The notes beneath the pieces were generated by a model. It was not told where the DNA came from, did not search any database, and saw nothing but the letters and a program-made list of their open reading frames with translations. A program made the position numbers and the translations under genes. Below are positions 1 to 64,000 of a DNA stretch of 64,000 nt, in pieces; position 1 is the first letter of the stretch, and every line of letters starts with the position of its first letter. This stretch comes from Sulfurovaceae bacterium (GTDB lineage Bacteria; Campylobacterota; Campylobacteria; Campylobacterales; Sulfurovaceae), in the NCBI GenBank assembly GCA_016744805.1, contig JADGDQ010000005.1, forward strand, positions 1-64,000, read 5' to 3'.

Positions 1-21
1 AATTTAATTCTAGTACTCTTT

Positions 22-996
22 TTATCCTTTCTGCAACCCCAAAATCATCTTTTCACACAATTCCAAGGGATAAAACTTTTTACTTTTATCTCTCATATCG
101 ACAAGCCTAATAATTTGCTTATCTTTTTTCACCTCAATCGCTACACCCTCTTTGCCTGATACAAAATCATAAACTTCTGCTTCTTCTCCATTGATTTCTA
201 TCTGAACCCCAATATATTTTCTTTTGAGTTCTGCTATATCAAGAGGTTTTGAGAGGTCTATACACTCACCTATTCGGTCTTGATTTTCAAAGAGCCACAG
301 CCAAAAAGCATGTATTTTAGAGGCATCTTTTATCTGTTTTTCTTCTTCATTATTTTGTTTTATAGAGAGTTTATTGTAGGAATTTATATAAAACAAAGCA
401 CTATCTACCCACTTTGGTACACAATTACAGATAGCTTCACCTGTGATAGCAAAATCTTTTGTAGTCTCTTTGATAAAAGTACTAAGGTCTTGATTTGTTT
501 TATATTTTTTAGGCTCTTTTTCTTCTTCTGAAAAACTAACATTTGCCAAAACTTCTTCTAGTTTTTTTTCTAGTTCTTCTTTTTCACTTTTGAGTTTTTT
601 ATTCTCTTTTTTAAGTTCTGCAAACTCTTTGTTTTTTGTGGGTAGCACAAGATGGTCATTATAAAGCTTTCCTGCTTCTGTAAGCCTAACACTGCGTACT
701 TGATGGCTTCCTTTCCACTCTTCTACTTTCACAAGTTTTCTCTCTATAAGCTTTTTATCTTCAAGGGCTTTAAATAAAAATTCAAGAGTTTTGCTTGTAA
801 AATAGGGAATATCAGAGATAATTTTATTACTTGTAATCACATAAAAATCATCTCCTACAGCCAATGCCCAAAAAGGAACATTAACAAGATATGCCATTAA
901 ATCCATTTGAGAGTGAGAAAGGTTATGTTTTTCTTGAAAGAGTAAATCTTTGACGATACTGCGAGTTCTTTTGGGTAAGTTTGGGGCTAGAGACAT
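22..996 (-). CDS. Winged-helix/coiled-coil protein of unknown function
   Basis: I do not recognise a named family for this 324-residue protein. Residues about 1-115 look like a winged-helix DNA-binding domain: helices around 24-40 and 55-85, then a wing and the segment VRLTEAGKLYNDH. Residues about 118-150 are a strongly charged heptad-like coiled coil (AELKKENKKLKSEKEELEKK). The C-terminal half ends in a small beta-rich stretch (about 262-310). This layout resembles plasmid or phage replication and regulatory proteins, but that is only a guess. The ATG has a good ribosome binding site (AAGGAAAA, 6-7 nt upstream). It sits at the window edge beside repeats and accessory genes, and a nested inverted repeat lies 57-183 nt upstream of its start, so a role in an integrated element is plausible. 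The stop codon is inside the window. Confidence 0.7.
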   Translation of the reverse strand: MSLAPNLPKRTRSIVKDLLFQEKHNLSHSQMDLMAYLVNVPFWALAVGDDFYVITSNKIISDIPYFTSKTLEFLFKALEDKKLIERKLVKVEEWKGSHQVRSVRLTEAGKLYNDHLVLPTKNKEFAELKKENKKLKSEKEELEKKLEEVLANVSFSEEEKEPKKYKTNQDLSTFIKETTKDFAITGEAICNCVPKWVDSALFYINSYNKLSIKQNNEEEKQIKDASKIHAFWLWLFENQDRIGECIDLSKPLDIAELKRKYIGVQIEINGEEAEVYDFVSGKEGVAIEVKKDKQIIRLVDMRDKSKKFYPLELCEKMILGLQKG

Positions 997-1052
997 TGGT
1001 TTTCCTTGAAAATATAAATTTCCAAGAGTTCAGCTACCAACATCTCTTGAGA

Positions 1053-1179
1053 AAAAGAGAGAAACATTGCTATTTAAAGCATTCTTAACCAAAGCTTGTG
1101 TAAAATCATATCAGCTTTAGCTAGAAGTAGGGTTGTTGGTTTTTGACGGCTTAGTAACCCTACTTTGTTTCTCTCTTTT
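1053..1179. repeat. Nested inverted repeats, possible structured RNA or DNA control region
   Basis: A perfect 14-bp inverted repeat (AAAAGAGAGAAACA at 1053-1066, complement at 1166-1179) encloses further complementary pairs: AAAGCT/AGCTTT (1091-1096 and 1113-1118) and a perfect 10-bp pair AAGTAGGGTT/AACCCTACTT (1125-1134 and 1156-1165). The right arm of the inner pair directly abuts the right arm of the outer pair. The whole can fold as a closed multi-branch structure of 127 nt. It lies upstream of the winged-helix gene and, on that strand, would be in its leader or promoter. It could be a structured RNA, a replication or recombination site, or an operator. The pairing is seen directly; function is unknown. 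Confidence 0.5.
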
Positions 1180-1423
1180 ATAATTCTCACATTGTATATC
1201 AAACTTCCTTAAAAAAAAGTTATTACTATTTTATGATTTATCTTGCCTCAAAATTGTGCTACCCTCTAAAAATAGGGGTAATAATTACTTATTAAAAAAG
1301 CTCTCTAAAGCTCTTAAAAAAAATTTTGATAATTATTTATTGTGCCTTGATTTTGGGGGATGGGTAGAGTTTGAAAACGCATAACACATCACTTGACTCT
1401 AAATTGTTATCTCTATAAGTAAG

Positions 1424-1584
1424 TGATGTTACGCACAATATATTAAAATGTATCATTATCCAACTTTTCGGGTAGGCACAAGACCAACCCCTACGGCTAA
1501 TCATACTTATGTAGGGGCAATCCCTTGTGGTTGCCCTAAAACTTGGAAGATTTAATAGCTTTTTTCTTTAAGTGCGTAACATCA
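1424..1584. mobile_element. MITE-like element with 13-bp terminal inverted repeats
   Basis: TGATGTTACGCAC at 1424-1436 is matched by its exact reverse complement GTGCGTAACATCA at 1572-1584, giving a 161-bp unit with perfect 13-bp ends. The sequence TAAGTAAG directly precedes the left end (1416-1423) and recurs one base after the right end (1586-1593), which looks like an 8-bp target duplication. The interior has no ORF but holds a second palindrome, TAGGGGCAA...TTGCCCTA, around 1515-1541, a type common in interspersed repeats. Size, termini and flanking repeat fit a non-autonomous miniature element moved by a transposase elsewhere in the genome. Confidence 0.6.
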
Positions 1585-1606
1585 GTAAGTAAGTGATAAT
1601 GATTAC

Positions 1607-1637
1607 TCATTCCCATTCCATCCTCGGTGGGAATGCT
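1607..1637. repeat. Palindromic repeat, ATTCCCA/TGGGAAT type
   Basis: CATTCCCA...TGGGAATG forms a short palindrome around 1609-1636. It belongs to the same type as the copy at 1749-1785: a GTTCCCA-type inverted unit that I recall as an abundant interspersed repeat in sulfur-oxidising and other environmental bacteria. Family membership is from memory and not searched. Confidence 0.4.
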
Positions 1638-1748
1638 TATGAGAGCCAAATAAATCAATCTCTCATTAACCACAAATAAGCTACAATATCTCAAATATTA
1701 TTTGCCAACTAGCGTTGGATTACAAGTGAAATTAGGTTCAAATATAGA

Positions 1749-1785
1749 TATGCATTCCCACGCAGAAGCGATGGGAACGAGGAAA
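1749..1785. repeat. Palindromic repeat, GCATTCCCACGC type
   Basis: GCATTCCCACGCAGAAGCG followed by ATGGGAACGAG is an imperfect palindrome with the central CGCAGAAGCG. It lies 46 nt past the stop of the two-TM gene. Several short open frames run through it (for example one coding ...KHFLVPIASAWEC...), but these are translations of the repeat, not genes. Confidence 0.45.
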
Positions 1786-1830
1786 TGCTTGACCTCGGCT
1801 GTGACATTACCATGTTTTTGTATCAGCTTC

Positions 1831-2733
1831 TCAATATGGTGAAACTGGTTTTTTAATACCATCCATAATAATAGTAATATCGTCATCTAACAAGTCAGTT
1901 GTATCTAAATCCATTTTATTTAATATATCTTTACAACTATTTTTATTTAATTTTTTGAAATTAAAGTCAAAAAATAATTGTTTAGATTGTTCCTTTGCAA
2001 TTTTTATTTCTTCTTTATATGATTTATAAAAAAATGTATCTTTATAAAATAGTAAAGCTGGTTCCGTAGAATAAGGCTTAGTCAATACTAGAGCATTTTG
2101 TGTTAAATCCATTCTAAATAATGATATATGTGATGACAAATATAAGTTAATATTTAAAAAAGATTCTTGATTATAATTATAAACTGTTAAAATAGTAATA
2201 AATAACTCAACTTTAACTTGTTTAGCAGATTTTACATCATTACCTTTTCCTCTTTCCCCATGACCAAAATTGGCAAAGTATGTAATTAATTTTTTATTAT
2301 TAGGGTTTAATATAATCAAATCAATACTTTTAGTGATATGTTCTTCATTAGCTTCTTTTAATAATTTTGCTAATGTAACAGACCTACTCCATCTAGCTAT
2401 ATGTCCATAATAAGTAAAGGATTCTGTCTTTTTTGTAATTGAATCAAGTGTATTCCTTAAATCATGTGGATTTATAATATTAACTTCACTTTCATTTAAA
2501 ACTTTTGGAGTAATTAACAATAAAAATAAAACTGTTGCTATACTTGAAGATACTAATGCAGTAAGATTATTAAATATATCTGTAAGTGTTTTGTCAAATG
2601 ATGGTATTTTATTGTCAAATATGTAAGGTAATAATATAAAGTTTAATGTAATTAAAATAAGTAATCCTATAATTGAATATAATAAAAACATTTTTAATTT
2701 ATGTGGACTTTTTTGTAAATCTTGAATTTGCAT
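1831..2733 (-). CDS. Two-TM protein with a C-terminal PLD-like or unknown soluble domain
   Basis: The 300-residue product has two membrane helices (about 14-36 and 57-76) and then a soluble domain of about 200 residues. Its segment YYGHIARWSRSVTLAKLL (about 107-124), followed by helix-strand SIDLIILNPNN, resembles the start of phospholipase-D-like folds found behind TM anchors in bacterial conflict proteins; no HKD motif is visible, so the assignment is weak. The gene begins one base after the stop of the cupin-like gene, so the two are almost certainly co-transcribed. Base composition is much more AT-rich than the core genes, which suggests transfer. The C-terminus ends close to the GTTCCCA-type repeat, so the tail could have been altered by repeat insertion. 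A membrane effector paired with a sensor is one possible reading, but nothing proves it. Confidence 0.7.
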   Translation of the reverse strand: MQIQDLQKSPHKLKMFLLYSIIGLLILITLNFILLPYIFDNKIPSFDKTLTDIFNNLTALVSSSIATVLFLLLITPKVLNESEVNIINPHDLRNTLDSITKKTESFTYYGHIARWSRSVTLAKLLKEANEEHITKSIDLIILNPNNKKLITYFANFGHGERGKGNDVKSAKQVKVELFITILTVYNYNQESFLNINLYLSSHISLFRMDLTQNALVLTKPYSTEPALLFYKDTFFYKSYKEEIKIAKEQSKQLFFDFNFKKLNKNSCKDILNKMDLDTTDLLDDDITIIMDGIKKPVSPY

Positions 2734-2734
2734 T

Positions 2735-3421
2735 TTACTTCCTAAAATTGATTATAAACATACTAAGTAAATTTTTAAGCTCATCAGATGAATAATTTTT
2801 ATTGAAATTTATAATACTGGATTCTAATCTTTCGTTACTCATAATATTGATACTTTCTTTATTAACATTACTATGAATTATTAATGAAGATGCTTCTTCC
2901 TTTTTATTGTTAGATATTTTATGATAAATATCTCCATCAATACTATAAATTGAATTTTTACTAATTGTTATGTCTAAATATTTCTTTACATTAACTACTT
3001 TTTCATTTAAAAATTTATGTCCAGAATAATTATTATTATAATTACAAGTGTATTGATATAAGTTTTCATATGAATTAGGAACTATACTGTATAGTTTCCA
3101 ATTATAAGAACCATATAATACAATACCACTTAAATCCCATTCGTGATTATGAATATTTGAATTATTCTTATCTTTATTCCATAGGTGAAGTCTAATAGAA
3201 TAATATGGTCTATTATCAAGCAATAAAATTTTATCAAATCCATTATTATGCTTGTATGATTGCTTTGAAATTTTATCAATATCTTTTTTATTTTTTAAAA
3301 TATTTTCTAATAATTTAATTAGAACATGTTTTTGTAAATTTAATAATAGTGATTCCCTATTACTAGGTGTATTATGAATTAAAACATTATCTACATATAA
3401 TTCAAATTCTGATAATGTCAT
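2735..3421 (-). CDS. Cupin-like protein
   Basis: The 228-residue protein has the hallmarks of a single cupin barrel. Motif 1 appears as IHNHEWDLSGIVLYG (His91, His93, then a Gly), and motif 2 as IDGDIYHKISN (His167), so three histidines could bind a metal. The layout resembles cysteine-dioxygenase-like cupins rather than sugar isomerases, but no substrate can be named. The N-terminal 70 residues are helical and the last 40 also. The gene is extremely AT-rich and asparagine-rich, as is the two-TM gene one base downstream, and unlike the core genes. It is the first gene of an apparent two-gene unit. The ATG follows AGGATG at short spacing and a region with CACCT/AGGTG. The pair is a candidate transferred module of unknown function. 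Confidence 0.65.
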   Translation of the reverse strand: MTLSEFELYVDNVLIHNTPSNRESLLLNLQKHVLIKLLENILKNKKDIDKISKQSYKHNNGFDKILLLDNRPYYSIRLHLWNKDKNNSNIHNHEWDLSGIVLYGSYNWKLYSIVPNSYENLYQYTCNYNNNYSGHKFLNEKVVNVKKYLDITISKNSIYSIDGDIYHKISNNKKEEASSLIIHSNVNKESINIMSNERLESSIINFNKNYSSDELKNLLSMFIINFRK

Positions 3422-3505
3422 CCTATCCTCACCTTTATAGTTTGTATTATATTTTATGTAATCCCATTATAGCGTAATAATATTATTAACCTTAAGAAAT
3501 TTAGG

Positions 3506-3566
3506 GGTCAAGTAACAACCACAACTCACCCCAAACCCCAAATACTCTAGCAATCATCTACTAAAA
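3506..3566. repeat. Degenerate direct repeat, left copy
   Basis: GGGTCAAGTAACAACCACA...CCCCAAATACTCTAGCAATC closely resembles GGGTCAAGTAGCAAATACA...CCCCAATACTTTAGCAATC at 4449-4501. The two copies bracket the Fic remnant and the toxin-antitoxin genes. Read on the minus strand, the right copy encodes a helix-turn-helix-like peptide, so both may be relics of one duplicated gene end. Confidence 0.35.
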
Positions 3567-3593
3567 ATATCCTTCTCTGATTATACTTTTTAC

Positions 3594-3884
3594 CTATAAA
3601 CTTTTAGCCATCACCACAATCTCATACCGAATATTCCGACCACTACTCCCTAGCACTTGTGCTATACACCCCAAATCTAAGAGGCTTTTTATATCTCTTG
3701 ATGCTGTGGGGGCTGTGGTGTTTGCCATTTTTTTATATTTTTTGGTAGTCAATTGATTTTCACTATTTTTTATATCTTTTTCTAACATCATATTTAAGAC
3801 TCTTCTTTGTCTTTCGTTAAAAGTTATTGTTCTATGTCTATCCCAAAATTTGGCTTTTTCTACTGTTCCTAAGAACCATTCACA
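3594..3884 (-). pseudogene. Remnant of a Fic-family protein (C-terminal winged helix)
   Basis: The reading frame from 3884 to 3594 encodes CEWFLGTVEKAKFWDRHRT, then FNERQRRVLNMML, then TTKKYKKMANTTAPTASRDI and a final RNIRYEI. This is the typical end of a Fic-domain protein: the last helices of the Fic core followed by the C-terminal winged helix that normally reads KYxxxxxxSxATATRDLxxL and ends in a GGGRSTxYEL-like strand. A stop codon lies immediately upstream (3885-3887) and no HPFxxGNGR catalytic motif is found nearby, so the AMPylation domain is gone. An ATG at 3791 leaves a 65-residue frame that is only the tail of the former gene. It is neighboured by another decaying toxin locus. Confidence 0.75.
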
Positions 3885-3947
3885 CTAATAGGTAATTTTT
3901 CCCATTGTTATTCCTTTAAGTTATATTTCAGATGATGAATATAATAT

Positions 3948-4198
3948 TCATCTCGTTACTTCTTCCCTAACTATCTTCCTCAATCTCTCCGTTAAAACAG
4001 TATCTTGCTCCGTTTTAGAATAGATGAATTTGAAACTCTTACTTTAAAAATATTTTCACCTAAATTTATTCCTAATTCAGGATTTAATGATAATTCATTT
4101 ATAAACTTAAGTAAATCATTTTTGATTTTAGGAAACTTCTTTTTGAGTGTTTTAACATCTTTTTCAAATCTAGGAATAGTCTCTATTTTATAATTCAT
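3948..4198 (-). pseudogene. RelE/ParE-superfamily toxin with internal deletion and frameshift
   Basis: The frame starting at the ATG 4198 gives a normal N-terminal half (MNYKIETIPRFEKDVKTLKK ... LGENIFKVRVSNSS) and then runs out of frame to a stop at 3992. In the +1 frame the end of such a toxin continues at once: IYSKTEQDTVLTERLRKIVREEVTR, then a stop at 3948-3950. The segment normally lying between (the strand pair with SGGxRVI and the following sheet) is absent. So about 25-30 codons have been lost and the reading frame broken. The toxin is expected to be inactive. The first bases overlap the end of the antitoxin gene, the usual arrangement for this type II module. Confidence 0.75.
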
Positions 4199-4403
4199 TT
4201 AAAAAATCTTGTACAGCTCTTGAAGTTAATTTACCTTGATTTATAAGCTCTATTTCACTTAACCCATCTTTAAAATTATTGATAATTTCATCATCAGTAT
4301 TGTCTAATCTTACGACTTCTACACCATCATCTTTAAAATGTTCCAACATCCATAAAACTTTTTGTGCTATTGTGTCATTTTCAAAATTTACTGCTATTTG
4401 CAT
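4188..4403 (-). CDS. Antitoxin-like protein of a decayed type II module
   Basis: The chosen start is the ATG at 4403, which has a strong ribosome binding site (AGGAGAT, 6 nt upstream); an in-frame start 39 nt further up lacks one. The 71-residue protein (MQIAVNFENDTIAQKVLWML...) is acidic and ends with a helical stretch SRAVQDFLNEL, as in small antitoxins that neutralise RelE/ParE-type toxins. Its last codons overlap the start of the toxin gene by 11 bp. The antitoxin frame is intact although its toxin is broken, so it may persist as an orphan regulator or as protection against related toxins. Confidence 0.7.
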   Translation of the reverse strand: MQIAVNFENDTIAQKVLWMLEHFKDDGVEVVRLDNTDDEIINNFKDGLSEIELINQGKLTSRAVQDFLNEL

Positions 4404-4445
4404 TTGAATATCTCCTTTGTTAGATATATTGTAACATCTCAAAAT

Positions 4446-4509
4446 TATGGGTCAAGTAGCAAATACAGCTTGTTGTGTTATCCCCAATACTTTAGCAATC
4501 TTAGACTTA
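4446..4509 (-). pseudogene. HTH gene fragment, right copy of the degenerate direct repeat
   Basis: On the minus strand this stretch encodes KIAKVLGITQQAVFAT followed by a stop, which looks like a lone helix-turn-helix. It resembles 3506-3566. It abuts the end of the histidine kinase gene, and probably marks the right edge of the accessory patch. The reading is based on a very short match. Confidence 0.3.
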
Positions 4510-4510
4510 A

Positions 4511-5818
4511 CTATATACTACAAAATGGGTATTTTGGTATAATCACTTTGGCTATAGTTCCTTGAGTATCTTTTCTATTTTCAATATTAATACTAGCACC
4601 CATAGCATCAGATGCACTTTTTGCCAAAAACAAACCTAAGCCTGTACCAGAAGATGTTTGGCTTCGTATAAATGGAGCAAAAAGATCTTTGTTTTCATCT
4701 ATTCCCTCACCCTCATCTATCACCTCTATCACAAGATTTCCATCTAATAGATAGCTTTTAAGCATAACTGTTTTATCCTTGGGAGTAAACTTTAAAGCAT
4801 TTTGTACAAAATTTTGAATAATTTGCGTAAGAAGGAGTGATTGAATACAAATTGTAAGTTGCTTTGGAGCAAGATTATACTCAAATTTTTGAGCATTTGC
4901 ATCAGCTAATATTTTAAAATCTTCTGCTTTTTTCTGAAGAAATGCTATCACATCAATATGCATAGGAGTCTCAAATTGTGCACCTTCTGCTCTACCAAAC
5001 TCCAAAATAGAGCTAACTATTTTATTCATCTCATCAATAGAAGTAATATTTTGCTTGAGTGCCTCTTCTAAATCTAGCTTTGTAGACTTCCTTTTCATCA
5101 GAGTTACTTGTGTTTTTGTTTTCATAACAGCTAAAGGTGTTTTAAGCTCATGTGCTACCCCAATAAAAAGTTCTTTTTTATATTTAACAAAATTTTGAAT
5201 ACGCATCATAAGTGTATTAATCGACTGTGCTAATGGCTCAAACTCTTTTGGTAAATCTTTTACCTCTATTGGTTCCATCATACTCTCGTTTCGTTTAGAG
5301 AGTTTTTCAGAAAGTATACGCAAAGTAGATAGAAGCATTCCTGATAAAAAATATGCATATAAAATAACAAGTCCCATGGTAAGAAGATTTACGAATATAA
5401 TAGATTTATAGACTTGCTGTTGCACATGCTTTTGTTTTGTTATGTTTGCAGAGATATTTAAGTAAGCCTGTTGCTGAAAATTATAAGGAAAATGGAGTTC
5501 AAAAAAATACTCTTTACCCTTTTTGTATTTATGTACATGTGTAGTACTATAGTTAACATCAGGAAGGTAGATAATCTCTGCATTTATATGCAATGTTTTT
5601 TGTATCAGTTCAGCATTTTCTTCGATACCTTTTTTAACATCAGGATAAGTAGCAAAAATATATTTAGCTTGTTTTGTAAGGGAAGACTGTAGCTCTTTGT
5701 CTACGCTATAGTTAATATAACTATATAAAATAGTAGAAAAGAAAAAAAGTAGTGCCGCCATAGCGACACTAAGTTTAATCAAAAAATTAGCTCTTATACT
5801 TCTTTTTTGGGAAAGCAA
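4511..5818 (-). CDS. Membrane sensor histidine kinase of a two-component system
   Basis: The 435-residue protein has a membrane helix at about 12-35, a periplasmic sensing domain of about 100 residues, and a second helix at about 138-160. A linker and the dimerisation/phosphoacceptor box follow (VAHELKTPLAVMK, His223), then the ATP-binding domain with an N box (QNFVQNALKFTP), a G1 box (VIDEGEGID) and a G2 box (GTGLGLFLAK). It is a complete OmpR-type partner kinase. It begins at a TTG that overlaps the end of the response-regulator gene by 25 bp, which implies translational coupling; a later start is possible only at Met20, inside the first helix. The signal cannot be told from the sequence. 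Confidence 0.93.
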   Translation of the reverse strand: MLSQKRSIRANFLIKLSVAMAALLFFFSTILYSYINYSVDKELQSSLTKQAKYIFATYPDVKKGIEENAELIQKTLHINAEIIYLPDVNYSTTHVHKYKKGKEYFFELHFPYNFQQQAYLNISANITKQKHVQQQVYKSIIFVNLLTMGLVILYAYFLSGMLLSTLRILSEKLSKRNESMMEPIEVKDLPKEFEPLAQSINTLMMRIQNFVKYKKELFIGVAHELKTPLAVMKTKTQVTLMKRKSTKLDLEEALKQNITSIDEMNKIVSSILEFGRAEGAQFETPMHIDVIAFLQKKAEDFKILADANAQKFEYNLAPKQLTICIQSLLLTQIIQNFVQNALKFTPKDKTVMLKSYLLDGNLVIEVIDEGEGIDENKDLFAPFIRSQTSSGTGLGLFLAKSASDAMGASINIENRKDTQGTIAKVIIPKYPFCSI

Positions 5819-6468
5819 AATCGATACCCTCTTCTACGAACCGTCTCAATAGTTGTGATATTTAATGGTTTATCCATCTTTTGTCGAATCTGGTTAATAG
5901 CCACTTCAATAACATTAGGAGTTACTAATTCTGGCTCTTCCCATATCGCATCAAGAAGTTGCTCTTTGGATACAATTTGGTCTTGGTGCATAGCTAGATG
6001 AGTGAGTACTTCAAAAGGTTTTCCTTTGAGTTCTACCTCTTCACCATCATAGATAATCTTCTCCTCTTCAGGGTTGATAATAAGATTTTCTATCTCTATA
6101 ATATTACTCCCTCCAAAGCGAAGTTTTGCCTCTATACGCAAGAGTAGGATTTCAAAATCAAATGGTTTTTTTATATAATCATCTGCACCTGCACGAAGTG
6201 CTTCTATTTCGCTCTCTTTATCATCTCTAGCAGATAAAATAATCACTGCTGTCTTGGGTGCATTGGATTTAATATCACTTATCAAGTCTACACCATTTCC
6301 ATCAGGAAGCATCCAATCAAGAAGCACAAGGTCATAATTTCTAATATCTAAATAGTACTTACCATCCTTAATGTTTTCTGCTATATCATTTTGATAACCA
6401 AACTCTTTAAGTCCATCTGAAAGAGTTTTACTAAGTGTTACTTCATCTTCAATAATCAATATTCTCAT
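5794..6468 (-). CDS. OmpR-family response regulator
   Basis: A 224-residue regulator with an N-terminal receiver domain (acidic pair ED at 8-9, phosphoacceptor Asp51 in LLDWMLPDGNG, the conserved Thr/Ser as ILSARD, Lys as IKKPFDF) and a C-terminal winged-helix DNA-binding domain ending ETVRRRGYRFCFP. I use the ATG at 6468 (MRILIIEDEV), preceded by AAGGA at 9 nt spacing; a TTG two codons upstream is in frame. It is transcribed with, and overlaps, the histidine kinase gene downstream. The promoter must lie in 6469-6574, between this gene and the divergent AEC transporter. Target genes are unknown. Confidence 0.93.
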   Translation of the reverse strand: MRILIIEDEVTLSKTLSDGLKEFGYQNDIAENIKDGKYYLDIRNYDLVLLDWMLPDGNGVDLISDIKSNAPKTAVIILSARDDKESEIEALRAGADDYIKKPFDFEILLLRIEAKLRFGGSNIIEIENLIINPEEEKIIYDGEEVELKGKPFEVLTHLAMHQDQIVSKEQLLDAIWEEPELVTPNVIEVAINQIRQKMDKPLNITTIETVRRRGYRFCFPKKEV

Positions 6469-6574
6469 CAGCAAAGATCCTTTTAATTTAAGATTTATTT
6501 AATAGTATAGCATAAAAATAGGCGAATTTTAGGACTTTTGAAGATTTTAGCTCTTTTAGGGTATAGTCTTTTTT

Positions 6575-7498
6575 ATGATTAGTACACTTTCTTCTCTTAT
6601 CTTTGTTTATTTTTTTATTCTCTTAGGATATACGGCGAAAAGGCTCTTTAAAGAAGATATAAACTCTAAAAGTTTGACGATTTTATCTGTTTACTTTCTT
6701 CAGCCATTTGTGACTGTATGGGGATTTAGTACAGCTCAACTTCATATCCAGCATGCTTTTGTACCATTAGTATATTTGGGGATAATTACTTTTTTACTTA
6801 TCCCTACTATGCTTTTAGCTAAAGTATTATTTAAAGATCTTAAAGAGAGAGCCATCTTTAGTATTGCTGGATTTGTTGGGAACACTGGTAATATTGGTAT
6901 TCCTTTAGGACTTGCGTTATTTGGACAAGAGAGTATTATTTATACCACACTTATTAATATTGCAAATGTTTTTATTGTCTATATTATTGGTGTCTATATC
7001 TATTCTCGTGGGTCACTTTCTATAAAAATATCGCTGATAAATATTATCAAGATTCCAATTATTCCTGTATCTATTATAGCTATAGGTATTAATCTCTATC
7101 AAATTCCTATAGCTGTACAAATTCAAGAATTTTTTAAGATGGGTGCGTATGCTGGTATTGTGATACAACTCTTTTTATTAGGTACATTTTTACAAGGTAT
7201 TACAATACGATCAATACAGTTAAGACTATTTATAGGAGTCATCTCTCAAAAATTTATACTTATTCCTATAGCTACGGCAATAATACTCTCTTTTAGCAAT
7301 CTTCCTCTATTTGTACAAGGTATTATTCTTATGGAGATGATGACTCCTTTGGCTGTAGCCAATATAAATTTAGCTTCTTTATATGAGTGTCGCCCCAAAG
7401 ATGTAACGATACTTATACTTTTGAGTACACTTTTATTTATACCTCTCTTATTTATTCTTAACTATATAATAGACTCTTACTATAAAGGATTTATTTGA
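6575..7498 (+). CDS. AEC-family transporter (auxin efflux carrier-like permease)
   Basis: The 307-residue protein is almost wholly hydrophobic, with about ten membrane helices in two sets of five, as in the AEC/BASS fold. The conserved half-site GNTGNIGIPLGLALFG (about 108-123) is the family's typical discontinuous helix motif. Members move small organic anions such as malate or amino-acid-like compounds; the substrate cannot be predicted. The start ATG has no clear ribosome binding site and a TATAGT box lies only 6-7 nt upstream, so the message may be nearly leaderless or the true start a little downstream. Its end overlaps the mutY start by 4 bp. Confidence 0.88.
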   Translation: MISTLSSLIFVYFFILLGYTAKRLFKEDINSKSLTILSVYFLQPFVTVWGFSTAQLHIQHAFVPLVYLGIITFLLIPTMLLAKVLFKDLKERAIFSIAGFVGNTGNIGIPLGLALFGQESIIYTTLINIANVFIVYIIGVYIYSRGSLSIKISLINIIKIPIIPVSIIAIGINLYQIPIAVQIQEFFKMGAYAGIVIQLFLLGTFLQGITIRSIQLRLFIGVISQKFILIPIATAIILSFSNLPLFVQGIILMEMMTPLAVANINLASLYECRPKDVTILILLSTLLFIPLLFILNYIIDSYYKGFI

Positions 7499-8427
7499 TA
7501 AATGCTCAAAAAGCACTCTTGGAGTGGTATACAATATATGGAAGACACACACTACCATGGCGAAATACAACAGATATTTATCATATATATTTAAGTGAAA
7601 TTATGCTCCAACAGACTCAAGTAAATCGTGTAAAAAATGAGTACTATCCACAATTTTTAGCAAAATTTCCTACGCTTGAATCTTTATCTTTAGCCAAAGA
7701 AGAGGATGTCCTTGCGTCTTGGAGTGGGCTAGGATATTACAGTAGAGCTAGAAACCTTCACAAAACGGCAAAACTTACAAATAGGCAATTTCCTAAAGAG
7801 TACAAAGAACTCCTACAACTCCCTGGAATTGGACAATACACCGCTAGTGCTATTTGTAGTTTTGGATATAATCAAAATATTGCGGTAGTAGATACAAATA
7901 TTGCCAGAGTTATCAAACGACTTTTTGCCCTTAAAGAACCTAAAAATAGTATAATTTGGGATAAAGCTACAGAGCTTGTCAATAGCAAAAACCCTCGTTC
8001 ACATAATCTTGCATTAATGGATTTAGGTTCAATGGTATGCCTACCCAAAAATCCAAAATGCACAACCTGCCCTATTTTAAAATATTGTCAAGGCTCAAAA
8101 AATCCTGAAATATATACACAAAGCAAAAAAAAAGAGTATGAGAAGATGGAGCTTTTTTATGCTGTACTTATACGCAATAATCATATTGCTCTTACCTCAT
8201 CCACAGGTAGTATGTATAAAAACATGCTCCAACTCCCCACAGTTGACCCCATAGAAGAACAATTTATTGCAAAATTTAAACATGCCTATACTAAATACCG
8301 ATTAACTGTTAATCTCTATAGAGTTGAAAAAGTTATAGATGATATTATTTGGATTGATTTAGACAAACTAGACCAAAGCCCTATCTCATCACTTACTAAA
8401 AAAGCTCTTACTCTCATAATAATTTAA
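7495..8427 (+). CDS. mutY: A/G-specific adenine DNA glycosylase
   Basis: MutY removes adenine misincorporated opposite 8-oxoguanine. The 310-residue protein shows the catalytic glutamate region (SEIMLQQTQVNRV), the helix-hairpin-helix LPGIGQYTASAI followed by the conserved aspartate in AVVDTNIARV, and the [4Fe-4S] cluster ligands in the exact spacing Cys-x6-Cys-x2-Cys-x5-Cys (CLPKNPKCTTCPILKYC). The C-terminal NUDIX-like 8-oxoG recognition domain is present but short, so the protein is about 40 residues below the E. coli length. It starts at a TTG that overlaps the transporter stop; no ATG with a better site is seen in frame. Confidence 0.95.
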   Translation: MINAQKALLEWYTIYGRHTLPWRNTTDIYHIYLSEIMLQQTQVNRVKNEYYPQFLAKFPTLESLSLAKEEDVLASWSGLGYYSRARNLHKTAKLTNRQFPKEYKELLQLPGIGQYTASAICSFGYNQNIAVVDTNIARVIKRLFALKEPKNSIIWDKATELVNSKNPRSHNLALMDLGSMVCLPKNPKCTTCPILKYCQGSKNPEIYTQSKKKEYEKMELFYAVLIRNNHIALTSSTGSMYKNMLQLPTVDPIEEQFIAKFKHAYTKYRLTVNLYRVEKVIDDIIWIDLDKLDQSPISSLTKKALTLIII

Positions 8428-8434
8428 GATATGA

Positions 8435-8440
8435 TATAAT
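8435..8440 (+). promoter_or_regulatory. -10 box upstream of the membrane-protein pair
   Basis: TATAAT in the context ATGATATAATAATA, 36 nt before the ATG at 8476. No good -35 is visible, as is usual in this group. Confidence 0.45.
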
Positions 8441-8475
8441 AATAAAAAAAGTGAATAATCTAAAAAGAGTGTACT

Positions 8476-9258
8476 ATGCGAATCTCTATTAAAAGGCTTA
8501 TCGCCTCACTCCTTACAGTCTTTTTAATACTGCTTAGTTGGATTATCTCTTATCAATACCACTGTATTGCTCTTTTATTTCCTCTGATTGTTTGGTTAAC
8601 TATTAGCTATAGCTTTATTGAACTCAAAATGCAAGAGAGAAATTGTCTTAGAAAATGTTATTTCAAAAAAGAGACATTTATCGCTCGACTTCTCTCTTCA
8701 AGATTTATGGTTATACTCTTTTATCTAATTATCTCTACTATGATGAGTATTACTATACTCTCTAGTGCTATTGAGTATTCTCAGATATGGTGGTTATATC
8801 TTGTTATCCATACCCTACTCTCTTTAATACTCTATCGTACTATTCTCTATCTTAGTGCTACTATCATCAAACCATCCTATCAAAAATTATTTGCAAGAGA
8901 ATGGACTATTAATGGTATGACATTTTTAATACTACCATTTTTTATCTATTTAGCTCTCAACAGTTATGCTCCCACATACCTTCAAGAGAATTTTATCCAA
9001 ACAATACAAAGTGCTTCTAATACTCTATACTCTAGCTGTACTATCACACAAAAAATACTTATATGGAGCAAAGAGCTTGATGCTAGTCTTTGGTGGCTTG
9101 TCTATAGTAGTGCAAGTTATGCCAAAGCTACATGGCTTAAAGCTAGTATTTGGATAAGTTTTATTATATACAATAGCATAGCTATTTTAGGTATTAACCG
9201 ACTTATTGTCCAAGTTATCTATCTTATAGATATACTATTTCAAAGGAAACAATTATGA
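8476..9258 (+). CDS. Integral membrane protein of unknown function
   Basis: I do not recognise this 260-residue protein. It has roughly six hydrophobic segments (about 8-27, 28-45, 74-98, 103-128, 150-170 and 228-250), with a longer, presumably soluble loop at 170-215. No catalytic motif is evident. Its stop overlaps the start of the next gene by 4 bp (ATGA), so the two are translationally coupled and probably work together. The pair lies between mutY and an MTH1187-type gene with no helpful context. Confidence 0.8.
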   Translation: MRISIKRLIASLLTVFLILLSWIISYQYHCIALLFPLIVWLTISYSFIELKMQERNCLRKCYFKKETFIARLLSSRFMVILFYLIISTMMSITILSSAIEYSQIWWLYLVIHTLLSLILYRTILYLSATIIKPSYQKLFAREWTINGMTFLILPFFIYLALNSYAPTYLQENFIQTIQSASNTLYSSCTITQKILIWSKELDASLWWLVYSSASYAKATWLKASIWISFIIYNSIAILGINRLIVQVIYLIDILFQRKQL

Positions 9259-10364
9259 TTGATAATAAAAGTTGGTTGCGTAATGCTTCTAAGTTTGAAA
9301 AAATATTTTGGGGGACTATACTCTTTTTTCTCTTTTTATTTATCCTTTTACATTTTTTTGCATCAAGAGAGTTTTATCAAAACAAAGAAAAAAACAAAAA
9401 TGCACCTCTTTCGGCTAGAACTATACTCAAAGAGATAGAAGTAGTCATTGATTCTAATAAAATGAAGAAAAATATACAAAGTAATGAAACAGTAAAAATT
9501 ATCTCTGATGACTTGCATAAAAAGATGAAAGATATAAACCAAACCATTAACAAAGAAACCAAGGAAATATTTAAAACTGTACATAATAATATTGATAAAT
9601 TTTTAGATTTTCACTACTCAGTAATTGGGGAATATATAGAACTCGGCTCTATGGCAACAGGCAAAATAGAAGAACATATCCAAGAAGAACTCTTTGGCAA
9701 AAACTTCTCCTTGCAGATGGACACAATGCTAGAAACCATTGCCAAGCAACACCAAAATAATTTAAAAAGTCATCTTGATATAATGCATATACAAGCAAGT
9801 AAAGGCATAGACCCTTCACTCAACAAAGAAGCCATAGAACGCCTCCAACAAGATGTAAATCAACACTTTCTTATACAACAAGGAAAACTAGGCACACTTA
9901 TAATAGCCACTCTAGCAGCCAAGGTAACCAAAGTCGTAGCAACGAAACTCGCTGCCAAACAAGCAGGAGTTATAGCAACCAAAGCAGGTGCAAAAGTAGG
10001 AATGAAATCCACAGCAGCTCTTTCAGGTGCATCTGCTGGTATACTTTGTGGTCCTTTTGTTTGGATCTGTTCACCTATAGCTGCTGCAACTCTATGGTTT
10101 GGAACAGATGCTATTATAGTCTCTGTAGACGAACACTTTAATAGAGATGATTTTAAACAGGAAATCATTGATGCACTCAAAGAACAAGAACGCAAACTCA
10201 CAATACAACTCCAAATATACTACACCAAATCCCTCAAAGAATTCTCCCAAAAAGCCCAAGAAAAATATATCAATACTCCCACAAAAGAGAAAAAAAGAAT
10301 GACAATAAAAGAGTTAATAACACTAGAAAGTGCTAAAGATAAAAAACAACTAGAACTCTTTTAG
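9255..10364 (+). CDS. Membrane-anchored helical protein with a Gly/Ala-rich hydrophobic segment
   Basis: The 369-residue product has one N-terminal membrane helix (about 18-38), then about 170 residues of charged helix with heptad-like spacing, then a Gly/Ala-rich hydrophobic stretch (about 214-285, including AALSGASAGILCGPFVWICS) that could form a helical hairpin in the membrane, and a charged C-terminal helix. The mix of a long coiled region and a glycine-zipper-like hairpin recalls membrane-remodelling or pore-forming proteins, but I cannot name a family. It overlaps the preceding membrane-protein gene by 4 bp. No signal peptidase site is evident, so it is probably an inner-membrane protein. 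Confidence 0.8.
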   Translation: MIDNKSWLRNASKFEKIFWGTILFFLFLFILLHFFASREFYQNKEKNKNAPLSARTILKEIEVVIDSNKMKKNIQSNETVKIISDDLHKKMKDINQTINKETKEIFKTVHNNIDKFLDFHYSVIGEYIELGSMATGKIEEHIQEELFGKNFSLQMDTMLETIAKQHQNNLKSHLDIMHIQASKGIDPSLNKEAIERLQQDVNQHFLIQQGKLGTLIIATLAAKVTKVVATKLAAKQAGVIATKAGAKVGMKSTAALSGASAGILCGPFVWICSPIAAATLWFGTDAIIVSVDEHFNRDDFKQEIIDALKEQERKLTIQLQIYYTKSLKEFSQKAQEKYINTPTKEKKRMTIKELITLESAKDKKQLELF

Positions 10365-10414
10365 CAAAAAAATGCTAATCTTTGTGATATCAAATTTAAA
10401 AAAAGGAAGAATAA

Positions 10415-10729
10415 ATGAGTGCATTAGTAGAGTTTGCAATGTTTCCCACAGAAAAGACACAAAGCAAAAGTGAATTTGTTGCAAGAGTATTAGATATTGT
10501 AGATAGAAGTGGATTAGCCTATCAACTTACACCAATGGGGACTATCATAGAAGCCCAAACAGTAGGTGAAGTATTTGCTGTAATAGAATCAGCCTACGCA
10601 GAACTCCAAGAAGACTGCTCTCGTATCTATAGTGCTATCAAAATAGACTACCGTGAAGGACCTGTAGGCAGACTAGGCAAAAAAGTCGGTTCAGTTGAAG
10701 AGAAATTGGGTCGGAAACTACAGAGCTAA
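10415..10729 (+). CDS. MTH1187-family thiamine-binding-type protein
   Basis: The 104-residue protein (MSALVEFAMFPTEK...SGLAYQLTPMGTIIEAQTVGEV) matches the UPF0045/MTH1187 fold, a ferredoxin-like small domain that forms tetramers and, in studied members, binds thiamine or related ligands. The conserved core FPTEK, the Gly-Leu-x-Tyr-x-Leu-x-Pro-x-Gly-Thr stretch and the final basic helix are present at normal length. The start follows AAAGGAAG at good spacing. It stands alone after the membrane-protein pair and faces the NERD gene. Confidence 0.85.
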   Translation: MSALVEFAMFPTEKTQSKSEFVARVLDIVDRSGLAYQLTPMGTIIEAQTVGEVFAVIESAYAELQEDCSRIYSAIKIDYREGPVGRLGKKVGSVEEKLGRKLQS

Positions 10730-10739
10730 ATATTTGCTT

Positions 10740-10761
10740 GGTAGGACTCTCCCACCCTACC
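10740..10761. terminator. Hairpin between convergent genes
   Basis: GGTAGG (10740-10745) pairs with CCTACC (10756-10761) around a 10-nt loop between two convergent genes. The U-tract is poor, so this may act only weakly as a terminator. Confidence 0.4.
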
Positions 10762-11606
10762 TAACATAATTCTTGTTTAGGAGGCTCTCTACGCGTTGCT
10801 AATGTATGTATAACGCTTTTAATACGCGTTAACTCTTCATCATCATATATAACTTTACGGTATTGATTTTCCAAAACATGTTGAATATTTTTTGCATTTT
10901 CAATATTAATAGTATCTATTTTCTTATCTTTTACATACCAACCTATAAAAACAATTGTAGAGATAATAGGGTATTTTTTGCCAAGGGCTTGTTCTAGTTT
11001 ACTCTGCAACCACTTCTCTTGACCCTTTACCTGAAGAGGAATATTTTTTTGAATTGGATAATTATTTTTGTAAATTTTTCCATCTTTAACTGTAATTTTA
11101 TTTCTCTCGTATTGACTACTCTTTCTATATGTTTTAGTTTCAAAAATAAATATACCTTTTTTTGAGAGAACAATATGGTCTATATTAAACCCTTTTTTAT
11201 CATCTACAATATCATGGTAAATACGCATATTAGATTCTGCTTTGGATACTTGTCTTGCAATATTATACAACTGTTGAGCAACAGCCCGTTCACCATCTCG
11301 ACCTAGTTTATAATTTCTGATTTTTTTAATTCCTTTAGAGATTTTAAGAAGTAAGATTATGAATAGTAGAAGAGGTAATCCTAAAGAAAAATAGTTTAAA
11401 TAGGCTACTTTAAAAATAAATATACCAAATAAAATAATTATAAAAAATAGAGAATAAAATAATAAATTATCAAGCATACTCTCTCTAATTTTATCAATCT
11501 CTTCATCGCAACTTTGACCTGCATTTCGCAGTAATTTGCTATACTCTATTGGGTTCTTTTTTGAACAGTCTATTTTTGCTAGAAAAACTATAATTTTATT
11601 TAACAT
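10761..11606 (-). CDS. NERD-domain protein with membrane helices
   Basis: The 281-residue protein has two adjacent membrane helices (about 47-68 and 70-88) followed by a NERD (nuclease-related) domain. The domain shows GRDGERAVAQQL, then IDHIVLSKKGIFIFETKT, in which the Asp...Glu-x-Lys triad of the PD-(D/E)xK fold can be seen. NERD proteins are thought to act on nucleic acids, but the activity of stand-alone members is largely unproven. It converges with the MTH1187-type gene and diverges from the small YgaP-like gene. The ATG lies 155 nt from the next gene, so it has its own promoter region. Confidence 0.85.
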   Translation of the reverse strand: MLNKIIVFLAKIDCSKKNPIEYSKLLRNAGQSCDEEIDKIRESMLDNLLFYSLFFIIILFGIFIFKVAYLNYFSLGLPLLLFIILLLKISKGIKKIRNYKLGRDGERAVAQQLYNIARQVSKAESNMRIYHDIVDDKKGFNIDHIVLSKKGIFIFETKTYRKSSQYERNKITVKDGKIYKNNYPIQKNIPLQVKGQEKWLQSKLEQALGKKYPIISTIVFIGWYVKDKKIDTINIENAKNIQHVLENQYRKVIYDDEELTRIKSVIHTLATRREPPKQELC

Positions 11607-11727
11607 TTTATATCCTGATTGAAGTAGTCTAGTATTGTATCAAATTTCTATCTAAACTAAAGAGACTTATGAGAGTAAATAAATAACTTCATAACTTTGA
11701 TTTTATCGAACACAAACCCTATTTTGC

Positions 11728-11733
11728 TATAAT
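11728..11733 (+). promoter_or_regulatory. Extended -10 box for the YgaP-like/purM unit
   Basis: TATAAT preceded by TGC (TTTTGCTATAAT), an extended -10 form, 29 nt before the ATG at 11762, which has its own AAAAGGAA ribosome site. Confidence 0.55.
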
Positions 11734-11761
11734 ATCATTACCAAGAAGCAAAAGGAAATAT

Positions 11762-11962
11762 ATGTGTGCTGATAGAATACATCGTATCGTTATAGCTATT
11801 ATATTGGGAGTGATTATGGGAATGGCTGGTGCTGGGATGGTTCAGTTGGCATTTTTGTCACAACTTTTTGTTATGATAATGCTTTTTATTTGGGCATTTA
11901 CCAACTTTTGTCCATCGCTATATGTACTTAGAAAAGTACTTCCTCCTTGTTCTGAAAACTAA
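11762..11962 (+). CDS. Small YgaP-like (DUF2892) membrane protein
   Basis: The 66-residue protein has two membrane helices (about 8-28 and 30-47) and the family ending FTNFCPSLYVLRKV, where the Cys-Pro is characteristic of YgaP-type transmembrane domains. These often accompany rhodanese or sulfur-handling proteins, but none is adjacent here. A good ribosome site (AAAGGAAA) precedes the ATG. It sits 21 nt upstream of purM and is probably co-transcribed with it. Confidence 0.75.
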   Translation: MCADRIHRIVIAIILGVIMGMAGAGMVQLAFLSQLFVMIMLFIWAFTNFCPSLYVLRKVLPPCSEN

Positions 11963-11983
11963 TTTAATAAAAAGAGTCAAATA

Positions 11984-12979
11984 ATGTCAAATATTTCTTA
12001 TAAAGATGCAGGTGTCGATATAGATGCTGGGAATGATTTCGTAGAAGCTATTAAGAGTGATGTGAAATCAACTTTTGATAAAAATGTTATCGGTGGTATA
12101 GGGTCGTTTGCTGGTGCGTATGCCTTGCCTACTGGATATAAAGAGCCTATTATTCTCTCTGCTACTGATGGTGTAGGTACAAAGCTTAAGCTCGCTATAG
12201 AGAGTGGTAAACTTGATACTGTAGGGATAGACCTTGTAGCTATGTGTGTTAATGACCTTATCTGTAACTTTGGTACGCCAATGTTTTTCCTAGATTATTA
12301 TGCAACTGGCAAGCTTGTTCCTGCAAATGCAAAAGATGTTGTTGCTGGTATTGCTGAGGGATGTCGTAGAAGTGAGTGTTCGCTTGTAGGTGGTGAAACT
12401 GCTGAAATGCCTGGCATGTATAGCGAAGATGATTTTGATTTGGCTGGTTTTTCTGTGGGTATCGCTGAGAAAAGCGAGATGGATACTATAGCTAATGTTA
12501 AGGCTGGACAAGTACTTATTGCTATGCCTAGTTCTGGTGTGCATTCTAATGGCTATTCACTTGTGAGAAAACTCTTTTTTGATAAATTAGGTATGAGTTT
12601 GACTGATGAATTTGATGGAAAACCACTGTTAGAGACTCTTCTTGCACCTACACGCATTTATGTCAAAGAGTTTAAGACCAACAAAGAGCATATTAAAGCT
12701 CTAGCACATATTACTGGTGGTGGAATAGTTGAAAATCTTCCTAGAGTTTTACCTGAAGGACTCAAAGCTGTTGTGACTAAAGAAGATATTAGAGTATTAC
12801 CTATATTTGAGTTTATGAGTAAACATGTAGATGAAGAAGAGATGTATAGAGCCTTTAACATGGGTGTAGGTATGGTATGGGTTGCAGATAAAGCAGATGT
12901 GGATGCGATACTAGAGAATACAGATGGCTATGTGATAGGTCACTTAGCTGAAGGAACTAAAGGGGTTGAGTTTGTCTAA
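11984..12979 (+). CDS. purM: Phosphoribosylformylglycinamidine cyclo-ligase (AIR synthetase)
   Basis: PurM catalyses the fifth step of purine synthesis, closing FGAM to AIR with ATP. The 331-residue length is normal. The N-terminal signature SYKDAGVDIDAGN, the segment LSATDGVGTKLKLA, the glycine-rich LVGGETAEMPGMY and the C-terminal HITGGGIVENLPRVLP are all present. It follows the small YgaP-like gene and is followed at once by a 60-residue Cys-rich frame. Confidence 0.97.
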   Translation: MSNISYKDAGVDIDAGNDFVEAIKSDVKSTFDKNVIGGIGSFAGAYALPTGYKEPIILSATDGVGTKLKLAIESGKLDTVGIDLVAMCVNDLICNFGTPMFFLDYYATGKLVPANAKDVVAGIAEGCRRSECSLVGGETAEMPGMYSEDDFDLAGFSVGIAEKSEMDTIANVKAGQVLIAMPSSGVHSNGYSLVRKLFFDKLGMSLTDEFDGKPLLETLLAPTRIYVKEFKTNKEHIKALAHITGGGIVENLPRVLPEGLKAVVTKEDIRVLPIFEFMSKHVDEEEMYRAFNMGVGMVWVADKADVDAILENTDGYVIGHLAEGTKGVEFV

Positions 12980-12980
12980 T

Positions 12981-13160
12981 ATGCCTAAAGATGTAGGCTG
13001 TGAGAATAGTATCTGCGTTCAGACTGAAGAGTGTGAACGACAGGTTATCTATACGAATGGAACTGCTAGAGAAGTAAGAAAATTTGGTGGTACGGAACTA
13101 AAAGGCTGTGGGAAATATATCCCAAAGAAAGAGATAGCTACTAATAATAAATCTAATTAA
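12981..13160 (+). CDS. Small cysteine-containing protein of unknown function
   Basis: I choose the ATG at 12981, one nucleotide after the purM stop; a TTG at 12966 inside purM is an alternative. The 59-residue product has five cysteines (GCENSICVQTEEC and KGCGKYIPKK) and a basic tail. The cysteine pattern could bind a metal, but no known zinc-ribbon or rubredoxin spacing fits well. Tight spacing suggests it is translated from the purM message. It converges on the Ppx/GppA gene with only 15 nt between. Confidence 0.55.
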   Translation: MPKDVGCENSICVQTEECERQVIYTNGTAREVRKFGGTELKGCGKYIPKKEIATNNKSN

Positions 13161-13175
13161 AGAGTAAAAAGCTTA

Positions 13176-14687
13176 TTAAAAATTATACTTTGGCAGACTC
13201 TTTTTATCCTCAAAAATAATGTCAAAAGGATATGGTCGTTCTAAGAGAATAATATTCTCTTTGGCATGGTACAAAGATTGATTTGAATAAATCGTAAGCG
13301 TATTATTTGCATATACAAACTCAATATTTGCACTATTAGAGTTATCATGAAGCAAAAGAGAAAGAGTATACATAAAACTAAGATACTTTAACTCCTCTTT
13401 TTTGGGAAGAAGTGCTTTATAGCTTGTACACAATGGTTTATACAAAAGTGAACTTCCATCCATTCTAAGAAGAACAGATATAAGAATCATCTCTTTATGC
13501 GTAAAACCAAAGTTTAGCTCTTGCATTGCTATATAGAAGGCATGTTTTTTTGCATCATAAATCCTAAGAGTTTTTCCAATATTAGAGAGCCTAAGTGCAG
13601 TATAGAGTTCTTTTTGGTATTTTGTATCTACTCCAAACTTTTCATGGAATATAGTATATAATGACGAAACTATAGCTATGCGGTGAGATGCCTGAGACTC
13701 TTTAGCGGTTAAAATATCAAACCTATCTAATATACTCTTCAAACTAGGATTAAGCGTTGATGGAAACTTATACTTGGGAGCTTGTAATAAATCTTTTAGA
13801 AATACTCCTTCTCTCACACCTACACCACTAGTAATCACCTCTTTTGCTTTTATAATTTTTAGAATCTCTACAAATATCAGTGTTCCCTCTTTGATAGTAT
13901 CATATCGTCCTTTTTTAATGTATAAATTTTGAAGATTAGCAGTATTTGCATAAATAATATCATTAAAATAGGGGAGTTCTCCATCTATTTTATAACTAAA
14001 TGCATGGAGTTTATTAAAAGGATAGTTATGCCGTTTCATAACTCCTTTACTAAGTGTTCGTGCTGTGCCACCAATACCTACGGCTAATTTAGCTCTAAAA
14101 TTAAGAGGGAGTTTTTGAAGTTCTTTAGAAATGTATTCTCTTGCTTCTATTATGGAATTGCTACTATTGTCTGTATCAAAGAATAGTTCTTTAATACGAA
14201 CTGTACCAATATCAAGAGAATAAGTCTCAGAGATAACTCCATTACAAACAAGTGCTAAATCACAAGAACCTCCTCCAATATCTACAGTAATGGCATTATG
14301 AATAGGGAGTAGATTAGTAGCAGCAATAGCACCCAATCTAGCCTCTTCATTTCCATCAATAATAGTAATAGAGAGATTGAGTTCTTGGCGTATCCAGCGT
14401 ACAAACTGCTTGCCATTTGGAGCATCTCTTAGTGCAGAGGTTGCAACAGCAATAATTTTTTTGACATGATATTTTTTGATAGTCTGAACAAAAGACTCAA
14501 GAGCAAGATAGGCTCGCTCTATACCTATAGGTTGGAGGTATCCTCCCTTAGAGTATGCACCTTCGCCAATGCGAACCTTACTCTTTTGTTCACATATAAG
14601 ATGGAAACCAAAGCGACTACTTTTTTCAAAAATAACTAACCTAGCAGAGTTTGAACCAATATCAATAATTGCGGTTCTCTTTGCCAT
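13176..14687 (-). CDS. Ppx/GppA-family phosphatase
   Basis: The 503-residue protein opens with the ASKHA phosphate-1 loop IDIGSNSARLVIF and contains the second loop TVDIGGGSCDLALV and AVGIGGTARTLSKGV, the signature of exopolyphosphatase/guanosine pentaphosphate phosphatases. A C-terminal HD-like helical domain (about 310-500) follows. It probably trims polyphosphate or pppGpp; the family members cannot be told apart from sequence alone. It lies 7 nt downstream of the ferredoxin gene on the same strand, as one operon. Confidence 0.93.
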   Translation of the reverse strand: MAKRTAIIDIGSNSARLVIFEKSSRFGFHLICEQKSKVRIGEGAYSKGGYLQPIGIERAYLALESFVQTIKKYHVKKIIAVATSALRDAPNGKQFVRWIRQELNLSITIIDGNEEARLGAIAATNLLPIHNAITVDIGGGSCDLALVCNGVISETYSLDIGTVRIKELFFDTDNSSNSIIEAREYISKELQKLPLNFRAKLAVGIGGTARTLSKGVMKRHNYPFNKLHAFSYKIDGELPYFNDIIYANTANLQNLYIKKGRYDTIKEGTLIFVEILKIIKAKEVITSGVGVREGVFLKDLLQAPKYKFPSTLNPSLKSILDRFDILTAKESQASHRIAIVSSLYTIFHEKFGVDTKYQKELYTALRLSNIGKTLRIYDAKKHAFYIAMQELNFGFTHKEMILISVLLRMDGSSLLYKPLCTSYKALLPKKEELKYLSFMYTLSLLLHDNSNSANIEFVYANNTLTIYSNQSLYHAKENIILLERPYPFDIIFEDKKSLPKYNF

Positions 14688-14694
14688 CTATAGG

Positions 14695-14946
14695 CTACTG
14701 TTCTTTCTGAATTTGGTCATATTTAAACTGAAGTTCTTCAGCATTTTCTACATTGTCAGGATCTGAAATGATACAATCTACAGGACAGACTGCAATACAA
14801 GAAGGTTCATCATAATGACCTACACACTCTGTACAGCGATCTGCATCTATTATATAGATTGGATCATTCTCTTCGATCGCTTCATTGGGACACTCTTCGC
14901 GACATGCATCACATGCAATACACTCATCAGTAATAGTAAGAGCCAT
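14695..14946 (-). CDS. YfhL-type 2[4Fe-4S] ferredoxin
   Basis: I use the ATG at 14946 (MALTITDECIACDACREECP), which has GAGGTT 5-6 nt upstream; a longer frame begins at 14976 without a ribosome site. Two clusters are visible: CIACDACREECP, and CTECVGHYDEPSCIAVCPVDC, in which the second motif has the family's insertion between the second and third cysteines. The length of 83 residues is typical. In this phylum this small ferredoxin is a general electron carrier. It is first in an operon with the Ppx/GppA gene. Confidence 0.92.
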   Translation of the reverse strand: MALTITDECIACDACREECPNEAIEENDPIYIIDADRCTECVGHYDEPSCIAVCPVDCIISDPDNVENAEELQFKYDQIQKEQ

Positions 14947-15069
14947 AATAACCTCGATTTTTATTAATTTACGCATTTATAACTTAACAAAGCTTATGCT
15001 TTAGTTAAGAGCGAAAGAAAAAAAGAAATTTAAAATTTATATTGTAAAAAATGGGTATTTGAGTAGTCA

Positions 15070-15095
15070 AAAAAGAGTACAAAGGCACTCTTTTT
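15070..15095 (-). terminator. Hairpin terminator after prfA
   Basis: AAAAAGAGT (15070-15078) pairs with ACTCTTTTT (15087-15095), a 9-bp stem with an 8-nt loop. Read on the minus strand it ends in a run of Ts just after the prfA stop. Confidence 0.6.
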
Positions 15096-15119
15096 ATAAA
15101 AATTCTTCTCTAAGGGGGA

Positions 15120-16187
15120 TTAGAGTCCAGCTTCTTGTATCGCTTCCATTTGAGCATGAGCAATAAGAGGGTCGACTACAAGCTTTAGATTTCCATTGGT
15201 CATAATATCATCAAGAGAGTAGAGAGTGAGTCCTACACGATGGTCTGTAAGACGATTTTGAGGGTAATTATAGGTACGAATCTTCTCTGATCTATCACCT
15301 GAACCAACTTGAAGTTTTCTTTGGCTAGAGGTCTCATCTAATTGTTTTTGCAATACTGATTCATAGACTCTAGCTTTAAGTACTTTCATCGCTTTATCTC
15401 TATTTTTATGTTGAGATTTTTCATCTTGGATAGCAACTACAATGCCTGTAGGAATATGTGTTAAGCGTACAGCAGAGTCAGTGGTATTTACTGATTGTCC
15501 ACCACATCCACTTGAACGATATACATCCATCTTAACCTCATTTGGTTTAATATCTACCTCTACATCATCAACTTCAGGAATAACAGCCACAGTAATAGCA
15601 GAAGTATGTACGCGTCCTTGAGTCTCTGTATCAGGGACTCTTTGTACACGGTGTGTTCCTGCTTCGTATTTAAGCTTAGAGTAGACACCTTCACCTTTAA
15701 TTTGTGCTATTATCTCTTTGAATCCACCAGCAGTTCCCTCATTAGAACTTACAAGCTCTACTTTCCAGCCAATTTGATCAGCAAAACGCATATACATTTT
15801 GAATACATCTTCTACAAATAATGCACTCTCATCACCACCAGCACCTGCTCTTAGCTCTAAGAATATATTTTTATCATCGTTTTTATCTGTAGGAATCATC
15901 AAAACTTTGATCTCTTCTTCAAGTTCTGGTAACCTTGGTTCAAGTTCAATAAGCTCTTCTTTTGCAAGATCACCTAACTCTGCATCACCAAGAAGCTCTT
16001 TATTCTCTTCAATAGCATCAAATGTTTCAATATACTCTTTAGCTTTTTCTACCAAAGAAGAGAGTCCAGACTGCTCTTTGCCTAAATCAGTCATTTTTTT
16101 AATATCAGAAGCAATATCTGGAGCAGATAAAAGGGTATTTATTTCGTTATAACGGTCGATAAATGGTTGAAGTTTTTCTTTGAACAT
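15120..16187 (-). CDS. prfA: Peptide chain release factor 1
   Basis: RF1 recognises UAA and UAG and triggers peptide release. The 355-residue protein has the GGQ loop ([17 protein letters not shown]) in the catalytic domain 3, the upstream [13 protein letters not shown] and the conserved [18 protein letters not shown]. Length and order are normal. It lies downstream of rpsT on the same strand, an arrangement shared with H. pylori (HP0076-HP0077), divergent from glmM-lspA. Confidence 0.97.
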
Positions 16188-16228
16188 GGGCGTTCCAATT
16201 TATAAAATTTTTAAGTTGTAGAGATATA

Positions 16229-16269
16229 CTATTATTTCATATTTTTAGGAATAAAATATGAAATAATAG
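16229..16269. promoter_or_regulatory. Perfect 17-bp inverted repeat between rpsT and prfA
   Basis: CTATTATTTCATATTTT (16229-16245) is exactly complementary to 16253-16269 around a 7-nt loop. It lies 13 nt after the rpsT stop and 42 nt before the prfA start. It has no GC clamp and no U-tract, so it is a poor intrinsic terminator; a processing or attenuation structure, or an operator, fits as well. Confidence 0.55.
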
Positions 16270-16282
16270 ACGGAGAGTGAAG

Positions 16283-16552
16283 TTATGCTACTTCTATTTT
16301 ATTTACAAGTTTATGAAGACGGCTAACTTTTCTTGCTGCTGTTGTTTTTTTGATAAAACCTTTGCTAATTAAAGAGTGAATACTTTTATTTGCTACTTTA
16401 AGAGCTTCTTGAGCTGCTGGTTTATCGTTTGCTTCTACTGCTGAATGTACAGATTTAACAATATTTTTGATTCTAGTTCTGTAATATCTATTTCTCTCTG
16501 TCTTTACCGCTGTTTGTAAAATACGCTTTCTTGCTGACTTACTATGTGCCAT
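16283..16552 (-). CDS. rpsT: Small ribosomal subunit protein bS20
   Basis: The 89-residue, highly basic helical protein starts [20 protein letters not shown] and ends in [18 protein letters not shown], as in bacterial S20, which binds 16S rRNA early in 30S assembly. A ribosome site (AAAAGGAATAG) precedes the ATG. It is divergent from glmM with 161 nt between the starts, and is followed by prfA after a strong inverted repeat. Confidence 0.97.
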
Positions 16553-16713
16553 TGTGCTATTCCTTTTTTCTGTTTCTCTCTAAATCGAGTATAATTAGTT
16601 CGCGAATAATATCTAAAAAAATATTAAATATTGATTAACTTTAATGAATAATGAGATAGAATAAAAGCATATATAAAATTTACACACAGTTATATTTTTA
16701 GAAGGATAACATA

Positions 16714-18051
16714 TTGAAATTATTTGGAACTGATGGGGTACGGGGAAAAGCAGGAGCAGAAGTATCAGCACTCAATACTATGCGACTTGCTATGGCAACA
16801 GGTATATACTTTAGACAATTCTCTTCAACAAACAAAATATTAGTTGGAAAAGATACAAGACGAAGTGGTTATATGATAGAAAATGCACTTGTTTCAGGAT
16901 TAACTGCTGTTGGTTTTGATGTGATACAAATAGGTCCTATGCCTACACCTGCTATTGCCTTTTTGACAGAGAGTATGCGTTGTGATGCGGGGATTATGAT
17001 CTCTGCTAGCCACAATCCCTATTATGATAATGGAATTAAATTTTTTGATAGTATGGGAAATAAGCTAGATAGAGAACAAGAGATAGAGATAGAAGCTATT
17101 TACGAAAATCATGCTCTTATAGAAGAGGCTCAACAGACTGAACTTAATATAGGAAAATCAAAAAGAATTGATGATGTTATTGGGAGATATATTGTACATA
17201 TCAAAAACTCTTTTCCCAAAAATCTATCATTAGCTAACTTGCGTGTTGTGGTTGACTGTGCCAATGGTGCAGGGTATATTGTTGCTCCTACTATACTCTC
17301 AGAATTAGGTGCTGATGTTATTACTATAGCTAATAATCCTAATGGTTTTAATATTAACGATAATTGTGGAGCTATGCACCCTGAAATGGTAGCAAAAGCA
17401 GTCAAAGAGTACCGTGCAGATGTAGGTATTGCTCTTGATGGGGATGCTGATAGATTAGTATTGGTAGATGAGAATGGTGAAGTTATTGATGGGGATAAAC
17501 TTATGGCTGTTTTAGCGGTATACCTCAAAGAACAAAAAACACTCACTGGTAATGGTATGGTTGCAACAGTAATGAGCAATCAAGGTCTAGGAGAGTACCT
17601 AAACACACATAATCTCACACTTCATCGTAGTGCTGTAGGAGATAAAAATGTTGTGGAATTAATGCAAAAAAATGGTATTAATTTTGGAGGAGAACAGAGT
17701 GGTCATATTATATTTAGTGACTACGCAAAAACGGGTGATGGAATTTCTAGTGCATTGCAGGCATTAGCATATCTTGTAGCTAGTGGTAAAAAAGTCAGTG
17801 AAATATTTAATCCTTATGAATCATACCCACAACAATTAGTAAATATTAATGTAAATAAAAAAGTTCCTTTTGATACCATAGAGGGCTATGATGCTTTAGT
17901 CAAAGATGTAGAAGGTGCTGGAATGAGACAGCTTTTTAGATACTCTGGTACAGAAAATAAACTGCGTATTTTACTTGAAGGTAAAGATCAAAAGATATTA
18001 GATCAAAAAATGTCAATGTGTGTAAGTTTCTTTCAAAAGGTATTAGCATAG
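16714..18051 (+). CDS. glmM: Phosphoglucosamine mutase
   Basis: GlmM converts glucosamine-6-phosphate to glucosamine-1-phosphate for peptidoglycan and LPS. The 445-residue protein starts at a TTG ([13 protein letters not shown]), preceded by GAAGGATAA. The catalytic phosphoserine loop is [16 protein letters not shown], the metal-binding loop is [11 protein letters not shown], the sugar-binding loop is GGEQSGHI, and the phosphate-binding loop is [15 protein letters not shown]. It overlaps lspA by one base, the same gene pair as in Helicobacter. Confidence 0.97.
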
Positions 18052-18497
18052 TGATACGAAACTCTCTTATCTTTTTGCTTGTAGCTTTAGGAACTTTTAT
18101 TATAGATCAAAATATCAAGATACTCTTTGTAGATGGCTTTTTTTGGGATAGCTCTTGTATCTCACTAGAGCTTCACTACAACAAAGGTGTTGCCTTTTCT
18201 ATGTTTGCCTCTTTGGGAGAAAATCTTAAATGGATTCAAACACTCTTAATTATCGGGATTATAGGCTATATATTCTATGAAGGGTATCTTAAAGAGTTTG
18301 CTTTTCCACTAGGTCTACTTATAGGTGGTGCTATTGGTAATCTTTATGATAGATTTATCCATGAAGGTGTAGTTGACTATATTGCATGGCACTGTGGTTT
18401 TGATTTTGCTATATTTAATTATGCTGATATTATGATAAATATAGGAGTCATCTCTATTTTGATACTCTCCTATATCTCTTCAAAAAAAGCTACTTAG
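18051..18497 (+). CDS. lspA: Lipoprotein signal peptidase (signal peptidase II)
   Basis: LspA cleaves the signal peptide of prolipoproteins in the inner membrane. I take the GTG at 18051, which shares a base with the glmM stop; an earlier in-frame GTG lies inside glmM. The 148-residue protein has four membrane helices and the family boxes IIDQNIK, HYNKGVAFSMF, GGAIGNLYDRF and VVDYI, and FNYADIMINIG. The catalytic aspartates are those in NLYDR and NYAD. Its end overlaps that of the convergent suhB by 4 bp. Lipoproteins that it could process are encoded at 32979-33671 and 48623-48907. Confidence 0.95.
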   Translation: MIRNSLIFLLVALGTFIIDQNIKILFVDGFFWDSSCISLELHYNKGVAFSMFASLGENLKWIQTLLIIGIIGYIFYEGYLKEFAFPLGLLIGGAIGNLYDRFIHEGVVDYIAWHCGFDFAIFNYADIMINIGVISILILSYISSKKAT

Positions 18498-19276
18498 ATT
18501 ACCTTTAAATGCTCTAGTAATTGGCTATGCACTAGTCCATTACTTGCAACTATCCCTTTATCTTCAAAGCAAAAAGGTTTATCTAAAAGATTACTTATTT
18601 TTCCTTGTGCTTCTAAAACAATCAATATACCCCCAGCCACATCCCATGGTTTTAAGTCTATCTCATAAAAAGCATCTGTTTTCCCATGGGCTAAATAACA
18701 TAAATCAAGTGCAGCAGCTCCTAGTCGTCGTATATCACGAATATGTGGGAGTAACGAGGTTAATGAATCAATAACCCAGTGATACTCTATGCCTTGATCT
18801 ACTTTAGCATAAGGAAAGCCTGTAGCAATAAGTGACTGTTGCAAATTTTTTTGAGTTGAGACACAAAGACGAGTTTCATTATAGTAGGCACCCTCACCTT
18901 TAATAGCATAATATAGCTCATCTAAAATAGGGTTATATACCACAGCCATAAGTGCTTCTCCATCTTCCCACAAACCAATAGAGATTGCAAGATGTGGTAG
19001 TCCATGTACAAAATTAGTAGTCCCATCAATTGGATCTATATAAATAGCTTTTTTATGACTGTAGCCTTGTTTAAGATAACTCTCTTCTCCTATTATTATA
19101 TACTCAGCAAACTCTTTTTGAAGTGCATTTATAATAAATTTTTCTGTACGAATATCATAATCTGTAACAAGATCAACTACTCCCTTATGAGTAATGTTTT
19201 TATGAGTATTATAGCCCTCTTTGACTATCTCTCCAGCTTCTTTTGCTATGCTTTTAAGTATATTTATTTTTTTCAT
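18494..19276 (-). CDS. suhB: Inositol monophosphatase-family phosphatase
   Basis: The 260-residue protein has the family's metal-binding motifs: GEES (about 62-65), DPIDGTTNFVHGLP (about 82-95) and WDVAGGILIV (about 212-221). These proteins dephosphorylate inositol phosphates or, as shown for some, NADP, 3'-phosphoadenosine phosphates or fructose-1,6-bisphosphate; the exact substrate is not evident. The start lies only 17 nt from the divergent PqiA-like gene, so its promoter must overlap that gene's coding region. It converges with lspA. Confidence 0.9.
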   Translation of the reverse strand: MKKINILKSIAKEAGEIVKEGYNTHKNITHKGVVDLVTDYDIRTEKFIINALQKEFAEYIIIGEESYLKQGYSHKKAIYIDPIDGTTNFVHGLPHLAISIGLWEDGEALMAVVYNPILDELYYAIKGEGAYYNETRLCVSTQKNLQQSLIATGFPYAKVDQGIEYHWVIDSLTSLLPHIRDIRRLGAAALDLCYLAHGKTDAFYEIDLKPWDVAGGILIVLEAQGKISNLLDKPFCFEDKGIVASNGLVHSQLLEHLKVI

Positions 19277-19293
19277 AGAGCTATTATAATATA

Positions 19294-20130
19294 ATGGCTC
19301 TTATGAAACAGATAATTACAACACTTACTGCAATACTACTCTTTATCTTTATGGCTTTTTTTGTATTGAAAGCATATAACAATGCTAAGTCCTATGAAGA
19401 GATGTCAGAACTAATTGTACAAAAACATAATATTACTCAATTAAGTCAAAATCAACTAAAAAAATTTGCTCAAGGAGTTACTTTGGGGTTATATGATGGC
19501 TATGAAGAGTTACTTAAAGAGCAACAAAAATTTAAAGAAGTACAAGAGTTTTTTAAGCAAAAAGCACAGCAATATACTCTTTACTTTATACTAACTCTAG
19601 GAGTTATGTTTCTACTATATTTTATAGTCTCATTAAGAGAGTTTACTATTTTACTAGGATTGAGTGGCTTTATTGCACTTATTGGTGGTCTATTTACACC
19701 TATTATGATGATGAGTATTCATAAGGAGGTAGAGTATTTAGGAGATGTTATATTGAGTATGGAATCTAAAGGTGTAATGGGTTCTATTTTGAAACTTTTT
19801 GATAATAATAATTATATTGTGGCTATGGTATTATTACTATTTTCTGTAATTTTTCCTCTTTTAAAAACTATTGCTATACTCTTTGTATCTATCTTTATTA
19901 GAAGTAAATTTGCCTATGCTATGGTTCATTTCTTTAAGCTTTTGGGTAAATGGTCTATGGCAGATGTATTTGTGGTATCTACACTTTTGGTCTATTTTTC
20001 GGCAAGTAAAGGAGAGATGAGTCGTGCTGAGGTACAGGTGGGACTTTATCTTTTTCTGACTTATGTTATACTCTCAATACTCGCTACACTCTCTGCTGAT
20101 AGAATGTTACAAAAGAACAAAGAGGCGTAA
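19294..20130 (+). CDS. PqiA-like (paraquat-inducible protein A family) membrane protein
   Basis: The 278-residue protein has an N-terminal membrane helix (about 6-27), a charged helical periplasmic or cytoplasmic segment (28-92), then four membrane helices. The C-terminal region, with FPLLKTIAILFVSIF and KLLGKWSMADVFVVSTLLVYF, is the typical PqiA core. PqiA proteins belong to envelope lipid-transport systems, but no MCE-domain PqiB gene is adjacent. A TATAAT at 19285-19290 lies so close that the second Met (19303) may be the real start with a very short leader. Confidence 0.82.
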   Translation: MALMKQIITTLTAILLFIFMAFFVLKAYNNAKSYEEMSELIVQKHNITQLSQNQLKKFAQGVTLGLYDGYEELLKEQQKFKEVQEFFKQKAQQYTLYFILTLGVMFLLYFIVSLREFTILLGLSGFIALIGGLFTPIMMMSIHKEVEYLGDVILSMESKGVMGSILKLFDNNNYIVAMVLLLFSVIFPLLKTIAILFVSIFIRSKFAYAMVHFFKLLGKWSMADVFVVSTLLVYFSASKGEMSRAEVQVGLYLFLTYVILSILATLSADRMLQKNKEA

Positions 20131-20140
20131 GTTTCTTATA

Positions 20141-20169
20141 TTGACTAAGCTACTTAATATGGATATAAT
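20141..20169 (+). promoter_or_regulatory. Sigma-70-type promoter for nadC
   Basis: TTGACT (20141-20146) and TATAAT (20164-20169) with a 17-nt spacer, 21 nt before the nadC ATG. It is the best-formed promoter I see in the window. Confidence 0.7.
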
Positions 20170-20190
20170 AGATTTAAAAAGAGATGTAGA

Positions 20191-21018
20191 ATGTATAAAC
20201 AAGAGTTTCTCAAATCACTTATAGCAGAAGATATAGGCAGAGGTGACCTCTTTGCTCGTATTAGCACAAGCAAAGTAATCCAAGCTTATATTATTGCCAA
20301 AAGTACTGGTGTAATGGGAGGTCGTGAGTATATAGATGAGTTGGCTTCTATGTATAATATTGAGTGTAAATGGAATTTTGATGATGGTGAAAAGTTTCTT
20401 ATTGGAGAGAAGCTTGTTGTACTTCGTGGAGATTCACATAAGTTACTCTCTCTAGAGCGGTCTATTCTTGATATAGTTTTACATGCTAGTTCTATTGCTA
20501 CGCTTACATCAAAATTTGTAGATGCTATTGCTCATACTAATGTAAAGCTTCTTGATACACGAAAAACACGCCCTCTTTTGCGTGCATTTGAAAAATATGC
20601 TGTCCGTTGTGGTGGTGGAATTAACCATAGAATGGGACTTGATGATAGCTTAATGCTTAAAGATACGCACTTACAAACTATTGATAATCTTGATGACTTT
20701 ATGCAAGAAGTTAGACGCAAAATACCATTTACTTCTAAGGTAGAAATAGAGTGCGAAGATATGGTTATGGTCAAAAAAGCCATGAAGGCTGGAGCTGATA
20801 TAGTGATGTGTGATAATATGAGCCTAGAGATGACACGAGAAGTTGTAGCCTATCGTAATACAAATTATCCACATATTCTCTTGGAGGCAAGTGGTAATGT
20901 AACACTAGAGACTATAGCCAAAATAGCTCTTACTGGTGTAGATGCTATCTCTTCAGGAAGTATTATACACCAAGCAAATTGGATAGATCTTTCTATGAAA
21001 GTCGAAGAGGTACAATAA
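20191..21018 (+). CDS. nadC: Nicotinate-nucleotide pyrophosphorylase (carboxylating)
   Basis: NadC makes nicotinate mononucleotide from quinolinate and PRPP in NAD synthesis. The 275-residue length is typical. Active-site segments are LDTRKTRPLLRAFEKYAVRC, CGGGINHRMGLDDSLMLKD and the barrel end LLEASGNVTLETIAKIALTGVDAISSG shown here only by position (about 228-254). It is the first of a unit with a DHH phosphoesterase (3 nt gap) and an M23 peptidase, and has a clear promoter upstream. Confidence 0.95.
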   Translation: MYKQEFLKSLIAEDIGRGDLFARISTSKVIQAYIIAKSTGVMGGREYIDELASMYNIECKWNFDDGEKFLIGEKLVVLRGDSHKLLSLERSILDIVLHASSIATLTSKFVDAIAHTNVKLLDTRKTRPLLRAFEKYAVRCGGGINHRMGLDDSLMLKDTHLQTIDNLDDFMQEVRRKIPFTSKVEIECEDMVMVKKAMKAGADIVMCDNMSLEMTREVVAYRNTNYPHILLEASGNVTLETIAKIALTGVDAISSGSIIHQANWIDLSMKVEEVQ

Positions 21019-21021
21019 GTT

Positions 21022-21948
21022 ATGAGCCTAGAGACAAAAGCATTAATAGACTCTTACAAGACTATCACTATTGTCTCTCATATAGAACCTGATGCAGATG
21101 CTATTGGTACTTCTTTAGGTATTTATAGCTTACTCAAAAATTATGGGAAACAGGTTGAAATTGTTAATTATTCATCCACACTTCCAGAACATTTAGATTT
21201 TCTTCCAAATTTTTCAAAAATAAAATCAAAAATGAGTTATGAAAAAAGTCTTATTATTGCCTGTGATTGTGGGAGTTTAGATAGATTAGGTTTTGATTTT
21301 TCTTGCAGAGATATTATTAATATTGATCATCATGAAACAAATAATTTATATGGTAAAATAAATATTGTTAACCCCTCTTTAGCTTCTGCCTCCTATGTGG
21401 CATACCTTGAAATGAAAAAGTATTTTCCTATCACTGCAGATGTTGCAACCTGCTTTTATACAGCTCTTGTCTCTGATACACAATACTTTACAACAAATAA
21501 TGTAGATGAAGATCTTTTTATATTTGCTATGGAATTAATTAAATATGGTGCTAATCCCAAAAAGGTCTCTTTTAATTTAAACTCCCGAAGGTCTTTAGCC
21601 TCTGTTCGTATTCTCTCAAAAGCACTCTCCACACTACAACTTCATAATAATGCTACTATTGCTTCAGTAAAAATTGATAACAATATGATATTATCAACAG
21701 GTGCAAATATGAGTGATATGGTTGGAATTGTAGATGTAGCCTGCTCTCTTGTAACAGTTGAAGTTGCTATAGCTCTTATAGTTCAAGGAGACTACATAAA
21801 AGTCTCACTAAGAAGTAAACATAAAAACCTTTCTACAGTAGCACAATATTTTGGTGGCGGTGGTCATCCTAATGCTTGTGGATTTTCTTATGCTACTACT
21901 AATACTGAAGAGCTTTTAGATAAAATTCTACAAAAATTAAATACTTAA
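21022..21948 (+). CDS. DHH-family phosphoesterase (NrnA-like)
   Basis: The 308-residue protein has the DHH domain motifs HIEPDADAIGTSLG, the aspartate in IIACDCGSLDRLG, the DHH triad in NIDHHETN, and a C-terminal DHHA1 domain with FGGGGHPNACGF. Proteins of this layout degrade nanoRNA and 3'-phosphoadenosine-5'-phosphate (NrnA) or cyclic-dinucleotide products; the closest match in length and motifs is NrnA. It lies 3 nt after nadC and 13 nt before the M23 gene, so it is co-transcribed. Confidence 0.92.
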   Translation: MSLETKALIDSYKTITIVSHIEPDADAIGTSLGIYSLLKNYGKQVEIVNYSSTLPEHLDFLPNFSKIKSKMSYEKSLIIACDCGSLDRLGFDFSCRDIINIDHHETNNLYGKINIVNPSLASASYVAYLEMKKYFPITADVATCFYTALVSDTQYFTTNNVDEDLFIFAMELIKYGANPKKVSFNLNSRRSLASVRILSKALSTLQLHNNATIASVKIDNNMILSTGANMSDMVGIVDVACSLVTVEVAIALIVQGDYIKVSLRSKHKNLSTVAQYFGGGGHPNACGFSYATTNTEELLDKILQKLNT

Positions 21949-21961
21949 GGATTTAAAAGAT

Positions 21962-23386
21962 ATGAGAAGATATAAACGCAAAAGAGGAAACGGTATTGGA
22001 TGGTTGATTCTTTTGTTATTAATAATAGCTATTGCTGTAGTAGGAGCTGGGTATATCTATACTGCAAAAGAGTTTGAGAGAGTCAAGCCTACTATCCAAA
22101 CACCAAAATTTTCTTATTGGAATTTAAAAGATCCATTAAAAATAACACTTAAAGATAACTTTGGACTCAAAAACTACCAAATATTTTTAAATGATGGTAA
22201 AAATGAGGTTTTGCTTGTACAAAAAGATTCTATGGATCTTGATGAAGAGGAAGTTTTAGTAACATATCCAAAAGGAAATCAATTAGATAAAAGTGCAAAA
22301 ACAATTCAACTCAAAGTAAAAGTTACTGATGCAAGTAGGTGGAATTATTTCACAGGAAATAGTGAACAAAAGAGTATAGAGTTTAAAATTGATAATAAAA
22401 GACCTATCATAAATATTTTATCAAACTCTTATAGTATTACACAGGGTGGAAGTGCTTTGGTTATTTTTCAGGCATCCGATGATGATATTCTCTCTGAGGT
22501 CTATATTCAAACAGCTAACAATACATACAAAGCCCAACCTTATAAAAAAGAGGGCTACTATGTATCTCTTATAGCTTGGCCTTTTAGGGAAGATAATTTT
22601 CAGGCAAATATAGTAGTAAAAGATAGAGCTGGTAATAGTCGAACATCGGAAGTGCCTCTTTATATCAAAAAAAGAAAATATCGTACATCTTGGATTAAAG
22701 CATCTGATAAATTTATTAATGGGAAAATTACTGATTTAGCGGAACAAGATGAGAAATATATGAAATCAGATAAACTAGAAAAACTTAAATCCGTCAATGA
22801 GACTATGCGTATTGATAATGAAAAACTTATTAAAAAATATACTTCTAATATCTCTACAGAGATTCTTCATAAATGGAAAATAAAGAAATTTTACCCTCTT
22901 AGAAATGGAAAAAAAGTAGCAAGTTTTGGAGATGATAGACATTACTATTATGAAACAAAAGAGAATGAAATATCTCAATCATATCATCTAGGCTATGATA
23001 TGGCTAGTACGCAAATGGCTGACCTTGTAACTTCAAATGATGGTACAGTTGTTTTTGCTGAATATAATGGTATCTATGGAAATATGCCAATTATTGACCA
23101 TGGCTTAGGACTCTATACTCTCTATGGACATTGTGCTACACTTAATATTAAAGAGGGTGACAGTGTCAAAGCTGGAGATAAAATAGCCCAAACAGGTAAA
23201 ACTGGTTTAGCTCTTGGTGATCACCTACATTTTGGTATATTGGTTCAAGGTGTAGAAGTACGACCTATAGAGTGGCTTGATAGCAAATGGATTAGAGATA
23301 ATATTGATAAAATATTTAAAGATGCTGATGCTATCATTAGCCCTAAAAAGCCTAATGAAGAGATAAAGAAACAAAAAAATGGATAA
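21962..23386 (+). CDS. M23-family peptidoglycan endopeptidase, membrane-anchored
   Basis: The 474-residue protein has an N-terminal membrane helix (about 13-33), a large beta-rich periplasmic region, a short coiled segment (about 265-300), and a C-terminal LytM/M23 domain. The zinc ligands are visible as HLGYDMAST (His...Asp) and LGDHLHFGI (His-x-His), so it should be active rather than a degenerate regulator. It resembles the shape-determining endopeptidases (Csd-type) of Helicobacter and Campylobacter. The last 20 residues are charged. It is the third gene of the nadC unit and precedes lpxC. Confidence 0.9.
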   Translation: MRRYKRKRGNGIGWLILLLLIIAIAVVGAGYIYTAKEFERVKPTIQTPKFSYWNLKDPLKITLKDNFGLKNYQIFLNDGKNEVLLVQKDSMDLDEEEVLVTYPKGNQLDKSAKTIQLKVKVTDASRWNYFTGNSEQKSIEFKIDNKRPIINILSNSYSITQGGSALVIFQASDDDILSEVYIQTANNTYKAQPYKKEGYYVSLIAWPFREDNFQANIVVKDRAGNSRTSEVPLYIKKRKYRTSWIKASDKFINGKITDLAEQDEKYMKSDKLEKLKSVNETMRIDNEKLIKKYTSNISTEILHKWKIKKFYPLRNGKKVASFGDDRHYYYETKENEISQSYHLGYDMASTQMADLVTSNDGTVVFAEYNGIYGNMPIIDHGLGLYTLYGHCATLNIKEGDSVKAGDKIAQTGKTGLALGDHLHFGILVQGVEVRPIEWLDSKWIRDNIDKIFKDADAIISPKKPNEEIKKQKNG

Positions 23387-23418
23387 TAAAGATTTTAGGT
23401 AGTTTCTAAAAATTATGA

Positions 23419-23424
23419 TATAAT
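23419..23424 (+). promoter_or_regulatory. -10 box upstream of lpxC
   Basis: TATAAT in TATGATATAATTATTAC, 29 nt before the lpxC ATG, which has an AAAAGGGAG ribosome site. Confidence 0.5.
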
Positions 23425-23453
23425 TATTACAATAAATTTTAAAAGGGAGTTAA

Positions 23454-24341
23454 ATGATCAAGCAAAAAACAATTGCACAGGCCGTAGAAGTTATTGGTAT
23501 TGGTCTTCATAAAGGAGAACCGATTCGTCTTCGACTAGAACCTATGGAAGCAAATAGTGGAATTGTATTTTACCGTGATGATTTAGCTGTGAGTATTCCT
23601 CTCTCTCCTAATAGTGTTATCAATACACAAATGGCAACAGTTATTGGCAACCAAAAAGCATCTATTTCAACCATAGAACACTTTTTATCTGCTATATATG
23701 CCTATGGCATTGATAACCTACGAGTAATTCTTGATGGATCTGAAATGCCTGTTATGGATGGGTCTGCTATTAGTTTTTGTCTTCTTTTAGATGAAGCAGG
23801 GACTAAAGAACTCGAATCAAGTAAACAAGTTATTATGGTCAAAAAAGTTGTAGAAGTTAGAGAAGGCAATAAGTTTGCTCGACTCTCTCCATCTTCTAAT
23901 GCATCATTTGATTTTGAAATAAAATTTACACACCCTGTTATTGGGCAACAGCACAAAAACTTTCCACTTAGTAGAGCTGGTTTTGTAGAAGAGATAGCTA
24001 GGGCTAGAACTTTTGGTTTTGTCAAAGATATTCAATATCTACAGAGTCAAAATTTGGCTCTTGGAGCAACACTACAAAATGCTATTGGACTAGATGAGCA
24101 TAAAATCCTCAATCCTGAAGGCTTACGATTTGAGGATGAATTTGTTCGCCATAAGATATTAGATGCTATGGGTGACATGATGGTAACTGGACACAATATT
24201 TTGGGTGAGTATACTGCTTTTGCAGGAAGCCATAAACTCAATTTTGAACTAGCAAAAGCTCTCTTAGCTGATAGTAAAAACTATGATATGATTGCTCTTA
24301 AAACTCTACAAAGTAGCCAGTTTGCAAAAAGTTTCGCCTAG
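23454..24341 (+). CDS. lpxC: UDP-3-O-acyl-N-acetylglucosamine deacetylase
   Basis: LpxC carries out the committed step of lipid A synthesis. The 295-residue protein has the zinc-binding His in STIEHFLSAIYAYGIDN, the segment MPVMDGSAISF, and the second metal site RHKILDAMGDM with the catalytic His in TGHNI. RTFGFVKDIQYL is also conserved. It begins a long unit that runs to rimP in the same order as in H. pylori (HP1052 to HP1046). Confidence 0.97.
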   Translation: MIKQKTIAQAVEVIGIGLHKGEPIRLRLEPMEANSGIVFYRDDLAVSIPLSPNSVINTQMATVIGNQKASISTIEHFLSAIYAYGIDNLRVILDGSEMPVMDGSAISFCLLLDEAGTKELESSKQVIMVKKVVEVREGNKFARLSPSSNASFDFEIKFTHPVIGQQHKNFPLSRAGFVEEIARARTFGFVKDIQYLQSQNLALGATLQNAIGLDEHKILNPEGLRFEDEFVRHKILDAMGDMMVTGHNILGEYTAFAGSHKLNFELAKALLADSKNYDMIALKTLQSSQFAKSFA

Positions 24342-24351
24342 CTATACCCTT

Positions 24352-24789
24352 ATGGTTATTCCTCTATCTGTACCTCTTTTGTTGGGAGTATATAAAGATA
24401 ATCAATTAATAAAAAGTTTAGATAGTACCCAAAAAACATCCCAAGTACTTCTTCCTTTGTTAGATAGTATTATTAAAGAGTATCCTATAGATAAGATTAT
24501 ATATACAAATGGTCCAGGAAGCTATATGGCTATTAAATTGAGTTATATTATACTCAAAACCATAGAGATAAGCAAAGGCATACCACTCTATAGCTGTAGT
24601 GCTTTTGAGACAAATAACAATCAACCTATCAAAGCTATAGGAAACCTCTATTTTATTAAAGTCAAAGAAGATATAATAACCAAAAAATTTGAGACCGCTA
24701 TCAAACAGCTCTATTGGCTTCCCATTTCGCTTGATACAATCAAATTAGAGCAAGATAATACTCCAGATTATCGCTTACCAGCAGTTTAA
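24352..24789 (+). CDS. tsaB: Short TsaB-like protein (tRNA t6A modification)
   Basis: I choose the ATG at 24352, 10 nt after the lpxC stop, though no clear ribosome site is present. The 145-residue product begins [19 protein letters not shown], where TsaB has its first ASKHA strand pair, and contains [15 protein letters not shown], matching the TsaB motif GPGSFTGLR. E. coli TsaB is about 230 residues, so this is a reduced form lacking most of the second lobe. Its place between lpxC and thrB equals HP1051 of H. pylori. TsaB normally acts as a scaffold for TsaD, so a short form could still serve. Confidence 0.6.
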
Positions 24790-24803
24790 AAAAAAGGGAA
24801 TAT

Positions 24804-25685
24804 GTGTTTATAAGTGTACCAGCCACTAGTGCTAACTTAGGTCCAGGATTTGATAGTCTTGGGCTTGCTATAGACCTTCGTAATGAAATTATTATTACAC
24901 CTTCAAAGTTTTTGAGTGTCTCCACACGAGGTGAGGGATCAAATAGTCCAAAAATCAAAAAAAATACACTCTTTTTGAATATTTTTAATGAGAATTATAA
25001 AAGATTAACAAAAAAAGAGCCTATTTTTCGTTTTGAATTTAATAATAGAATACCTATATCAAGAGGTTTAGGAAGCTCTTCTGCTGTAATTGTAGCTTCT
25101 ATTACTGCTTCGTATGTAGCAGCAGGAATAAAATACAATAAAAGAGAAATTTTAAATCGTGCATTAATATATGAAAACCATCCAGATAATATCACACCTG
25201 CTGTTATGGGTGGATTTAATGTAGCCTGTGTAGAACAAGATAGAGTTTATAGTAAAAAACGAAGACTTCCTGATATTTTAAGGGCAGTAGTTGTAGTTCC
25301 AGACAAAACCATCTCTACAGCACGCTCAAGAACAGTACTACCTAAAATGTATAAAAAAGAAGAAACCATTTATTCACTTTCAAGAGCAGCATTTATGACA
25401 TCTTTATTCATGAGTGAATCTTGGGATTTATTGCGTATTGCTTCTAAAGATAAACTCCATCAAAATAGACGAATGAAAATGATGCCTGAATTATTTGAAG
25501 TACAAAAGCTAGCACTCAAACATGGAGCATTAATGAGTACACTCTCTGGAAGTGGATCTACTTTTTTTACTTTATGCTACAGTTGTGATGCAGATAAAAT
25601 CACTAAAGCACTTCAATATAAATTTCCACAATTTAGAGTTTTAAATAAGGCTCTTGATAATTACGGTGTTACAACAAAGAGTTAA
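24804..25685 (+). CDS. thrB: Homoserine kinase
   Basis: ThrB phosphorylates homoserine in threonine synthesis. The 293-residue GHMP-family protein starts at a GTG ([20 protein letters not shown]), preceded by AAGGGAA; the nearby ATG at 24802 is out of frame and stops at once. The ATP-binding motif is [16 protein letters not shown] and the C-terminal GHMP motif is [11 protein letters not shown]. It precedes ylxR and infB, as in H. pylori. Confidence 0.96.
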
Positions 25686-25707
25686 ACTCTTTTTAGGTAT
25701 AATATCA

Positions 25708-25959
25708 ATGAGTTCAATAAAAAAAAGAAAACCAATCAGAATGTGTCTCTCTTGTCGTCAAAGAGCTGTTAAAAAAACATTGGTAAGACTACAGCAAAAT
25801 GAAAATGAGATAGTATCCTATCAAGGAATTGGTCGAAGCTTTTATATCTGTCATGAGTGTATCAATAATGAAAAAAAAATCAAAGGTTTAACGAAGCGTT
25901 TCAAGCAAGATAAAGAACGGTTTATTAAGTTTTTAAAGGAGTTAGTCAAGAATGGATAA
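25708..25959 (+). CDS. YlxR-family (DUF448) RNA-binding protein
   Basis: I use the ATG at 25708 (MSSIKKRKPIRMCLSCRQR), since the longer frame begins inside thrB. The 83-residue protein has the family hallmark RMCLSCRQRAVKKTLVRL and the GIGRSFYICHECI strand. YlxR proteins bind RNA, and some interact with RNase P; they are typically encoded directly before infB, as here, with an 8-bp overlap. Confidence 0.9.
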   Translation: MSSIKKRKPIRMCLSCRQRAVKKTLVRLQQNENEIVSYQGIGRSFYICHECINNEKKIKGLTKRFKQDKERFIKFLKELVKNG

Positions 25960-28654
25960 AGTTAAAATCCAAGAGATTGCAGCAGAAGCTGGTCTCTCTA
26001 ATACAGAGTTATTGGGGAAAGCCAAGGAATTAGGGTTTAATGTTAAAGTAGCCAATAGCTCTATTAGTATGGAACAAGCAGGTATACTTGTCGATTATGC
26101 CATTAGTGGAACACTCCCTAGTGACTATAAAAAACCTACTCAAAAATCTAAGATTACTATGGTAAAAAAGATAAGAAAAGTAGAAAAGCCAAAAGCTGAA
26201 GTTATAGAAAAAAGTGAAGAGATAAAAAAAGAAGTTATAGCAGAGGTGAAAAAAGAGAGTACTCCTCCAAAAGCTCCTAGTGTAGCTCCTAAAGAGACTC
26301 CTGTCACTCAAGACCCTAAAACAGAAAAGAAAAATGTTACGCCTCTTAAAGAAGAGCCAAGTGATAAAGAGGTTGTAGCTCCTGAAGCCAAAAAACCTAC
26401 TCCAAAAAAGAGAAAAGGTATTACAGCTGTTTCTCGTAAAAAAGTAGAGCCAGCAGTTACAGAAGCAAGTGAAGAAAAAGCCGTAGTAAAACCAAAAAGA
26501 AGAGGTCTCTCTCGTGGAGGGATTACTATTGTCAAAAAAGCAAAACCTGCTCCTGTTAAGAAAACTATTCGTATGACAGAGAGTTCTCCATTCATTCCTA
26601 AAAAAAGAAAGCCAAAAAAGGCTGCTGAAGCAAAAGAGAGTGGTGAACGATTAGAGATTATGAGTAATAGAGAGTTTGGTGGTAGTGACGAAGTCTATAA
26701 TGATGCAGAAGTTGTACTATTGGACTTTTCAGATAAAAATATCTATGAAGAGATGAAACGCCAAGACGAAAGACGAAAAGCTGAACAGAAGAAACGAGGT
26801 GTTGGAACAAATACCTTTAGACCACAACAAAAACGATCTATTCGTAGAGGAAGCAAAAAGCGTAAATATATAAAATCTGATGAGAATGCAGAAAAAATTT
26901 CTGTAGTTGAAATTCCTGAGAATGTAAGAGTATATGAATTTGCAGAAAAAGTAGGAAGAAGTGTAGGAGAAGTTGTAAAAGTTCTCTTTACACTTGGTAC
27001 TATGGTTACAAAAAATGACTTCTTAGACAAAGATGATATTGAGATTCTTTCTGAAGAATTTGAAGTTGAAGTTACAACTATTAATCCTCTTGATGCACTT
27101 AATTATGTTACAGCGTATGACAATCTACTTGATGAGAATCCTGAAGAGAGACCACCTGTAATTACTATTATGGGACATGTTGACCATGGAAAGACTTCTC
27201 TTCTTGACAAAATTAGAGAAACAAAAGTTGTAGATAAAGAAGCTGGTGGAATTACTCAGCATGTAGGTGCATATCAAGTAGAAAAGAATGGTAAAAAAAT
27301 TACTTTTGTTGATACTCCAGGGCATGCTGCCTTTACCGAAATGAGAGCAAGAGGTGCGCAAGCTACAGATATAGTTATTATTGTTGTTGCTGCAGATGAT
27401 GGTGTCAAACCACAGACTAAAGAGGCAATATCTCATGCAAAAGCAGGGAATGTGCCTATGATAGTTGCTATCAACAAAATGGATAAAGCAAGTGCAAACC
27501 CTGAGATGGTAAAATCACAACTAGCTGAGATGGATGTCTTGGCTGTTGAATGGGGTGGAAATATAGAGTTTGTTAATGTATCTGCCCATAGTGGAGAAGG
27601 GATCGGAGATCTTCTTGATACTATATTAATCCAATCAGAAGTAATGGAGCTTGAAGCTGATCCATCAAGAGTTGCAAAAGCTATTGTTGTAGAGAGTTCT
27701 TTGGAGAAAGGCTTTGGACCTGTAGCGAATGTAATTGTCCAAAATGGTACACTCCGTGTAGGAGATAGTGTTATTGTAGGGAATACTTATGGTCGTGTGC
27801 GTGCTATGCGTAATGATGATGGTGCTACAATGAAAGAGATTGGACCAAGTACACCTGCTGCTATTGTAGGGCTAAGTGAAGTACCTTCATCTGGTGAAGT
27901 TATGCTTGTTATGGGAAGCGAAAGAGAAGCCAAAGAGTTAGCAAGTAAAAGAGCGGAATACTCTCGCTCTAAAGAGCTATCAAAAAGTACAAAAGCAACA
28001 CTTGATGATCTCTCTGCTCTTATTGCAGAAGGACAACTTAAATCACTTCCTGTTATTATCAAAGCAGATGTGCATGGGTCTTTAGAAGCTATCAAAGGTA
28101 GCTTAGAAAAACTCAAAAATGAAGAAGTTAAAGTTAATATTATTCATGAAGGTGTAGGTGGAGTTACAGAGAGTGATGTAACACTTTGTGATGCAAGTGA
28201 AAACTCTATTATCCTTGGGTTTAATGTTCGTCCTACAGGAAATGTCAAGAAAAAAGCAAAAGAGTTAGGTGTTGAGATTCGTTCTTACTCTATCATTTAT
28301 GATTTACTTGATGATGTTAAAGCACTTCTTGGTGGTATGATGAGTCCTGTTATTACTGAAGAAGTTACAGGTCAAGCAGAAGTTCGTGAAACATTTACTG
28401 TAGCTAAAGTGGGAACAATTGCTGGATCTAAAGTTATTGATGGTTCTATTATCCGTGGAAGTAATGCACGGATTATTCGTGATGGTGTTGTAATCTACAC
28501 AAGTAGTGTCTCATCATTAAAACGATTTACCGAAGATGCTAGAGAAGTAAAAAATGGTTACGAGTGTGGTATTATGATGGACAAATATAATGATATTAAA
28601 GCTGGTGATATTATTGAAACATTTAAAGATGTAGAGGAGCAAGTCTCTCTATGA
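25952..28654 (+). CDS. infB: Translation initiation factor IF-2
   Basis: The 900-residue protein has a short N-terminal IF2N-like domain (about 1-50), a long low-complexity Lys/Pro/Glu-rich linker (about 65-310), a second IF2N domain (about 320-370), and the GTPase core with [14 protein letters not shown] (G1), [10 protein letters not shown] (G2), DTPGHAAF (G3) and NKMDKAS (G4), followed by the beta-barrel and C-terminal domains that hold fMet-tRNA. All parts are in frame. The gene overlaps ylxR by 8 bp and rbfA by 4 bp. Confidence 0.97.
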
Positions 28655-29028
28655 CCCAAGAGGAGATTAAAAGACACCGTGTAGAGTCTGTACTCAAAGA
28701 GATTATCCCTGAGGCACTCAATAGTCTTAGCGATAGTCGTATTAACTCTTTGCTTGTTATAGATGTTGTCTGTTCTAAAGGGCGTAGTGATGCTAAGGTC
28801 TATTTAGAGCCATCATTTCTCTCTCCAAAAGAACAACAAGAAGCACTTAAGCAACTTCGTAGTGTTGCAGGATATGTCCAAAATCATTGTAAACAGAGTG
28901 AGGGATGGTTTAAAGCTCCTAGATTTACATTTGAATTTGATGAGCAGTTAGAAAAAGCTATGAGAATTGAAGAGCTTTTTAAACAAATTGAGAAAAAAAA
29001 GCCTAAAGGAGAGAGTGATGAATCTTGA
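28651..29028 (+). CDS. rbfA: Ribosome-binding factor A
   Basis: The 125-residue protein has the single KH-like RbfA fold: DSRINSLLVIDVVCSKGRSDAKVYLE and the C-terminal APRFTFEFDEQLEKAMRIEELF. RbfA helps late 30S maturation. The start ATG overlaps the infB stop (ATGA) and the end overlaps rimP by 11 bp, so all three are translationally coupled. Confidence 0.93.
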   Translation: MTQEEIKRHRVESVLKEIIPEALNSLSDSRINSLLVIDVVCSKGRSDAKVYLEPSFLSPKEQQEALKQLRSVAGYVQNHCKQSEGWFKAPRFTFEFDEQLEKAMRIEELFKQIEKKKPKGESDES

Positions 29029-29449
29029 TAAAGAGATAGAAAAAATTATCAAAGGAAATGATGCTCTTTTTTATGATACTGAAGTAGTAACAGAATTTGA
29101 AGAGACCATATTTCGGGTTTATATCACTAAAGAAGGTGGTGTTTCACTTGATTTATGTGCTACAATTTCTAATGAGCTTTCACCTTTTCTTGATGTTCAT
29201 CCACCAATGAATTCTCACTATCGCCTAGAAGTAAGCTCTCCTGGCATAGAGAGAAAACTTGTTAAACCTACACACTTTCAACATGCTATAGGAGAAAAAG
29301 TTAAACTTAAAATTCCTAATCAAGAGAGAGTAAAAGGTACTTTAAAACAAGCTGACACAACATCTATTACAGTACAAACTAAACATGGCGAAGAGTCATT
29401 TTTGTATAATGATATCTCTACAGCCAAAACTTATATAGAGTGGAACTAA
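29018..29449 (+). CDS. rimP: Ribosome maturation factor
   Basis: I choose the ATG at 29018 (MNLDKEIEKIIKG), which has AAAGGAGA upstream inside rbfA. The 143-residue protein has the N-terminal domain with YITKEGGVSLDLCATISNEL and the motif YRLEVSSPGIERKLVKPTHF that defines the family, followed by an SH3-like C-terminal domain. RimP works in 30S assembly. It ends the lpxC-rimP unit; the next gene is convergent, 18 nt away. Confidence 0.95.
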   Translation: MNLDKEIEKIIKGNDALFYDTEVVTEFEETIFRVYITKEGGVSLDLCATISNELSPFLDVHPPMNSHYRLEVSSPGIERKLVKPTHFQHAIGEKVKLKIPNQERVKGTLKQADTTSITVQTKHGEESFLYNDISTAKTYIEWN

Positions 29450-29467
29450 TCCCACTCTAAAACACGC

Positions 29468-30580
29468 TTACTCCATAGGCATACACTGTTGTGCCTCATT
29501 CATATTTTGTGCCTTTTTAATACAATCCATCTGAGAAATACCTTGTTCAATAAATCCTAGTACCTCTTTTTTGATTTTTTGATTCCACTCATTAAAATCC
29601 TCTTCCTCTTCATCACTCATCTTATTTGCTTTTTGATTACAAATATTTGCTTCTTTAAGTGTATCTGCTTTACCTAAACACTCTTTTCCAAATAGTAAAA
29701 TACTCTCTTGACCTAATATCTGCTCTTTCATTTGAGGTAACATAGCACTCATTATAGCACTTTTCATCTCGGCTTCTTGAGCTTTGGTTGGAGTCTCACC
29801 TTTTTGAACACCTGCATTTTGCATAGCCGTAGCTACTGTTGCCCCTAGCACTGCCATATCTTCACTTACCTGCATGGTTTTAGCTTCATCTTTTTTATCC
29901 ATACTATCAAGCTTATTTTTGTCTAATATATTTCCTTGCGTATCATATATAGGAAAATCAGGTAACTCAAAATTCTCTTTAGTAATAGAGATATCAAACT
30001 CTATTTTACTTGCGATTTCTGTACTCTTCATACCCATCATATCTGACTCTACTTTTAGTGGTATACCTTTGTACATACACTGCTTTACACTTCCCATAAT
30101 CTGCCATACATCACAAGTGTAACCTAGTACCTTATCGCTACCTATTTTTTTACCACCCATCTGCTTCATCATCTCTTCGCCAGTCTGTTTCATACTTTTC
30201 TCACCACCCATCAAGGCTCCCATAGCAGCAGTTGGATTTTGCATTCGCATGATTCTCTTTTTTGAGAAATCAACTTGATAGAGTATACTATCTTTCATAT
30301 AGACCATAGTATGGCTTTTTGTAGTCTCTGTTTGACCCTGAGTTGTTTTCTTCTCTACTTTGTTCTCTTCTACTAGATTTTGTACTCCATACTCATCAAA
30401 AATTACTCTCTTTTTACCAATAGTTTTTGTTTTGACCATACCCATAATATCAGCAGAACCTTTGATTTCATAAGTGATCTTTCCACTTTTCACTTCATAC
30501 TTTTGCATTTGACTAGCCCCTGCAAAAGCCAAACTACTCCCTAGCAATGCCATCATTGAAATTTTTACTATTTTTACCAT
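29468..30580 (-). CDS. Secreted protein of unknown function (DUF4412-like)
   Basis: The 370-residue product has a signal peptide (MVKIVKISMMALLGSSLAFA, cleavage after about residue 20). Residues about 25-220 resemble DUF4412-type periplasmic beta-sheet proteins: YEVKSGKITYEIKGS, then a Met-rich segment (about 120-150), then VLGYTCDVWQIMGSVKQCMY and GIPLKVESD. The C-terminal third is helical, with Cys pairs at about 303, 321 and 357-369 that could form disulfides. It lies 11 nt downstream of the VWA gene on the same strand, so the two are expected to be secreted and to act together. The role is unknown. Confidence 0.75.
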   Translation of the reverse strand: MVKIVKISMMALLGSSLAFAGASQMQKYEVKSGKITYEIKGSADIMGMVKTKTIGKKRVIFDEYGVQNLVEENKVEKKTTQGQTETTKSHTMVYMKDSILYQVDFSKKRIMRMQNPTAAMGALMGGEKSMKQTGEEMMKQMGGKKIGSDKVLGYTCDVWQIMGSVKQCMYKGIPLKVESDMMGMKSTEIASKIEFDISITKENFELPDFPIYDTQGNILDKNKLDSMDKKDEAKTMQVSEDMAVLGATVATAMQNAGVQKGETPTKAQEAEMKSAIMSAMLPQMKEQILGQESILLFGKECLGKADTLKEANICNQKANKMSDEEEEDFNEWNQKIKKEVLGFIEQGISQMDCIKKAQNMNEAQQCMPME

Positions 30581-30591
30581 TTTATTCTCCT

Positions 30592-32841
30592 TTATTTTGT
30601 ATACATATCAAGATTTTTACTCATATCTTCAAACTCTTTATCTGCTTGCGTATTCTTGGTCTCTTGTTCTGCTTTTTTCTCTTGAGTACTACCCTGCATC
30701 ACACCACCTAATGCACCTAGTACTGCACCCAACTTCTCAATTTGCTCAGCATCTTTTTTACTGATACCTTTAATCTCTATCTCTTTATCACCTAGAGTAA
30801 TTTTTCCACTACTTTCCTTAGGCTCAACCAATGGAGTAAGAGGCTCTTGCCTATCTGCTTCAATCTCCTCTTTGTGATTGAGATTTGTTAAATCAACTAT
30901 TAGTTTATTTTCTTGCTCAGTTCCTACCATAAACTTTGCCTCTTTTTTCCCACTACTAATCTTTGCTTCTACTGTATAGTTACCATTATCTAGAGTTATC
31001 TTCACTAAGTTAGAACACTTAGCTCTCTCTTCATAAATCAACTGTCCACTACTTGCATAGACTTCATAATCTACCTGCTCTTGCATATCAGAACACTTAG
31101 CTCCCAACAGAAACTGACCAAAAACAACATTGAGTTTGGTGGCTTCACCAGCTTTTATCTCTATGCTTTGCTCCTTTTTAAATCTATTATGCTCTGATAT
31201 CACGATATACTTACCAGTAGCTATCTGTGCTTCTCCTACTCGTTTCTTCGTGGAGGAGAAACCTTTTGTCTCTCTATCATCTTTGACCCCATCTATCACT
31301 TTATAGATACGGTGATAGGCTTTGACCCATTTACCACCCTCTTTTTCAGATGCTGATATTTCTATAGTTCCTGTCTGTCCCATCACTACTTGGAGTTTGG
31401 TCACTTCACCTGCTTTTATCTCAAATGGTGTATTTTGTTTAAATTCATTATATTCTGACTTGACACTATATTTACCAGTAGCTATCTGTGCTTCTCCTAC
31501 TCGCTTCTTCGTAGAGGAGAAGCCTTTCATCTCTCTATCTTCTTTGACCCCATCTATCACTTTATAGATACGGTAATAGGCTTTGACCCATTTACCACCC
31601 TCTTTTTCAGAAGCTGAGATTTCGATGGTTCCTGTCTGACCCATAGCTACTTGGAGTTTGGTCACATCGCCTGCTTTTATTTCAAATGGTGTTTGGACTT
31701 TGAACTCATTGTACTCTGATATCGCAATATACTTACCAGTAGCTATCTGTCTCTCTCCTACTCTCTTCTTGGTAGAGGAGAAACCTGCGGTCTCCCTCTC
31801 TTCTTTGGCTCCGTCTATGACTTTATAGATACGGTGGTAGGCTCTGACCCACTTGCCACCTTGCTCTTCAGATGCTGATATCTCCATGGTTCCTGTCTGT
31901 CCCATCACTGCATGGAGTTTGGTCACTTCACCTGCTTTTATTTCAAATGGTGTTTGGACTTTGAACTCATTGTACTCTGACTGTAGCATATATGAACCAT
32001 CATCTAGGAGAGTTTTTCCTGCATCTTTTTGTGTGGAGTTGACACTTGTAAGTTGTCCATCTATCTTTTGTCCATTTTCGGCTCTATAGATACGGTGATA
32101 GGCTTTGACCCACTTGCCACCCTCTTTTTCGGATGCTGAGACCTCTATATTGTTTTTGAGTTTTTTGACTACAGGCTTGGGTATTGGTTTGGGGGTGGGC
32201 TTGGGCTCTACTACTTCGACCTTTTTGGCTATGGTCTTCATAGCATTATTGAGTGCTGTTGCATTTTTGGCAGGGAAATACTCACCACCTGTTGCAGCTG
32301 CGATACATCCCAACTCTTGAGCTGTCTTTTTATCTACATCAAAGCCAATAACATGCACCACAAAGTCTATACCATTCTGCTCCAACTCTTTGGCTACTGC
32401 ACAGGGATTTGGATCACAAGTCTCTTTGCCATCAGAGATGAGTATGATAGTCGCTTTCTCTTCTGTATATTTAATCTCATCAGCCACCTTCTTCAAAGAG
32501 CGACTAATGGGGGTCTTGCCTTTAGGTTTGATATCCATCACCGTAGAGACTACTCTATTTTTATCTATCTTCCCTACAGGAATAACTGTCTCTATATCAT
32601 TACAGTCACCTTTAGAGCGATGCCCATAAACAGTGAGTCCTAGCTCTACATCAGAATTCCACTCTTTGACTACATTTTTTAGAGCATCTCTAGCAATCTC
32701 TATCTTTGTCACACCATTAATCTGCCCCCACATACTCCCTGATGCATCAAAGATAATAACTGCTCTTGGATTATCACTTGCTATTGTTGAAGAGAGTGCT
32801 AATATCCACACTACTACAAATCTAAACCATATATTTTTCAT
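30592..32841 (-). CDS. Secreted VWA-domain protein with four tandem repeats
   Basis: The 749-residue protein has a signal peptide (about 1-22) and a von Willebrand factor A domain (about 26-205) with an intact MIDAS: DASGS at 32-36, Thr110 in GKTPIS and Asp137 in ISDGKE. A proline linker (PKPTPKPIPKP) leads to four near-identical 87-residue repeats (232-318, 319-405, 406-492, 493-579), each beginning ...SASEKEGGKWVKAYHRIYK. A beta-sandwich-like domain with two Cys pairs (about 585-665) and an acidic, low-complexity tail follow. MIDAS-type VWA proteins bind metal-dependent ligands and often act in adhesion or envelope assembly. It is the first gene of a pair with the DUF4412-like gene. Confidence 0.85.
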   Translation of the reverse strand: MKNIWFRFVVVWILALSSTIASDNPRAVIIFDASGSMWGQINGVTKIEIARDALKNVVKEWNSDVELGLTVYGHRSKGDCNDIETVIPVGKIDKNRVVSTVMDIKPKGKTPISRSLKKVADEIKYTEEKATIILISDGKETCDPNPCAVAKELEQNGIDFVVHVIGFDVDKKTAQELGCIAAATGGEYFPAKNATALNNAMKTIAKKVEVVEPKPTPKPIPKPVVKKLKNNIEVSASEKEGGKWVKAYHRIYRAENGQKIDGQLTSVNSTQKDAGKTLLDDGSYMLQSEYNEFKVQTPFEIKAGEVTKLHAVMGQTGTMEISASEEQGGKWVRAYHRIYKVIDGAKEERETAGFSSTKKRVGERQIATGKYIAISEYNEFKVQTPFEIKAGDVTKLQVAMGQTGTIEISASEKEGGKWVKAYYRIYKVIDGVKEDREMKGFSSTKKRVGEAQIATGKYSVKSEYNEFKQNTPFEIKAGEVTKLQVVMGQTGTIEISASEKEGGKWVKAYHRIYKVIDGVKDDRETKGFSSTKKRVGEAQIATGKYIVISEHNRFKKEQSIEIKAGEATKLNVVFGQFLLGAKCSDMQEQVDYEVYASSGQLIYEERAKCSNLVKITLDNGNYTVEAKISSGKKEAKFMVGTEQENKLIVDLTNLNHKEEIEADRQEPLTPLVEPKESSGKITLGDKEIEIKGISKKDAEQIEKLGAVLGALGGVMQGSTQEKKAEQETKNTQADKEFEDMSKNLDMYTK
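31105..32148 (-). repeat. Four tandem 261-bp coding repeats
   Basis: The four 87-codon repeats of the VWA protein form an in-frame tandem array. Repeats 3 and 4 are nearly identical in amino acids and nucleotides, repeat 1 is the most diverged. Such an array can gain or lose units by recombination and is difficult to assemble from short reads. Confidence 0.85.
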
Positions 32842-32938
32842 CTTGCTACTCCTTATTAAGTATTAATCTATATTAAGTTTATCATAAAAATGTCATAAAA
32901 AAATAAAAAAAGGAATTTTATAGGAGAGTTGGAGGAGA

Positions 32939-32961
32939 GGTAAGATAAAATTTATCTTACC
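32939..32961. terminator. Palindrome after the OmpA-type lipoprotein gene
   Basis: GGTAAGATAAA and its exact complement TTTATCTTACC (11 bp, 1-nt centre) lie 17 nt past the stop. No T-run follows on the minus strand, so termination by this element alone is uncertain. Confidence 0.4.
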
Positions 32962-32978
32962 CAAGAGAGAAAAAGTCT

Positions 32979-33671
32979 CTATCTACATGCATTTACACGA
33001 ACATCATTACTAGGATATAAATAGACCTCTACTCTTCGATTAAGAGCCATATTTGTACTTGAGCTATTTTCAACAAGAGGTTTACTATATGAACATCCTG
33101 TTACATAACTATTGTTTTGAATACCTGTGCTATAAAGTCTATCAGCTACACTTTTTGCTCTTGCTTGTGAGAGGCTCATATTATGATTATATCCACCTCT
33201 TTTATCTGTATGTCCTGCTGTTTCAACTATGGTTTGTGGATACTGTTTAAGAATATTTGCTACTTTACCCACTTTATACGAAGCACTAGAAGTAAGCCTA
33301 GCAGAGTTAGTAGCAAACATCATACTATCACGAAACATGATTTTAACATATTTACCATTATTGGAGACAATTAAATCTTGATTAGGGTCGAGGTATGCTA
33401 AAGGGTCGTTATTAACACCTGTTCCTAAAGATCTTGCTATATCATTAGCCTGTTGATCTAAATTATATCCAATAGCACCACCAGTAACTGCACCTAGTGC
33501 AGCTCCTAAAGCCATGTCTCTACCAGAGCCACCTAGTACTCCTCCAAGAATAGCTCCTGTGGCAGCACCTGCAGCTATACCTCCTTGTGTATTAGGTCCA
33601 ACTGATGAACCTGAACATCCACCTAATAATAAAGCACTTATTCCTATTATAATTGGTTTACATAATTTCAT
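32979..33671 (-). CDS. OmpA/Pal-type outer-membrane lipoprotein
   Basis: The 230-residue protein has a lipoprotein signal (ISALLLGGCSGS, Cys19), a glycine-zipper region (about 30-75: GGIAAGAATGAILGGVLGGS) and a C-terminal OmpA domain (about 105-220) with AGHTDKRGGYNHNMSLSQAR and NRRVEVYL, the peptidoglycan-binding signature. This is the YiaD-like layout. It links the outer membrane to the cell wall. The upstream hybrid kinase gene ends 21 nt before its start, so the two may be co-transcribed. Confidence 0.92.
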   Translation of the reverse strand: MKLCKPIIIGISALLLGGCSGSSVGPNTQGGIAAGAATGAILGGVLGGSGRDMALGAALGAVTGGAIGYNLDQQANDIARSLGTGVNNDPLAYLDPNQDLIVSNNGKYVKIMFRDSMMFATNSARLTSSASYKVGKVANILKQYPQTIVETAGHTDKRGGYNHNMSLSQARAKSVADRLYSTGIQNNSYVTGCSYSKPLVENSSSTNMALNRRVEVYLYPSNDVRVNACR

Positions 33672-33692
33672 TATACTACTCCTTTTTTTAAT

Positions 33693-35798
33693 TTATTTAT
33701 GATGCAGAAATCTTTTAAGAATTGCTGTTATATCTTTGACATGTACAGGTTTTGTAATACTATCATCCATTCCTGCTTCTATTGATTTACTACGATGCTC
33801 TTCTGTAGAATCTCCACTTAGTCCAATAATAGGGGTATGGGCATAGCCTTTTTGTCTCTCAATTTCTAAAATCTCTAGAGTAGCTTCCATTCCTGTCATT
33901 ATAGGCATATGCTCATCCATAAAAATAATATTATATCTTCTACCCTGCTCTATGGCTTTACTATATGCTTCAACAGCAATTTGACCATTTTCTGCACCCT
34001 CTATATCTACACCTATACGACCTAATACAGCCTTTAAAAATTGTATATTAATACTATTATCATCTACAACTAAGGCTACTATTTTCTGACCTGAAGAGTC
34101 ACTCATTTCTCTGAGCAAATCACGACCAAACATTACATTATAGAGCTTATCAGGACCAAAAGCACAAGGGAGTTCATAGACTTCTCCTGTAAGACCCTCC
34201 TTATAGTTTTTGAAAATATCCTTTTTCATAATTGTAACAGTAATACCATGATCTAACATCTCTTGAATTGCTTCTTTATCTAAAGTATCTCGTCCACAAA
34301 ATATATGTGTAGTATCTGTCTCTACACTTTCCCAACTATTTAAAGACTCTATTTTTTTACTTGGTATTTTAAATGCATCAAAATATTGAAAAAGTATCTC
34401 TTCTGTACTTTTACAAGTCTCTTTGAAAATAAGTTTAATCTCTATATCATCATAAAGTGTCCCATCATACTTCATAGAACTATCTATAACCTTACCATCA
34501 AGAGGCATAGAGAAATGAAATCTACTCCCTTTACCCTCTTGGCTCTCTACTTCTAGCGTAGAACTATATAAGTTTGCTAGTTTTTGGCTAATAGAGAGTC
34601 CTAATCCTGTGCCTCCATACTCACGAGAGATAGAATTTTTTTCTTGTTTAAATGCTTCAAAAATTTCTTTTTGCTTCTCTTTAGCAATACCTTTACCTGT
34701 GTCTATTACACTAAAAATTATTGCTTGTTTTTGATGTTCATAAAGAACCTCTAAAGCAATCTTTCCACCTTTTGGTGTAAATTTAACAGCATTACTAATA
34801 AGGTTAGAAAGAATTTGCTTCACACGATGAGGGTCACTTTTGATTTTGATAGGTATATTTGGGTCAATAAAAGTATGGAAGAAAAGCTCACTTTTTTTCA
34901 TACGACTTGAAAAAAGTGGTCCCATACTTGTATACTCTTCGATAGGATTAAAGACCAAAGATTCTAACTCCATCATTCCTTGTTCTATCTTGGCAAAATC
35001 CAAAAGATCATTAACTAAAGCTACCATCATCGCACCACTTTTAAGAGCAGTATCAAGATAAAGTCGTTTGTCTTCATTGGTTTCATCAATTTGTAAGAGT
35101 TCCAAAAATCCCATAACTGCATTCATAGGAGTTCTAATCTCATGGGCTACTTCTGCCAAGAAACGAGTGCTAGATACCATAGCATGTTCAGCCTGTTCTT
35201 TTTCTAGAGTAAGCTGTTTAATTGTGTCTTCTAATTTGGAGCTAAAAACTTCTGGACTATGATTAAGGTTACTACTATCTAATATTCCATTTTGAACCAT
35301 TTTAAGAATAGGTGTAATATGTGTATTAATGACACCTAATTTTCCTAAGTCACCTTCTGTAAATTGTTGAATATCTTTGATACTATTAGATATTTGAAGC
35401 AGAGCAATAATCTTACCTTTTTTAGATAAAATTGGAGACAATATTATATCTTTTTGATCTACATTTAAAGCATTATCAATACTACTATTATACTCTCGTT
35501 CTGTAACTACATGTTTAAATAAAATTGCTTTTTTACTTTGGTAACATTTGCCTATTAAACCTTTTTTTGCACTTATTTTTGTCTGTATAGATTTGTTGAC
35601 TGTTTGGCTATAAAGAGTATCACTTTCTAAATCTTTAAACCACACAATAGCCCACTCAGCAGAAAAAGCCTCTATACACATTTTTTCAATGCGTTGGATA
35701 ATATATATATTATCCTCTTCATCTTTAATATGATCAGCAGTACTTAATACTAATGATAGGAGTTCTTCACCTTTAATCTCTTTTTTAAAAGTTCTCAT
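33693..35798 (-). CDS. Cytoplasmic hybrid histidine kinase with GAF-like sensor
   Basis: The 701-residue protein lacks membrane helices. Residues about 15-165 look like a GAF domain, then a short coil, the HisKA box VAHEIRTPMNAVMGF (His219), an HATPase domain with NAVKFTPKGG, VIDTGKGI and GTGLGLSISQKLA, a degenerate receiver-like or linker region (about 440-560), and a C-terminal receiver with VVDDNS and phosphoacceptor Asp628 in FMDEHMPIMTG, plus KPVHV. It is a full phosphorelay kinase sensing a cytoplasmic cue. It lies close to two Roadblock/LC7 genes, on the same strand, with its own 196-nt upstream region. Confidence 0.93.
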   Translation of the reverse strand: MRTFKKEIKGEELLSLVLSTADHIKDEEDNIYIIQRIEKMCIEAFSAEWAIVWFKDLESDTLYSQTVNKSIQTKISAKKGLIGKCYQSKKAILFKHVVTEREYNSSIDNALNVDQKDIILSPILSKKGKIIALLQISNSIKDIQQFTEGDLGKLGVINTHITPILKMVQNGILDSSNLNHSPEVFSSKLEDTIKQLTLEKEQAEHAMVSSTRFLAEVAHEIRTPMNAVMGFLELLQIDETNEDKRLYLDTALKSGAMMVALVNDLLDFAKIEQGMMELESLVFNPIEEYTSMGPLFSSRMKKSELFFHTFIDPNIPIKIKSDPHRVKQILSNLISNAVKFTPKGGKIALEVLYEHQKQAIIFSVIDTGKGIAKEKQKEIFEAFKQEKNSISREYGGTGLGLSISQKLANLYSSTLEVESQEGKGSRFHFSMPLDGKVIDSSMKYDGTLYDDIEIKLIFKETCKSTEEILFQYFDAFKIPSKKIESLNSWESVETDTTHIFCGRDTLDKEAIQEMLDHGITVTIMKKDIFKNYKEGLTGEVYELPCAFGPDKLYNVMFGRDLLREMSDSSGQKIVALVVDDNSINIQFLKAVLGRIGVDIEGAENGQIAVEAYSKAIEQGRRYNIIFMDEHMPIMTGMEATLEILEIERQKGYAHTPIIGLSGDSTEEHRSKSIEAGMDDSITKPVHVKDITAILKRFLHHK

Positions 35799-35960
35799 AG
35801 TTACGATGCCCTTGATACTATTATTTTATCTTAAATATTACTCATAGTAAAATAGATTAATTTTTCATTATATCTTAGAGGAGATTATCCTAACATTAAA
35901 AGAAAATATTAGTGAATAAATTTCTTTAATTTACTATTTAAATGTAAAGAAATGGAGATA

Positions 35961-35990
35961 AGATAATCACCATAATATTGGTGATTATCT
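35961..35990. terminator. Perfect 12-bp hairpin after the first Roadblock gene
   Basis: AGATAATCACCA (35961-35972) pairs exactly with TGGTGATTATCT (35979-35990), with a 6-nt loop, 4 nt past the stop of the Roadblock gene. A T-run is found on the plus-strand side (CTTTTTATG) but only a weak one on the minus strand. Confidence 0.55.
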
Positions 35991-35994
35991 CTTT

Positions 35995-36363
35995 TTATGC
36001 TGTTAATTCGGCAACTGCTTTAGGGATCGCTTTTGCCATCTGCATTCTAGTAAGTGCATGATTACCTTCACCACCAAGAATAACAAACATATGAATATGA
36101 ACTCGCTCATCTGCACCAGAACACTCCATAAGAATAATACCATCAGAAGTCATAAATTGCATATTTTTCATCATTCCAAGAGATAATTTTGAAACAGTTT
36201 TATGTCCTGTAACAAAAATATCATTAAAAACAGCTACCGCCATATTTAAATCACCCTTTAAATTTGAAGCATCCGAAATTAAAACCTCACCTGTTGAATC
36301 TAAAATAGCTGCAGCTTTATAACCACCAATTTCTTTGACATCATCTAGTATCGTATCTAACAT
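35995..36363 (-). CDS. Roadblock/LC7-domain protein, copy 2
   Basis: The 122-residue protein is a single Roadblock/LC7 domain: an N-terminal helix (MLDTILDDVKEIGGYKAAAI), a strand pair STGEVLISDAS, the long helix with AVAVFNDIFVTGHKT, and strands around SDGIILMECSG. Such domains (as MglB) dimerise and regulate small Ras-like GTPases or other signalling partners; no MglA-like gene is in the window. It is about 80% identical to the neighbouring copy 1, so this is a recent tandem duplication. An AGGAGT ribosome site precedes the ATG. Confidence 0.85.
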   Translation of the reverse strand: MLDTILDDVKEIGGYKAAAILDSTGEVLISDASNLKGDLNMAVAVFNDIFVTGHKTVSKLSLGMMKNMQFMTSDGIILMECSGADERVHIHMFVILGGEGNHALTRMQMAKAIPKAVAELTA

Positions 36364-36504
36364 ATATACTCCTTAATTTTTTAGTCTAATATAACACATA
36401 CCTTAACCGTACATATATTATAGATTGTACAAAAAATAACCTTAAACAGTGTACATCATCTAAATATAAAAATAATAGATAGATACTTTATTCTTTTTTG
36501 CTAC

Positions 36505-36873
36505 CTATGCAGTAAGTTCATTCACTGCTTGAGGTATTATCTTTGCCATTTGCATTCTTGCTAAGGCATGATTTCCATCTGCACCCAAAACAACAAACAT
36601 ATGAAGATGAACTCTATCATCTGCACCAGAACACTCCATAAGTATTACTCCATCAGAAGTCATAAATTGCATAGTTTTCATCATTCCTAATGAAAGTTTA
36701 TTTACGGTTTTATGTCCTGTACTAAAAATGTCATTAAATACAGCAACTGCCATATCTAAATCACCTTTCAGATTAGAAGCATCAGAGACTAATACCTCTC
36801 CTGTTGAATCTAATACTGCCGCTGCTTTATATCCACCAATTGCTTTAAGATCATTTAATAAATTATCTAACAT
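36505..36873 (-). CDS. Roadblock/LC7-domain protein, copy 1
   Basis: A 122-residue single-domain Roadblock/LC7 protein, closely matching copy 2 along its entire length (for example SSNLKGDL and MECSGADxRVHxHMFV). Copy-specific changes are conservative, so both may still function, possibly as a heterodimer. A perfect 14-bp palindrome lies directly upstream of its ribosome site, and a 141-nt spacer separates it from copy 2. The nearby hybrid kinase suggests a shared signalling role, but that is inference. Confidence 0.85.
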   Translation of the reverse strand: MLDNLLNDLKAIGGYKAAAVLDSTGEVLVSDASNLKGDLDMAVAVFNDIFSTGHKTVNKLSLGMMKTMQFMTSDGVILMECSGADDRVHLHMFVVLGADGNHALARMQMAKIIPQAVNELTA

Positions 36874-36889
36874 AGTTGTTCCTTTATTT

Positions 36890-36918
36890 ACTAAGTAAAA
36901 GTATTACTTTTACTTAGT
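36890..36918. promoter_or_regulatory. Perfect 14-bp palindrome upstream of Roadblock copy 1
   Basis: ACTAAGTAAAAGTA (36890-36903), one centre base, then its exact complement (36905-36918). It lies 17 nt before the start codon on the minus strand, next to the AAAGGAAC ribosome site, and 59 nt after the znuB stop. The lack of a following T-run favours an operator or leader hairpin over a terminator. Confidence 0.55.
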
Positions 36919-36976
36919 TTAATTATAAATTATATTAATAATTGTCTTAAAAAGAAGTTATTTTTGTCTTTTATAC

Positions 36977-37771
36977 TTACCAATTTAAGAATAGTGAAGT
37001 GATAAAAAAGAGTAGTGCTACTAATACAATAGCGGCACCTGAAGAGAGTCCTAAATAAAAAGAGATTAAAAGCCCCATAATCACAGAGACCAAAGAAAAG
37101 AGTGTTGCCATAACTAAACTTTTGAGAAAATTCTCTTTGTACAAAAGTGCTGTTGAGATGGGAAGCACCATTAAAGCTCCTATTAATAATATCCCAACTA
37201 TTCTCATAGCCAATGCCACAGTTACAGCACTTAACACTACAAGCATAATATTAAGTCCAAAGACAGCAATACCACTAGCTTTTGCTGTCTCTTCATCAAG
37301 GGTTACAAAAAGCAATTTTCTATAGCTTCCCAAAAGGAGCAATAAACCAAAAATAGTAAAGCCCACAGTAAGCATCATCTCTTCATTACTTACAGCAGTA
37401 ATTGATCCAAAGAGGTATGCAAAAAGCGAAGCATTAAATCCATCTGATAGATTAATAAGTATAATTGCTAATGCCAATGCCCCTGATAAAAAAATAGATA
37501 AAATAGCATCTGAATAGAGCTGTTTTTTATAACGAAGGTACTCAATTGCAACCCCTGCTACAGCAGCAACTATTATAGGAATATAAATGGGAGAGGTGTG
37601 TGTTACTAATCCAATTCCAACACCAAGAAGTGCAATATGAGAGAGAGCATCAGGAAGCATAGCATAGCGTTTAAGGACTATAAAACTCCCAAGTATAGCT
37701 GTTAAAATAGATAATGAAATACCTACAATAAAAGCCCTTTGCATAAACTCATATTCAAAAATTTCAAACAT
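36977..37771 (-). CDS. znuB: Zinc/manganese ABC transporter permease
   Basis: The 264-residue protein has about eight membrane helices and the ABC-3 family pattern, including LPDALSHIALLGVGIG near the N-terminus and GILLIGALMVLPISTALL in the middle. It is the membrane channel of a metal importer whose ATPase and binding protein are encoded immediately upstream on the same strand (12 nt gap to znuC). Histidines in the partner binding protein point to zinc. Confidence 0.92.
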   Translation of the reverse strand: MFEIFEYEFMQRAFIVGISLSILTAILGSFIVLKRYAMLPDALSHIALLGVGIGLVTHTSPIYIPIIVAAVAGVAIEYLRYKKQLYSDAILSIFLSGALALAIILINLSDGFNASLFAYLFGSITAVSNEEMMLTVGFTIFGLLLLLGSYRKLLFVTLDEETAKASGIAVFGLNIMLVVLSAVTVALAMRIVGILLIGALMVLPISTALLYKENFLKSLVMATLFSLVSVIMGLLISFYLGLSSGAAIVLVALLFFITSLFLNW

Positions 37772-37783
37772 TATATATCCTCT

Positions 37784-38542
37784 TTAAGATGCATGACTAC
37801 TACAGTGATGCCCTACAACATGACTTTTGATACCATAAAGCTCTGTAGCACTTTCACAACTTAACATCTCTTGGGCTGTACCAGAGAAAACAAGTTTCTG
37901 ATTGATAGACAATACATAAGTCACATCATCAGCAATTACACCTAAATCATGAGTAATAAAAATAATAGTTAATTTATAATCAATATTAAGACTTTTTAAA
38001 AATTGATAAAATTTTTGTTGAGAGACTATATCTACACCTGTGCTAGGTTCATCTAATATCAAGACTTCTGGTCTACTAACTAATGCTCTAGCTATCATAA
38101 CTCTTTGTCTCTGTCCACCAGAGAGTTGCGAAAGGTTTTTTTCTTTAAGATGCGTAATAGAAGCTTTTTGCAGTGCTATATCAATCATCTCTTTATCTTT
38201 GGGTGACAAGAAAGAGAACCAAGGTTTTCTACTAGCCAAGCCCAAGGCAACTGTTTCATATACACTTAAGGGGAAATTGCTATCAAACAAAGAGACATTT
38301 TGAGGAACATACCCTATTTTGTAACATTTTTTAAAACGCTTTTTTTCACTACCTAAAATCTGGATTTTTCCACTATTTTGAGTAATTAATCCTAAAAGTA
38401 CTTTTATAAGTGTTGTTTTTCCTCCACCATTTGGACCAACTAATGCAACATATTCACCCTGAGTAATATCAAAAGAAATATCAGAAAGTATCTTCTGTTC
38501 TCCTACTTGATAGTTTAAGTCTTGAACGCTAATTACTGGCAT
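37784..38542 (-). CDS. znuC: Zinc/manganese ABC transporter ATP-binding protein
   Basis: The 252-residue ATPase has Walker A GPNGGGKTTLIK, the Q-loop in IGYVPQNVSLF, the signature LSGGQRQRVMIARAL, Walker B EVLILDEPSTGVD and the H-loop FITHD. It ends in His-rich VVGHHCSSHAS. Its start overlaps znuA by 10 bp. It powers the ZnuABC importer. Confidence 0.94.
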   Translation of the reverse strand: MPVISVQDLNYQVGEQKILSDISFDITQGEYVALVGPNGGGKTTLIKVLLGLITQNSGKIQILGSEKKRFKKCYKIGYVPQNVSLFDSNFPLSVYETVALGLASRKPWFSFLSPKDKEMIDIALQKASITHLKEKNLSQLSGGQRQRVMIARALVSRPEVLILDEPSTGVDIVSQQKFYQFLKSLNIDYKLTIIFITHDLGVIADDVTYVLSINQKLVFSGTAQEMLSCESATELYGIKSHVVGHHCSSHAS

Positions 38543-39483
38543 TCAAGACCTTTTTGTAATTGTGTAAGATTATGATAAAAAAGTTCTATCATATCTTTTC
38601 CTTGGCGTTCATCATCAAGAGATATGTTACCTAAAGTATATAAAGAAAGTAGTTGTAAGTTTTGATCTGTAGCAAGTTGTGTAGCACTCTTGCTAGAAAC
38701 AAGTGGATCATAAAAAAGTATACTTATATTATTGTCTTCAATACTGTGACTAAGCTTCGCAATCTTTCCTGCATTTGGTTTAGAATGTGCAGAAACTCCC
38801 ATAATACTCTGAGAATCAAAGTTATATGCTTTTTCCATATAGGCAAAAGCATCATGTCCCACAAGAATAGTATCTTTTTTACAACTGCTTAACTTCTCTT
38901 GATAGAGTGCTTTCAATTTTTTAAATTTATCATCTAAGTTATTTGCATTTTTGTTAAAGGCTTCTTTGTGTTGTGGATAAAGATCTATAAGCTTTTGGCG
39001 AATAATCTTAAGTATCTTACGATTATTATCAAAATCTAGCCATACATGAGGATCAACACCCACATCATGATTACACTCTTCATCTTTGCTATGTGCATGA
39101 TGATCAGAATTATCATCCTTATGTGTAATAAGATTTAAGCTATGCCCTAGAGAGAGAGAATCAATCTTTGTTGCTTCTACCATTTTAACAATCCATGGCT
39201 CTAACTTTTGACCTAAGGTTATTAATATATCAGCATTTACCAACTCTAGCATATCTTTAGGAGTAGGAGAAAAAGAGTGCATTTCACTCCCTGGTTTAAT
39301 AAGTCTTTGTACTGTAATATGCTCTTTTACAATCTCTTTAGTTATATAATAAAGAGGATAAATTGTTGTAACAACTACCTTCTTCTGAGCTTTGGTATCA
39401 ACATTTTTACTATCTTTGTTTAAAAATAATAAAAGAGTTAAAAGTAATAAAATTGCTACTATTAAAAGTAGAGCTTTTTTCAT
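38533..39483 (-). CDS. znuA: Zinc-binding periplasmic protein of the ABC importer
   Basis: The 316-residue protein has an N-terminal membrane or signal segment (about 3-22) and the cluster A-1 (ZnuA/TroA) fold. Metal ligands are expected at His in MHSFSPTPKDM, in VGVDPHVWLD, in LVGHDAFAYM and the Asp in ILFYDPLVSS. A His/Asp-rich loop (HKDDNSDHHAHSKDEECNHD, about 126-145) is the zinc-collecting insertion typical of ZnuA. It heads the transporter unit; the L,D-transpeptidase gene ends 20 nt upstream. Confidence 0.93.
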   Translation of the reverse strand: MKKALLLIVAILLLLTLLLFLNKDSKNVDTKAQKKVVVTTIYPLYYITKEIVKEHITVQRLIKPGSEMHSFSPTPKDMLELVNADILITLGQKLEPWIVKMVEATKIDSLSLGHSLNLITHKDDNSDHHAHSKDEECNHDVGVDPHVWLDFDNNRKILKIIRQKLIDLYPQHKEAFNKNANNLDDKFKKLKALYQEKLSSCKKDTILVGHDAFAYMEKAYNFDSQSIMGVSAHSKPNAGKIAKLSHSIEDNNISILFYDPLVSSKSATQLATDQNLQLLSLYTLGNISLDDERQGKDMIELFYHNLTQLQKGLECQ

Positions 39484-39503
39484 GTATATCCTTAGTATAA
39501 TAT

Positions 39504-40070
39504 TTATTTTACAATCTCTATAGAGGTATTAGTTTTACCATACTTCAAAACCAACCTATAGAGTTTTTGTGCATTCTTTGGATGAAGCCTAACACAACCA
39601 TGGGAAGCTTTTTTTCCTAAACGACGAATAGACTTTGTTCCATGGATAGCATATCCACCATTAAAAAATATAGAGTGTGGCATTGGTGAGTTATGATATT
39701 TCCTTGAGTAGTGCATTTTAACAAGATAGAGAGGTTTATATTTGCCTAGTGGTGTTCTATACCCCCGCCGTGCGGTAGAGACCTTCCACTCATAAATCAA
39801 CTTATCACCATGAAAAACTTCCATCCTTTGTTGCGATAAATTAATTTTTGCAGTAATACGCTTATCTCTTGCTTTTTTAAGAGCTATCTCTTTTTTTTCT
39901 TGTTCTTTTTTTAATATTCTACTCTTTTCTTGCAATAAGATAGAGATTAATAACTCTTCTTCTTTATCAATTTTTTTAAATTGCTCTTTCAACATACTTG
40001 CTTGAGAAATATTTACAAAAAAAAGAATAAACAATACTATGGATACTAATAATTTTTGAATTATAAACAC
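39504..40070 (-). CDS. L,D-transpeptidase (YkuD domain)
   Basis: The 188-residue protein has a signal peptide (about 1-24), a charged helix (about 30-70), and a YkuD domain with INLSQQRMEVFHGDKLIYEW and the active-site motif SHGCVRLHPKNA (Cys about 159). It should form or modify L,D cross-links in the periplasm. It lies upstream of znuABC with 20 nt between and could share their transcript. Confidence 0.92.
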   Translation of the reverse strand: MFIIQKLLVSIVLFILFFVNISQASMLKEQFKKIDKEEELLISILLQEKSRILKKEQEKKEIALKKARDKRITAKINLSQQRMEVFHGDKLIYEWKVSTARRGYRTPLGKYKPLYLVKMHYSRKYHNSPMPHSIFFNGGYAIHGTKSIRRLGKKASHGCVRLHPKNAQKLYRLVLKYGKTNTSIEIVK

Positions 40071-40135
40071 TTATTGACTCTTTTTTAAATAATAACATAA
40101 ATATAATTAGATAGTAGAAATAAATTGGGATTAAG

Positions 40136-40212
40136 TGGTAGTAAGAGGGGGACTCGAACCCCCGACCTCCGGCTTATGAGACCAGCGCTCTAACCAGCTG
40201 AGCTACCTTACC
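40136..40212 (-). tRNA. tRNA with CAU anticodon (Met elongator or Ile2)
   Basis: The 77-nt minus-strand sequence starts GGTAAGGTAGCTCAGCTGG and ends TCTTACTACCA with an encoded CCA. D arm, the anticodon stem-loop CTGGTCTCATAAGCCGG (anticodon CAU), the T arm GGGGGTTCGAGTCCCCC and acceptor stem all pair, with G-U at positions 1-72 and 7-66. The first pair excludes initiator tRNA, which has an unpaired C-A. Elongator tRNA-Met is likely, but a tRNA-Ile with lysidine at C34 cannot be excluded. Confidence 0.93.
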
Positions 40213-40300
40213 ACTTTGTTTGAAGAGACGGAATAATATCAGAATATCCTTTTATTGTCAAGTATTTTTCAAATTTTATCTATATTTACATTTTAATTGA

Positions 40301-40306
40301 TACAAT
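40301..40306 (+). promoter_or_regulatory. Possible -10 box for groES-groEL
   Basis: TACAAT in TTGATACAATAAC, 26 nt before the groES ATG. No CIRCE element (TTAGCACTC-N9-GAGTGCTAA) is visible upstream, so HrcA control is not supported by the sequence. Confidence 0.35.
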
Positions 40307-40331
40307 AACAAAAATTTATCAAGGAGATACA

Positions 40332-40598
40332 ATGGGTTTTAAACCATTAGCAAATAGAGTATTAATACAAAGAGCCCCTGAGGTTACTACTACTGCTTCA
40401 GGTATCATTTTACCAGGAACAGCCAAAGAAAAGCCACAACAAGGTCAAGTAATAGCAGTAGGACCTGATGCACTTGATGAGGGCATCAATGAAGGTGATA
40501 CAGTTATATTTGGCAAATATGGTGGTACTGAGATTACACTTGATGACCAAGAGCTTCTAATCTTGACAAGTGACGATATTTTGGGCATTCTTCAATAA
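40332..40598 (+). CDS. groES: Co-chaperonin GroES
   Basis: The 88-residue protein has MGFKPLANRVLIQRAPEVTT, the mobile loop with TASGIILPGTAKEKPQQG, and GDTVIFGKYGGTEI, as in GroES cap subunits. It has an AAGGAGAT ribosome site. groEL follows after 41 nt. Confidence 0.97.
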   Translation: MGFKPLANRVLIQRAPEVTTTASGIILPGTAKEKPQQGQVIAVGPDALDEGINEGDTVIFGKYGGTEITLDDQELLILTSDDILGILQ

Positions 40599-40639
40599 TA
40601 AATAAAAACAATAATTAATAAAAAAAGGAAATATATATA

Positions 40640-42280
40640 ATGGCTAAAGAGATATTTTATTCTGATGTAGCAAGAAATGGTTTATATAGTGGTGTAGAGA
40701 AGTTAGCAGACGCAGTAAAAGTAACAATGGGACCTAGAGGTCGTAATGTACTTATTCAAAAAAGCTATGGTGCACCACATATTACAAAAGATGGTGTAAG
40801 TGTAGCTAGAGAGATAGAGCTACTTGATACGCTAGAAAACATGGGTGCACAACTTGTAAAAGAGGTAGCAAGTAACACTGCTGAAGAGGCTGGTGATGGT
40901 ACTACTACAGCTACTGTACTTGCTCACTCTATCTTCAAAGAAGGTCTTAGAAACATCACTGCTGGAGCTAACCCTATTGAAGTAAAAAGAGGAATGGATA
41001 AAGCTTCTAATGCTATCATCGAAGAGCTTAAAAAGATGGCAAAAGATGTAAGTGGCAAAAAAGAGATAGCACAAGTAGCAACTATCTCTGCAAACTCTGA
41101 TGAAGCTATTGGTAATTTGATTGCTGAGGCTATGGAGAGAGTTGGTAAAGATGGTGTTATCACTGTAGAAGAGGCAAAAGGTATCCAAGACGACCTTGAA
41201 GTTGTAGAAGGTATGCAGTTTGATAGAGGATATTTGAGTCCATATTTTGTAACAAATAGTGAAAAAATGTCGTGTGAACTAGAAGCGCCTCTTCTTTTAA
41301 TCACAGATGCCAAAATTACATCATTGAAAGATTTAGTGCCTATATTAGAACAAATTCAACAATCAGGAAGACCACTTCTTATTATTGCTGACGACCTAGA
41401 GGGTGAAGCACTGGCAACTCTTGTTCTCAATAGACTCAAAGGTGTTCTTAACATCGCTGCGGTAAAAGCTCCTGGTTTTGGTGATAGAAAAAAAGCAATG
41501 CTTCAAGATATAGCTATTCTTACAGGTGCAACACTTATCACTGAAGAGCTAGGTCTTTCACTAGAAAAAGCCTCTTTAGCAGACCTAGGTCAAGCATCAA
41601 GAGTAGTGATAGACAAAGACAATACTGTTATTGTAGATGGCAAAGGTCATCCTGATGCTGTGACTGCTAGAGTAAATGAGATTAAAACTCAAGTAGAGAC
41701 AACAAGCAGTGAATATGACAAAGAAAAACTCCAAGAGAGACTCGCAAAACTTAGCGGTGGTGTAGCTGTTATCAAAGTTGGAGCAGCCACTGAAACAGAG
41801 ATGAAAGAGAAAAAAGACCGTGTTGATGATGCACTCTCTGCTACAAAAGCAGCCGTAGATGAAGGTATTGTTATTGGTGGTGGTGCAGCACTTGTAAAAG
41901 CAAGTAAAAAAGTATCTCTTGACCTTGAAAATGATGAAAAAGTAGGTGCAGAGATTATTCTTAGAGCTATTACTGCACCAATGAAACAGATTGCATCTAA
42001 CGCAGGATTTGACGCAGGTGTAGTTGCAGATAAAATTGCAAATAGTGATGATGCTAACTTAGGATTTAATGCAGCTACTGGTGCGTATGTAGATATGCTA
42101 GAAGCAGGGATTATTGACCCTCTTAAAGTAGGAAGAGTAGCACTTTTAAATGCTACTTCAGTAGCAAGTCTACTCCTTACTACAGAAGCAACAGTAAGCG
42201 ATATTAAAGAAGCTCCAACAGCTCCTCCAGCTATGCCTGATATGAGCGGAATGGGCGGTATGCCTGGAATGGGAATGTAA
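40640..42280 (+). CDS. groEL: Chaperonin GroEL
   Basis: The 546-residue protein matches GroEL along its full length: [34 protein letters not shown] (nucleotide site), the apical domain, and [13 protein letters not shown] near the C-terminus. It ends in the GGM-rich tail ([10 protein letters not shown]). It folds client proteins with GroES, the preceding gene. A strong terminator follows 15 nt after the stop. Confidence 0.98.
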
Positions 42281-42295
42281 TTTCCTTTTCCATGC

Positions 42296-42325
42296 AAAGG
42301 GGTATCATACCTAATGATACCCTTT
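42296..42325 (+). terminator. groEL terminator
   Basis: GGGTATCAT (42300-42308) pairs with ATGATACCC (42314-42322), extended by AAA/TTT with one bulged G, with a 5-nt loop and a short T-run. Confidence 0.65.
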
Positions 42326-42481
42326 ATGAAAAATCATAATAAATAATAAAGCTATAAAACTAACTATTTCTGCAATCAAAAATACTCTAGTGCTAATGAC
42401 CTAGCATTTCCAAAAACAGACTAAAAGAACTTGAGGCATAGATAAATATTAATAACTGCCCTTACTCACATTGCAAAATGA

Positions 42482-42889
42482 TTATGAAGACCTTTCATCT
42501 ACACTGTATTTTCCTGCTCCTTGCAAAAATATAGTAAGTGACGCTAACATATAGAACATTGGAAGTTCAATAGCCCATGCACCATGTTTTGTTATGGCAA
42601 AAATATCTCCTAAGTGAGCAAGCCCAATTGCACCAATCATTGTACCGATAATAAGGAGTGAAGCTATTTTGACCCTAAAGCCAATAATCAACATTAAAGG
42701 TGCTAAGATTTCTCCTAAATATGCACCATAAGCCATAAATGCAGGAAGTCCCGCATTTGTAAACATACCTTCTAAAAAAGAAACTCCATGTGATACTTTA
42801 CCTATGCCATGAAACAACATTAAAAAACCTACTGTAAATCTTAAAACAAATTTAGCACTATCATCATAATTTGTGTTTAATACTCTCAT
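42482..42889 (-). CDS. DoxX-family membrane protein
   Basis: The 135-residue protein has four membrane helices and the DoxX core: LRFTVGFLMLFHGIGKVSHG, AYGAYLGEILAPLMLIIGFRVK and the last helix with MLASLTIFLQGAGKYSVD. DoxX members are small quinone- or redox-linked membrane proteins without a fixed function. The ATG has AAAGGATAA upstream. It lies 21 nt downstream of the Fe-S protein gene, suggesting one operon. Confidence 0.85.
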   Translation of the reverse strand: MRVLNTNYDDSAKFVLRFTVGFLMLFHGIGKVSHGVSFLEGMFTNAGLPAFMAYGAYLGEILAPLMLIIGFRVKIASLLIIGTMIGAIGLAHLGDIFAITKHGAWAIELPMFYMLASLTIFLQGAGKYSVDERSS

Positions 42890-42910
42890 TCTTATCCTTT
42901 AAATTTTTAT

Positions 42911-44200
42911 TTATACTTTAAGTGCCTTAGCAATAAGCTCTACGGGATTTTTAAAGACCACATCTACCTCTGCTTGTTTGAGTGAGTTTCCTATTTGCAT
43001 TCTACATGCACTACACTCTGCACTTACTATAGTTGCTTTGGTCTCTTCTATCATTGCTGCTTTTGGTTTACCCACAGCTTCGGCGAGGTGATGTTTTTCT
43101 GTTTGCATCGTGACACCACCAAATCCACAGCATCTATCAGAGTCACTCATCTCTGTAATTGTATAGTTTTGAGATAAGAGGTCTCTAGGCTGTTTATGTA
43201 TACCTTGGACTTTTTTGGCATGACAGGCATCGTGATAAGTAATGGTTTCAGAGATAGTTTTGCCTTTTTTTGCAAGTCTCTCTTTGAGGTCTGTATTCTC
43301 TTCTAACCACTCTGTAGCCATAAATATTTTTTTATTGAGTTGTTTTGCACGGTATGCCCAATCTTGCATTTGATGATTATTCAAAAAAGTCTCCCAATCA
43401 TGCTTTATCATTGCAGAACAGGTAGCTTCAGGAATAATAATAGCCTCTACATCATCAATAAATGTCTCAAAGTACTCTATATTCTTTTTTGTAAGTGTCT
43501 CTACAGTATAAAAGTCACCAGTAAAGTAGGCAGGTGCAGAGCAACAGAGTTGGTCTTTGGGGATAAAAGCATCAATACCAAGCTCTTGGAGAATATCAAT
43601 CAAACTATCACCTACAGTTGTATAGTTGTAGTTTGCCAAGCAACCAATAAAAATAGCTACGCGTCTTTTGCCACCATGCTTTATCTCTTGGGGATATTTA
43701 TTAAGAAAACTGGTCTTACTCAATGAAGGAAGCAATCGACCACTCTTGATAAGAGGCATTGGAAAGCGAGGAATAATTCCCCCTCGTTTGGTATCATTGC
43801 TAAAGCCACAAGTACGGAAAGTATAGCCTAGCTTCATCATAATATCCATAAGCCATCGGTGCCTTAGTAGCGTAAAGAAAGCTCTTTTAAACCATGCTAT
43901 ACCAAACTTATCAGCTATATCTGCTCTGACCTCTTCGATAACCATATCTGTAGGCAAAGAGTTGGGGCAGACCTCTACACAGGCTGTACACAAAAAGCAA
44001 CTTTCAAAAATATCTTTTGCATTTTTATCAAGATCAAGATTCCCTTGTTGGTATGCTCCAAGCAGGTCAATAAACCCACGAGGAGAGGTAACTTCATCAG
44101 GATTTACTTGATGGATAGTACACACAGGTATACATTTTCCACACTTAATACACTCATCACTTGTTTGACTAAAATTAAAAATATCTTCAGGTTTTTTCAA
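42911..44200 (-). CDS. GlcF/HdrD-like iron-sulfur oxidoreductase subunit
   Basis: The 429-residue protein has two N-terminal [4Fe-4S] motifs (CIKCGKCIPVC and CFLCTACVEVC) and two cysteine-rich CCG domains: the first with CLANYNYT and LCCSAPAYFTGD, the second with CHAKKVQG and CCGFGGVTMQ. This is the pattern of glycolate/lactate oxidase Fe-S subunits and of heterodisulfide-reductase D-type proteins. No FAD-binding partner gene is adjacent, so the electron donor is not known. It probably shares a transcript with the DoxX gene. Confidence 0.9.
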   Translation of the reverse strand: MKKPEDIFNFSQTSDECIKCGKCIPVCTIHQVNPDEVTSPRGFIDLLGAYQQGNLDLDKNAKDIFESCFLCTACVEVCPNSLPTDMVIEEVRADIADKFGIAWFKRAFFTLLRHRWLMDIMMKLGYTFRTCGFSNDTKRGGIIPRFPMPLIKSGRLLPSLSKTSFLNKYPQEIKHGGKRRVAIFIGCLANYNYTTVGDSLIDILQELGIDAFIPKDQLCCSAPAYFTGDFYTVETLTKKNIEYFETFIDDVEAIIIPEATCSAMIKHDWETFLNNHQMQDWAYRAKQLNKKIFMATEWLEENTDLKERLAKKGKTISETITYHDACHAKKVQGIHKQPRDLLSQNYTITEMSDSDRCCGFGGVTMQTEKHHLAEAVGKPKAAMIEETKATIVSAECSACRMQIGNSLKQAEVDVVFKNPVELIAKALKV

Positions 44201-44318
44201 AGTCTATTCCTTGGTCTGTTTCATAAATGTGATTATATCGTTTTGTTTTGAAAGAGAGTTTTTGGACGCTATAGTAGAGGAGAAGTGCTAGGAGAGTTCC
44301 TAACACCAAAAGAGAGTT

Positions 44319-45167
44319 TTAAAAACTAAACCCAACACCTACATAAATAAAGTCACTAGTCATCTCTGTAGTTATAAGAGACATCATATCAGGCAAGATA
44401 ACGCCTCCTATACTCATCTCTATATCATCAATATCCCAATGTTTATAAGCATATCCTCCCTTGATATAGAAGTTTGCTTGGTCTGGCATAACTTCTGATG
44501 GGTAATATTTGAGACCTATATCAAAAGAGCTATATGTACCAGAGACATCAAAATCTCCATCTATCAAATCATTACTCATCTCACCAGTTTGTGTAGCATA
44601 GATAGTAGTACCATACATAGAGAGGTTTGGAGTAATACTATATGCCCCTTGGAGACTAATACCAAACTTATAGGTCTTAACATCTGTGCTTGTCTCTTCG
44701 AGTATTGTATCTATAAAGTCTATAGTATCTATGTAGTTATGCATCTCCATAAAAGGTGTAGAGATACCAGTCATAACACCTACACCCAAATAGCCTCTCT
44801 CATCTTGGATAATATCATATCCAATACCAATATCAAAATCAACACCACTTACCTCAAAACTACTAGGAAAAGGTACGATACTATCGGGTGCAAAAGGCAA
44901 TAAATCCACAATCCCATCTGCTATATCAGTCACTTGGTCTAGCGTATTAGAGCTATGAATATCAATATTACCAAAATAGTACCAAGATGAATTAGCAAAA
45001 TTTTGATGCTGTTCACTAATACTTACTACCTTGTCATCTAAAGTAACAGAAGAGTCCATAACACCAGCAAAATTAGCACTCCACTCAAAGTCACCCTGTC
45101 CATATCTTAGATCTAATGCATTAGCCCCACTTACCAACAAAGCCAATGGTAAAATATACTTTTTCAT
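44319..45167 (-). CDS. Outer-membrane beta-barrel protein
   Basis: The 282-residue protein has a signal peptide (MKKYILPLALLVSGANA) and then alternating polar/apolar strands (for example VDFDIGIGYDII, YLGVGVMTGIST, FDIGLKYYPS), ending in FIYVGVGFSF with a terminal Phe, the usual signal for BAM-mediated insertion. No conserved catalytic residues of PagP or PagL are recognised. It stands alone, upstream of the Fe-S gene on the same strand. Confidence 0.75.
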   Translation of the reverse strand: MKKYILPLALLVSGANALDLRYGQGDFEWSANFAGVMDSSVTLDDKVVSISEQHQNFANSSWYYFGNIDIHSSNTLDQVTDIADGIVDLLPFAPDSIVPFPSSFEVSGVDFDIGIGYDIIQDERGYLGVGVMTGISTPFMEMHNYIDTIDFIDTILEETSTDVKTYKFGISLQGAYSITPNLSMYGTTIYATQTGEMSNDLIDGDFDVSGTYSSFDIGLKYYPSEVMPDQANFYIKGGYAYKHWDIDDIEMSIGGVILPDMMSLITTEMTSDFIYVGVGFSF

Positions 45168-45243
45168 CTATACCCTTTATAATAAATTTTTCTTATAATG
45201 ATTATACTTAATTAATATTATCAAAGGCTTTAAAGAGAACTAC

Positions 45244-46200
45244 TTACTTATCCAAAAACTCTCCTAAAGCTTGGCTACTAAGTAGACTCCCTTTATCATT
45301 AAGATGTGACCTATCTGCAAAATAGGCATCTTTTAAGTGGAGTTTACTGTGGAGGTCTATAAATTTACCACTATTTTTGCTCATAATATTTTTGACTCTT
45401 TGGGTGAATTTTTGTATAGTAGGAGCTACATGGGGGAATTTGTCTATAAGTGGTTGGCGATAGGGTTGCAGGGCAAAGATAAAATCTATATTCAAATTTT
45501 TGGCTCTAAGACTCATGCGGTCAAGTGCGTCGAATGTTCGATTATTTTGTCTGTTAGAGTGTGGTTTTTGCCATCGTGAAGCGATAATATCATCACCATA
45601 AATATGCAAAGGGACACTGCCTGTAGCATCAAATCCTAGGTAAGTGAATTGGTTATTTTGTTGATACTTATCTCTCCAATTCCACGCTCTCTTTATACAA
45701 AAAAAGATATTTTGACATGATTTAAAATAGAATGTAAACTTCTCTTTAGTAGATAAAGAGCCTTTAATGTAAGAGCCGATAAATGTAGCATTATACTCTT
45801 TGAGTTTTCCTTCATAAGCAAAATCTGAATACTGTGCAGAGTAGATAATTCGTTTAAGATTGGGGAATGTGGGGGTAAGTTGGAGTATCTGCTCTATTTG
45901 TGGTGGGGTAGCCTCATAAACAGAGAGGTTTAAAACACTCTTGGCTTGTGTAGAGCTTTTTTGTAGTGTCTCTCCTTGGACATTATTGAGCCCTATAGAA
46001 GAGCCAACTATAATGGTATCAACACTATCAATATCAATATTCTCTTTTATAAAAGTAATTTTAGCATCAAGTGAGATACGGTTGGTGATGGGTATGGGAT
46101 AGTGTTTGATAAAATAGTAACTATAGATAACAGCCATAATCATAAGTGTAATCAGTATGGAAAATAGTATCTTTAGATAGTTTTTGGAATCAAGTGTCAT
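45244..46200 (-). CDS. AlgJ/DltD-like SGNH-fold partner of the MBOAT acyltransferase
   Basis: The 318-residue protein has an N-terminal membrane helix (about 9-28) and a periplasmic domain with TIIVGSSIGLNN (nucleophile Ser) and a C-terminal DRSHLNDKGSLL with the Asp-x2-His pair. This is an SGNH-like catalytic triad typical of AlgJ/AlgX or PatB proteins that transfer acetyl groups from a MBOAT to a polysaccharide. The gene begins 8 nt after the MBOAT gene. The acceptor polysaccharide is unknown. Confidence 0.8.
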   Translation of the reverse strand: MTLDSKNYLKILFSILITLMIMAVIYSYYFIKHYPIPITNRISLDAKITFIKENIDIDSVDTIIVGSSIGLNNVQGETLQKSSTQAKSVLNLSVYEATPPQIEQILQLTPTFPNLKRIIYSAQYSDFAYEGKLKEYNATFIGSYIKGSLSTKEKFTFYFKSCQNIFFCIKRAWNWRDKYQQNNQFTYLGFDATGSVPLHIYGDDIIASRWQKPHSNRQNNRTFDALDRMSLRAKNLNIDFIFALQPYRQPLIDKFPHVAPTIQKFTQRVKNIMSKNSGKFIDLHSKLHLKDAYFADRSHLNDKGSLLSSQALGEFLDK

Positions 46201-46208
46201 TGAGAATC

Positions 46209-47657
46209 CTAGAAATTAAAATAGATAAATTCACTCTTTCTATAGAGAATAAAAATAGATAAGAAAAAAAGAACCGTTAGAATTAAATTTATTATATTGG
46301 GTCTAAAACTCTCTTTGAGTTGCATAGAGTTTTTGAAGAAAAGAACAACAACAAAACCTGCAAGTAGCCATATAAATATTTGAGGGTCACTATAAAATAG
46401 CTCACTCCATTTTCCAAATGCTACCCCTTCGATAGTTATATATTCTTTTAGAGGTGTAGGCAAAGTAATTGCTCCAAAGAACATACCATAAAGGACTTTG
46501 ATAGCATCTTCCCACTCTTTGGCTCTAAAAAATACCCATGCAATATTGATAAAATTAAAGGTAAGAAACCATGCTAAAATCATATTCATTTTGAAACCAA
46601 TTTTTTGCCATGCTCTATGAACTACAAGAGCCATCCCATGCAATGCTCCCCAAAAGACAAAAGTCCACCCAGCTCCATGCCAAATACCACCCAAAAGAAA
46701 TGTGCTAAAGAGATTGAGATAGGTACGAAACTCTCCTTTGCGGTTACCACCTAATGGAATATAGAGATACTCTCGTAAAAATATAGAAAGTGTAATATGC
46801 CATCGTCTCCAAAAGTCTTGAATTGAGGTAGCTTTGTAGGGAGAGTAAAAGTTTTTAGGCAAAGAGATATTAAACAAAAGTGCAATACCTATAGCCATAT
46901 CAGTATACCCACTAAAATCAAAATAGAGTTGGAAAGTGTAGCTCAAAGAGGTAATCCACGCCTCTATCATATTAAGATTTTGGGCTACATCAAACCCTTG
47001 TGTAGCCCAGATAGCAAAACTATCAGCTATAGCTACTTTTTTAAAAAGTCCCATAGAAAAAATAAAAAGTCCCAAAGCAATATTGCGATAGTTTTTGACC
47101 TTGTTTTTTGCTTTGGCAAACTGTGGCATCATTTGGGCATGATGTACGATTGGTCCTGCTATAAGTTGTGGAAAAAAGGTTACAAAGACTGCATAATTAA
47201 GAAAATCATACTCTTTTGTCTCTTGCTTATAGCTATCAACAAGATAAGCAATTTGTTGAAAAGTATAAAAACTAATTGCCAAAGGGAGTGCTAGATGCAA
47301 TAATGGCACACCTGACTCAAAGAGCATATTAAAGTTTGTAATAAAAAAATCTGAATATTTAAAATAGCCCAAAAGTCCTAGGTTAAAGAGTATACCTATA
47401 GCCAAAAGAGATTTTGAGGAGTAGTGTTTTGATGTGCTTCTCTTTTTGGATAGATGTGTACCTACAACATAATTAAAAAGCATAGAGACTAGGATAAGAG
47501 GCAAATAGGCAATATTCCACCAACTATAAAAGAACAAAGAGGCAAAAACCAAAAAGCCTTTACTCGCTTCTGTTAATCTTTTGTGATTGAGATAAAAGTA
47601 GATAAAAAAAGTTATTGGCAAAAAGAGAAATATAAATTCATAAGAGTTAAATAACAT
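46209..47657 (-). CDS. MBOAT-family O-acyltransferase (AlgI-like)
   Basis: The 482-residue protein has about 11 membrane helices and the MBOAT core: FWRRWHITLSIFLREYLYIP and the catalytic-His motif GGIWHGAGWTFVFWGALHG. AlgI-type proteins move acetyl groups across the inner membrane to acetylate exported glycans. No alginate polymerase is encoded here, so another surface polysaccharide or peptidoglycan is the likely target. It is first in a two-gene unit with the AlgJ-like gene. Confidence 0.93.
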   Translation of the reverse strand: MLFNSYEFIFLFLPITFFIYFYLNHKRLTEASKGFLVFASLFFYSWWNIAYLPLILVSMLFNYVVGTHLSKKRSTSKHYSSKSLLAIGILFNLGLLGYFKYSDFFITNFNMLFESGVPLLHLALPLAISFYTFQQIAYLVDSYKQETKEYDFLNYAVFVTFFPQLIAGPIVHHAQMMPQFAKAKNKVKNYRNIALGLFIFSMGLFKKVAIADSFAIWATQGFDVAQNLNMIEAWITSLSYTFQLYFDFSGYTDMAIGIALLFNISLPKNFYSPYKATSIQDFWRRWHITLSIFLREYLYIPLGGNRKGEFRTYLNLFSTFLLGGIWHGAGWTFVFWGALHGMALVVHRAWQKIGFKMNMILAWFLTFNFINIAWVFFRAKEWEDAIKVLYGMFFGAITLPTPLKEYITIEGVAFGKWSELFYSDPQIFIWLLAGFVVVLFFKNSMQLKESFRPNIINLILTVLFFLSIFILYRKSEFIYFNF

Positions 47658-47709
47658 GCCCTACTACCTCGCTAACTCTTATCTTATAGAGAATTTATTT
47701 TAATTTGAG

Positions 47710-47715
47710 TATAAT
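47710..47715 (+). promoter_or_regulatory. -10 box upstream of the secreted SGNH hydrolase
   Basis: TATAAT in TTGAGTATAATATATC, 43 nt before the ATG at 47759. Confidence 0.45.
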
Positions 47716-47758
47716 ATATCTAAATATAGCTTTTAATTAGATTTTTGGAGTATGATAT

Positions 47759-48613
47759 ATGATAAACAAGATACTATTAGCAGTGCTTCTAGGGAGTAGT
47801 TTTCTCTACTCAGACTTAGTAAGAATAATGCCCTTTGGTGACTCTATTACCTATGAAAACCACCATACAGACGATGCAGGACCAGCTAGACCAGAGGGAG
47901 TCCGAAGTGCATATAGAAATTATTTATGGTACAAATTATCTGATGCCAACTTTGAGGCCAATTTTGTAGGTTCACAAAGAGCAGGTCAAGATATACATCC
48001 TGCATTTGACCCTGATAACGAAGGACATCCTGCATGGACAAGCTATGAGTTAGCCGAGAGTACATACAAATGGCTTACCAATGCTGACCCTGATATTATT
48101 TTACTTCATGCAGGTTCAAATGATTGGGATGATAGTGTAAGTGCTATTAATGATATTCTTGATTCTGTTGATTTACATGAAGAAAAGAGTGGACATACCA
48201 TTAAAGTATTTGTGGCTCTTATCCTTGACCGTGTGCGTCATGAAGAGTGGATTGTATCATTTAACAAAAATCTTCGTTCACTTGTAAATAAAAGAATTGC
48301 AAATGGGGATAACTTAGTCCTTGTAGATATGTATCAAGGTGCAGGGATAGATTACGACAATGATATGACAGATAATACACATCCAAATGATAGAGGATAT
48401 GAGAAGATGGCAAATGTATGGTACAGTGCCTTACTAGGTAAAGAAGCTCCTACAAAGATGTATAGTGACCTTCCTGTGCAAGAGGTGGAGAGTCTCTATG
48501 CCTATCCTACAACTATAGTTGATGAGAGCTATATTATAGAGAGTAGTGTAGATGAACTCAATAGAGTTGTAGTGGTCACGACTACCGTCCCTGCCCATGG
48601 AATTATATTTTAG
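47759..48613 (+). CDS. Secreted SGNH/GDSL hydrolase
   Basis: The 284-residue protein has a signal peptide (about 1-18) and SGNH blocks in order: MPFGDSITYEN (nucleophile Ser in GDS), the conserved Gly in VGSQRAG, LLHAGSNDWDD (Gly-x-Asn-Asp) and DNTHPNDRGYEKMA (Asp-x2-His). It should be an active periplasmic or secreted esterase, perhaps removing the acetyl groups that the neighbouring MBOAT pair adds. A C-terminal extension of about 50 residues is Thr/Val-rich and resembles the start of the next, small lipoprotein. It is divergent from the MBOAT gene. Confidence 0.9.
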   Translation: MINKILLAVLLGSSFLYSDLVRIMPFGDSITYENHHTDDAGPARPEGVRSAYRNYLWYKLSDANFEANFVGSQRAGQDIHPAFDPDNEGHPAWTSYELAESTYKWLTNADPDIILLHAGSNDWDDSVSAINDILDSVDLHEEKSGHTIKVFVALILDRVRHEEWIVSFNKNLRSLVNKRIANGDNLVLVDMYQGAGIDYDNDMTDNTHPNDRGYEKMANVWYSALLGKEAPTKMYSDLPVQEVESLYAYPTTIVDESYIIESSVDELNRVVVVTTTVPAHGIIF

Positions 48614-48622
48614 GATACAAAA

Positions 48623-48907
48623 ATGAAAAATTTACTACTTATCTCGGCACTACTTTTTGTAATTGGTTGTGGCGGAAATGGAAATAGCACTGTAGATAAC
48701 AATATCACAGATAGTAATTTAACTGATGAGAATATATCTACAGAAGTGAAAACAACAATGCAAATAGGTGCAGTCTATACTGTTGTTACAGGTGATAGAA
48801 TCGTTAGAGAAACAAATAGTACTAATATAGAAGTAACTTATCAAGAGAGTAACACCACAGTACAACTCCTAGAGGGAAATGCTACTATTATCTCTACTAT
48901 TTTATAG
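48623..48907 (+). CDS. Small putative lipoprotein
   Basis: The 94-residue protein has a lipoprotein signal (LLISALLFVIGCGGNGN, Cys16) and a short Asn/Thr-rich mature part. It lies 9 nt after the SGNH hydrolase gene, so they are probably co-expressed. The segment TVVTGDRIVRETNST resembles the TIVDESYIIESSV end of the hydrolase, which could be a shared, short exported motif. It overlaps the convergent wbpE end by 11 bp. Function unknown. Confidence 0.65.
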   Translation: MKNLLLISALLFVIGCGGNGNSTVDNNITDSNLTDENISTEVKTTMQIGAVYTVVTGDRIVRETNSTNIEVTYQESNTTVQLLEGNATIISTIL

Positions 48908-49997
48908 CTAGAAAGAGCCTCTGGGCTATATACTCTATCTCCTCATCACTAAGATAGGGATTCATAGGCAAACTCATAATCTCACTACTTACTAGCTCTG
49001 CAATAGGTAAATCACCTCTTTTATATCCCAAGTACCCAAAACACTCTTGCAGATGTAGAGGCATTGGATAATGAACAGCCGTAGGAATACCCATCTCTTT
49101 TAGTTTTGATTGTACTGCATCACGGTTTTCTACTCGAACACTATATTGAGCATAGGCTGAAGTGGCATCTCTATCAATAGAAGGCAATAGTATATTTTTA
49201 TCTTCTAACGCTTGTCTATATCTACTAGCCACCTCTTGACGGAGTGCCAAATCTTTTGGATAATACTTTAATTTCACATCTACAACAGTACACTGCAACG
49301 CATCCATTCTCCCACCCATTCCAATATATTTATGATGGTATCTTTTGGTTTGCCCATGGACTCTTAGAGATTTCATCTTGATAGCTAACTTCTCATTGTT
49401 AGTAAATACTGCTCCACCATCACCAAAACACCCCAAAGGCTTAGCAGGAAAAAAGCTTGTTGTAGAGATATCACCTAAGTTACTATCACTTATACCATTA
49501 TAGGTACTTCCAAAAGATTGAGCTCCATCAATAATTACTTTGAGATTATACCTCTTAGCTATGGCTTGGATTCTATCCATATTGGCAGGTTGTCCATAGA
49601 GACTTACTGGCATAATAGCCTTGGTTTTGGGTGTAATTTTCTCTTCTATCTTATCTACATCAATATTATAAGTTTTTTCATCAATATCCACAAAAACAGG
49701 CGTAGCCCCCAAAAATGCAATAGTCTCAGCAGTAGCAATAAAGGTAAAAGGAGTAGTAATAACCTCATCATCAGGCTCTATATCTAATGCCATCATAGCA
49801 AGCAGTAGAGCATCCGTACCAGAAGAACAAGTAATTGCATACTTAGCCCCTGTATAAGCTTCTAGGTTTTTTTCCAAAGAAGTTACAGCTTCACCCATAA
49901 TGTAGGCAGAAGTATCTAAAACCCCTTGCATAGCTAAATCTATCTCTTCTTTATAAAGTTGATATTGATATTGTAAATTTGCGAAATCTATTTTCAT
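48897..49997 (-). CDS. wbpE: DegT/DnrJ/EryC1-family aminotransferase (WbpE-like)
   Basis: The 366-residue PLP enzyme shows GTDALLLAMMALDIEPDDEV, the Asp-x-Ala-Gln motif IDGAQSFGS and the catalytic Lys in SFFPAKPLGCFGDGGA. In the WbpB-E-D pathway this enzyme transfers an amino group to C3 of a UDP-linked 3-keto sugar acid. Its start abuts the stop of the acetyltransferase gene. Order on the message is wbpB-wbpD-wbpE. The assignment as WbpE rests on this neighbourhood; related enzymes act on other keto sugars. Confidence 0.85.
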   Translation of the reverse strand: MKIDFANLQYQYQLYKEEIDLAMQGVLDTSAYIMGEAVTSLEKNLEAYTGAKYAITCSSGTDALLLAMMALDIEPDDEVITTPFTFIATAETIAFLGATPVFVDIDEKTYNIDVDKIEEKITPKTKAIMPVSLYGQPANMDRIQAIAKRYNLKVIIDGAQSFGSTYNGISDSNLGDISTTSFFPAKPLGCFGDGGAVFTNNEKLAIKMKSLRVHGQTKRYHHKYIGMGGRMDALQCTVVDVKLKYYPKDLALRQEVASRYRQALEDKNILLPSIDRDATSAYAQYSVRVENRDAVQSKLKEMGIPTAVHYPMPLHLQECFGYLGYKRGDLPIAELVSSEIMSLPMNPYLSDEEIEYIAQRLFLAIK

Positions 49998-50636
49998 CTA
50001 TACTACCTCTACCGTATCACCCACTATAACATACTCTCCAAACGCATCCTTAGCCCTACCATCAATAAACTCCAAAGTATCCCCACTCTTTCCAACCCAT
50101 CCAATTTGCCTAGCAGGAACTCCCACCATTAAAGCATAAGGTTTTACATCTTTAGTGATAACTGCACCACTTCCAATAAGTGCATACTCTCCAATACTCA
50201 CACTACAAATAATAGTTGCATTTGCCCCAATAGAACAGCCCTTTTTAAGGAGAGTCTTTTGAAACTCATCTTTTCTTGTAATAAACGCCCTAGGATTGAT
50301 AACATTGGTAAAGACCATAGAGGGTCCCAAAAATACATCATCTTCTATCTCAACACCTTTATAGATAGAGACATTATTTTGCACCTTTACCCCATTGCCA
50401 ATATTTACATCTGCACCTACCACACAGTTTTGACCAAAAGAGCAGTTTCTACCAATGCGTGTACCTGAAAGAATATGCGAAAAGTGCCAAATTTTTGTCT
50501 TGTTTCCTATCTTTACATTCTCATCTACAATTGTTGTCTCATGCACAAAAAAGCTCTCTTTGGGAACTTTTTTATCTTTAGATGCTCTTCTATCTCTCCA
50601 CGAGTTTTTACTCAAATATTTACCTTCGTCACTCAT
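49998..50636 (-). CDS. wbpD: Left-handed beta-helix N-acetyltransferase (WbpD-like)
   Basis: The 212-residue protein has a charged 28-residue lead, then [26 protein letters not shown] and repeated hexapeptides ([40 protein letters not shown]), the mark of LbH acyltransferases. WbpD acetylates the C3 amine made by WbpE. The start overlaps the wbpB stop (ATGA) and its end abuts wbpE, so the three are translationally coupled. The N-terminal extension is unusual for the family; an internal start is possible but has no ATG. Confidence 0.87.
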
Positions 50637-51592
50637 ACTAACACCTTCTTACAAAATGGATGGTACTCCCCTTTAAGCCCAATGGGTGCTAGGTTTCTAA
50701 TGGTGGATACGGTAGAGATAGAGCCATACGCCTCTTCTAGTCCAAAGCCATTGCCTTTGAGAATCTCTTGGTAGCTTCGTGTGTGTAAATCTGTAAATCC
50801 TCCACTAAACTCTAGCTCTTTGCCATCTACTGTGATACTTCTGTAGGTTCTCTGTCCTGAGGCTTGAATCTCTTGGGGAATATAGTCATAATTGACCGAC
50901 AAAAACCATCGCACTCTTGCATTTTTGAGTCTAAAGTATCCTGCATTAGCATCAGGGGTTTTTAGATGGACTATGCTCTCCTCTACATCACCAAAAATCC
51001 AACACAGCATATCATAAAAATGAACACCAATATTAGAAGCAATGCCACCAGATTTACTCTGTTCCCCTTTCCACGAGATAAAATACCACTTCCCACGGCT
51101 TGTAAGGTAGGTGAGGTCAATATCATAGACTCTATTTGGGTTTTGTGCTAACTCTTTGCTTATCTTCTCTTTAAGAGCTATAATAGCAGGATGGAGTCGA
51201 AGTTGCAAAATATTGTAGACCCTCTGCCCTGTCTCCTCTTGAATAATTTTTAGTTGGTCTATATTCCACGGATTCAACACCAAAGGCTTCTCACAGATTG
51301 CATCAGCTCCACTTTTGAGAGCAAAACGAATATGAGAATCATGCAGATAGTTAGGAGAACAGATAGAGATATAATCTATCTTTTTTCCTGTATCCCTATG
51401 CCACTTATCTACAAATCTATCAAACCTCTCAAACTCTGTAAAAAAGTCTGCTTGTGGAAAATGGCTATCCATAATACCTATCCCATCATAAGGGTCTAAC
51501 GCAGCCACAAGAGCATTATTGGTCTCCTTTATCGCTTTCATATGCCTAGGTGCAATATAACCCGAAGCTCCAATGAGTGCAAAATTCTTCAC
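50633..51592 (-). CDS. wbpB: Gfo/Idh/MocA-family oxidoreductase (WbpB-like)
   Basis: The 319-residue protein starts [18 protein letters not shown], a Rossmann motif, and contains [15 protein letters not shown], then [12 protein letters not shown] with the conserved Glu-Lys-Pro, and [17 protein letters not shown]. WbpB oxidises C3 of UDP-N-acetylglucosaminuronic acid with NAD. It is the first gene of the wbpB-D-E unit. The 6-dehydrogenase (WbpA) and 2-epimerase (WbpI) that would complete the pathway are not in the window. Confidence 0.87.
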
Positions 51593-51608
51593 TTTTTATC
51601 CTTTAAAT

Positions 51609-52472
51609 TTAATTATATATTAACCATAATTTACTACTAATGGCTTTATCTTCTTTTGATAAATAACTCTCGTCTATCTCTTCTAAAAAATGCTCAAAAT
51701 TATTATAAATATAATGACTCACTAAAGAATATTCTTGATTCATAGCTTTATCATCTTTTAATTCATCAACAATATAGAGTTTAAAGTTTTTCAAGAGTAG
51801 CTTAAAATCATCACTTACTTCTTGTAACTCTATCATAAAAGCAAGATTTTTTTTAAGTAATTTTAGATATTTTGTAAATATTTTCTCTCTTGCTTCTCGT
51901 AAATTTTTTCTATTCAAATCACAAATTCTTCTAGTATATATCACCTTTTCGTTATCTGAACGCATAAACCCTTTATGGTCAAAGACTATATCATCTTCAA
52001 ATGCATCAATTTCAGGATGTAATAGTTTTGGATTTTCTATACGATTATAACCTTGAAGACTTTTATGTAAGACTTCTAGTGTCTCCTTATTATAATTTAC
52101 TCTCCTATCAAAAACATCAAAACAGTTTGATTTTTCTATGTTACACTTTTTACAACAAGGCAATAAATTATCCCAAGAAAAAGCCAACCAATAGTATGCT
52201 TTTGTACTATCACATCTTGATAAATTAAAAGATTTTTTAGGACGATAATGTTCTATCTCTCCATAAGCATTTTTGATAAATGATTCACAATAGGCACACT
52301 TATAGTCGTATAATTTTTTTAGAGTATTTTTTACCAATTTAGCATCATCATTATAAGGTGTATTTTTTGATAGATAAGCACTTTTTGTTATATTATTTTT
52401 AAATTCTAATGCTATCTTTTCTGAATTTAAATGACTAGGAATAGTTATACTCCTATATTTTCGTTCCCTCAT
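51609..52472 (-). CDS. HNH endonuclease (PtuB/retron-type) of a candidate defence pair
   Basis: The 287-residue protein has a zinc-coordinated HNH fold: Cys59-x2-Cys62 (CAYCESF), the first His in GEIEHYRPK (His75), then the central DNLLPCCKKCNIEKSN with Cys107-x2-Cys110, Asn111 and Lys114. This arrangement is that of the TIGR02646-like HNH family found with Septu (PtuA/PtuB) and retron systems. N-terminal residues 1-50 and the C-terminal helical half (130-287) have no family match I can name. It starts directly after the stop of the ATPase gene, with no gap, so they form one operon and probably one complex. The pair lies between surface-sugar genes and core genes. Confidence 0.85.
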   Translation of the reverse strand: MRERKYRSITIPSHLNSEKIALEFKNNITKSAYLSKNTPYNDDAKLVKNTLKKLYDYKCAYCESFIKNAYGEIEHYRPKKSFNLSRCDSTKAYYWLAFSWDNLLPCCKKCNIEKSNCFDVFDRRVNYNKETLEVLHKSLQGYNRIENPKLLHPEIDAFEDDIVFDHKGFMRSDNEKVIYTRRICDLNRKNLREAREKIFTKYLKLLKKNLAFMIELQEVSDDFKLLLKNFKLYIVDELKDDKAMNQEYSLVSHYIYNNFEHFLEEIDESYLSKEDKAISSKLWLIYN

Positions 52473-54854
52473 CTACAACTCTTTTAGTTGATTCAATATA
52501 TCTAATTTTATTTTCTTACTCTCATCACTCTGTAACATTTTATCTATATCTCTATTAAGTTGGTGTTCCCTATAATCATCATCACTTAACCTATTTTTAG
52601 CATCATCATAAGAACGAGATTTGGCACTTTGCATATTAAACAAAGGAGAGGTAATCAAAATATTCGCAGAATAATCAGAAATATCATCTATCTTATCACT
52701 TAATTGAGTAAATCCCTCTTCATCTTTATAGACTTGATAAAATATAGCATCATCACTTGCACCTAAAATAGTGGTCATGCTGTGCGTCGTCATAATAAAT
52801 TGTATATTTTTAAAAACTTCTCTTAACTTGTAAACAAATTGATATTTCCATTTTGGATGAAGATATAAATCAATTTCGTCTATTAAGACTGTTGCTTTAA
52901 AATCAGCTAATTTTTTAATATCAGCTTGTTGTTTAATTAATCTAAACACTAAATCACTAAGCCAAATAATACTACTTTTATAGCCCTCTGAAAGCATTTG
53001 AAACTCAATTTCTTTCTCTTTATTCGAGCTTTCATAAAATTTAATTTGATTTCCTATCTTTATTATTCTCACTTTATTGTCTAAAATATTCTCAAGACTT
53101 ATAATGAACTCTTTTGTAATATCTGTATCTAATATAAATAAATCTTGTGGTCTATTGAGTGAAGTTGTATCATTAATATTAGGTGTATCAAACAAACTAG
53201 AATATCCACTTTTATCTACATCATCAGCATTAGTTTTATTTCTATTAATACCATAAGCAAATAAATTATGATTAATAAATTTATCTTCTATATCAAAAGA
53301 AAATTCATTTTTTATATTTTCGAGATATTTTAATGCCAATATAGGATAATTATCTTTATATGCCAAAGCTAAAGCTTGTAGTAAAATCGTTTTACCATCA
53401 CCATTTTCACCTACAAAATATATCTCTTTTTTATCTTCTAAATCTTTTAATTCTATATATTTAATGGAAAAGTAATTATTAATTTTGATGTTATTTATAT
53501 ATTTATTTTTGACTTTTAATTGAGGAGTGTACTCTTTTTTTTTATCTTGTATTATTTCTTCTTCCATTGCCTTTTTATTATAAAACTCCAAAGAATCTAA
53601 GCATATAGGATTAATTTCAAACCAAGTACCCTCACCAAAATAGGCAAAAACAATATTATTAGAGATAGCTTTTTCTAAATTTTTTAAATCTTCATCACTA
53701 TCTATAGCTATATTATTTGCTTTTATCTGATTGAGAAATCTTCTTTGGTTCATCACAAAGGGTGAGAGTTCTCTTTGTAATCCTTTACTGGCTTTTTCTA
53801 TTTCATCCTCTTCCAAACGATTGGTCTCTAAGAGCATGGCTTCCATCGCACCTTTATGGATGAGATAGATAAGTTGGTTCATATTTGCCCCACTCATATC
53901 AATGACTTTTTCTATAGCCTTATCTGTAATAAGGTTGCTCTTTTTTACTCTTTTGCGTATAACCTCTTTTAATAAATCTCTGTCTTTTTGATTGGGACTA
54001 GCATCATTTTTTTTGAGCTTTAGACCAAACTCTTTAAGTTCTCCAAATTTGATATATCTAGCTCTTGTGATATGTATAGGCATAGTGATAATTTTGACCA
54101 GATTAAGGTCATTGAGTATGGGTAGCTGTGCATGATGATTTTCACTATTCATAAAAAGATGATTGATGTCTTCTCGTTTTTCCAAATCATCTACGACAAT
54201 AATTAAATCTTTTTTATATTTAGCTTTATATTGAAAGATAATGTCATTGATAATTTTAATCAGCTCTTGCTTATTAAATTTAAAAAATTCTGTAGCACTT
54301 TTGACGGCTTCATCACTTAGACTATAAGAGTTAGAAAAATCTACTTTGGCTTTAAAAATACCTAATATACTTCCACCAATACCCAGATTGGACGCTAATT
54401 GTGGTTTTCCTGCTTCATTGGTGGTTTTGCTTATTTTCTCTTCTAACTCTTGATTAAATAGTTTTTCCATCTTTTCCAAAGATTCTGTGAACTCCGTAAA
54501 GAGTTCATCATCATCAGCAATAATGGCATAAGCAATATTAAACAGCACATCAGCCACATCTATTTTATTGAGATATTCAAAGTTTTTACGACCTACTATA
54601 TATTTAAAATCATACATCTCATTGATTTTAGGATAGTTAATACTTAACATATTTAGAGCCGAACTTTTACCATTACCCGTTTGACCTGCAATAAGATAAG
54701 TCTGTCTAGGATTATCAAGATTTTCTAAATCAAAGACAAATCTTCTCATACTCTCTTTAAAAATATCGACATAAAGCTCTTTGGTCTCTTCTGTAATCGT
54801 ATTTCTTGGTTTAAAAATATGATAAACTTCTTTAAGTGTTCCTGCTTTTTCCAT
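52473..54854 (-). CDS. Two-module ATPase: N-terminal AAA/KAP-like NTPase fused to PtuA-like ABC ATPase
   Basis: The 793-residue protein carries two complete P-loop modules. Module 1 (about 30-400): Walker A GQTGNGKS (57-64), Walker B LIIVVDD (217-223), followed by helical and winged-helix-like parts, as in AAA/ORC- or KAP-type NTPases. Module 2 (about 455-740): Walker A GENGDGKT (482-489), ABC signature LSEGYKSS (621-628), Walker B VLIDEID (656-662) and H-loop TTHS (689-692), the layout of PtuA/AAA_15-type ATPases with an interrupted domain. Both sites appear intact. It is followed without gap by the HNH gene. PtuA normally has only module 2; the extra NTPase is what makes this unusual. An ATG start at 54854 has AAAGATGG nearby, with no strong ribosome site. 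Confidence 0.88.
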   Translation of the reverse strand: MEKAGTLKEVYHIFKPRNTITEETKELYVDIFKESMRRFVFDLENLDNPRQTYLIAGQTGNGKSSALNMLSINYPKINEMYDFKYIVGRKNFEYLNKIDVADVLFNIAYAIIADDDELFTEFTESLEKMEKLFNQELEEKISKTTNEAGKPQLASNLGIGGSILGIFKAKVDFSNSYSLSDEAVKSATEFFKFNKQELIKIINDIIFQYKAKYKKDLIIVVDDLEKREDINHLFMNSENHHAQLPILNDLNLVKIITMPIHITRARYIKFGELKEFGLKLKKNDASPNQKDRDLLKEVIRKRVKKSNLITDKAIEKVIDMSGANMNQLIYLIHKGAMEAMLLETNRLEEDEIEKASKGLQRELSPFVMNQRRFLNQIKANNIAIDSDEDLKNLEKAISNNIVFAYFGEGTWFEINPICLDSLEFYNKKAMEEEIIQDKKKEYTPQLKVKNKYINNIKINNYFSIKYIELKDLEDKKEIYFVGENGDGKTILLQALALAYKDNYPILALKYLENIKNEFSFDIEDKFINHNLFAYGINRNKTNADDVDKSGYSSLFDTPNINDTTSLNRPQDLFILDTDITKEFIISLENILDNKVRIIKIGNQIKFYESSNKEKEIEFQMLSEGYKSSIIWLSDLVFRLIKQQADIKKLADFKATVLIDEIDLYLHPKWKYQFVYKLREVFKNIQFIMTTHSMTTILGASDDAIFYQVYKDEEGFTQLSDKIDDISDYSANILITSPLFNMQSAKSRSYDDAKNRLSDDDYREHQLNRDIDKMLQSDESKKIKLDILNQLKEL

Positions 54855-54949
54855 CTTTATTTTCCTATTTAAATTAGGGTTATAATAGTATTATTTTATA
54901 TTAATTCTAGTTTAAATTTAATTATACACTAAAATCACAAATTGTATGA

Positions 54950-54955
54950 TATAAT
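54950..54955 (+). promoter_or_regulatory. -10 box upstream of the SurA-like gene
   Basis: TATAAT in GTATGATATAATTACTT, 29 nt before the ATG at 54985. Confidence 0.45.
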
Positions 54956-54984
54956 TACTTAAATTACAAAATATGGGATTCTTA

Positions 54985-55803
54985 ATGAAAAAAATACTTC
55001 TTGTTCTGCTTATTTTTATGTCAACTTCTCAGGCTAAAATGCTTAATGGTATTGCAATTGTTGTAGAGGGAGAACCTATTACAACAGCTGAAGTACAAGC
55101 TGTGCAAACACAAATGCGTATCTCTAAAAGTGAAGCAAAAGAGCTTTTGATTGAAAATCGTCTCCAAAAATCGGCTATGAGAGATATTGTTATCTCTGAT
55201 GATGAAATTGATGAGCGAATAGCCAAAATAGCTAAACAAAATAATCTCTCAACTAAGCGATTACAACAAGAGATAAAAAAACAAGGACTCACTTGGAATA
55301 AGTTCCGTGATCAAATAAGTACAAGCCTTAAAAAACAAAAGTTTTTTAGAAGTAAAATAGCCAAAACTATTCCTATTCCAAGTAGAGATGAGTTAAAGAT
55401 TTTTTACAAAAACAATGCATCACAGTTTAAAATGCCTTCAAGTATTTCTGCAACACAGTATAGTGCATCTTCAAGTAAGAACTTAGAATCATTTATTAAA
55501 AACAAATCTAAGAAAAAAGGTATCAAACAAAAAAGTGTTAATTACAAAGGAGCTAGTTTAACTCCACAACTCTCTTCGATGTTTGCTAGTATAGCTGTGG
55601 GATCTTTTACACCTATACTTAACAATGGTTCTTCTTTTGTAACATTTCGTGTAACTAATCGAGGTAAAGGGGTGATTAAACCTTTTAATCAAGTAGAGAG
55701 TAAAGTTACTATGGCATGGAAAAACCAGCAACAATCCCAAGCAATAAAAGCCTATTTTGAAAAAATGAGAAGCAGTGCATCTATAGAGGTTATCCGCCCA
55801 TAG
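54985..55803 (+). CDS. SurA-like periplasmic chaperone/peptidyl-prolyl isomerase
   Basis: I prefer the ATG at 54985 (MKKILLVLLIFMSTSQAK), which directly gives a signal peptide and has GGATT upstream; an earlier in-frame ATG is at 54973. The 272-residue protein has an N-terminal SurA-type helical domain (NGIAIVVEGEPITTAEVQA...) and a reduced PpiC-like domain (about 145-235) with IKPFNQVESKVTMAWKNQQ following. The parvulin core is poorly conserved, so it may act as a chaperone only. Its end overlaps that of the convergent recombinase gene by 14 bp. Confidence 0.85.
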   Translation: MKKILLVLLIFMSTSQAKMLNGIAIVVEGEPITTAEVQAVQTQMRISKSEAKELLIENRLQKSAMRDIVISDDEIDERIAKIAKQNNLSTKRLQQEIKKQGLTWNKFRDQISTSLKKQKFFRSKIAKTIPIPSRDELKIFYKNNASQFKMPSSISATQYSASSSKNLESFIKNKSKKKGIKQKSVNYKGASLTPQLSSMFASIAVGSFTPILNNGSSFVTFRVTNRGKGVIKPFNQVESKVTMAWKNQQQSQAIKAYFEKMRSSASIEVIRP

Positions 55804-56638
55804 CTAAGGGATGTGCATTAAGGTACTCTAAGCGTTTTTTTTCATTACCTAGTTTAGTATAGAGTTGTGTACTTGCCATAGAGTGGTGTCCTAAGAGTTC
55901 ACTAATATCACTAATTCTTGCACCTTTATCCAAAAGATGTGTGGCAAAAGAGTGTCTTAGTTGGTGTGGTGTGGCTTTGAGTCCTTTGGACTTGAAAAGT
56001 TTTTGAAGAATATAACGAAGCTGTGCTTGATTCATCCCTTTATCTTTTTTTTCAAATAAATAGATTTTGGGTGTATACTCTTTAAGATATATTTCTAAGG
56101 ATGATTGGAGTATTGGTAAAAGAGGCATTTGTCTTTCGTGGTTGCCTTTTCCATGAACTACAATCCACTCTTTCTTAATATCTTCTATGCGTACTTGTGA
56201 TAACTCACTAATACGCAGTCCCAAGCCATACAGCATTAATACTAATAATTCCTCCATAGCATTGCTATGGTTTAAAACTTCTTGGATATAAACCTCTTCA
56301 ATTGGCTTAGGAAGTGTTTGTGGGACCTTTGTAAGATCATCTGCAATAAGCTCTAAAGGGATATTTTGTTGGTCTCGTAGATAGCGTGCAAAAGAATGAA
56401 TGGCACTTAGTTTGGTTCTGATACTTTTTTTATTGATGCGAGCTATTTTGAGACGAAAAGGAGTTAAGTCTAAAATCCATCTTCTATCTTCTTCATAAAA
56501 CTCACTTACTTCACTCATTTGACGCAAAGCAATCTCATAAGTAATAACCGTATCATTTGTATATCCACGAACTTTTTTGATATAAAGAATAAACTCTGCT
56601 ATATATCCTTGAAGTAGTACAATATTAGCTGATGGCAT
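55790..56638 (-). CDS. Tyrosine recombinase of the Xer type
   Basis: The 282-residue protein has an N-terminal SAM-like domain (1-110) and a full catalytic set: Arg142 (GLGLRISELSQV), Lys164 (HGKGNHERQ), His225 and Arg228 (HQLRHSFATHLL), His251 (LGHHSMASTQLY) and Tyr260. It is a plausible chromosome-dimer resolvase, shorter than XerH of Helicobacter and Campylobacter. Its place behind miaB and the acyltransferase, with overlaps of 14 bp, suggests a fixed core gene, not a mobile integrase. Confidence 0.9.
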   Translation of the reverse strand: MPSANIVLLQGYIAEFILYIKKVRGYTNDTVITYEIALRQMSEVSEFYEEDRRWILDLTPFRLKIARINKKSIRTKLSAIHSFARYLRDQQNIPLELIADDLTKVPQTLPKPIEEVYIQEVLNHSNAMEELLVLMLYGLGLRISELSQVRIEDIKKEWIVVHGKGNHERQMPLLPILQSSLEIYLKEYTPKIYLFEKKDKGMNQAQLRYILQKLFKSKGLKATPHQLRHSFATHLLDKGARISDISELLGHHSMASTQLYTKLGNEKKRLEYLNAHPLAMGG

Positions 56639-57248
56639 TTTTTAGCATTTTACTCTGTAGATATTCTTTTGCCTCTTCTAATTCCATACCTTCTAATGAT
56701 ACACTTTGCAGATAAAACTCTATTTTCGTAAATGGTTTTGGAATAATAAATTTATCCCAACTTTTTAGTTGCCAAAAGTTTTGAGCTTTATAGTTCATAA
56801 TAAAAATTGGTTTATTTGCTTTGAGTGCCAAGCCTATAGCACCATCACTCATACTATACCTAGGACCTCGTGGACCATCAGGAGTAATAAGTACTTCACT
56901 CCCCTCTTTTACCTTGCGAAAAGCTTGTAACAATACACCTTTAGCACCCTTACGACTAGAACCACGAAGTGCTTTAATACGCAAATATTGTAGTACTTTT
57001 GCTATAAGTTCACCATCAAAATGTTGGCTGATAATAGCTGAAGAGGGAAAATGAGGATGTATTTCGCGGTAGGCTTGAGGAGCCATAAGCAGTTCACTAT
57101 GCCAACAAACACATATATGCTGGTGTTTGCTAATAGGAGTAATAAAGTGAAATTTCTTACGAGAGGTAAACCATAAAAAACGCATGATAATATAAAGTAG
57201 TATGGGAATAATAACCACACCAATAGAACGCATAATTCTTTTTTTCAT
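56625..57248 (-). CDS. DUF374 lysophospholipid acyltransferase-like protein
   Basis: The 207-residue protein has an N-terminal membrane helix (about 5-27), CWHSELLMAPQAYRE (the variant of the HX4D motif in DUF374), ISQHFDGELIAKVLQ and SEVLITPDGPRGPRYSMSDG. The family is thought to transfer acyl chains in envelope lipid metabolism. It corresponds in place to HP0270 of H. pylori, following miaB. It overlaps the recombinase gene by 14 bp. Confidence 0.88.
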   Translation of the reverse strand: MKKRIMRSIGVVIIPILLYIIMRFLWFTSRKKFHFITPISKHQHICVCWHSELLMAPQAYREIHPHFPSSAIISQHFDGELIAKVLQYLRIKALRGSSRKGAKGVLLQAFRKVKEGSEVLITPDGPRGPRYSMSDGAIGLALKANKPIFIMNYKAQNFWQLKSWDKFIIPKPFTKIEFYLQSVSLEGMELEEAKEYLQSKMLKNAIS

Positions 57249-57252
57249 TCTT

Positions 57253-58554
57253 CTACTCCCCTATAACTATTCCATCCAAAGCACCACGAGATACTTTTGT
57301 AATTTTTACAGCAACAATTTGACCTAACAACTCTTCACTACCTTCAACAAATACCAATTTTCCATCATCACTTCGACCTGCTATTTTATTGTTTGGTTTA
57401 AGTTCATCAAAATAGACCTGATGGATAGTATCTAAATATGTATCCATTATTTCATCTAATATCTCTGTATGTCGTGCTTGAAGAGCAGTTAATCTCTCTG
57501 AAGCTATTGTTGGGTCTACCTGTTGTTCATATTCTGCTGCATCTGTATGTGGTCTAGGAGAATATTTAAATGAAAAAAGTTGATCAAATCGAACTCTCTC
57601 CAAAACATCCATAGTATCTGCAAAATCTTCATCACTTTCTGCGGGAAAACCTACAATTATATCTGTAGAAATACTCGCTTCTGGGCAAAGTGTTCGTATT
57701 TTTTGGCAACGATTAAGAAACCACTCTTTGGTATACCCTCTCTTCATAGCTTTGAGTAGCATTGTAGAACCACTCTGAAGAGGTACATGAATTTGTTTAG
57801 ATATCTTAGGATTAGATGCAAACTCTTCTAAGAATTCATTATCCATATGAAGTGGGTGTGGAGATGTAAAACGAATCCGTTCAAGCCCAGATATAGCAGA
57901 TATAGCTCTTAGAAGTTGTACAAAATCACACTTCTCATCAGGGCTAGTAAATCGTCTACCATAGTTATTAACATTTTGACCCAAAAGCATTACTTCTTTA
58001 GCACCTGTAGATACTGCCTTAGTAATCTCTTGAACTATTAACTCTTTTGGTATAGAAATCTCTTCTCCACGCGTTGCGGGAACAATGCAAAAACTACACT
58101 GCTTATCACACCCTATAGAGATGTTGACCATAGCCTTAAAAGGATTACTCCGATAAGAAGCAAAATCATAACTACTCTCATCAAAGTCTGTATCTATCTC
58201 TACGGCATGACGCTGACTAACTACATCATTAATTTTAGAAACATTTCTAGCACCAAGTACAAAATCAACTACAGGAGCTCTTTTGATAATCTCTTTTCCT
58301 AAGTGACTAGCAGTGCATCCACATACACCTATTTTTGCTCCATTTTTTCGTTTTTTCTTAAAAACACCGATTTCAGAAAATAATTTTGCTACTGGTTTTT
58401 CACGAACACTACAAGTATTGATAATAATTAAGTCTGCATCACCAAGAGTCGTAGTAAGATCATACTTCTCTTTTCTATTAAGTTCGGCAATAATATGTTC
58501 ACTATCACGACTATTCATCGCACATCCAAGTGTTTCTATAAAGAGTTTTTTCAT
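57253..58554 (-). CDS. miaB: tRNA-2-methylthio-N6-dimethylallyladenosine synthase
   Basis: MiaB adds the methylthio group at A37 of tRNAs. The 433-residue protein has the N-terminal UPF0004 domain with three cluster cysteines ([28 protein letters not shown]), the radical-SAM motif [15 protein letters not shown], and a C-terminal TRAM domain (about 370-430). Length and order are normal. It lies one base downstream of the HP0268-type gene. Confidence 0.96.
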
Positions 58555-58555
58555 C

Positions 58556-58795
58556 TTATTGTACTATATGTACCTCATAGATATACTCATTATCATCTAA
58601 ACCATATTTTACTTCACGCATATATACGCTATATTCTCTTTGTTCAAAGTGTTCAATTAACTCTATCATCTCTTTATGAGAATTATCTTTATCAAAGTAA
58701 AAGATTGATTGCTTCTCTAACTCATCTTCAATTTTATCAAGATCAATCATTTTGGGTTTTGCTTTTAGCGTTGTTCTAGCAAGTTTTAATTTCAT
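58556..58795 (-). CDS. HP0268-family small nuclease
   Basis: The 79-residue protein ([20 protein letters not shown]..., [29 protein letters not shown]) matches HP0268 of H. pylori in length, motif pattern and gene position before miaB. HP0268 has an Smr-like small fold and has been reported to nick DNA and cleave RNA. The family is nearly confined to Campylobacterota, so this gene supports the taxonomic placement. It begins the unit HP0268-like, miaB, DUF374, xer. Confidence 0.8.
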
Positions 58796-58886
58796 TAATA
58801 CTCCTGTAATTACTATTTCATTATTTAAACTATTTCTTAAATCGAATTTTTTATTATACTTTATTTTCAGTAAAGCAATGATTAGC

Positions 58887-58892
58887 TATAAT
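58887..58892 (+). promoter_or_regulatory. -10 box upstream of nusA
   Basis: TATAAT in TAGCTATAATACTC, leaving a leader of about 105 nt before the nusA ATG. The leader has a possible 10-codon frame (MLPLVALQGL) at about 58940-58972. Confidence 0.45.
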
Positions 58893-59005
58893 ACTCTTCT
58901 TCGAAAACACCCAAATCATACCCATCGGACAGACTGTTATGTTACCACTTGTAGCGTTACAAGGGTTGTGATTTTAATCAAAAACTATCAACAGGAGATA
59001 AAAAT

Positions 59006-60136
59006 ATGGAAAAAATTATAGATATTATTGAAGCTATTGCCCATGAAAAAAGTATCACAAAAGAGAATGCATTAGAAGCATTTAAAGAAGCTCTTATAAA
59101 TACAGCAAAAAGGCTCACAAGTAAAGAGAGTACCTTTGAAGTAAATATAGACCTTGATACTAGAGATTATTCTGTAAGTAAAATTATTACAGTTGTAGCA
59201 GATGATGATGATAGACTAGAAGAGTTCCATGATAGTTTCATGTCTCTTACTGAAGCTCAAGATTATGACAATGATATTGAATTAGGAGATGAGCTTCGTA
59301 CAGAATTTATATTAGAAGAGTATGGGAGAACAGCTGCTGCAAATCTCTTTAGAGAGTTAGAGTACCATGTCCAACGCCGTATAGAGCAAGATCTTTTTGA
59401 AAAACATAGAGCTCTTGTAGGCACAGTAATGATGGGAACGGTCAATCGTATAGATGCGGATGATAATACTTATGTAGAAATTGGTGAGCTAAAGGGTATA
59501 TTAAGCCAAAGAAATAGAATCAAAGGTGAAAAGTTTAAAAGAGGTGATAGTATCAAAGCTCTTTTACGCTTTGTTAGTATTGACCCTGAATTTGGTTTGT
59601 TCTTAGAACTTACAAGAACTGCTCCTAAATTCTTGGAAAAATTAATGGAAAAAGAAGTTCCAGAGATTGAAGATAACCTTGTAGAGATAATATCTACAGC
59701 TAGAATTCCTGGTGATAGAGCTAAGATAGCACTTAAAACAGAACAACTCAATATTGATCCAATAGGTGCTGCTGTGGGCGTAAGAGGTGTAAGAATTAAT
59801 GCTGTTAGCCAAGAGCTAGCAGGAGAGAATATAGACTGTATAGAGTACTCAACTATACCAGAACTTTTTGTTACAAGATCTTTAAGTCCTGCAATCACAC
59901 AAAATATCAAAATAGAAGGTAAAAAAGCTATTGTCAATATTACAAGTGATCAAAAAGCAAAAGCCATAGGAAAAAGTGGTATTAATATTCGATTAGCTTC
60001 TATGCTTACAGGATTCACTATTGAATTAAATGAAGTAGAAGGTATTACAACAAGAAGTAATGATAGTTCTAATAACGATTCAAAAGAGTCTCTTAAAACT
60101 ACAGATACTACAGCATTAGCTGATTTATTTAAATAA
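59006..60136 (+). CDS. nusA: Transcription termination/antitermination protein NusA
   Basis: The 376-residue protein has the NusA N-terminal domain (1-125), an S1 domain (about 130-200) with LVGTVMMGTVNRIDADDNTYVEIG, and two KH domains with PIGAAVGVRGVRINAVSQEL and KAIGKSGINIRLASMLTG. It lacks the C-terminal acidic repeats of E. coli NusA, as is usual in this phylum. A ribosome site (ACAGGAGAT) precedes the ATG. In most bacteria nusA is next to infB; here it is about 30 kb away. Confidence 0.95.
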   Translation: MEKIIDIIEAIAHEKSITKENALEAFKEALINTAKRLTSKESTFEVNIDLDTRDYSVSKIITVVADDDDRLEEFHDSFMSLTEAQDYDNDIELGDELRTEFILEEYGRTAAANLFRELEYHVQRRIEQDLFEKHRALVGTVMMGTVNRIDADDNTYVEIGELKGILSQRNRIKGEKFKRGDSIKALLRFVSIDPEFGLFLELTRTAPKFLEKLMEKEVPEIEDNLVEIISTARIPGDRAKIALKTEQLNIDPIGAAVGVRGVRINAVSQELAGENIDCIEYSTIPELFVTRSLSPAITQNIKIEGKKAIVNITSDQKAKAIGKSGINIRLASMLTGFTIELNEVEGITTRSNDSSNNDSKESLKTTDTTALADLFK

Positions 60137-60146
60137 GTCAAAAGAT

Positions 60147-60168
60147 GGTTAGGGGCAACACCCTATCC
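60147..60168. terminator. Weak hairpin between convergent genes
   Basis: GGTTAGGG (60147-60154) can pair with CCCTATCC (60161-60168), with one mismatch and a 6-nt loop. It includes the stop of the exonuclease-NTPase gene. Confidence 0.35.
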
Positions 60169-62415
60169 ACTAATTAACTTACATAACCAAAAATCTTTAA
60201 ACATCAAACAAGCCCCATCCATTAATGATTCTATTTGTACTTCAATATCTCTATTTTTAAGATCAATAATAAGTTGATAAAGTGTTTCGTAAATAACTCT
60301 ATCTTCTTTATCCATAATCAAAAAATTTCCATTAGGTGCATTTTTTAGTTTAAGAATTTCATTATTTGATACTTTACCTTTGATTTCACTCTCTCTTCTA
60401 TCTCTAAATAGTCTAAACTGATATGTATCATAATTGACTACAAGCTGATTAAAGTTTTTAATACGGTTGACAAATGTTCTCCCCTCTAGGTGCAAGAATC
60501 CTACAACATAAGTATATTTTTCTGTAGTAATTTTGACATGTTCTGGCATTACCTTTTGCATCTTAAAAAAGTCTATACTTAAAGGATATATAGTATCAAT
60601 AGATTTCAAAATAAATTTGAGTTTATCATTATCATTTTTATCATCAATAATAGACAACTTTTGATACTCTGCCTTTTTGGATTCATACACCTTAGCAATA
60701 TATTCTTTGATATTAAAGTCAACTTTTTTCTCTATTTTTGGCTGTTTAATTTGATGCAAAGACTCTAGGTAATCTACTCTTGCGATAAGCTGTTTAAACT
60801 GCTCTTCTAAAGAGAGTTCATGAACGACAGGAAGTGTGACTTGATGAACAATAGATTGGTAATAATCATCTGCACGATTGAGTACCTTTCTTATAGAGTC
60901 ATACTGGAGTATATCTTTATAAACAAAGTGTGTAGTAAAGATATGCTCCAAACTAATTCCACAGTTGTTCCCTCTTCGCTTTAGCATCTCACGCATCTCT
61001 AGGTTGCTAGGTCGCTCTAAATAAACTTTTGTCTTTCCCAATAGATCAATAACTGAGCCATCAAACATCGCCTCATACTCACGCCACCTATCAGGAAAAA
61101 GGTTTAAAATAACTAAAGAATTAGGGGTTTGAGTAATAAGTTCTTTGACATTTTGAGCAAACTGCTCTACTAATTCATCATCCCCACTCATCGCCTCTAA
61201 CTGGTCAAAAGAGATTAAAAGAGGCTCATCAAAGATAGAGAGTTTTCCAAACAAAGCAATAGCACTCAAAGCAAAAACCTCTTTATTAAAATCACCATCT
61301 TGTTTTTGTAACCCTATCTGTTGTAACTGTTCTTGTGTTAACTCTTTTGCACTAAGGTAATTTATAACAAGGTCTCTACGATGCTCATCCACATAAAAAG
61401 TATATTTAATAAGAGCCTTTAGTAACTCCAATGAGACTAAATCACTCCCATAAGAGGCTCTATACCACTTTAGCATTGCTCTTTCTATAGATTTCCAATT
61501 CTTAACACGATTCAAAGAGCCATCTTTGCCAAAGTGTGTATAGATATTAAGAGGGTTCGCATCAAGCGTCTCTTTAATCTTTTGATTTGAGCTATTTTGA
61601 GTAATAATTCCAGCAAAAGATTTTGCCAAAAGATACTCTAACTGAGAGTAAGGTGAAGCATCTATTTTTTGAATAAAAGATTCTAATATTTTAGTATAGA
61701 TATGAAGTAAAATATTTTTTTTATCATTTGGTTTTCCAATAAATAAAAAGCGATTTGTTTGTGATATACTCTTTACAAACCGCATCATAAGGTGTGTTTT
61801 ACCATTTCCTGCTTTTGCAAGAACAACTGCTGACTTGGTTTGATGGTTGGGATCATTTTTTATCTGAGTAATCATATTAAGTAAAGTGCTAAACTCCCCT
61901 TTATACAAAGAAGTATCATCAAAATGCTCTTGAAAGGGATTATCAACTTTAGAACTACTAAATGGATTTACTATTTGTGCTAAATGTCGCGTCTTCTCTA
62001 TCTCAAGGAGTTTTTTATAAAGATGATATGTAAAGAGTGCATCATACGAGGCTCTATGGGCTAAGTCTTTATTGAAAAATTTATTTTTATCCTCTAAAAA
62101 AAGTGCCTGAGATAAAAATTCTAAGGAATAACTCTCTTTATCTGGCAAAAATAGCTTACTCTTCTCATAAGTACAATCCATCTGAAGATTTATAACTATT
62201 CCTATAGATTCATAGCTTCTTTCAAGTAAGACTTTATCGTGTTCTGCGTAGTGAGCAACAATTAGAGATGATTCTAAGAAAGGTTTTGCCTCTAGGAGTA
62301 CCTCTTTGAGATTCCCTTCTACAAAGCGTTCTAAGAGTAAATTACCATTCTCATCTACAATAGCTATCTCTGTAACTATACTCTGTCCCTCTGTATCTAC
62401 TACTACAAAACCCAT
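60163..62415 (-). CDS. DEDDh exonuclease fused to a P-loop NTPase
   Basis: The 750-residue protein joins two enzymes. Residues 1-140 are a DnaQ-like 3'-5' exonuclease: motif I VVDTEG (Asp7, Glu9), motif II HYAEHDKVLL (Asp60) and motif III HRASYDALFTYHL (His120, Asp125). Residues about 165-560 are a STAND/AAA-like NTPase: Walker A AKAGNGKTH (200-208) and Walker B PLLISFDQLEAM (398-409). A coiled stretch and a C-terminal domain (about 565-750) follow with no recognised motif. All catalytic residues are present, so it should digest nucleic acid ends under NTP control. It lies 17 nt downstream of argJ. I do not know a named family with this layout. Confidence 0.82.
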   Translation of the reverse strand: MGFVVVDTEGQSIVTEIAIVDENGNLLLERFVEGNLKEVLLEAKPFLESSLIVAHYAEHDKVLLERSYESIGIVINLQMDCTYEKSKLFLPDKESYSLEFLSQALFLEDKNKFFNKDLAHRASYDALFTYHLYKKLLEIEKTRHLAQIVNPFSSSKVDNPFQEHFDDTSLYKGEFSTLLNMITQIKNDPNHQTKSAVVLAKAGNGKTHLMMRFVKSISQTNRFLFIGKPNDKKNILLHIYTKILESFIQKIDASPYSQLEYLLAKSFAGIITQNSSNQKIKETLDANPLNIYTHFGKDGSLNRVKNWKSIERAMLKWYRASYGSDLVSLELLKALIKYTFYVDEHRRDLVINYLSAKELTQEQLQQIGLQKQDGDFNKEVFALSAIALFGKLSIFDEPLLISFDQLEAMSGDDELVEQFAQNVKELITQTPNSLVILNLFPDRWREYEAMFDGSVIDLLGKTKVYLERPSNLEMREMLKRRGNNCGISLEHIFTTHFVYKDILQYDSIRKVLNRADDYYQSIVHQVTLPVVHELSLEEQFKQLIARVDYLESLHQIKQPKIEKKVDFNIKEYIAKVYESKKAEYQKLSIIDDKNDNDKLKFILKSIDTIYPLSIDFFKMQKVMPEHVKITTEKYTYVVGFLHLEGRTFVNRIKNFNQLVVNYDTYQFRLFRDRRESEIKGKVSNNEILKLKNAPNGNFLIMDKEDRVIYETLYQLIIDLKNRDIEVQIESLMDGACLMFKDFWLCKLISG

Positions 62416-62432
62416 CCTTTCCTCCTATTTAG

Positions 62433-63623
62433 TTATGTCCTATATTCTGCATTAATTTTAACATATTCATAACTTAAATCACAGCCATAAGAGGTATACG
62501 AGGCACTCCCTAATCCAAGGTCACACACAACTTTAAAACTCTCTTGTTTCATTATTTTATAGGCTTGTTCTTCTCTTTCTTCATCTAATTCTCTAAACTC
62601 ATTTGAATATATAAGTAAATTGTCATAATGAATTGTAAGTGTTGTATCATCACACGCTACACCACTCGCACCAATAGTAGAAGCAATACGCCCCCAATTA
62701 GGATCTTCCCCAAAAAGAGCTGTTTTCACCAACAAAGAGTTACTCAATGCCCTACTTGCTGTTTGTGCCTCTTGAAGATTTTTTGCCCCTGTTACCTCAA
62801 AAGCAACAAGTTTATTAGCTCCCTCACCATCTTTGAGTATCATCATCGCAAGTTCAAATAGAATCTTATTAAGAGCCTCTTGAAATGCCTCTTTATGATA
62901 TGCTCCACTTCTCTTATTGGCTAAAAGCATTACTGTATCATTTGTAGAGGTATCACCATCAACAGATATACGATTAAAGGACTCCTCTGTAGCTTCTAAT
63001 AAGAGTGCTTGCATATCCTCTTTTGGAATATCTGCATCTGTCGTTACAAAACACAACATTGTAGCCATAGCAGGATTTATCATCCCCGCACCTTTACAAA
63101 TAGCTCCAATATGAAAGCTCTCTCCATCTTCTAACTCTATTTTAAAACAGAGTTCTTTTTTGAAGCTATCTGTTGTCATAATAGCCCGTGCTGTTGTATC
63201 ACTATTTTTGCTATTATAATCAAATCTATCAAATGCTGTTGCTATCTTCTCTTGATTGAGGCGATAGCCAATAACCCCTGTAGAACTCATAATAGGATTT
63301 ACTAAAGAGATTTTCTCTCCTAACTTCTCAAAAAGAGCATCTATATCCTCAATACCCTGTTCTCCTGTCATAGCATTTGCATTTTTAGCATTCATCAATA
63401 AAAAGTTTGTCTCAAAGCCATCAGGATAGCGTTGGAAATGTTTGATTGGTGCTGCTTGGAACTTATTGCGTGTAAAGAGTGCTTCAACCATACAAGGCTC
63501 ATCACTCCGAATAAAAGCAACATCTCCAGCTGTATCAGGCTCTCTCATACCTACATTGACCCCATCACAATAAAATCCCAAAACATTTTCAAGACCATTT
63601 TTAATAGGAAATATTTTAAACAT
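62433..63623 (-). CDS. argJ: Bifunctional ornithine acetyltransferase / N-acetylglutamate synthase
   Basis: ArgJ moves the acetyl group from N-acetylornithine to glutamate in arginine synthesis. The 396-residue precursor carries the autocleavage site with the nucleophilic Thr in NPAMATMLCFVTTDA, and DGDTSTNDTVMLLA and GEDPNWGRIASTIGASG. Length is normal. Its start overlaps the upstream TrkA-like gene by 8 bp; the exonuclease-NTPase gene follows. Confidence 0.96.
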   Translation of the reverse strand: MFKIFPIKNGLENVLGFYCDGVNVGMREPDTAGDVAFIRSDEPCMVEALFTRNKFQAAPIKHFQRYPDGFETNFLLMNAKNANAMTGEQGIEDIDALFEKLGEKISLVNPIMSSTGVIGYRLNQEKIATAFDRFDYNSKNSDTTARAIMTTDSFKKELCFKIELEDGESFHIGAICKGAGMINPAMATMLCFVTTDADIPKEDMQALLLEATEESFNRISVDGDTSTNDTVMLLANKRSGAYHKEAFQEALNKILFELAMMILKDGEGANKLVAFEVTGAKNLQEAQTASRALSNSLLVKTALFGEDPNWGRIASTIGASGVACDDTTLTIHYDNLLIYSNEFRELDEEREEQAYKIMKQESFKVVCDLGLGSASYTSYGCDLSYEYVKINAEYRT

Positions 63624-64000
63624 GTTTTAACTCCTCAGGTTTTTCTTTTTTACGAATAATTTTTTTGGCTGAAGAGATACCTTTTCCTGTCCCAATAAGC
63701 AAAAGTTTACTCTCTGGATAGATAATAGTATCTCCCTTTGGCATAGGATTAAATTTTCCATCTTTTTGACGGATACCAATAATAGTGACATTAGCAATAT
63801 CTCTAAATCGAGCTTCTTTAATTTTTTTGAGTACAAGCCAACTTGTTTTAGAGACTTTTGCCTCTTCTAGGTCAAGAGGTGTATCTTTTTTATATAAAAA
63901 CTCCTGAAGGAGATTCTCCATATCAGGTCTTACCGCCATAGCATTAATTCTTTGAGCCATAAGTTTTGTAGCTGTTACAACTTTATTAGCCCCTAGTTTT
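63616..64000 (-). CDS. TrkA/RCK-domain protein, truncated by the window edge
   Basis: The frame continues past position 64000: upstream of the first Met it reads LGANKVVTATKL, so the start is outside the window. The visible 128 residues cover the end of an RCK-N domain (ANKVVTATKLMAQRINAMAV) and a whole RCK-C domain with IIGIRQKDGKFNPMPKGDTI and LLLIGTGKGI. This is typical of potassium-channel or TrkA-type regulators that bind NAD or ATP. It is co-directional with argJ and overlaps it by 8 bp. Confidence 0.85.
   Translation of the reverse strand, partial: KLGANKVVTATKLMAQRINAMAVRPDMENLLQEFLYKKDTPLDLEEAKVSKTSWLVLKKIKEARFRDIANVTIIGIRQKDGKFNPMPKGDTIIYPESKLLLIGTGKGISSAKKIIRKKEKPEELKHV

Follow-up and report, generated by a model that had tools for sequence, protein, structure and literature searches.

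Organization of the locus

The window (the whole 64,000-nt stretch of Sulfurovaceae DNA that was analysed) carries a putative two-gene phage-defence cassette, hosted by a marine-type bacterium, in which a gene for a fused ATPase and an HNH nuclease gene form an operon (Table 1). The HNH gene begins (ATG, 52472) on the base next to the ATPase stop codon (52473-52475), the 793-aa frame contains no internal stop, and non-coding DNA at the gene pair is limited to 118 bp on its upstream side and 16 bp on its downstream side. The initial annotation had described the two open reading frames, with the HNH gene directly after the ATPase stop, and two intact P-loop modules in the 793-aa protein; our coordinates for the two frames are identical, and all of the motifs it named were confirmed. 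In addition to the two Walker A motifs, the N-terminal module has a Walker B at residues 218-226 (IIVVDDLEK), and the PtuA core has an ABC signature (621-627, LSEGYKS), a Walker B (656-662, VLIDEID) and an H-loop (689-692, TTHS). PtuB contains C59, C62, E74, H75, N102, C107 and C110. These motif residues are mostly invariant or nearly so in alignments of homologues.

Table 1. Features of the NOD-PtuA/PtuB cassette (positions in the window)
Feature	Positions	Strand	Evidence
NOD-PtuA fusion protein, 793 aa	52473-54854	-	Single open frame; AlphaFold model of two domains and a low-confidence linker
PtuB, HNH nuclease, 287 aa	51609-52472	-	PADLOC PtuB1 PDLC00316, 2e-42; alignment with 11 homologues
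NTPase module at the N-terminus (residues 1-433), predicted to be AAA+/STAND and like Orc1/Cdc6, CED-4 and TnsC	53556-54854	-	Alignments with stand-alone homologues; Foldseek; profile match
Junction/linker, residues 434-450	53505-53555	-	Homology to stand-alone NTPase stops; GC falls from ~0.30 to ~0.20
PtuA ABC-ATPase core, residues 451-793	52476-53504	-	PADLOC PtuA1 PDLC00287, 1.4e-38; Foldseek; alignment
Walker A, NOD module, residues 57-64 (GQTGNGKS)	54663-54686	-	G57, G60, G62 and K63 invariant in homologue alignment
Walker A, PtuA core, residues 482-489 (GENGDGKT)	53388-53411	-	Invariant in core alignment
16-bp direct repeat, left copy (TTTAAATTTAATTATA)	51602-51617	.	Perfect match to 54911-54926; overlaps last ptuB codons
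16-bp direct repeat, right copy	54911-54926	.	Bounds cassette

The C-terminal half and its HNH partner

Profile and fold identify the C-terminal half of the fusion as an entire PtuA ABC ATPase and its HNH partner as PtuB, which bears out the initial proposal of a Septu-type pair. The PADLOC PtuA match covers residues 587-780, and residues ~450-793 also match solved PtuA chains from Septu and retrons. When the full 793-aa chain was modelled with AlphaFold and searched with Foldseek, E. coli Septu PtuAB (8eea) and retron PtuA were the best folds. Homology in the core sets in ~37 residues ahead of Walker A, the point at which canonical PtuA begins; in Septu EcB88 the Walker A lysine is K43 (PMC13096335). 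Going by the PtuA (1.4e-38) and PtuB (2e-42) matches, together with the 63% identity of the N module to a stand-alone protein, chance resemblance is excluded. Both proteins score under the NCBIfam retron cut-offs (PtuA 81.8 vs 500; PtuB 50.3 vs 150), and the core sits on a long branch (0.76) in the core tree. No close relatives of the HNH protein were found in viral contigs; seven phage records gave PtuA-like matches, all of them short.

The N-terminal module is a predicted AAA+/STAND NTPase

No curated family matched residues 1-433 above its cut-off. A profile built from 13 homologues gave weak matches to TnsC, RFC and ORC chains, the best solved-structure match being VchTnsC (2.3e-4). Single members of the family touch AAA_22, AAA_16, ATPase_2, NPHP3_N, NACHT and NB-ARC; the Pfam STAND models are matched weakly and by some members only. 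The AlphaFold model of the module (pLDDT 81, pTM 0.80) was matched by Foldseek to Cdc6/Orc1 (1e-8) and CED-4 (3e-6), and also to an archaeal Walker-type ATPase (2qen), Apaf-1 and TnsC; the TM-scores of ~0.44 therefore indicate likeness at the clade level and no close kinship. Based on these matches, residues 1-433 are best described as an AAA+/STAND NOD of the Orc1/Cdc6-CED-4/TnsC type and not as a KAP protein. The initial annotation had anticipated an additional AAA/KAP-like NTPase: the additional module is genuine, but its KAP assignment is not supported, as Pfam gave no KAP match. A likeness to Mad8 (0.0067) was set aside as too weak. The fusion protein carries no sensor repeat domain, and no close relatives of the N module were found in phages.

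In Campylobacterota the N module occurs as a separate gene of ~425-440 aa, a stand-alone family with a TPR partner that the initial annotation had not foreseen. A TPR gene directly follows or overlaps the NTPase gene in 16 of the 19 loci checked (pairs were seen at L011-L016, L018, L020-L022 and L130-L134), and at a seventeenth, L137, the neighbour has weak TPR similarity. At L023 the NTPase gene is frameshifted and TPR-like sequence still lies downstream; L025 and L026 are FtsK-type proteins, matched via the P-loop only. Two loci place the module beside effectors. At L015 (764-3037) it is fused behind a Fic-like domain, as read from the sequence, with a TPR gene coming after it, and at L017 (4824-7840) a truncated copy lies beside TIR and ThsB-like TIR genes. 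Identity of the stand-alone homologues to the N module is 26-63%, falling to 18-21% in the most distant members. The nearest, at L018 (63%), terminates (...FYNTKAKG*) exactly where the fusion continues into the linker and PtuA. The L018 and L019 contigs are titled Helicobacter pylori/cetorum; they look like Sulfurovum/Sulfurimonas-type MAGs, and the titles are probably wrong. A search of the source genome with the N-terminal part of the TPR partner found no such partner of the NOD there, a search that had no positive control in that genome.

Interchangeable N-termini on the PtuA core

Among relatives, the N-terminus attached to this PtuA core falls into at least nine classes, and in most cases PtuB lies downstream. 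Among them are a CARF domain (L066; TIGR02549, 28.5 bits against a cut-off of 21), a TPR N-terminus (L064) and an IF2_N plus winged-helix N-terminus (L061). The others are a family of 230-265 aa (11 loci), a helical family of ~110 aa (6 loci), a region of ~130 aa that is Rossmann-like in appearance with no family assigned (L062, L063), two apparent transmembrane helices recognized by eye (L070), a 163-aa region with no family assigned (L087) and almost no extension at all (L073, L099). An EVE domain guessed by eye at the L087 N-terminus was dropped, having no Pfam support. The core tree implies at least 11 changes of N-terminal class. The winged-helix protein of L061 and the TPR protein of L064 illustrate this well: their cores are 74% and their PtuB proteins 76% identical, and their N-termini are unrelated. 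In a more distant protein of 1116 aa (L109:1507-4857), NB-ARC and TPR repeats are combined with a PtuA-like ABC ATPase, and remnants resembling HNH lie immediately downstream. In the five PLSDB plasmid homologues examined, all from outside Campylobacterota, PtuA begins shortly before the core.

Within this PtuA clade the N-terminal modules vary as a rule, and the fusion is a Septu variant built on a plug-in architecture. The new variant proposed at the outset thus stands, although this changing of modules across the clade had not been foreseen. Such broad N-terminal modularity was not found in the literature searched, a set without the main classification papers, and may be new.

The source genome holds two further PtuA-PtuB pairs with other N-terminal modules (L054 in G000:C24 and L055 in G000:C62). 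At L066/L110 (G099:C137, PtuA ORF L066:220-2577) a CARF domain of ~427 aa with a DxTHG motif is fused to the PtuA core, with PtuB downstream; by its domain content this protein is a candidate cyclic-oligoadenylate-gated Septu.

A mobile cassette at a variable site

The cassette is a self-contained mobile unit of 3.3 kb, with only the fusion and PtuB genes and perfect 16-bp direct repeats at its ends. In the sister species (G005; SurA 89% identical) the same neighbours occur without either gene, and the empty site holds a single copy of the repeat (L124:10625). A two-gene cassette with an empty site in the sister species leaves no third gene, RT or ncRNA. Consistent with this, no RT gene was seen by eye among the ORFs at 46-60 kb and no Rfam family matched within 48000-60000. 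The initial view that the system is not a retron therefore held: with neither an RT nor an msr-msd ncRNA in a complete two-gene cassette, a retron is ruled out.

In G005 the stretch between surA and xerH-like genes, across surA from the empty site, encodes a cytosine methyltransferase along with a putative restriction enzyme (L124:11587-13345), and the insertion site therefore looks like a spot of defence-gene turnover between housekeeping genes. Another inserted ORF was noted nearby (L124:8718-9548). GC content is 30.7% in the N-terminal and 24.9% in the C-terminal half of the fusion, 25% in core and PtuB together, and 33-40% in the adjoining genes; the step at the junction suggests that the two halves are of separate origin.

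Is the fusion genuine?

The search covered overlapping sets of genomes (149 relatives, 397 from the phylum, 399 from the order, 175 from the family and 34 from a neighbouring genus) as well as genome contigs. The N module and the PtuA core were each found many times in them, and they are joined only in the source genome. The exact NOD-PtuA fusion is thus a singleton from a MAG of 94 contigs. These sets contained no second such fusion. Consistently single-module homologues had been named as a sign of a mis-joined frame: the two halves are indeed consistently separate elsewhere, yet the frame here is unbroken, and cores of this clade normally bear an N-terminal extension. A misread frame is ruled out, as both modules are complete in one open frame.

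An accidental fusion with no working joint protein is a different matter. It could have arisen by recent recombination of two hotspot alleles (NTPase plus TPR, and PtuAB) or as a metagenome assembly chimera, and the single example, the fragmented source genome and the differing GC of the halves would all be expected of it. The GC step fits recombination, a chimera being its less likely cause. However, the join is in frame, contains no stop and has a complete domain on either side. At both of its outer ends the insert meets the host sequence precisely where the empty site lies, and the direct repeats there match. Catalytic motifs are all retained in both halves and in PtuB, and sister cores usually bear some fused N module. 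We therefore think an accident unlikely, and take the fusion as a real Septu variant that clearly exemplifies a wider pattern of modularity.

Comparison with known systems

Septu (PADLOC Septu type I) has the same ABC-ATPase core with Walker A/B, signature and H-loop, has PtuB directly downstream and matches in fold (8eea/8sux/8ee4); its complex has been given as a PtuA6:PtuB2-type oligomer (PMC12948488). It differs in that Walker A lies at about residue 43 in canonical PtuA (PMC13096335) and at 482 here, behind a complete fused AAA+/STAND NTPase of 433 aa. The protein thus does not consist solely of the ABC core, as canonical PtuA does. Canonical length describes PtuA without being an exclusive rule, and therefore we speak of a variant of Septu. 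Retron type I-A/retron-Septu (Eco7/Ec78, Ec83; PADLOC Septu type II) has homologous PtuA and PtuB, and a regulatory module that holds PtuAB is probably an idea common to both, whereas the 3.3 kb here leaves no room for an RT and msr-msd. STAND/NLR-type NTPases (CED-4, MalT, Avs) resemble the fusion in their AAA+ NOD core with Walker A/B, in an effector on the same chain and in the separate TPR partner of the N module's sister systems; unlike them, the fusion has no sensor repeats, and its effector is an ATPase with a separate nuclease. The Campylobacterota NTPase-TPR pairs share the N module, but the gene that follows is TPR there, while PtuA is fused and PtuB follows here. In ptuXYZ, PtuY (PMC11980606) is a PtuA-like ATPase with other effectors, which shows the ATPase to be modular, although no fused second NTPase is reported and PtuB is absent.

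A proposed model for NOD control of PtuAB

PtuAB is toxic alone and is held by RT-msDNA in retrons (PMC11555353, PMC12948488). In the Ec83 retron-Septu, msDNA keeps PtuAB inactive until infection (PMC12948488); with PtuAB of retron-Eco7, tRNA-Tyr is depleted and msrmsd plus RT neutralises the effect (PMC11555353). Septu defence requires the Walker and HNH residues (PMC13096335), and STAND NODs pass from a closed ADP state to open ATP multimers (PMC6468293).

On balance we lean towards a mobile two-gene Septu variant in which the fused NOD is a regulatory plug-in on a PtuA-PtuB killing engine, since the anatomy of the protein makes gating of PtuAB by the NOD the most likely reading. The core would be an ABC-type ATPase oligomer bearing the HNH nuclease, and the NOD would take the role that RT-msDNA plays in retron-Septu and that CARF, TPR, winged-helix or other N-termini may play in sister systems. 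At rest, the NOD would be ADP-bound and closed, holding the PtuA oligomer so that PtuB could not cut. An infection cue (a phage product, a DNA/RNA state or a nucleotide change) would cause the NOD to exchange its nucleotide and to oligomerise or be released, which would rearrange PtuA and free PtuB to cut a nucleic-acid target, perhaps tRNA or DNA, stopping the infection abortively. What we infer in this scheme is the direction of control (lock versus activator), the trigger that the NOD would sense, the target cleaved and the antiphage activity.

The frequent TPR partner gene, as in sensor-NOD pairs, favours a switch, as does the pairing of the N-module family with effectors in the Fic fusion and beside the TIR genes. 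The L109 protein provides a second NOD-PtuA-like case. The many N-terminal classes borne by one core and the repeat-bounded cassette with its empty site likewise speak for this reading. Against a switch, the fusion has neither sensor repeats nor a TPR partner found in its genome, and the whole-protein model (pTM 0.50, linker pLDDT ~35) does not fix the domain arrangement. The single occurrence of the exact fusion and the long branch of its core also count against the scheme. The N module could instead be an Orc/TnsC-style loading or targeting factor that brings PtuAB to DNA or RNA. VchTnsC as its closest solved-structure sequence match, DNA-bound Cdc6/Orc1 among its closest folds and the winged-helix module on another PtuA core are consistent with this, but the family is usually partnered by a TPR protein, and Fic and TIR effectors need no DNA loading; such a role seems distinctly unlikely to us. 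It is very improbable that free PtuA is also made from an internal ATG at residue 434, which would leave the fusion as a minor, regulatory version within an otherwise ordinary Septu pair. Starting at M434 would put Walker A at residue 49, near the canonical position, and would resemble the plasmid homologues, yet no plausible ribosome-binding site precedes M434, while an AGGA lies upstream of the annotated start.

In the preferred reading, that of a NOD regulating PtuAB, a NOD-type switch domain that is usually a separate gene lies on the front of a Septu ATPase and may hint at how the trigger of Septu, described as unclear for plain Septu (PMC12198126), is wired. The fusion would link Septu with immune NTPases and their NLR-like logic, as a bacterial NOD switch directly controlling a second ATPase-nuclease machine. 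More broadly, and with a little under an even chance of being right, Septu PtuAB may serve generally as a plug-in effector, with swappable N-terminal modules determining its activation; here it would be wired to an NLR/CED-4-like NOD. Retron-Septu would then be one case of a general rule, and exchange or removal of the front ends (NOD, CARF, TPR, winged helix, membrane helices) of this common engine would directly test Septu's trigger. The CARF-fronted sister would likewise tie PtuAB to cyclic-oligoadenylate signalling.

Separately, on a Deinococcus plasmid (L139) genes for SAVED-domain and patatin-like proteins flank a PtuA homologue and the hypothetical gene that follows it, which may point to a link with CBASS.
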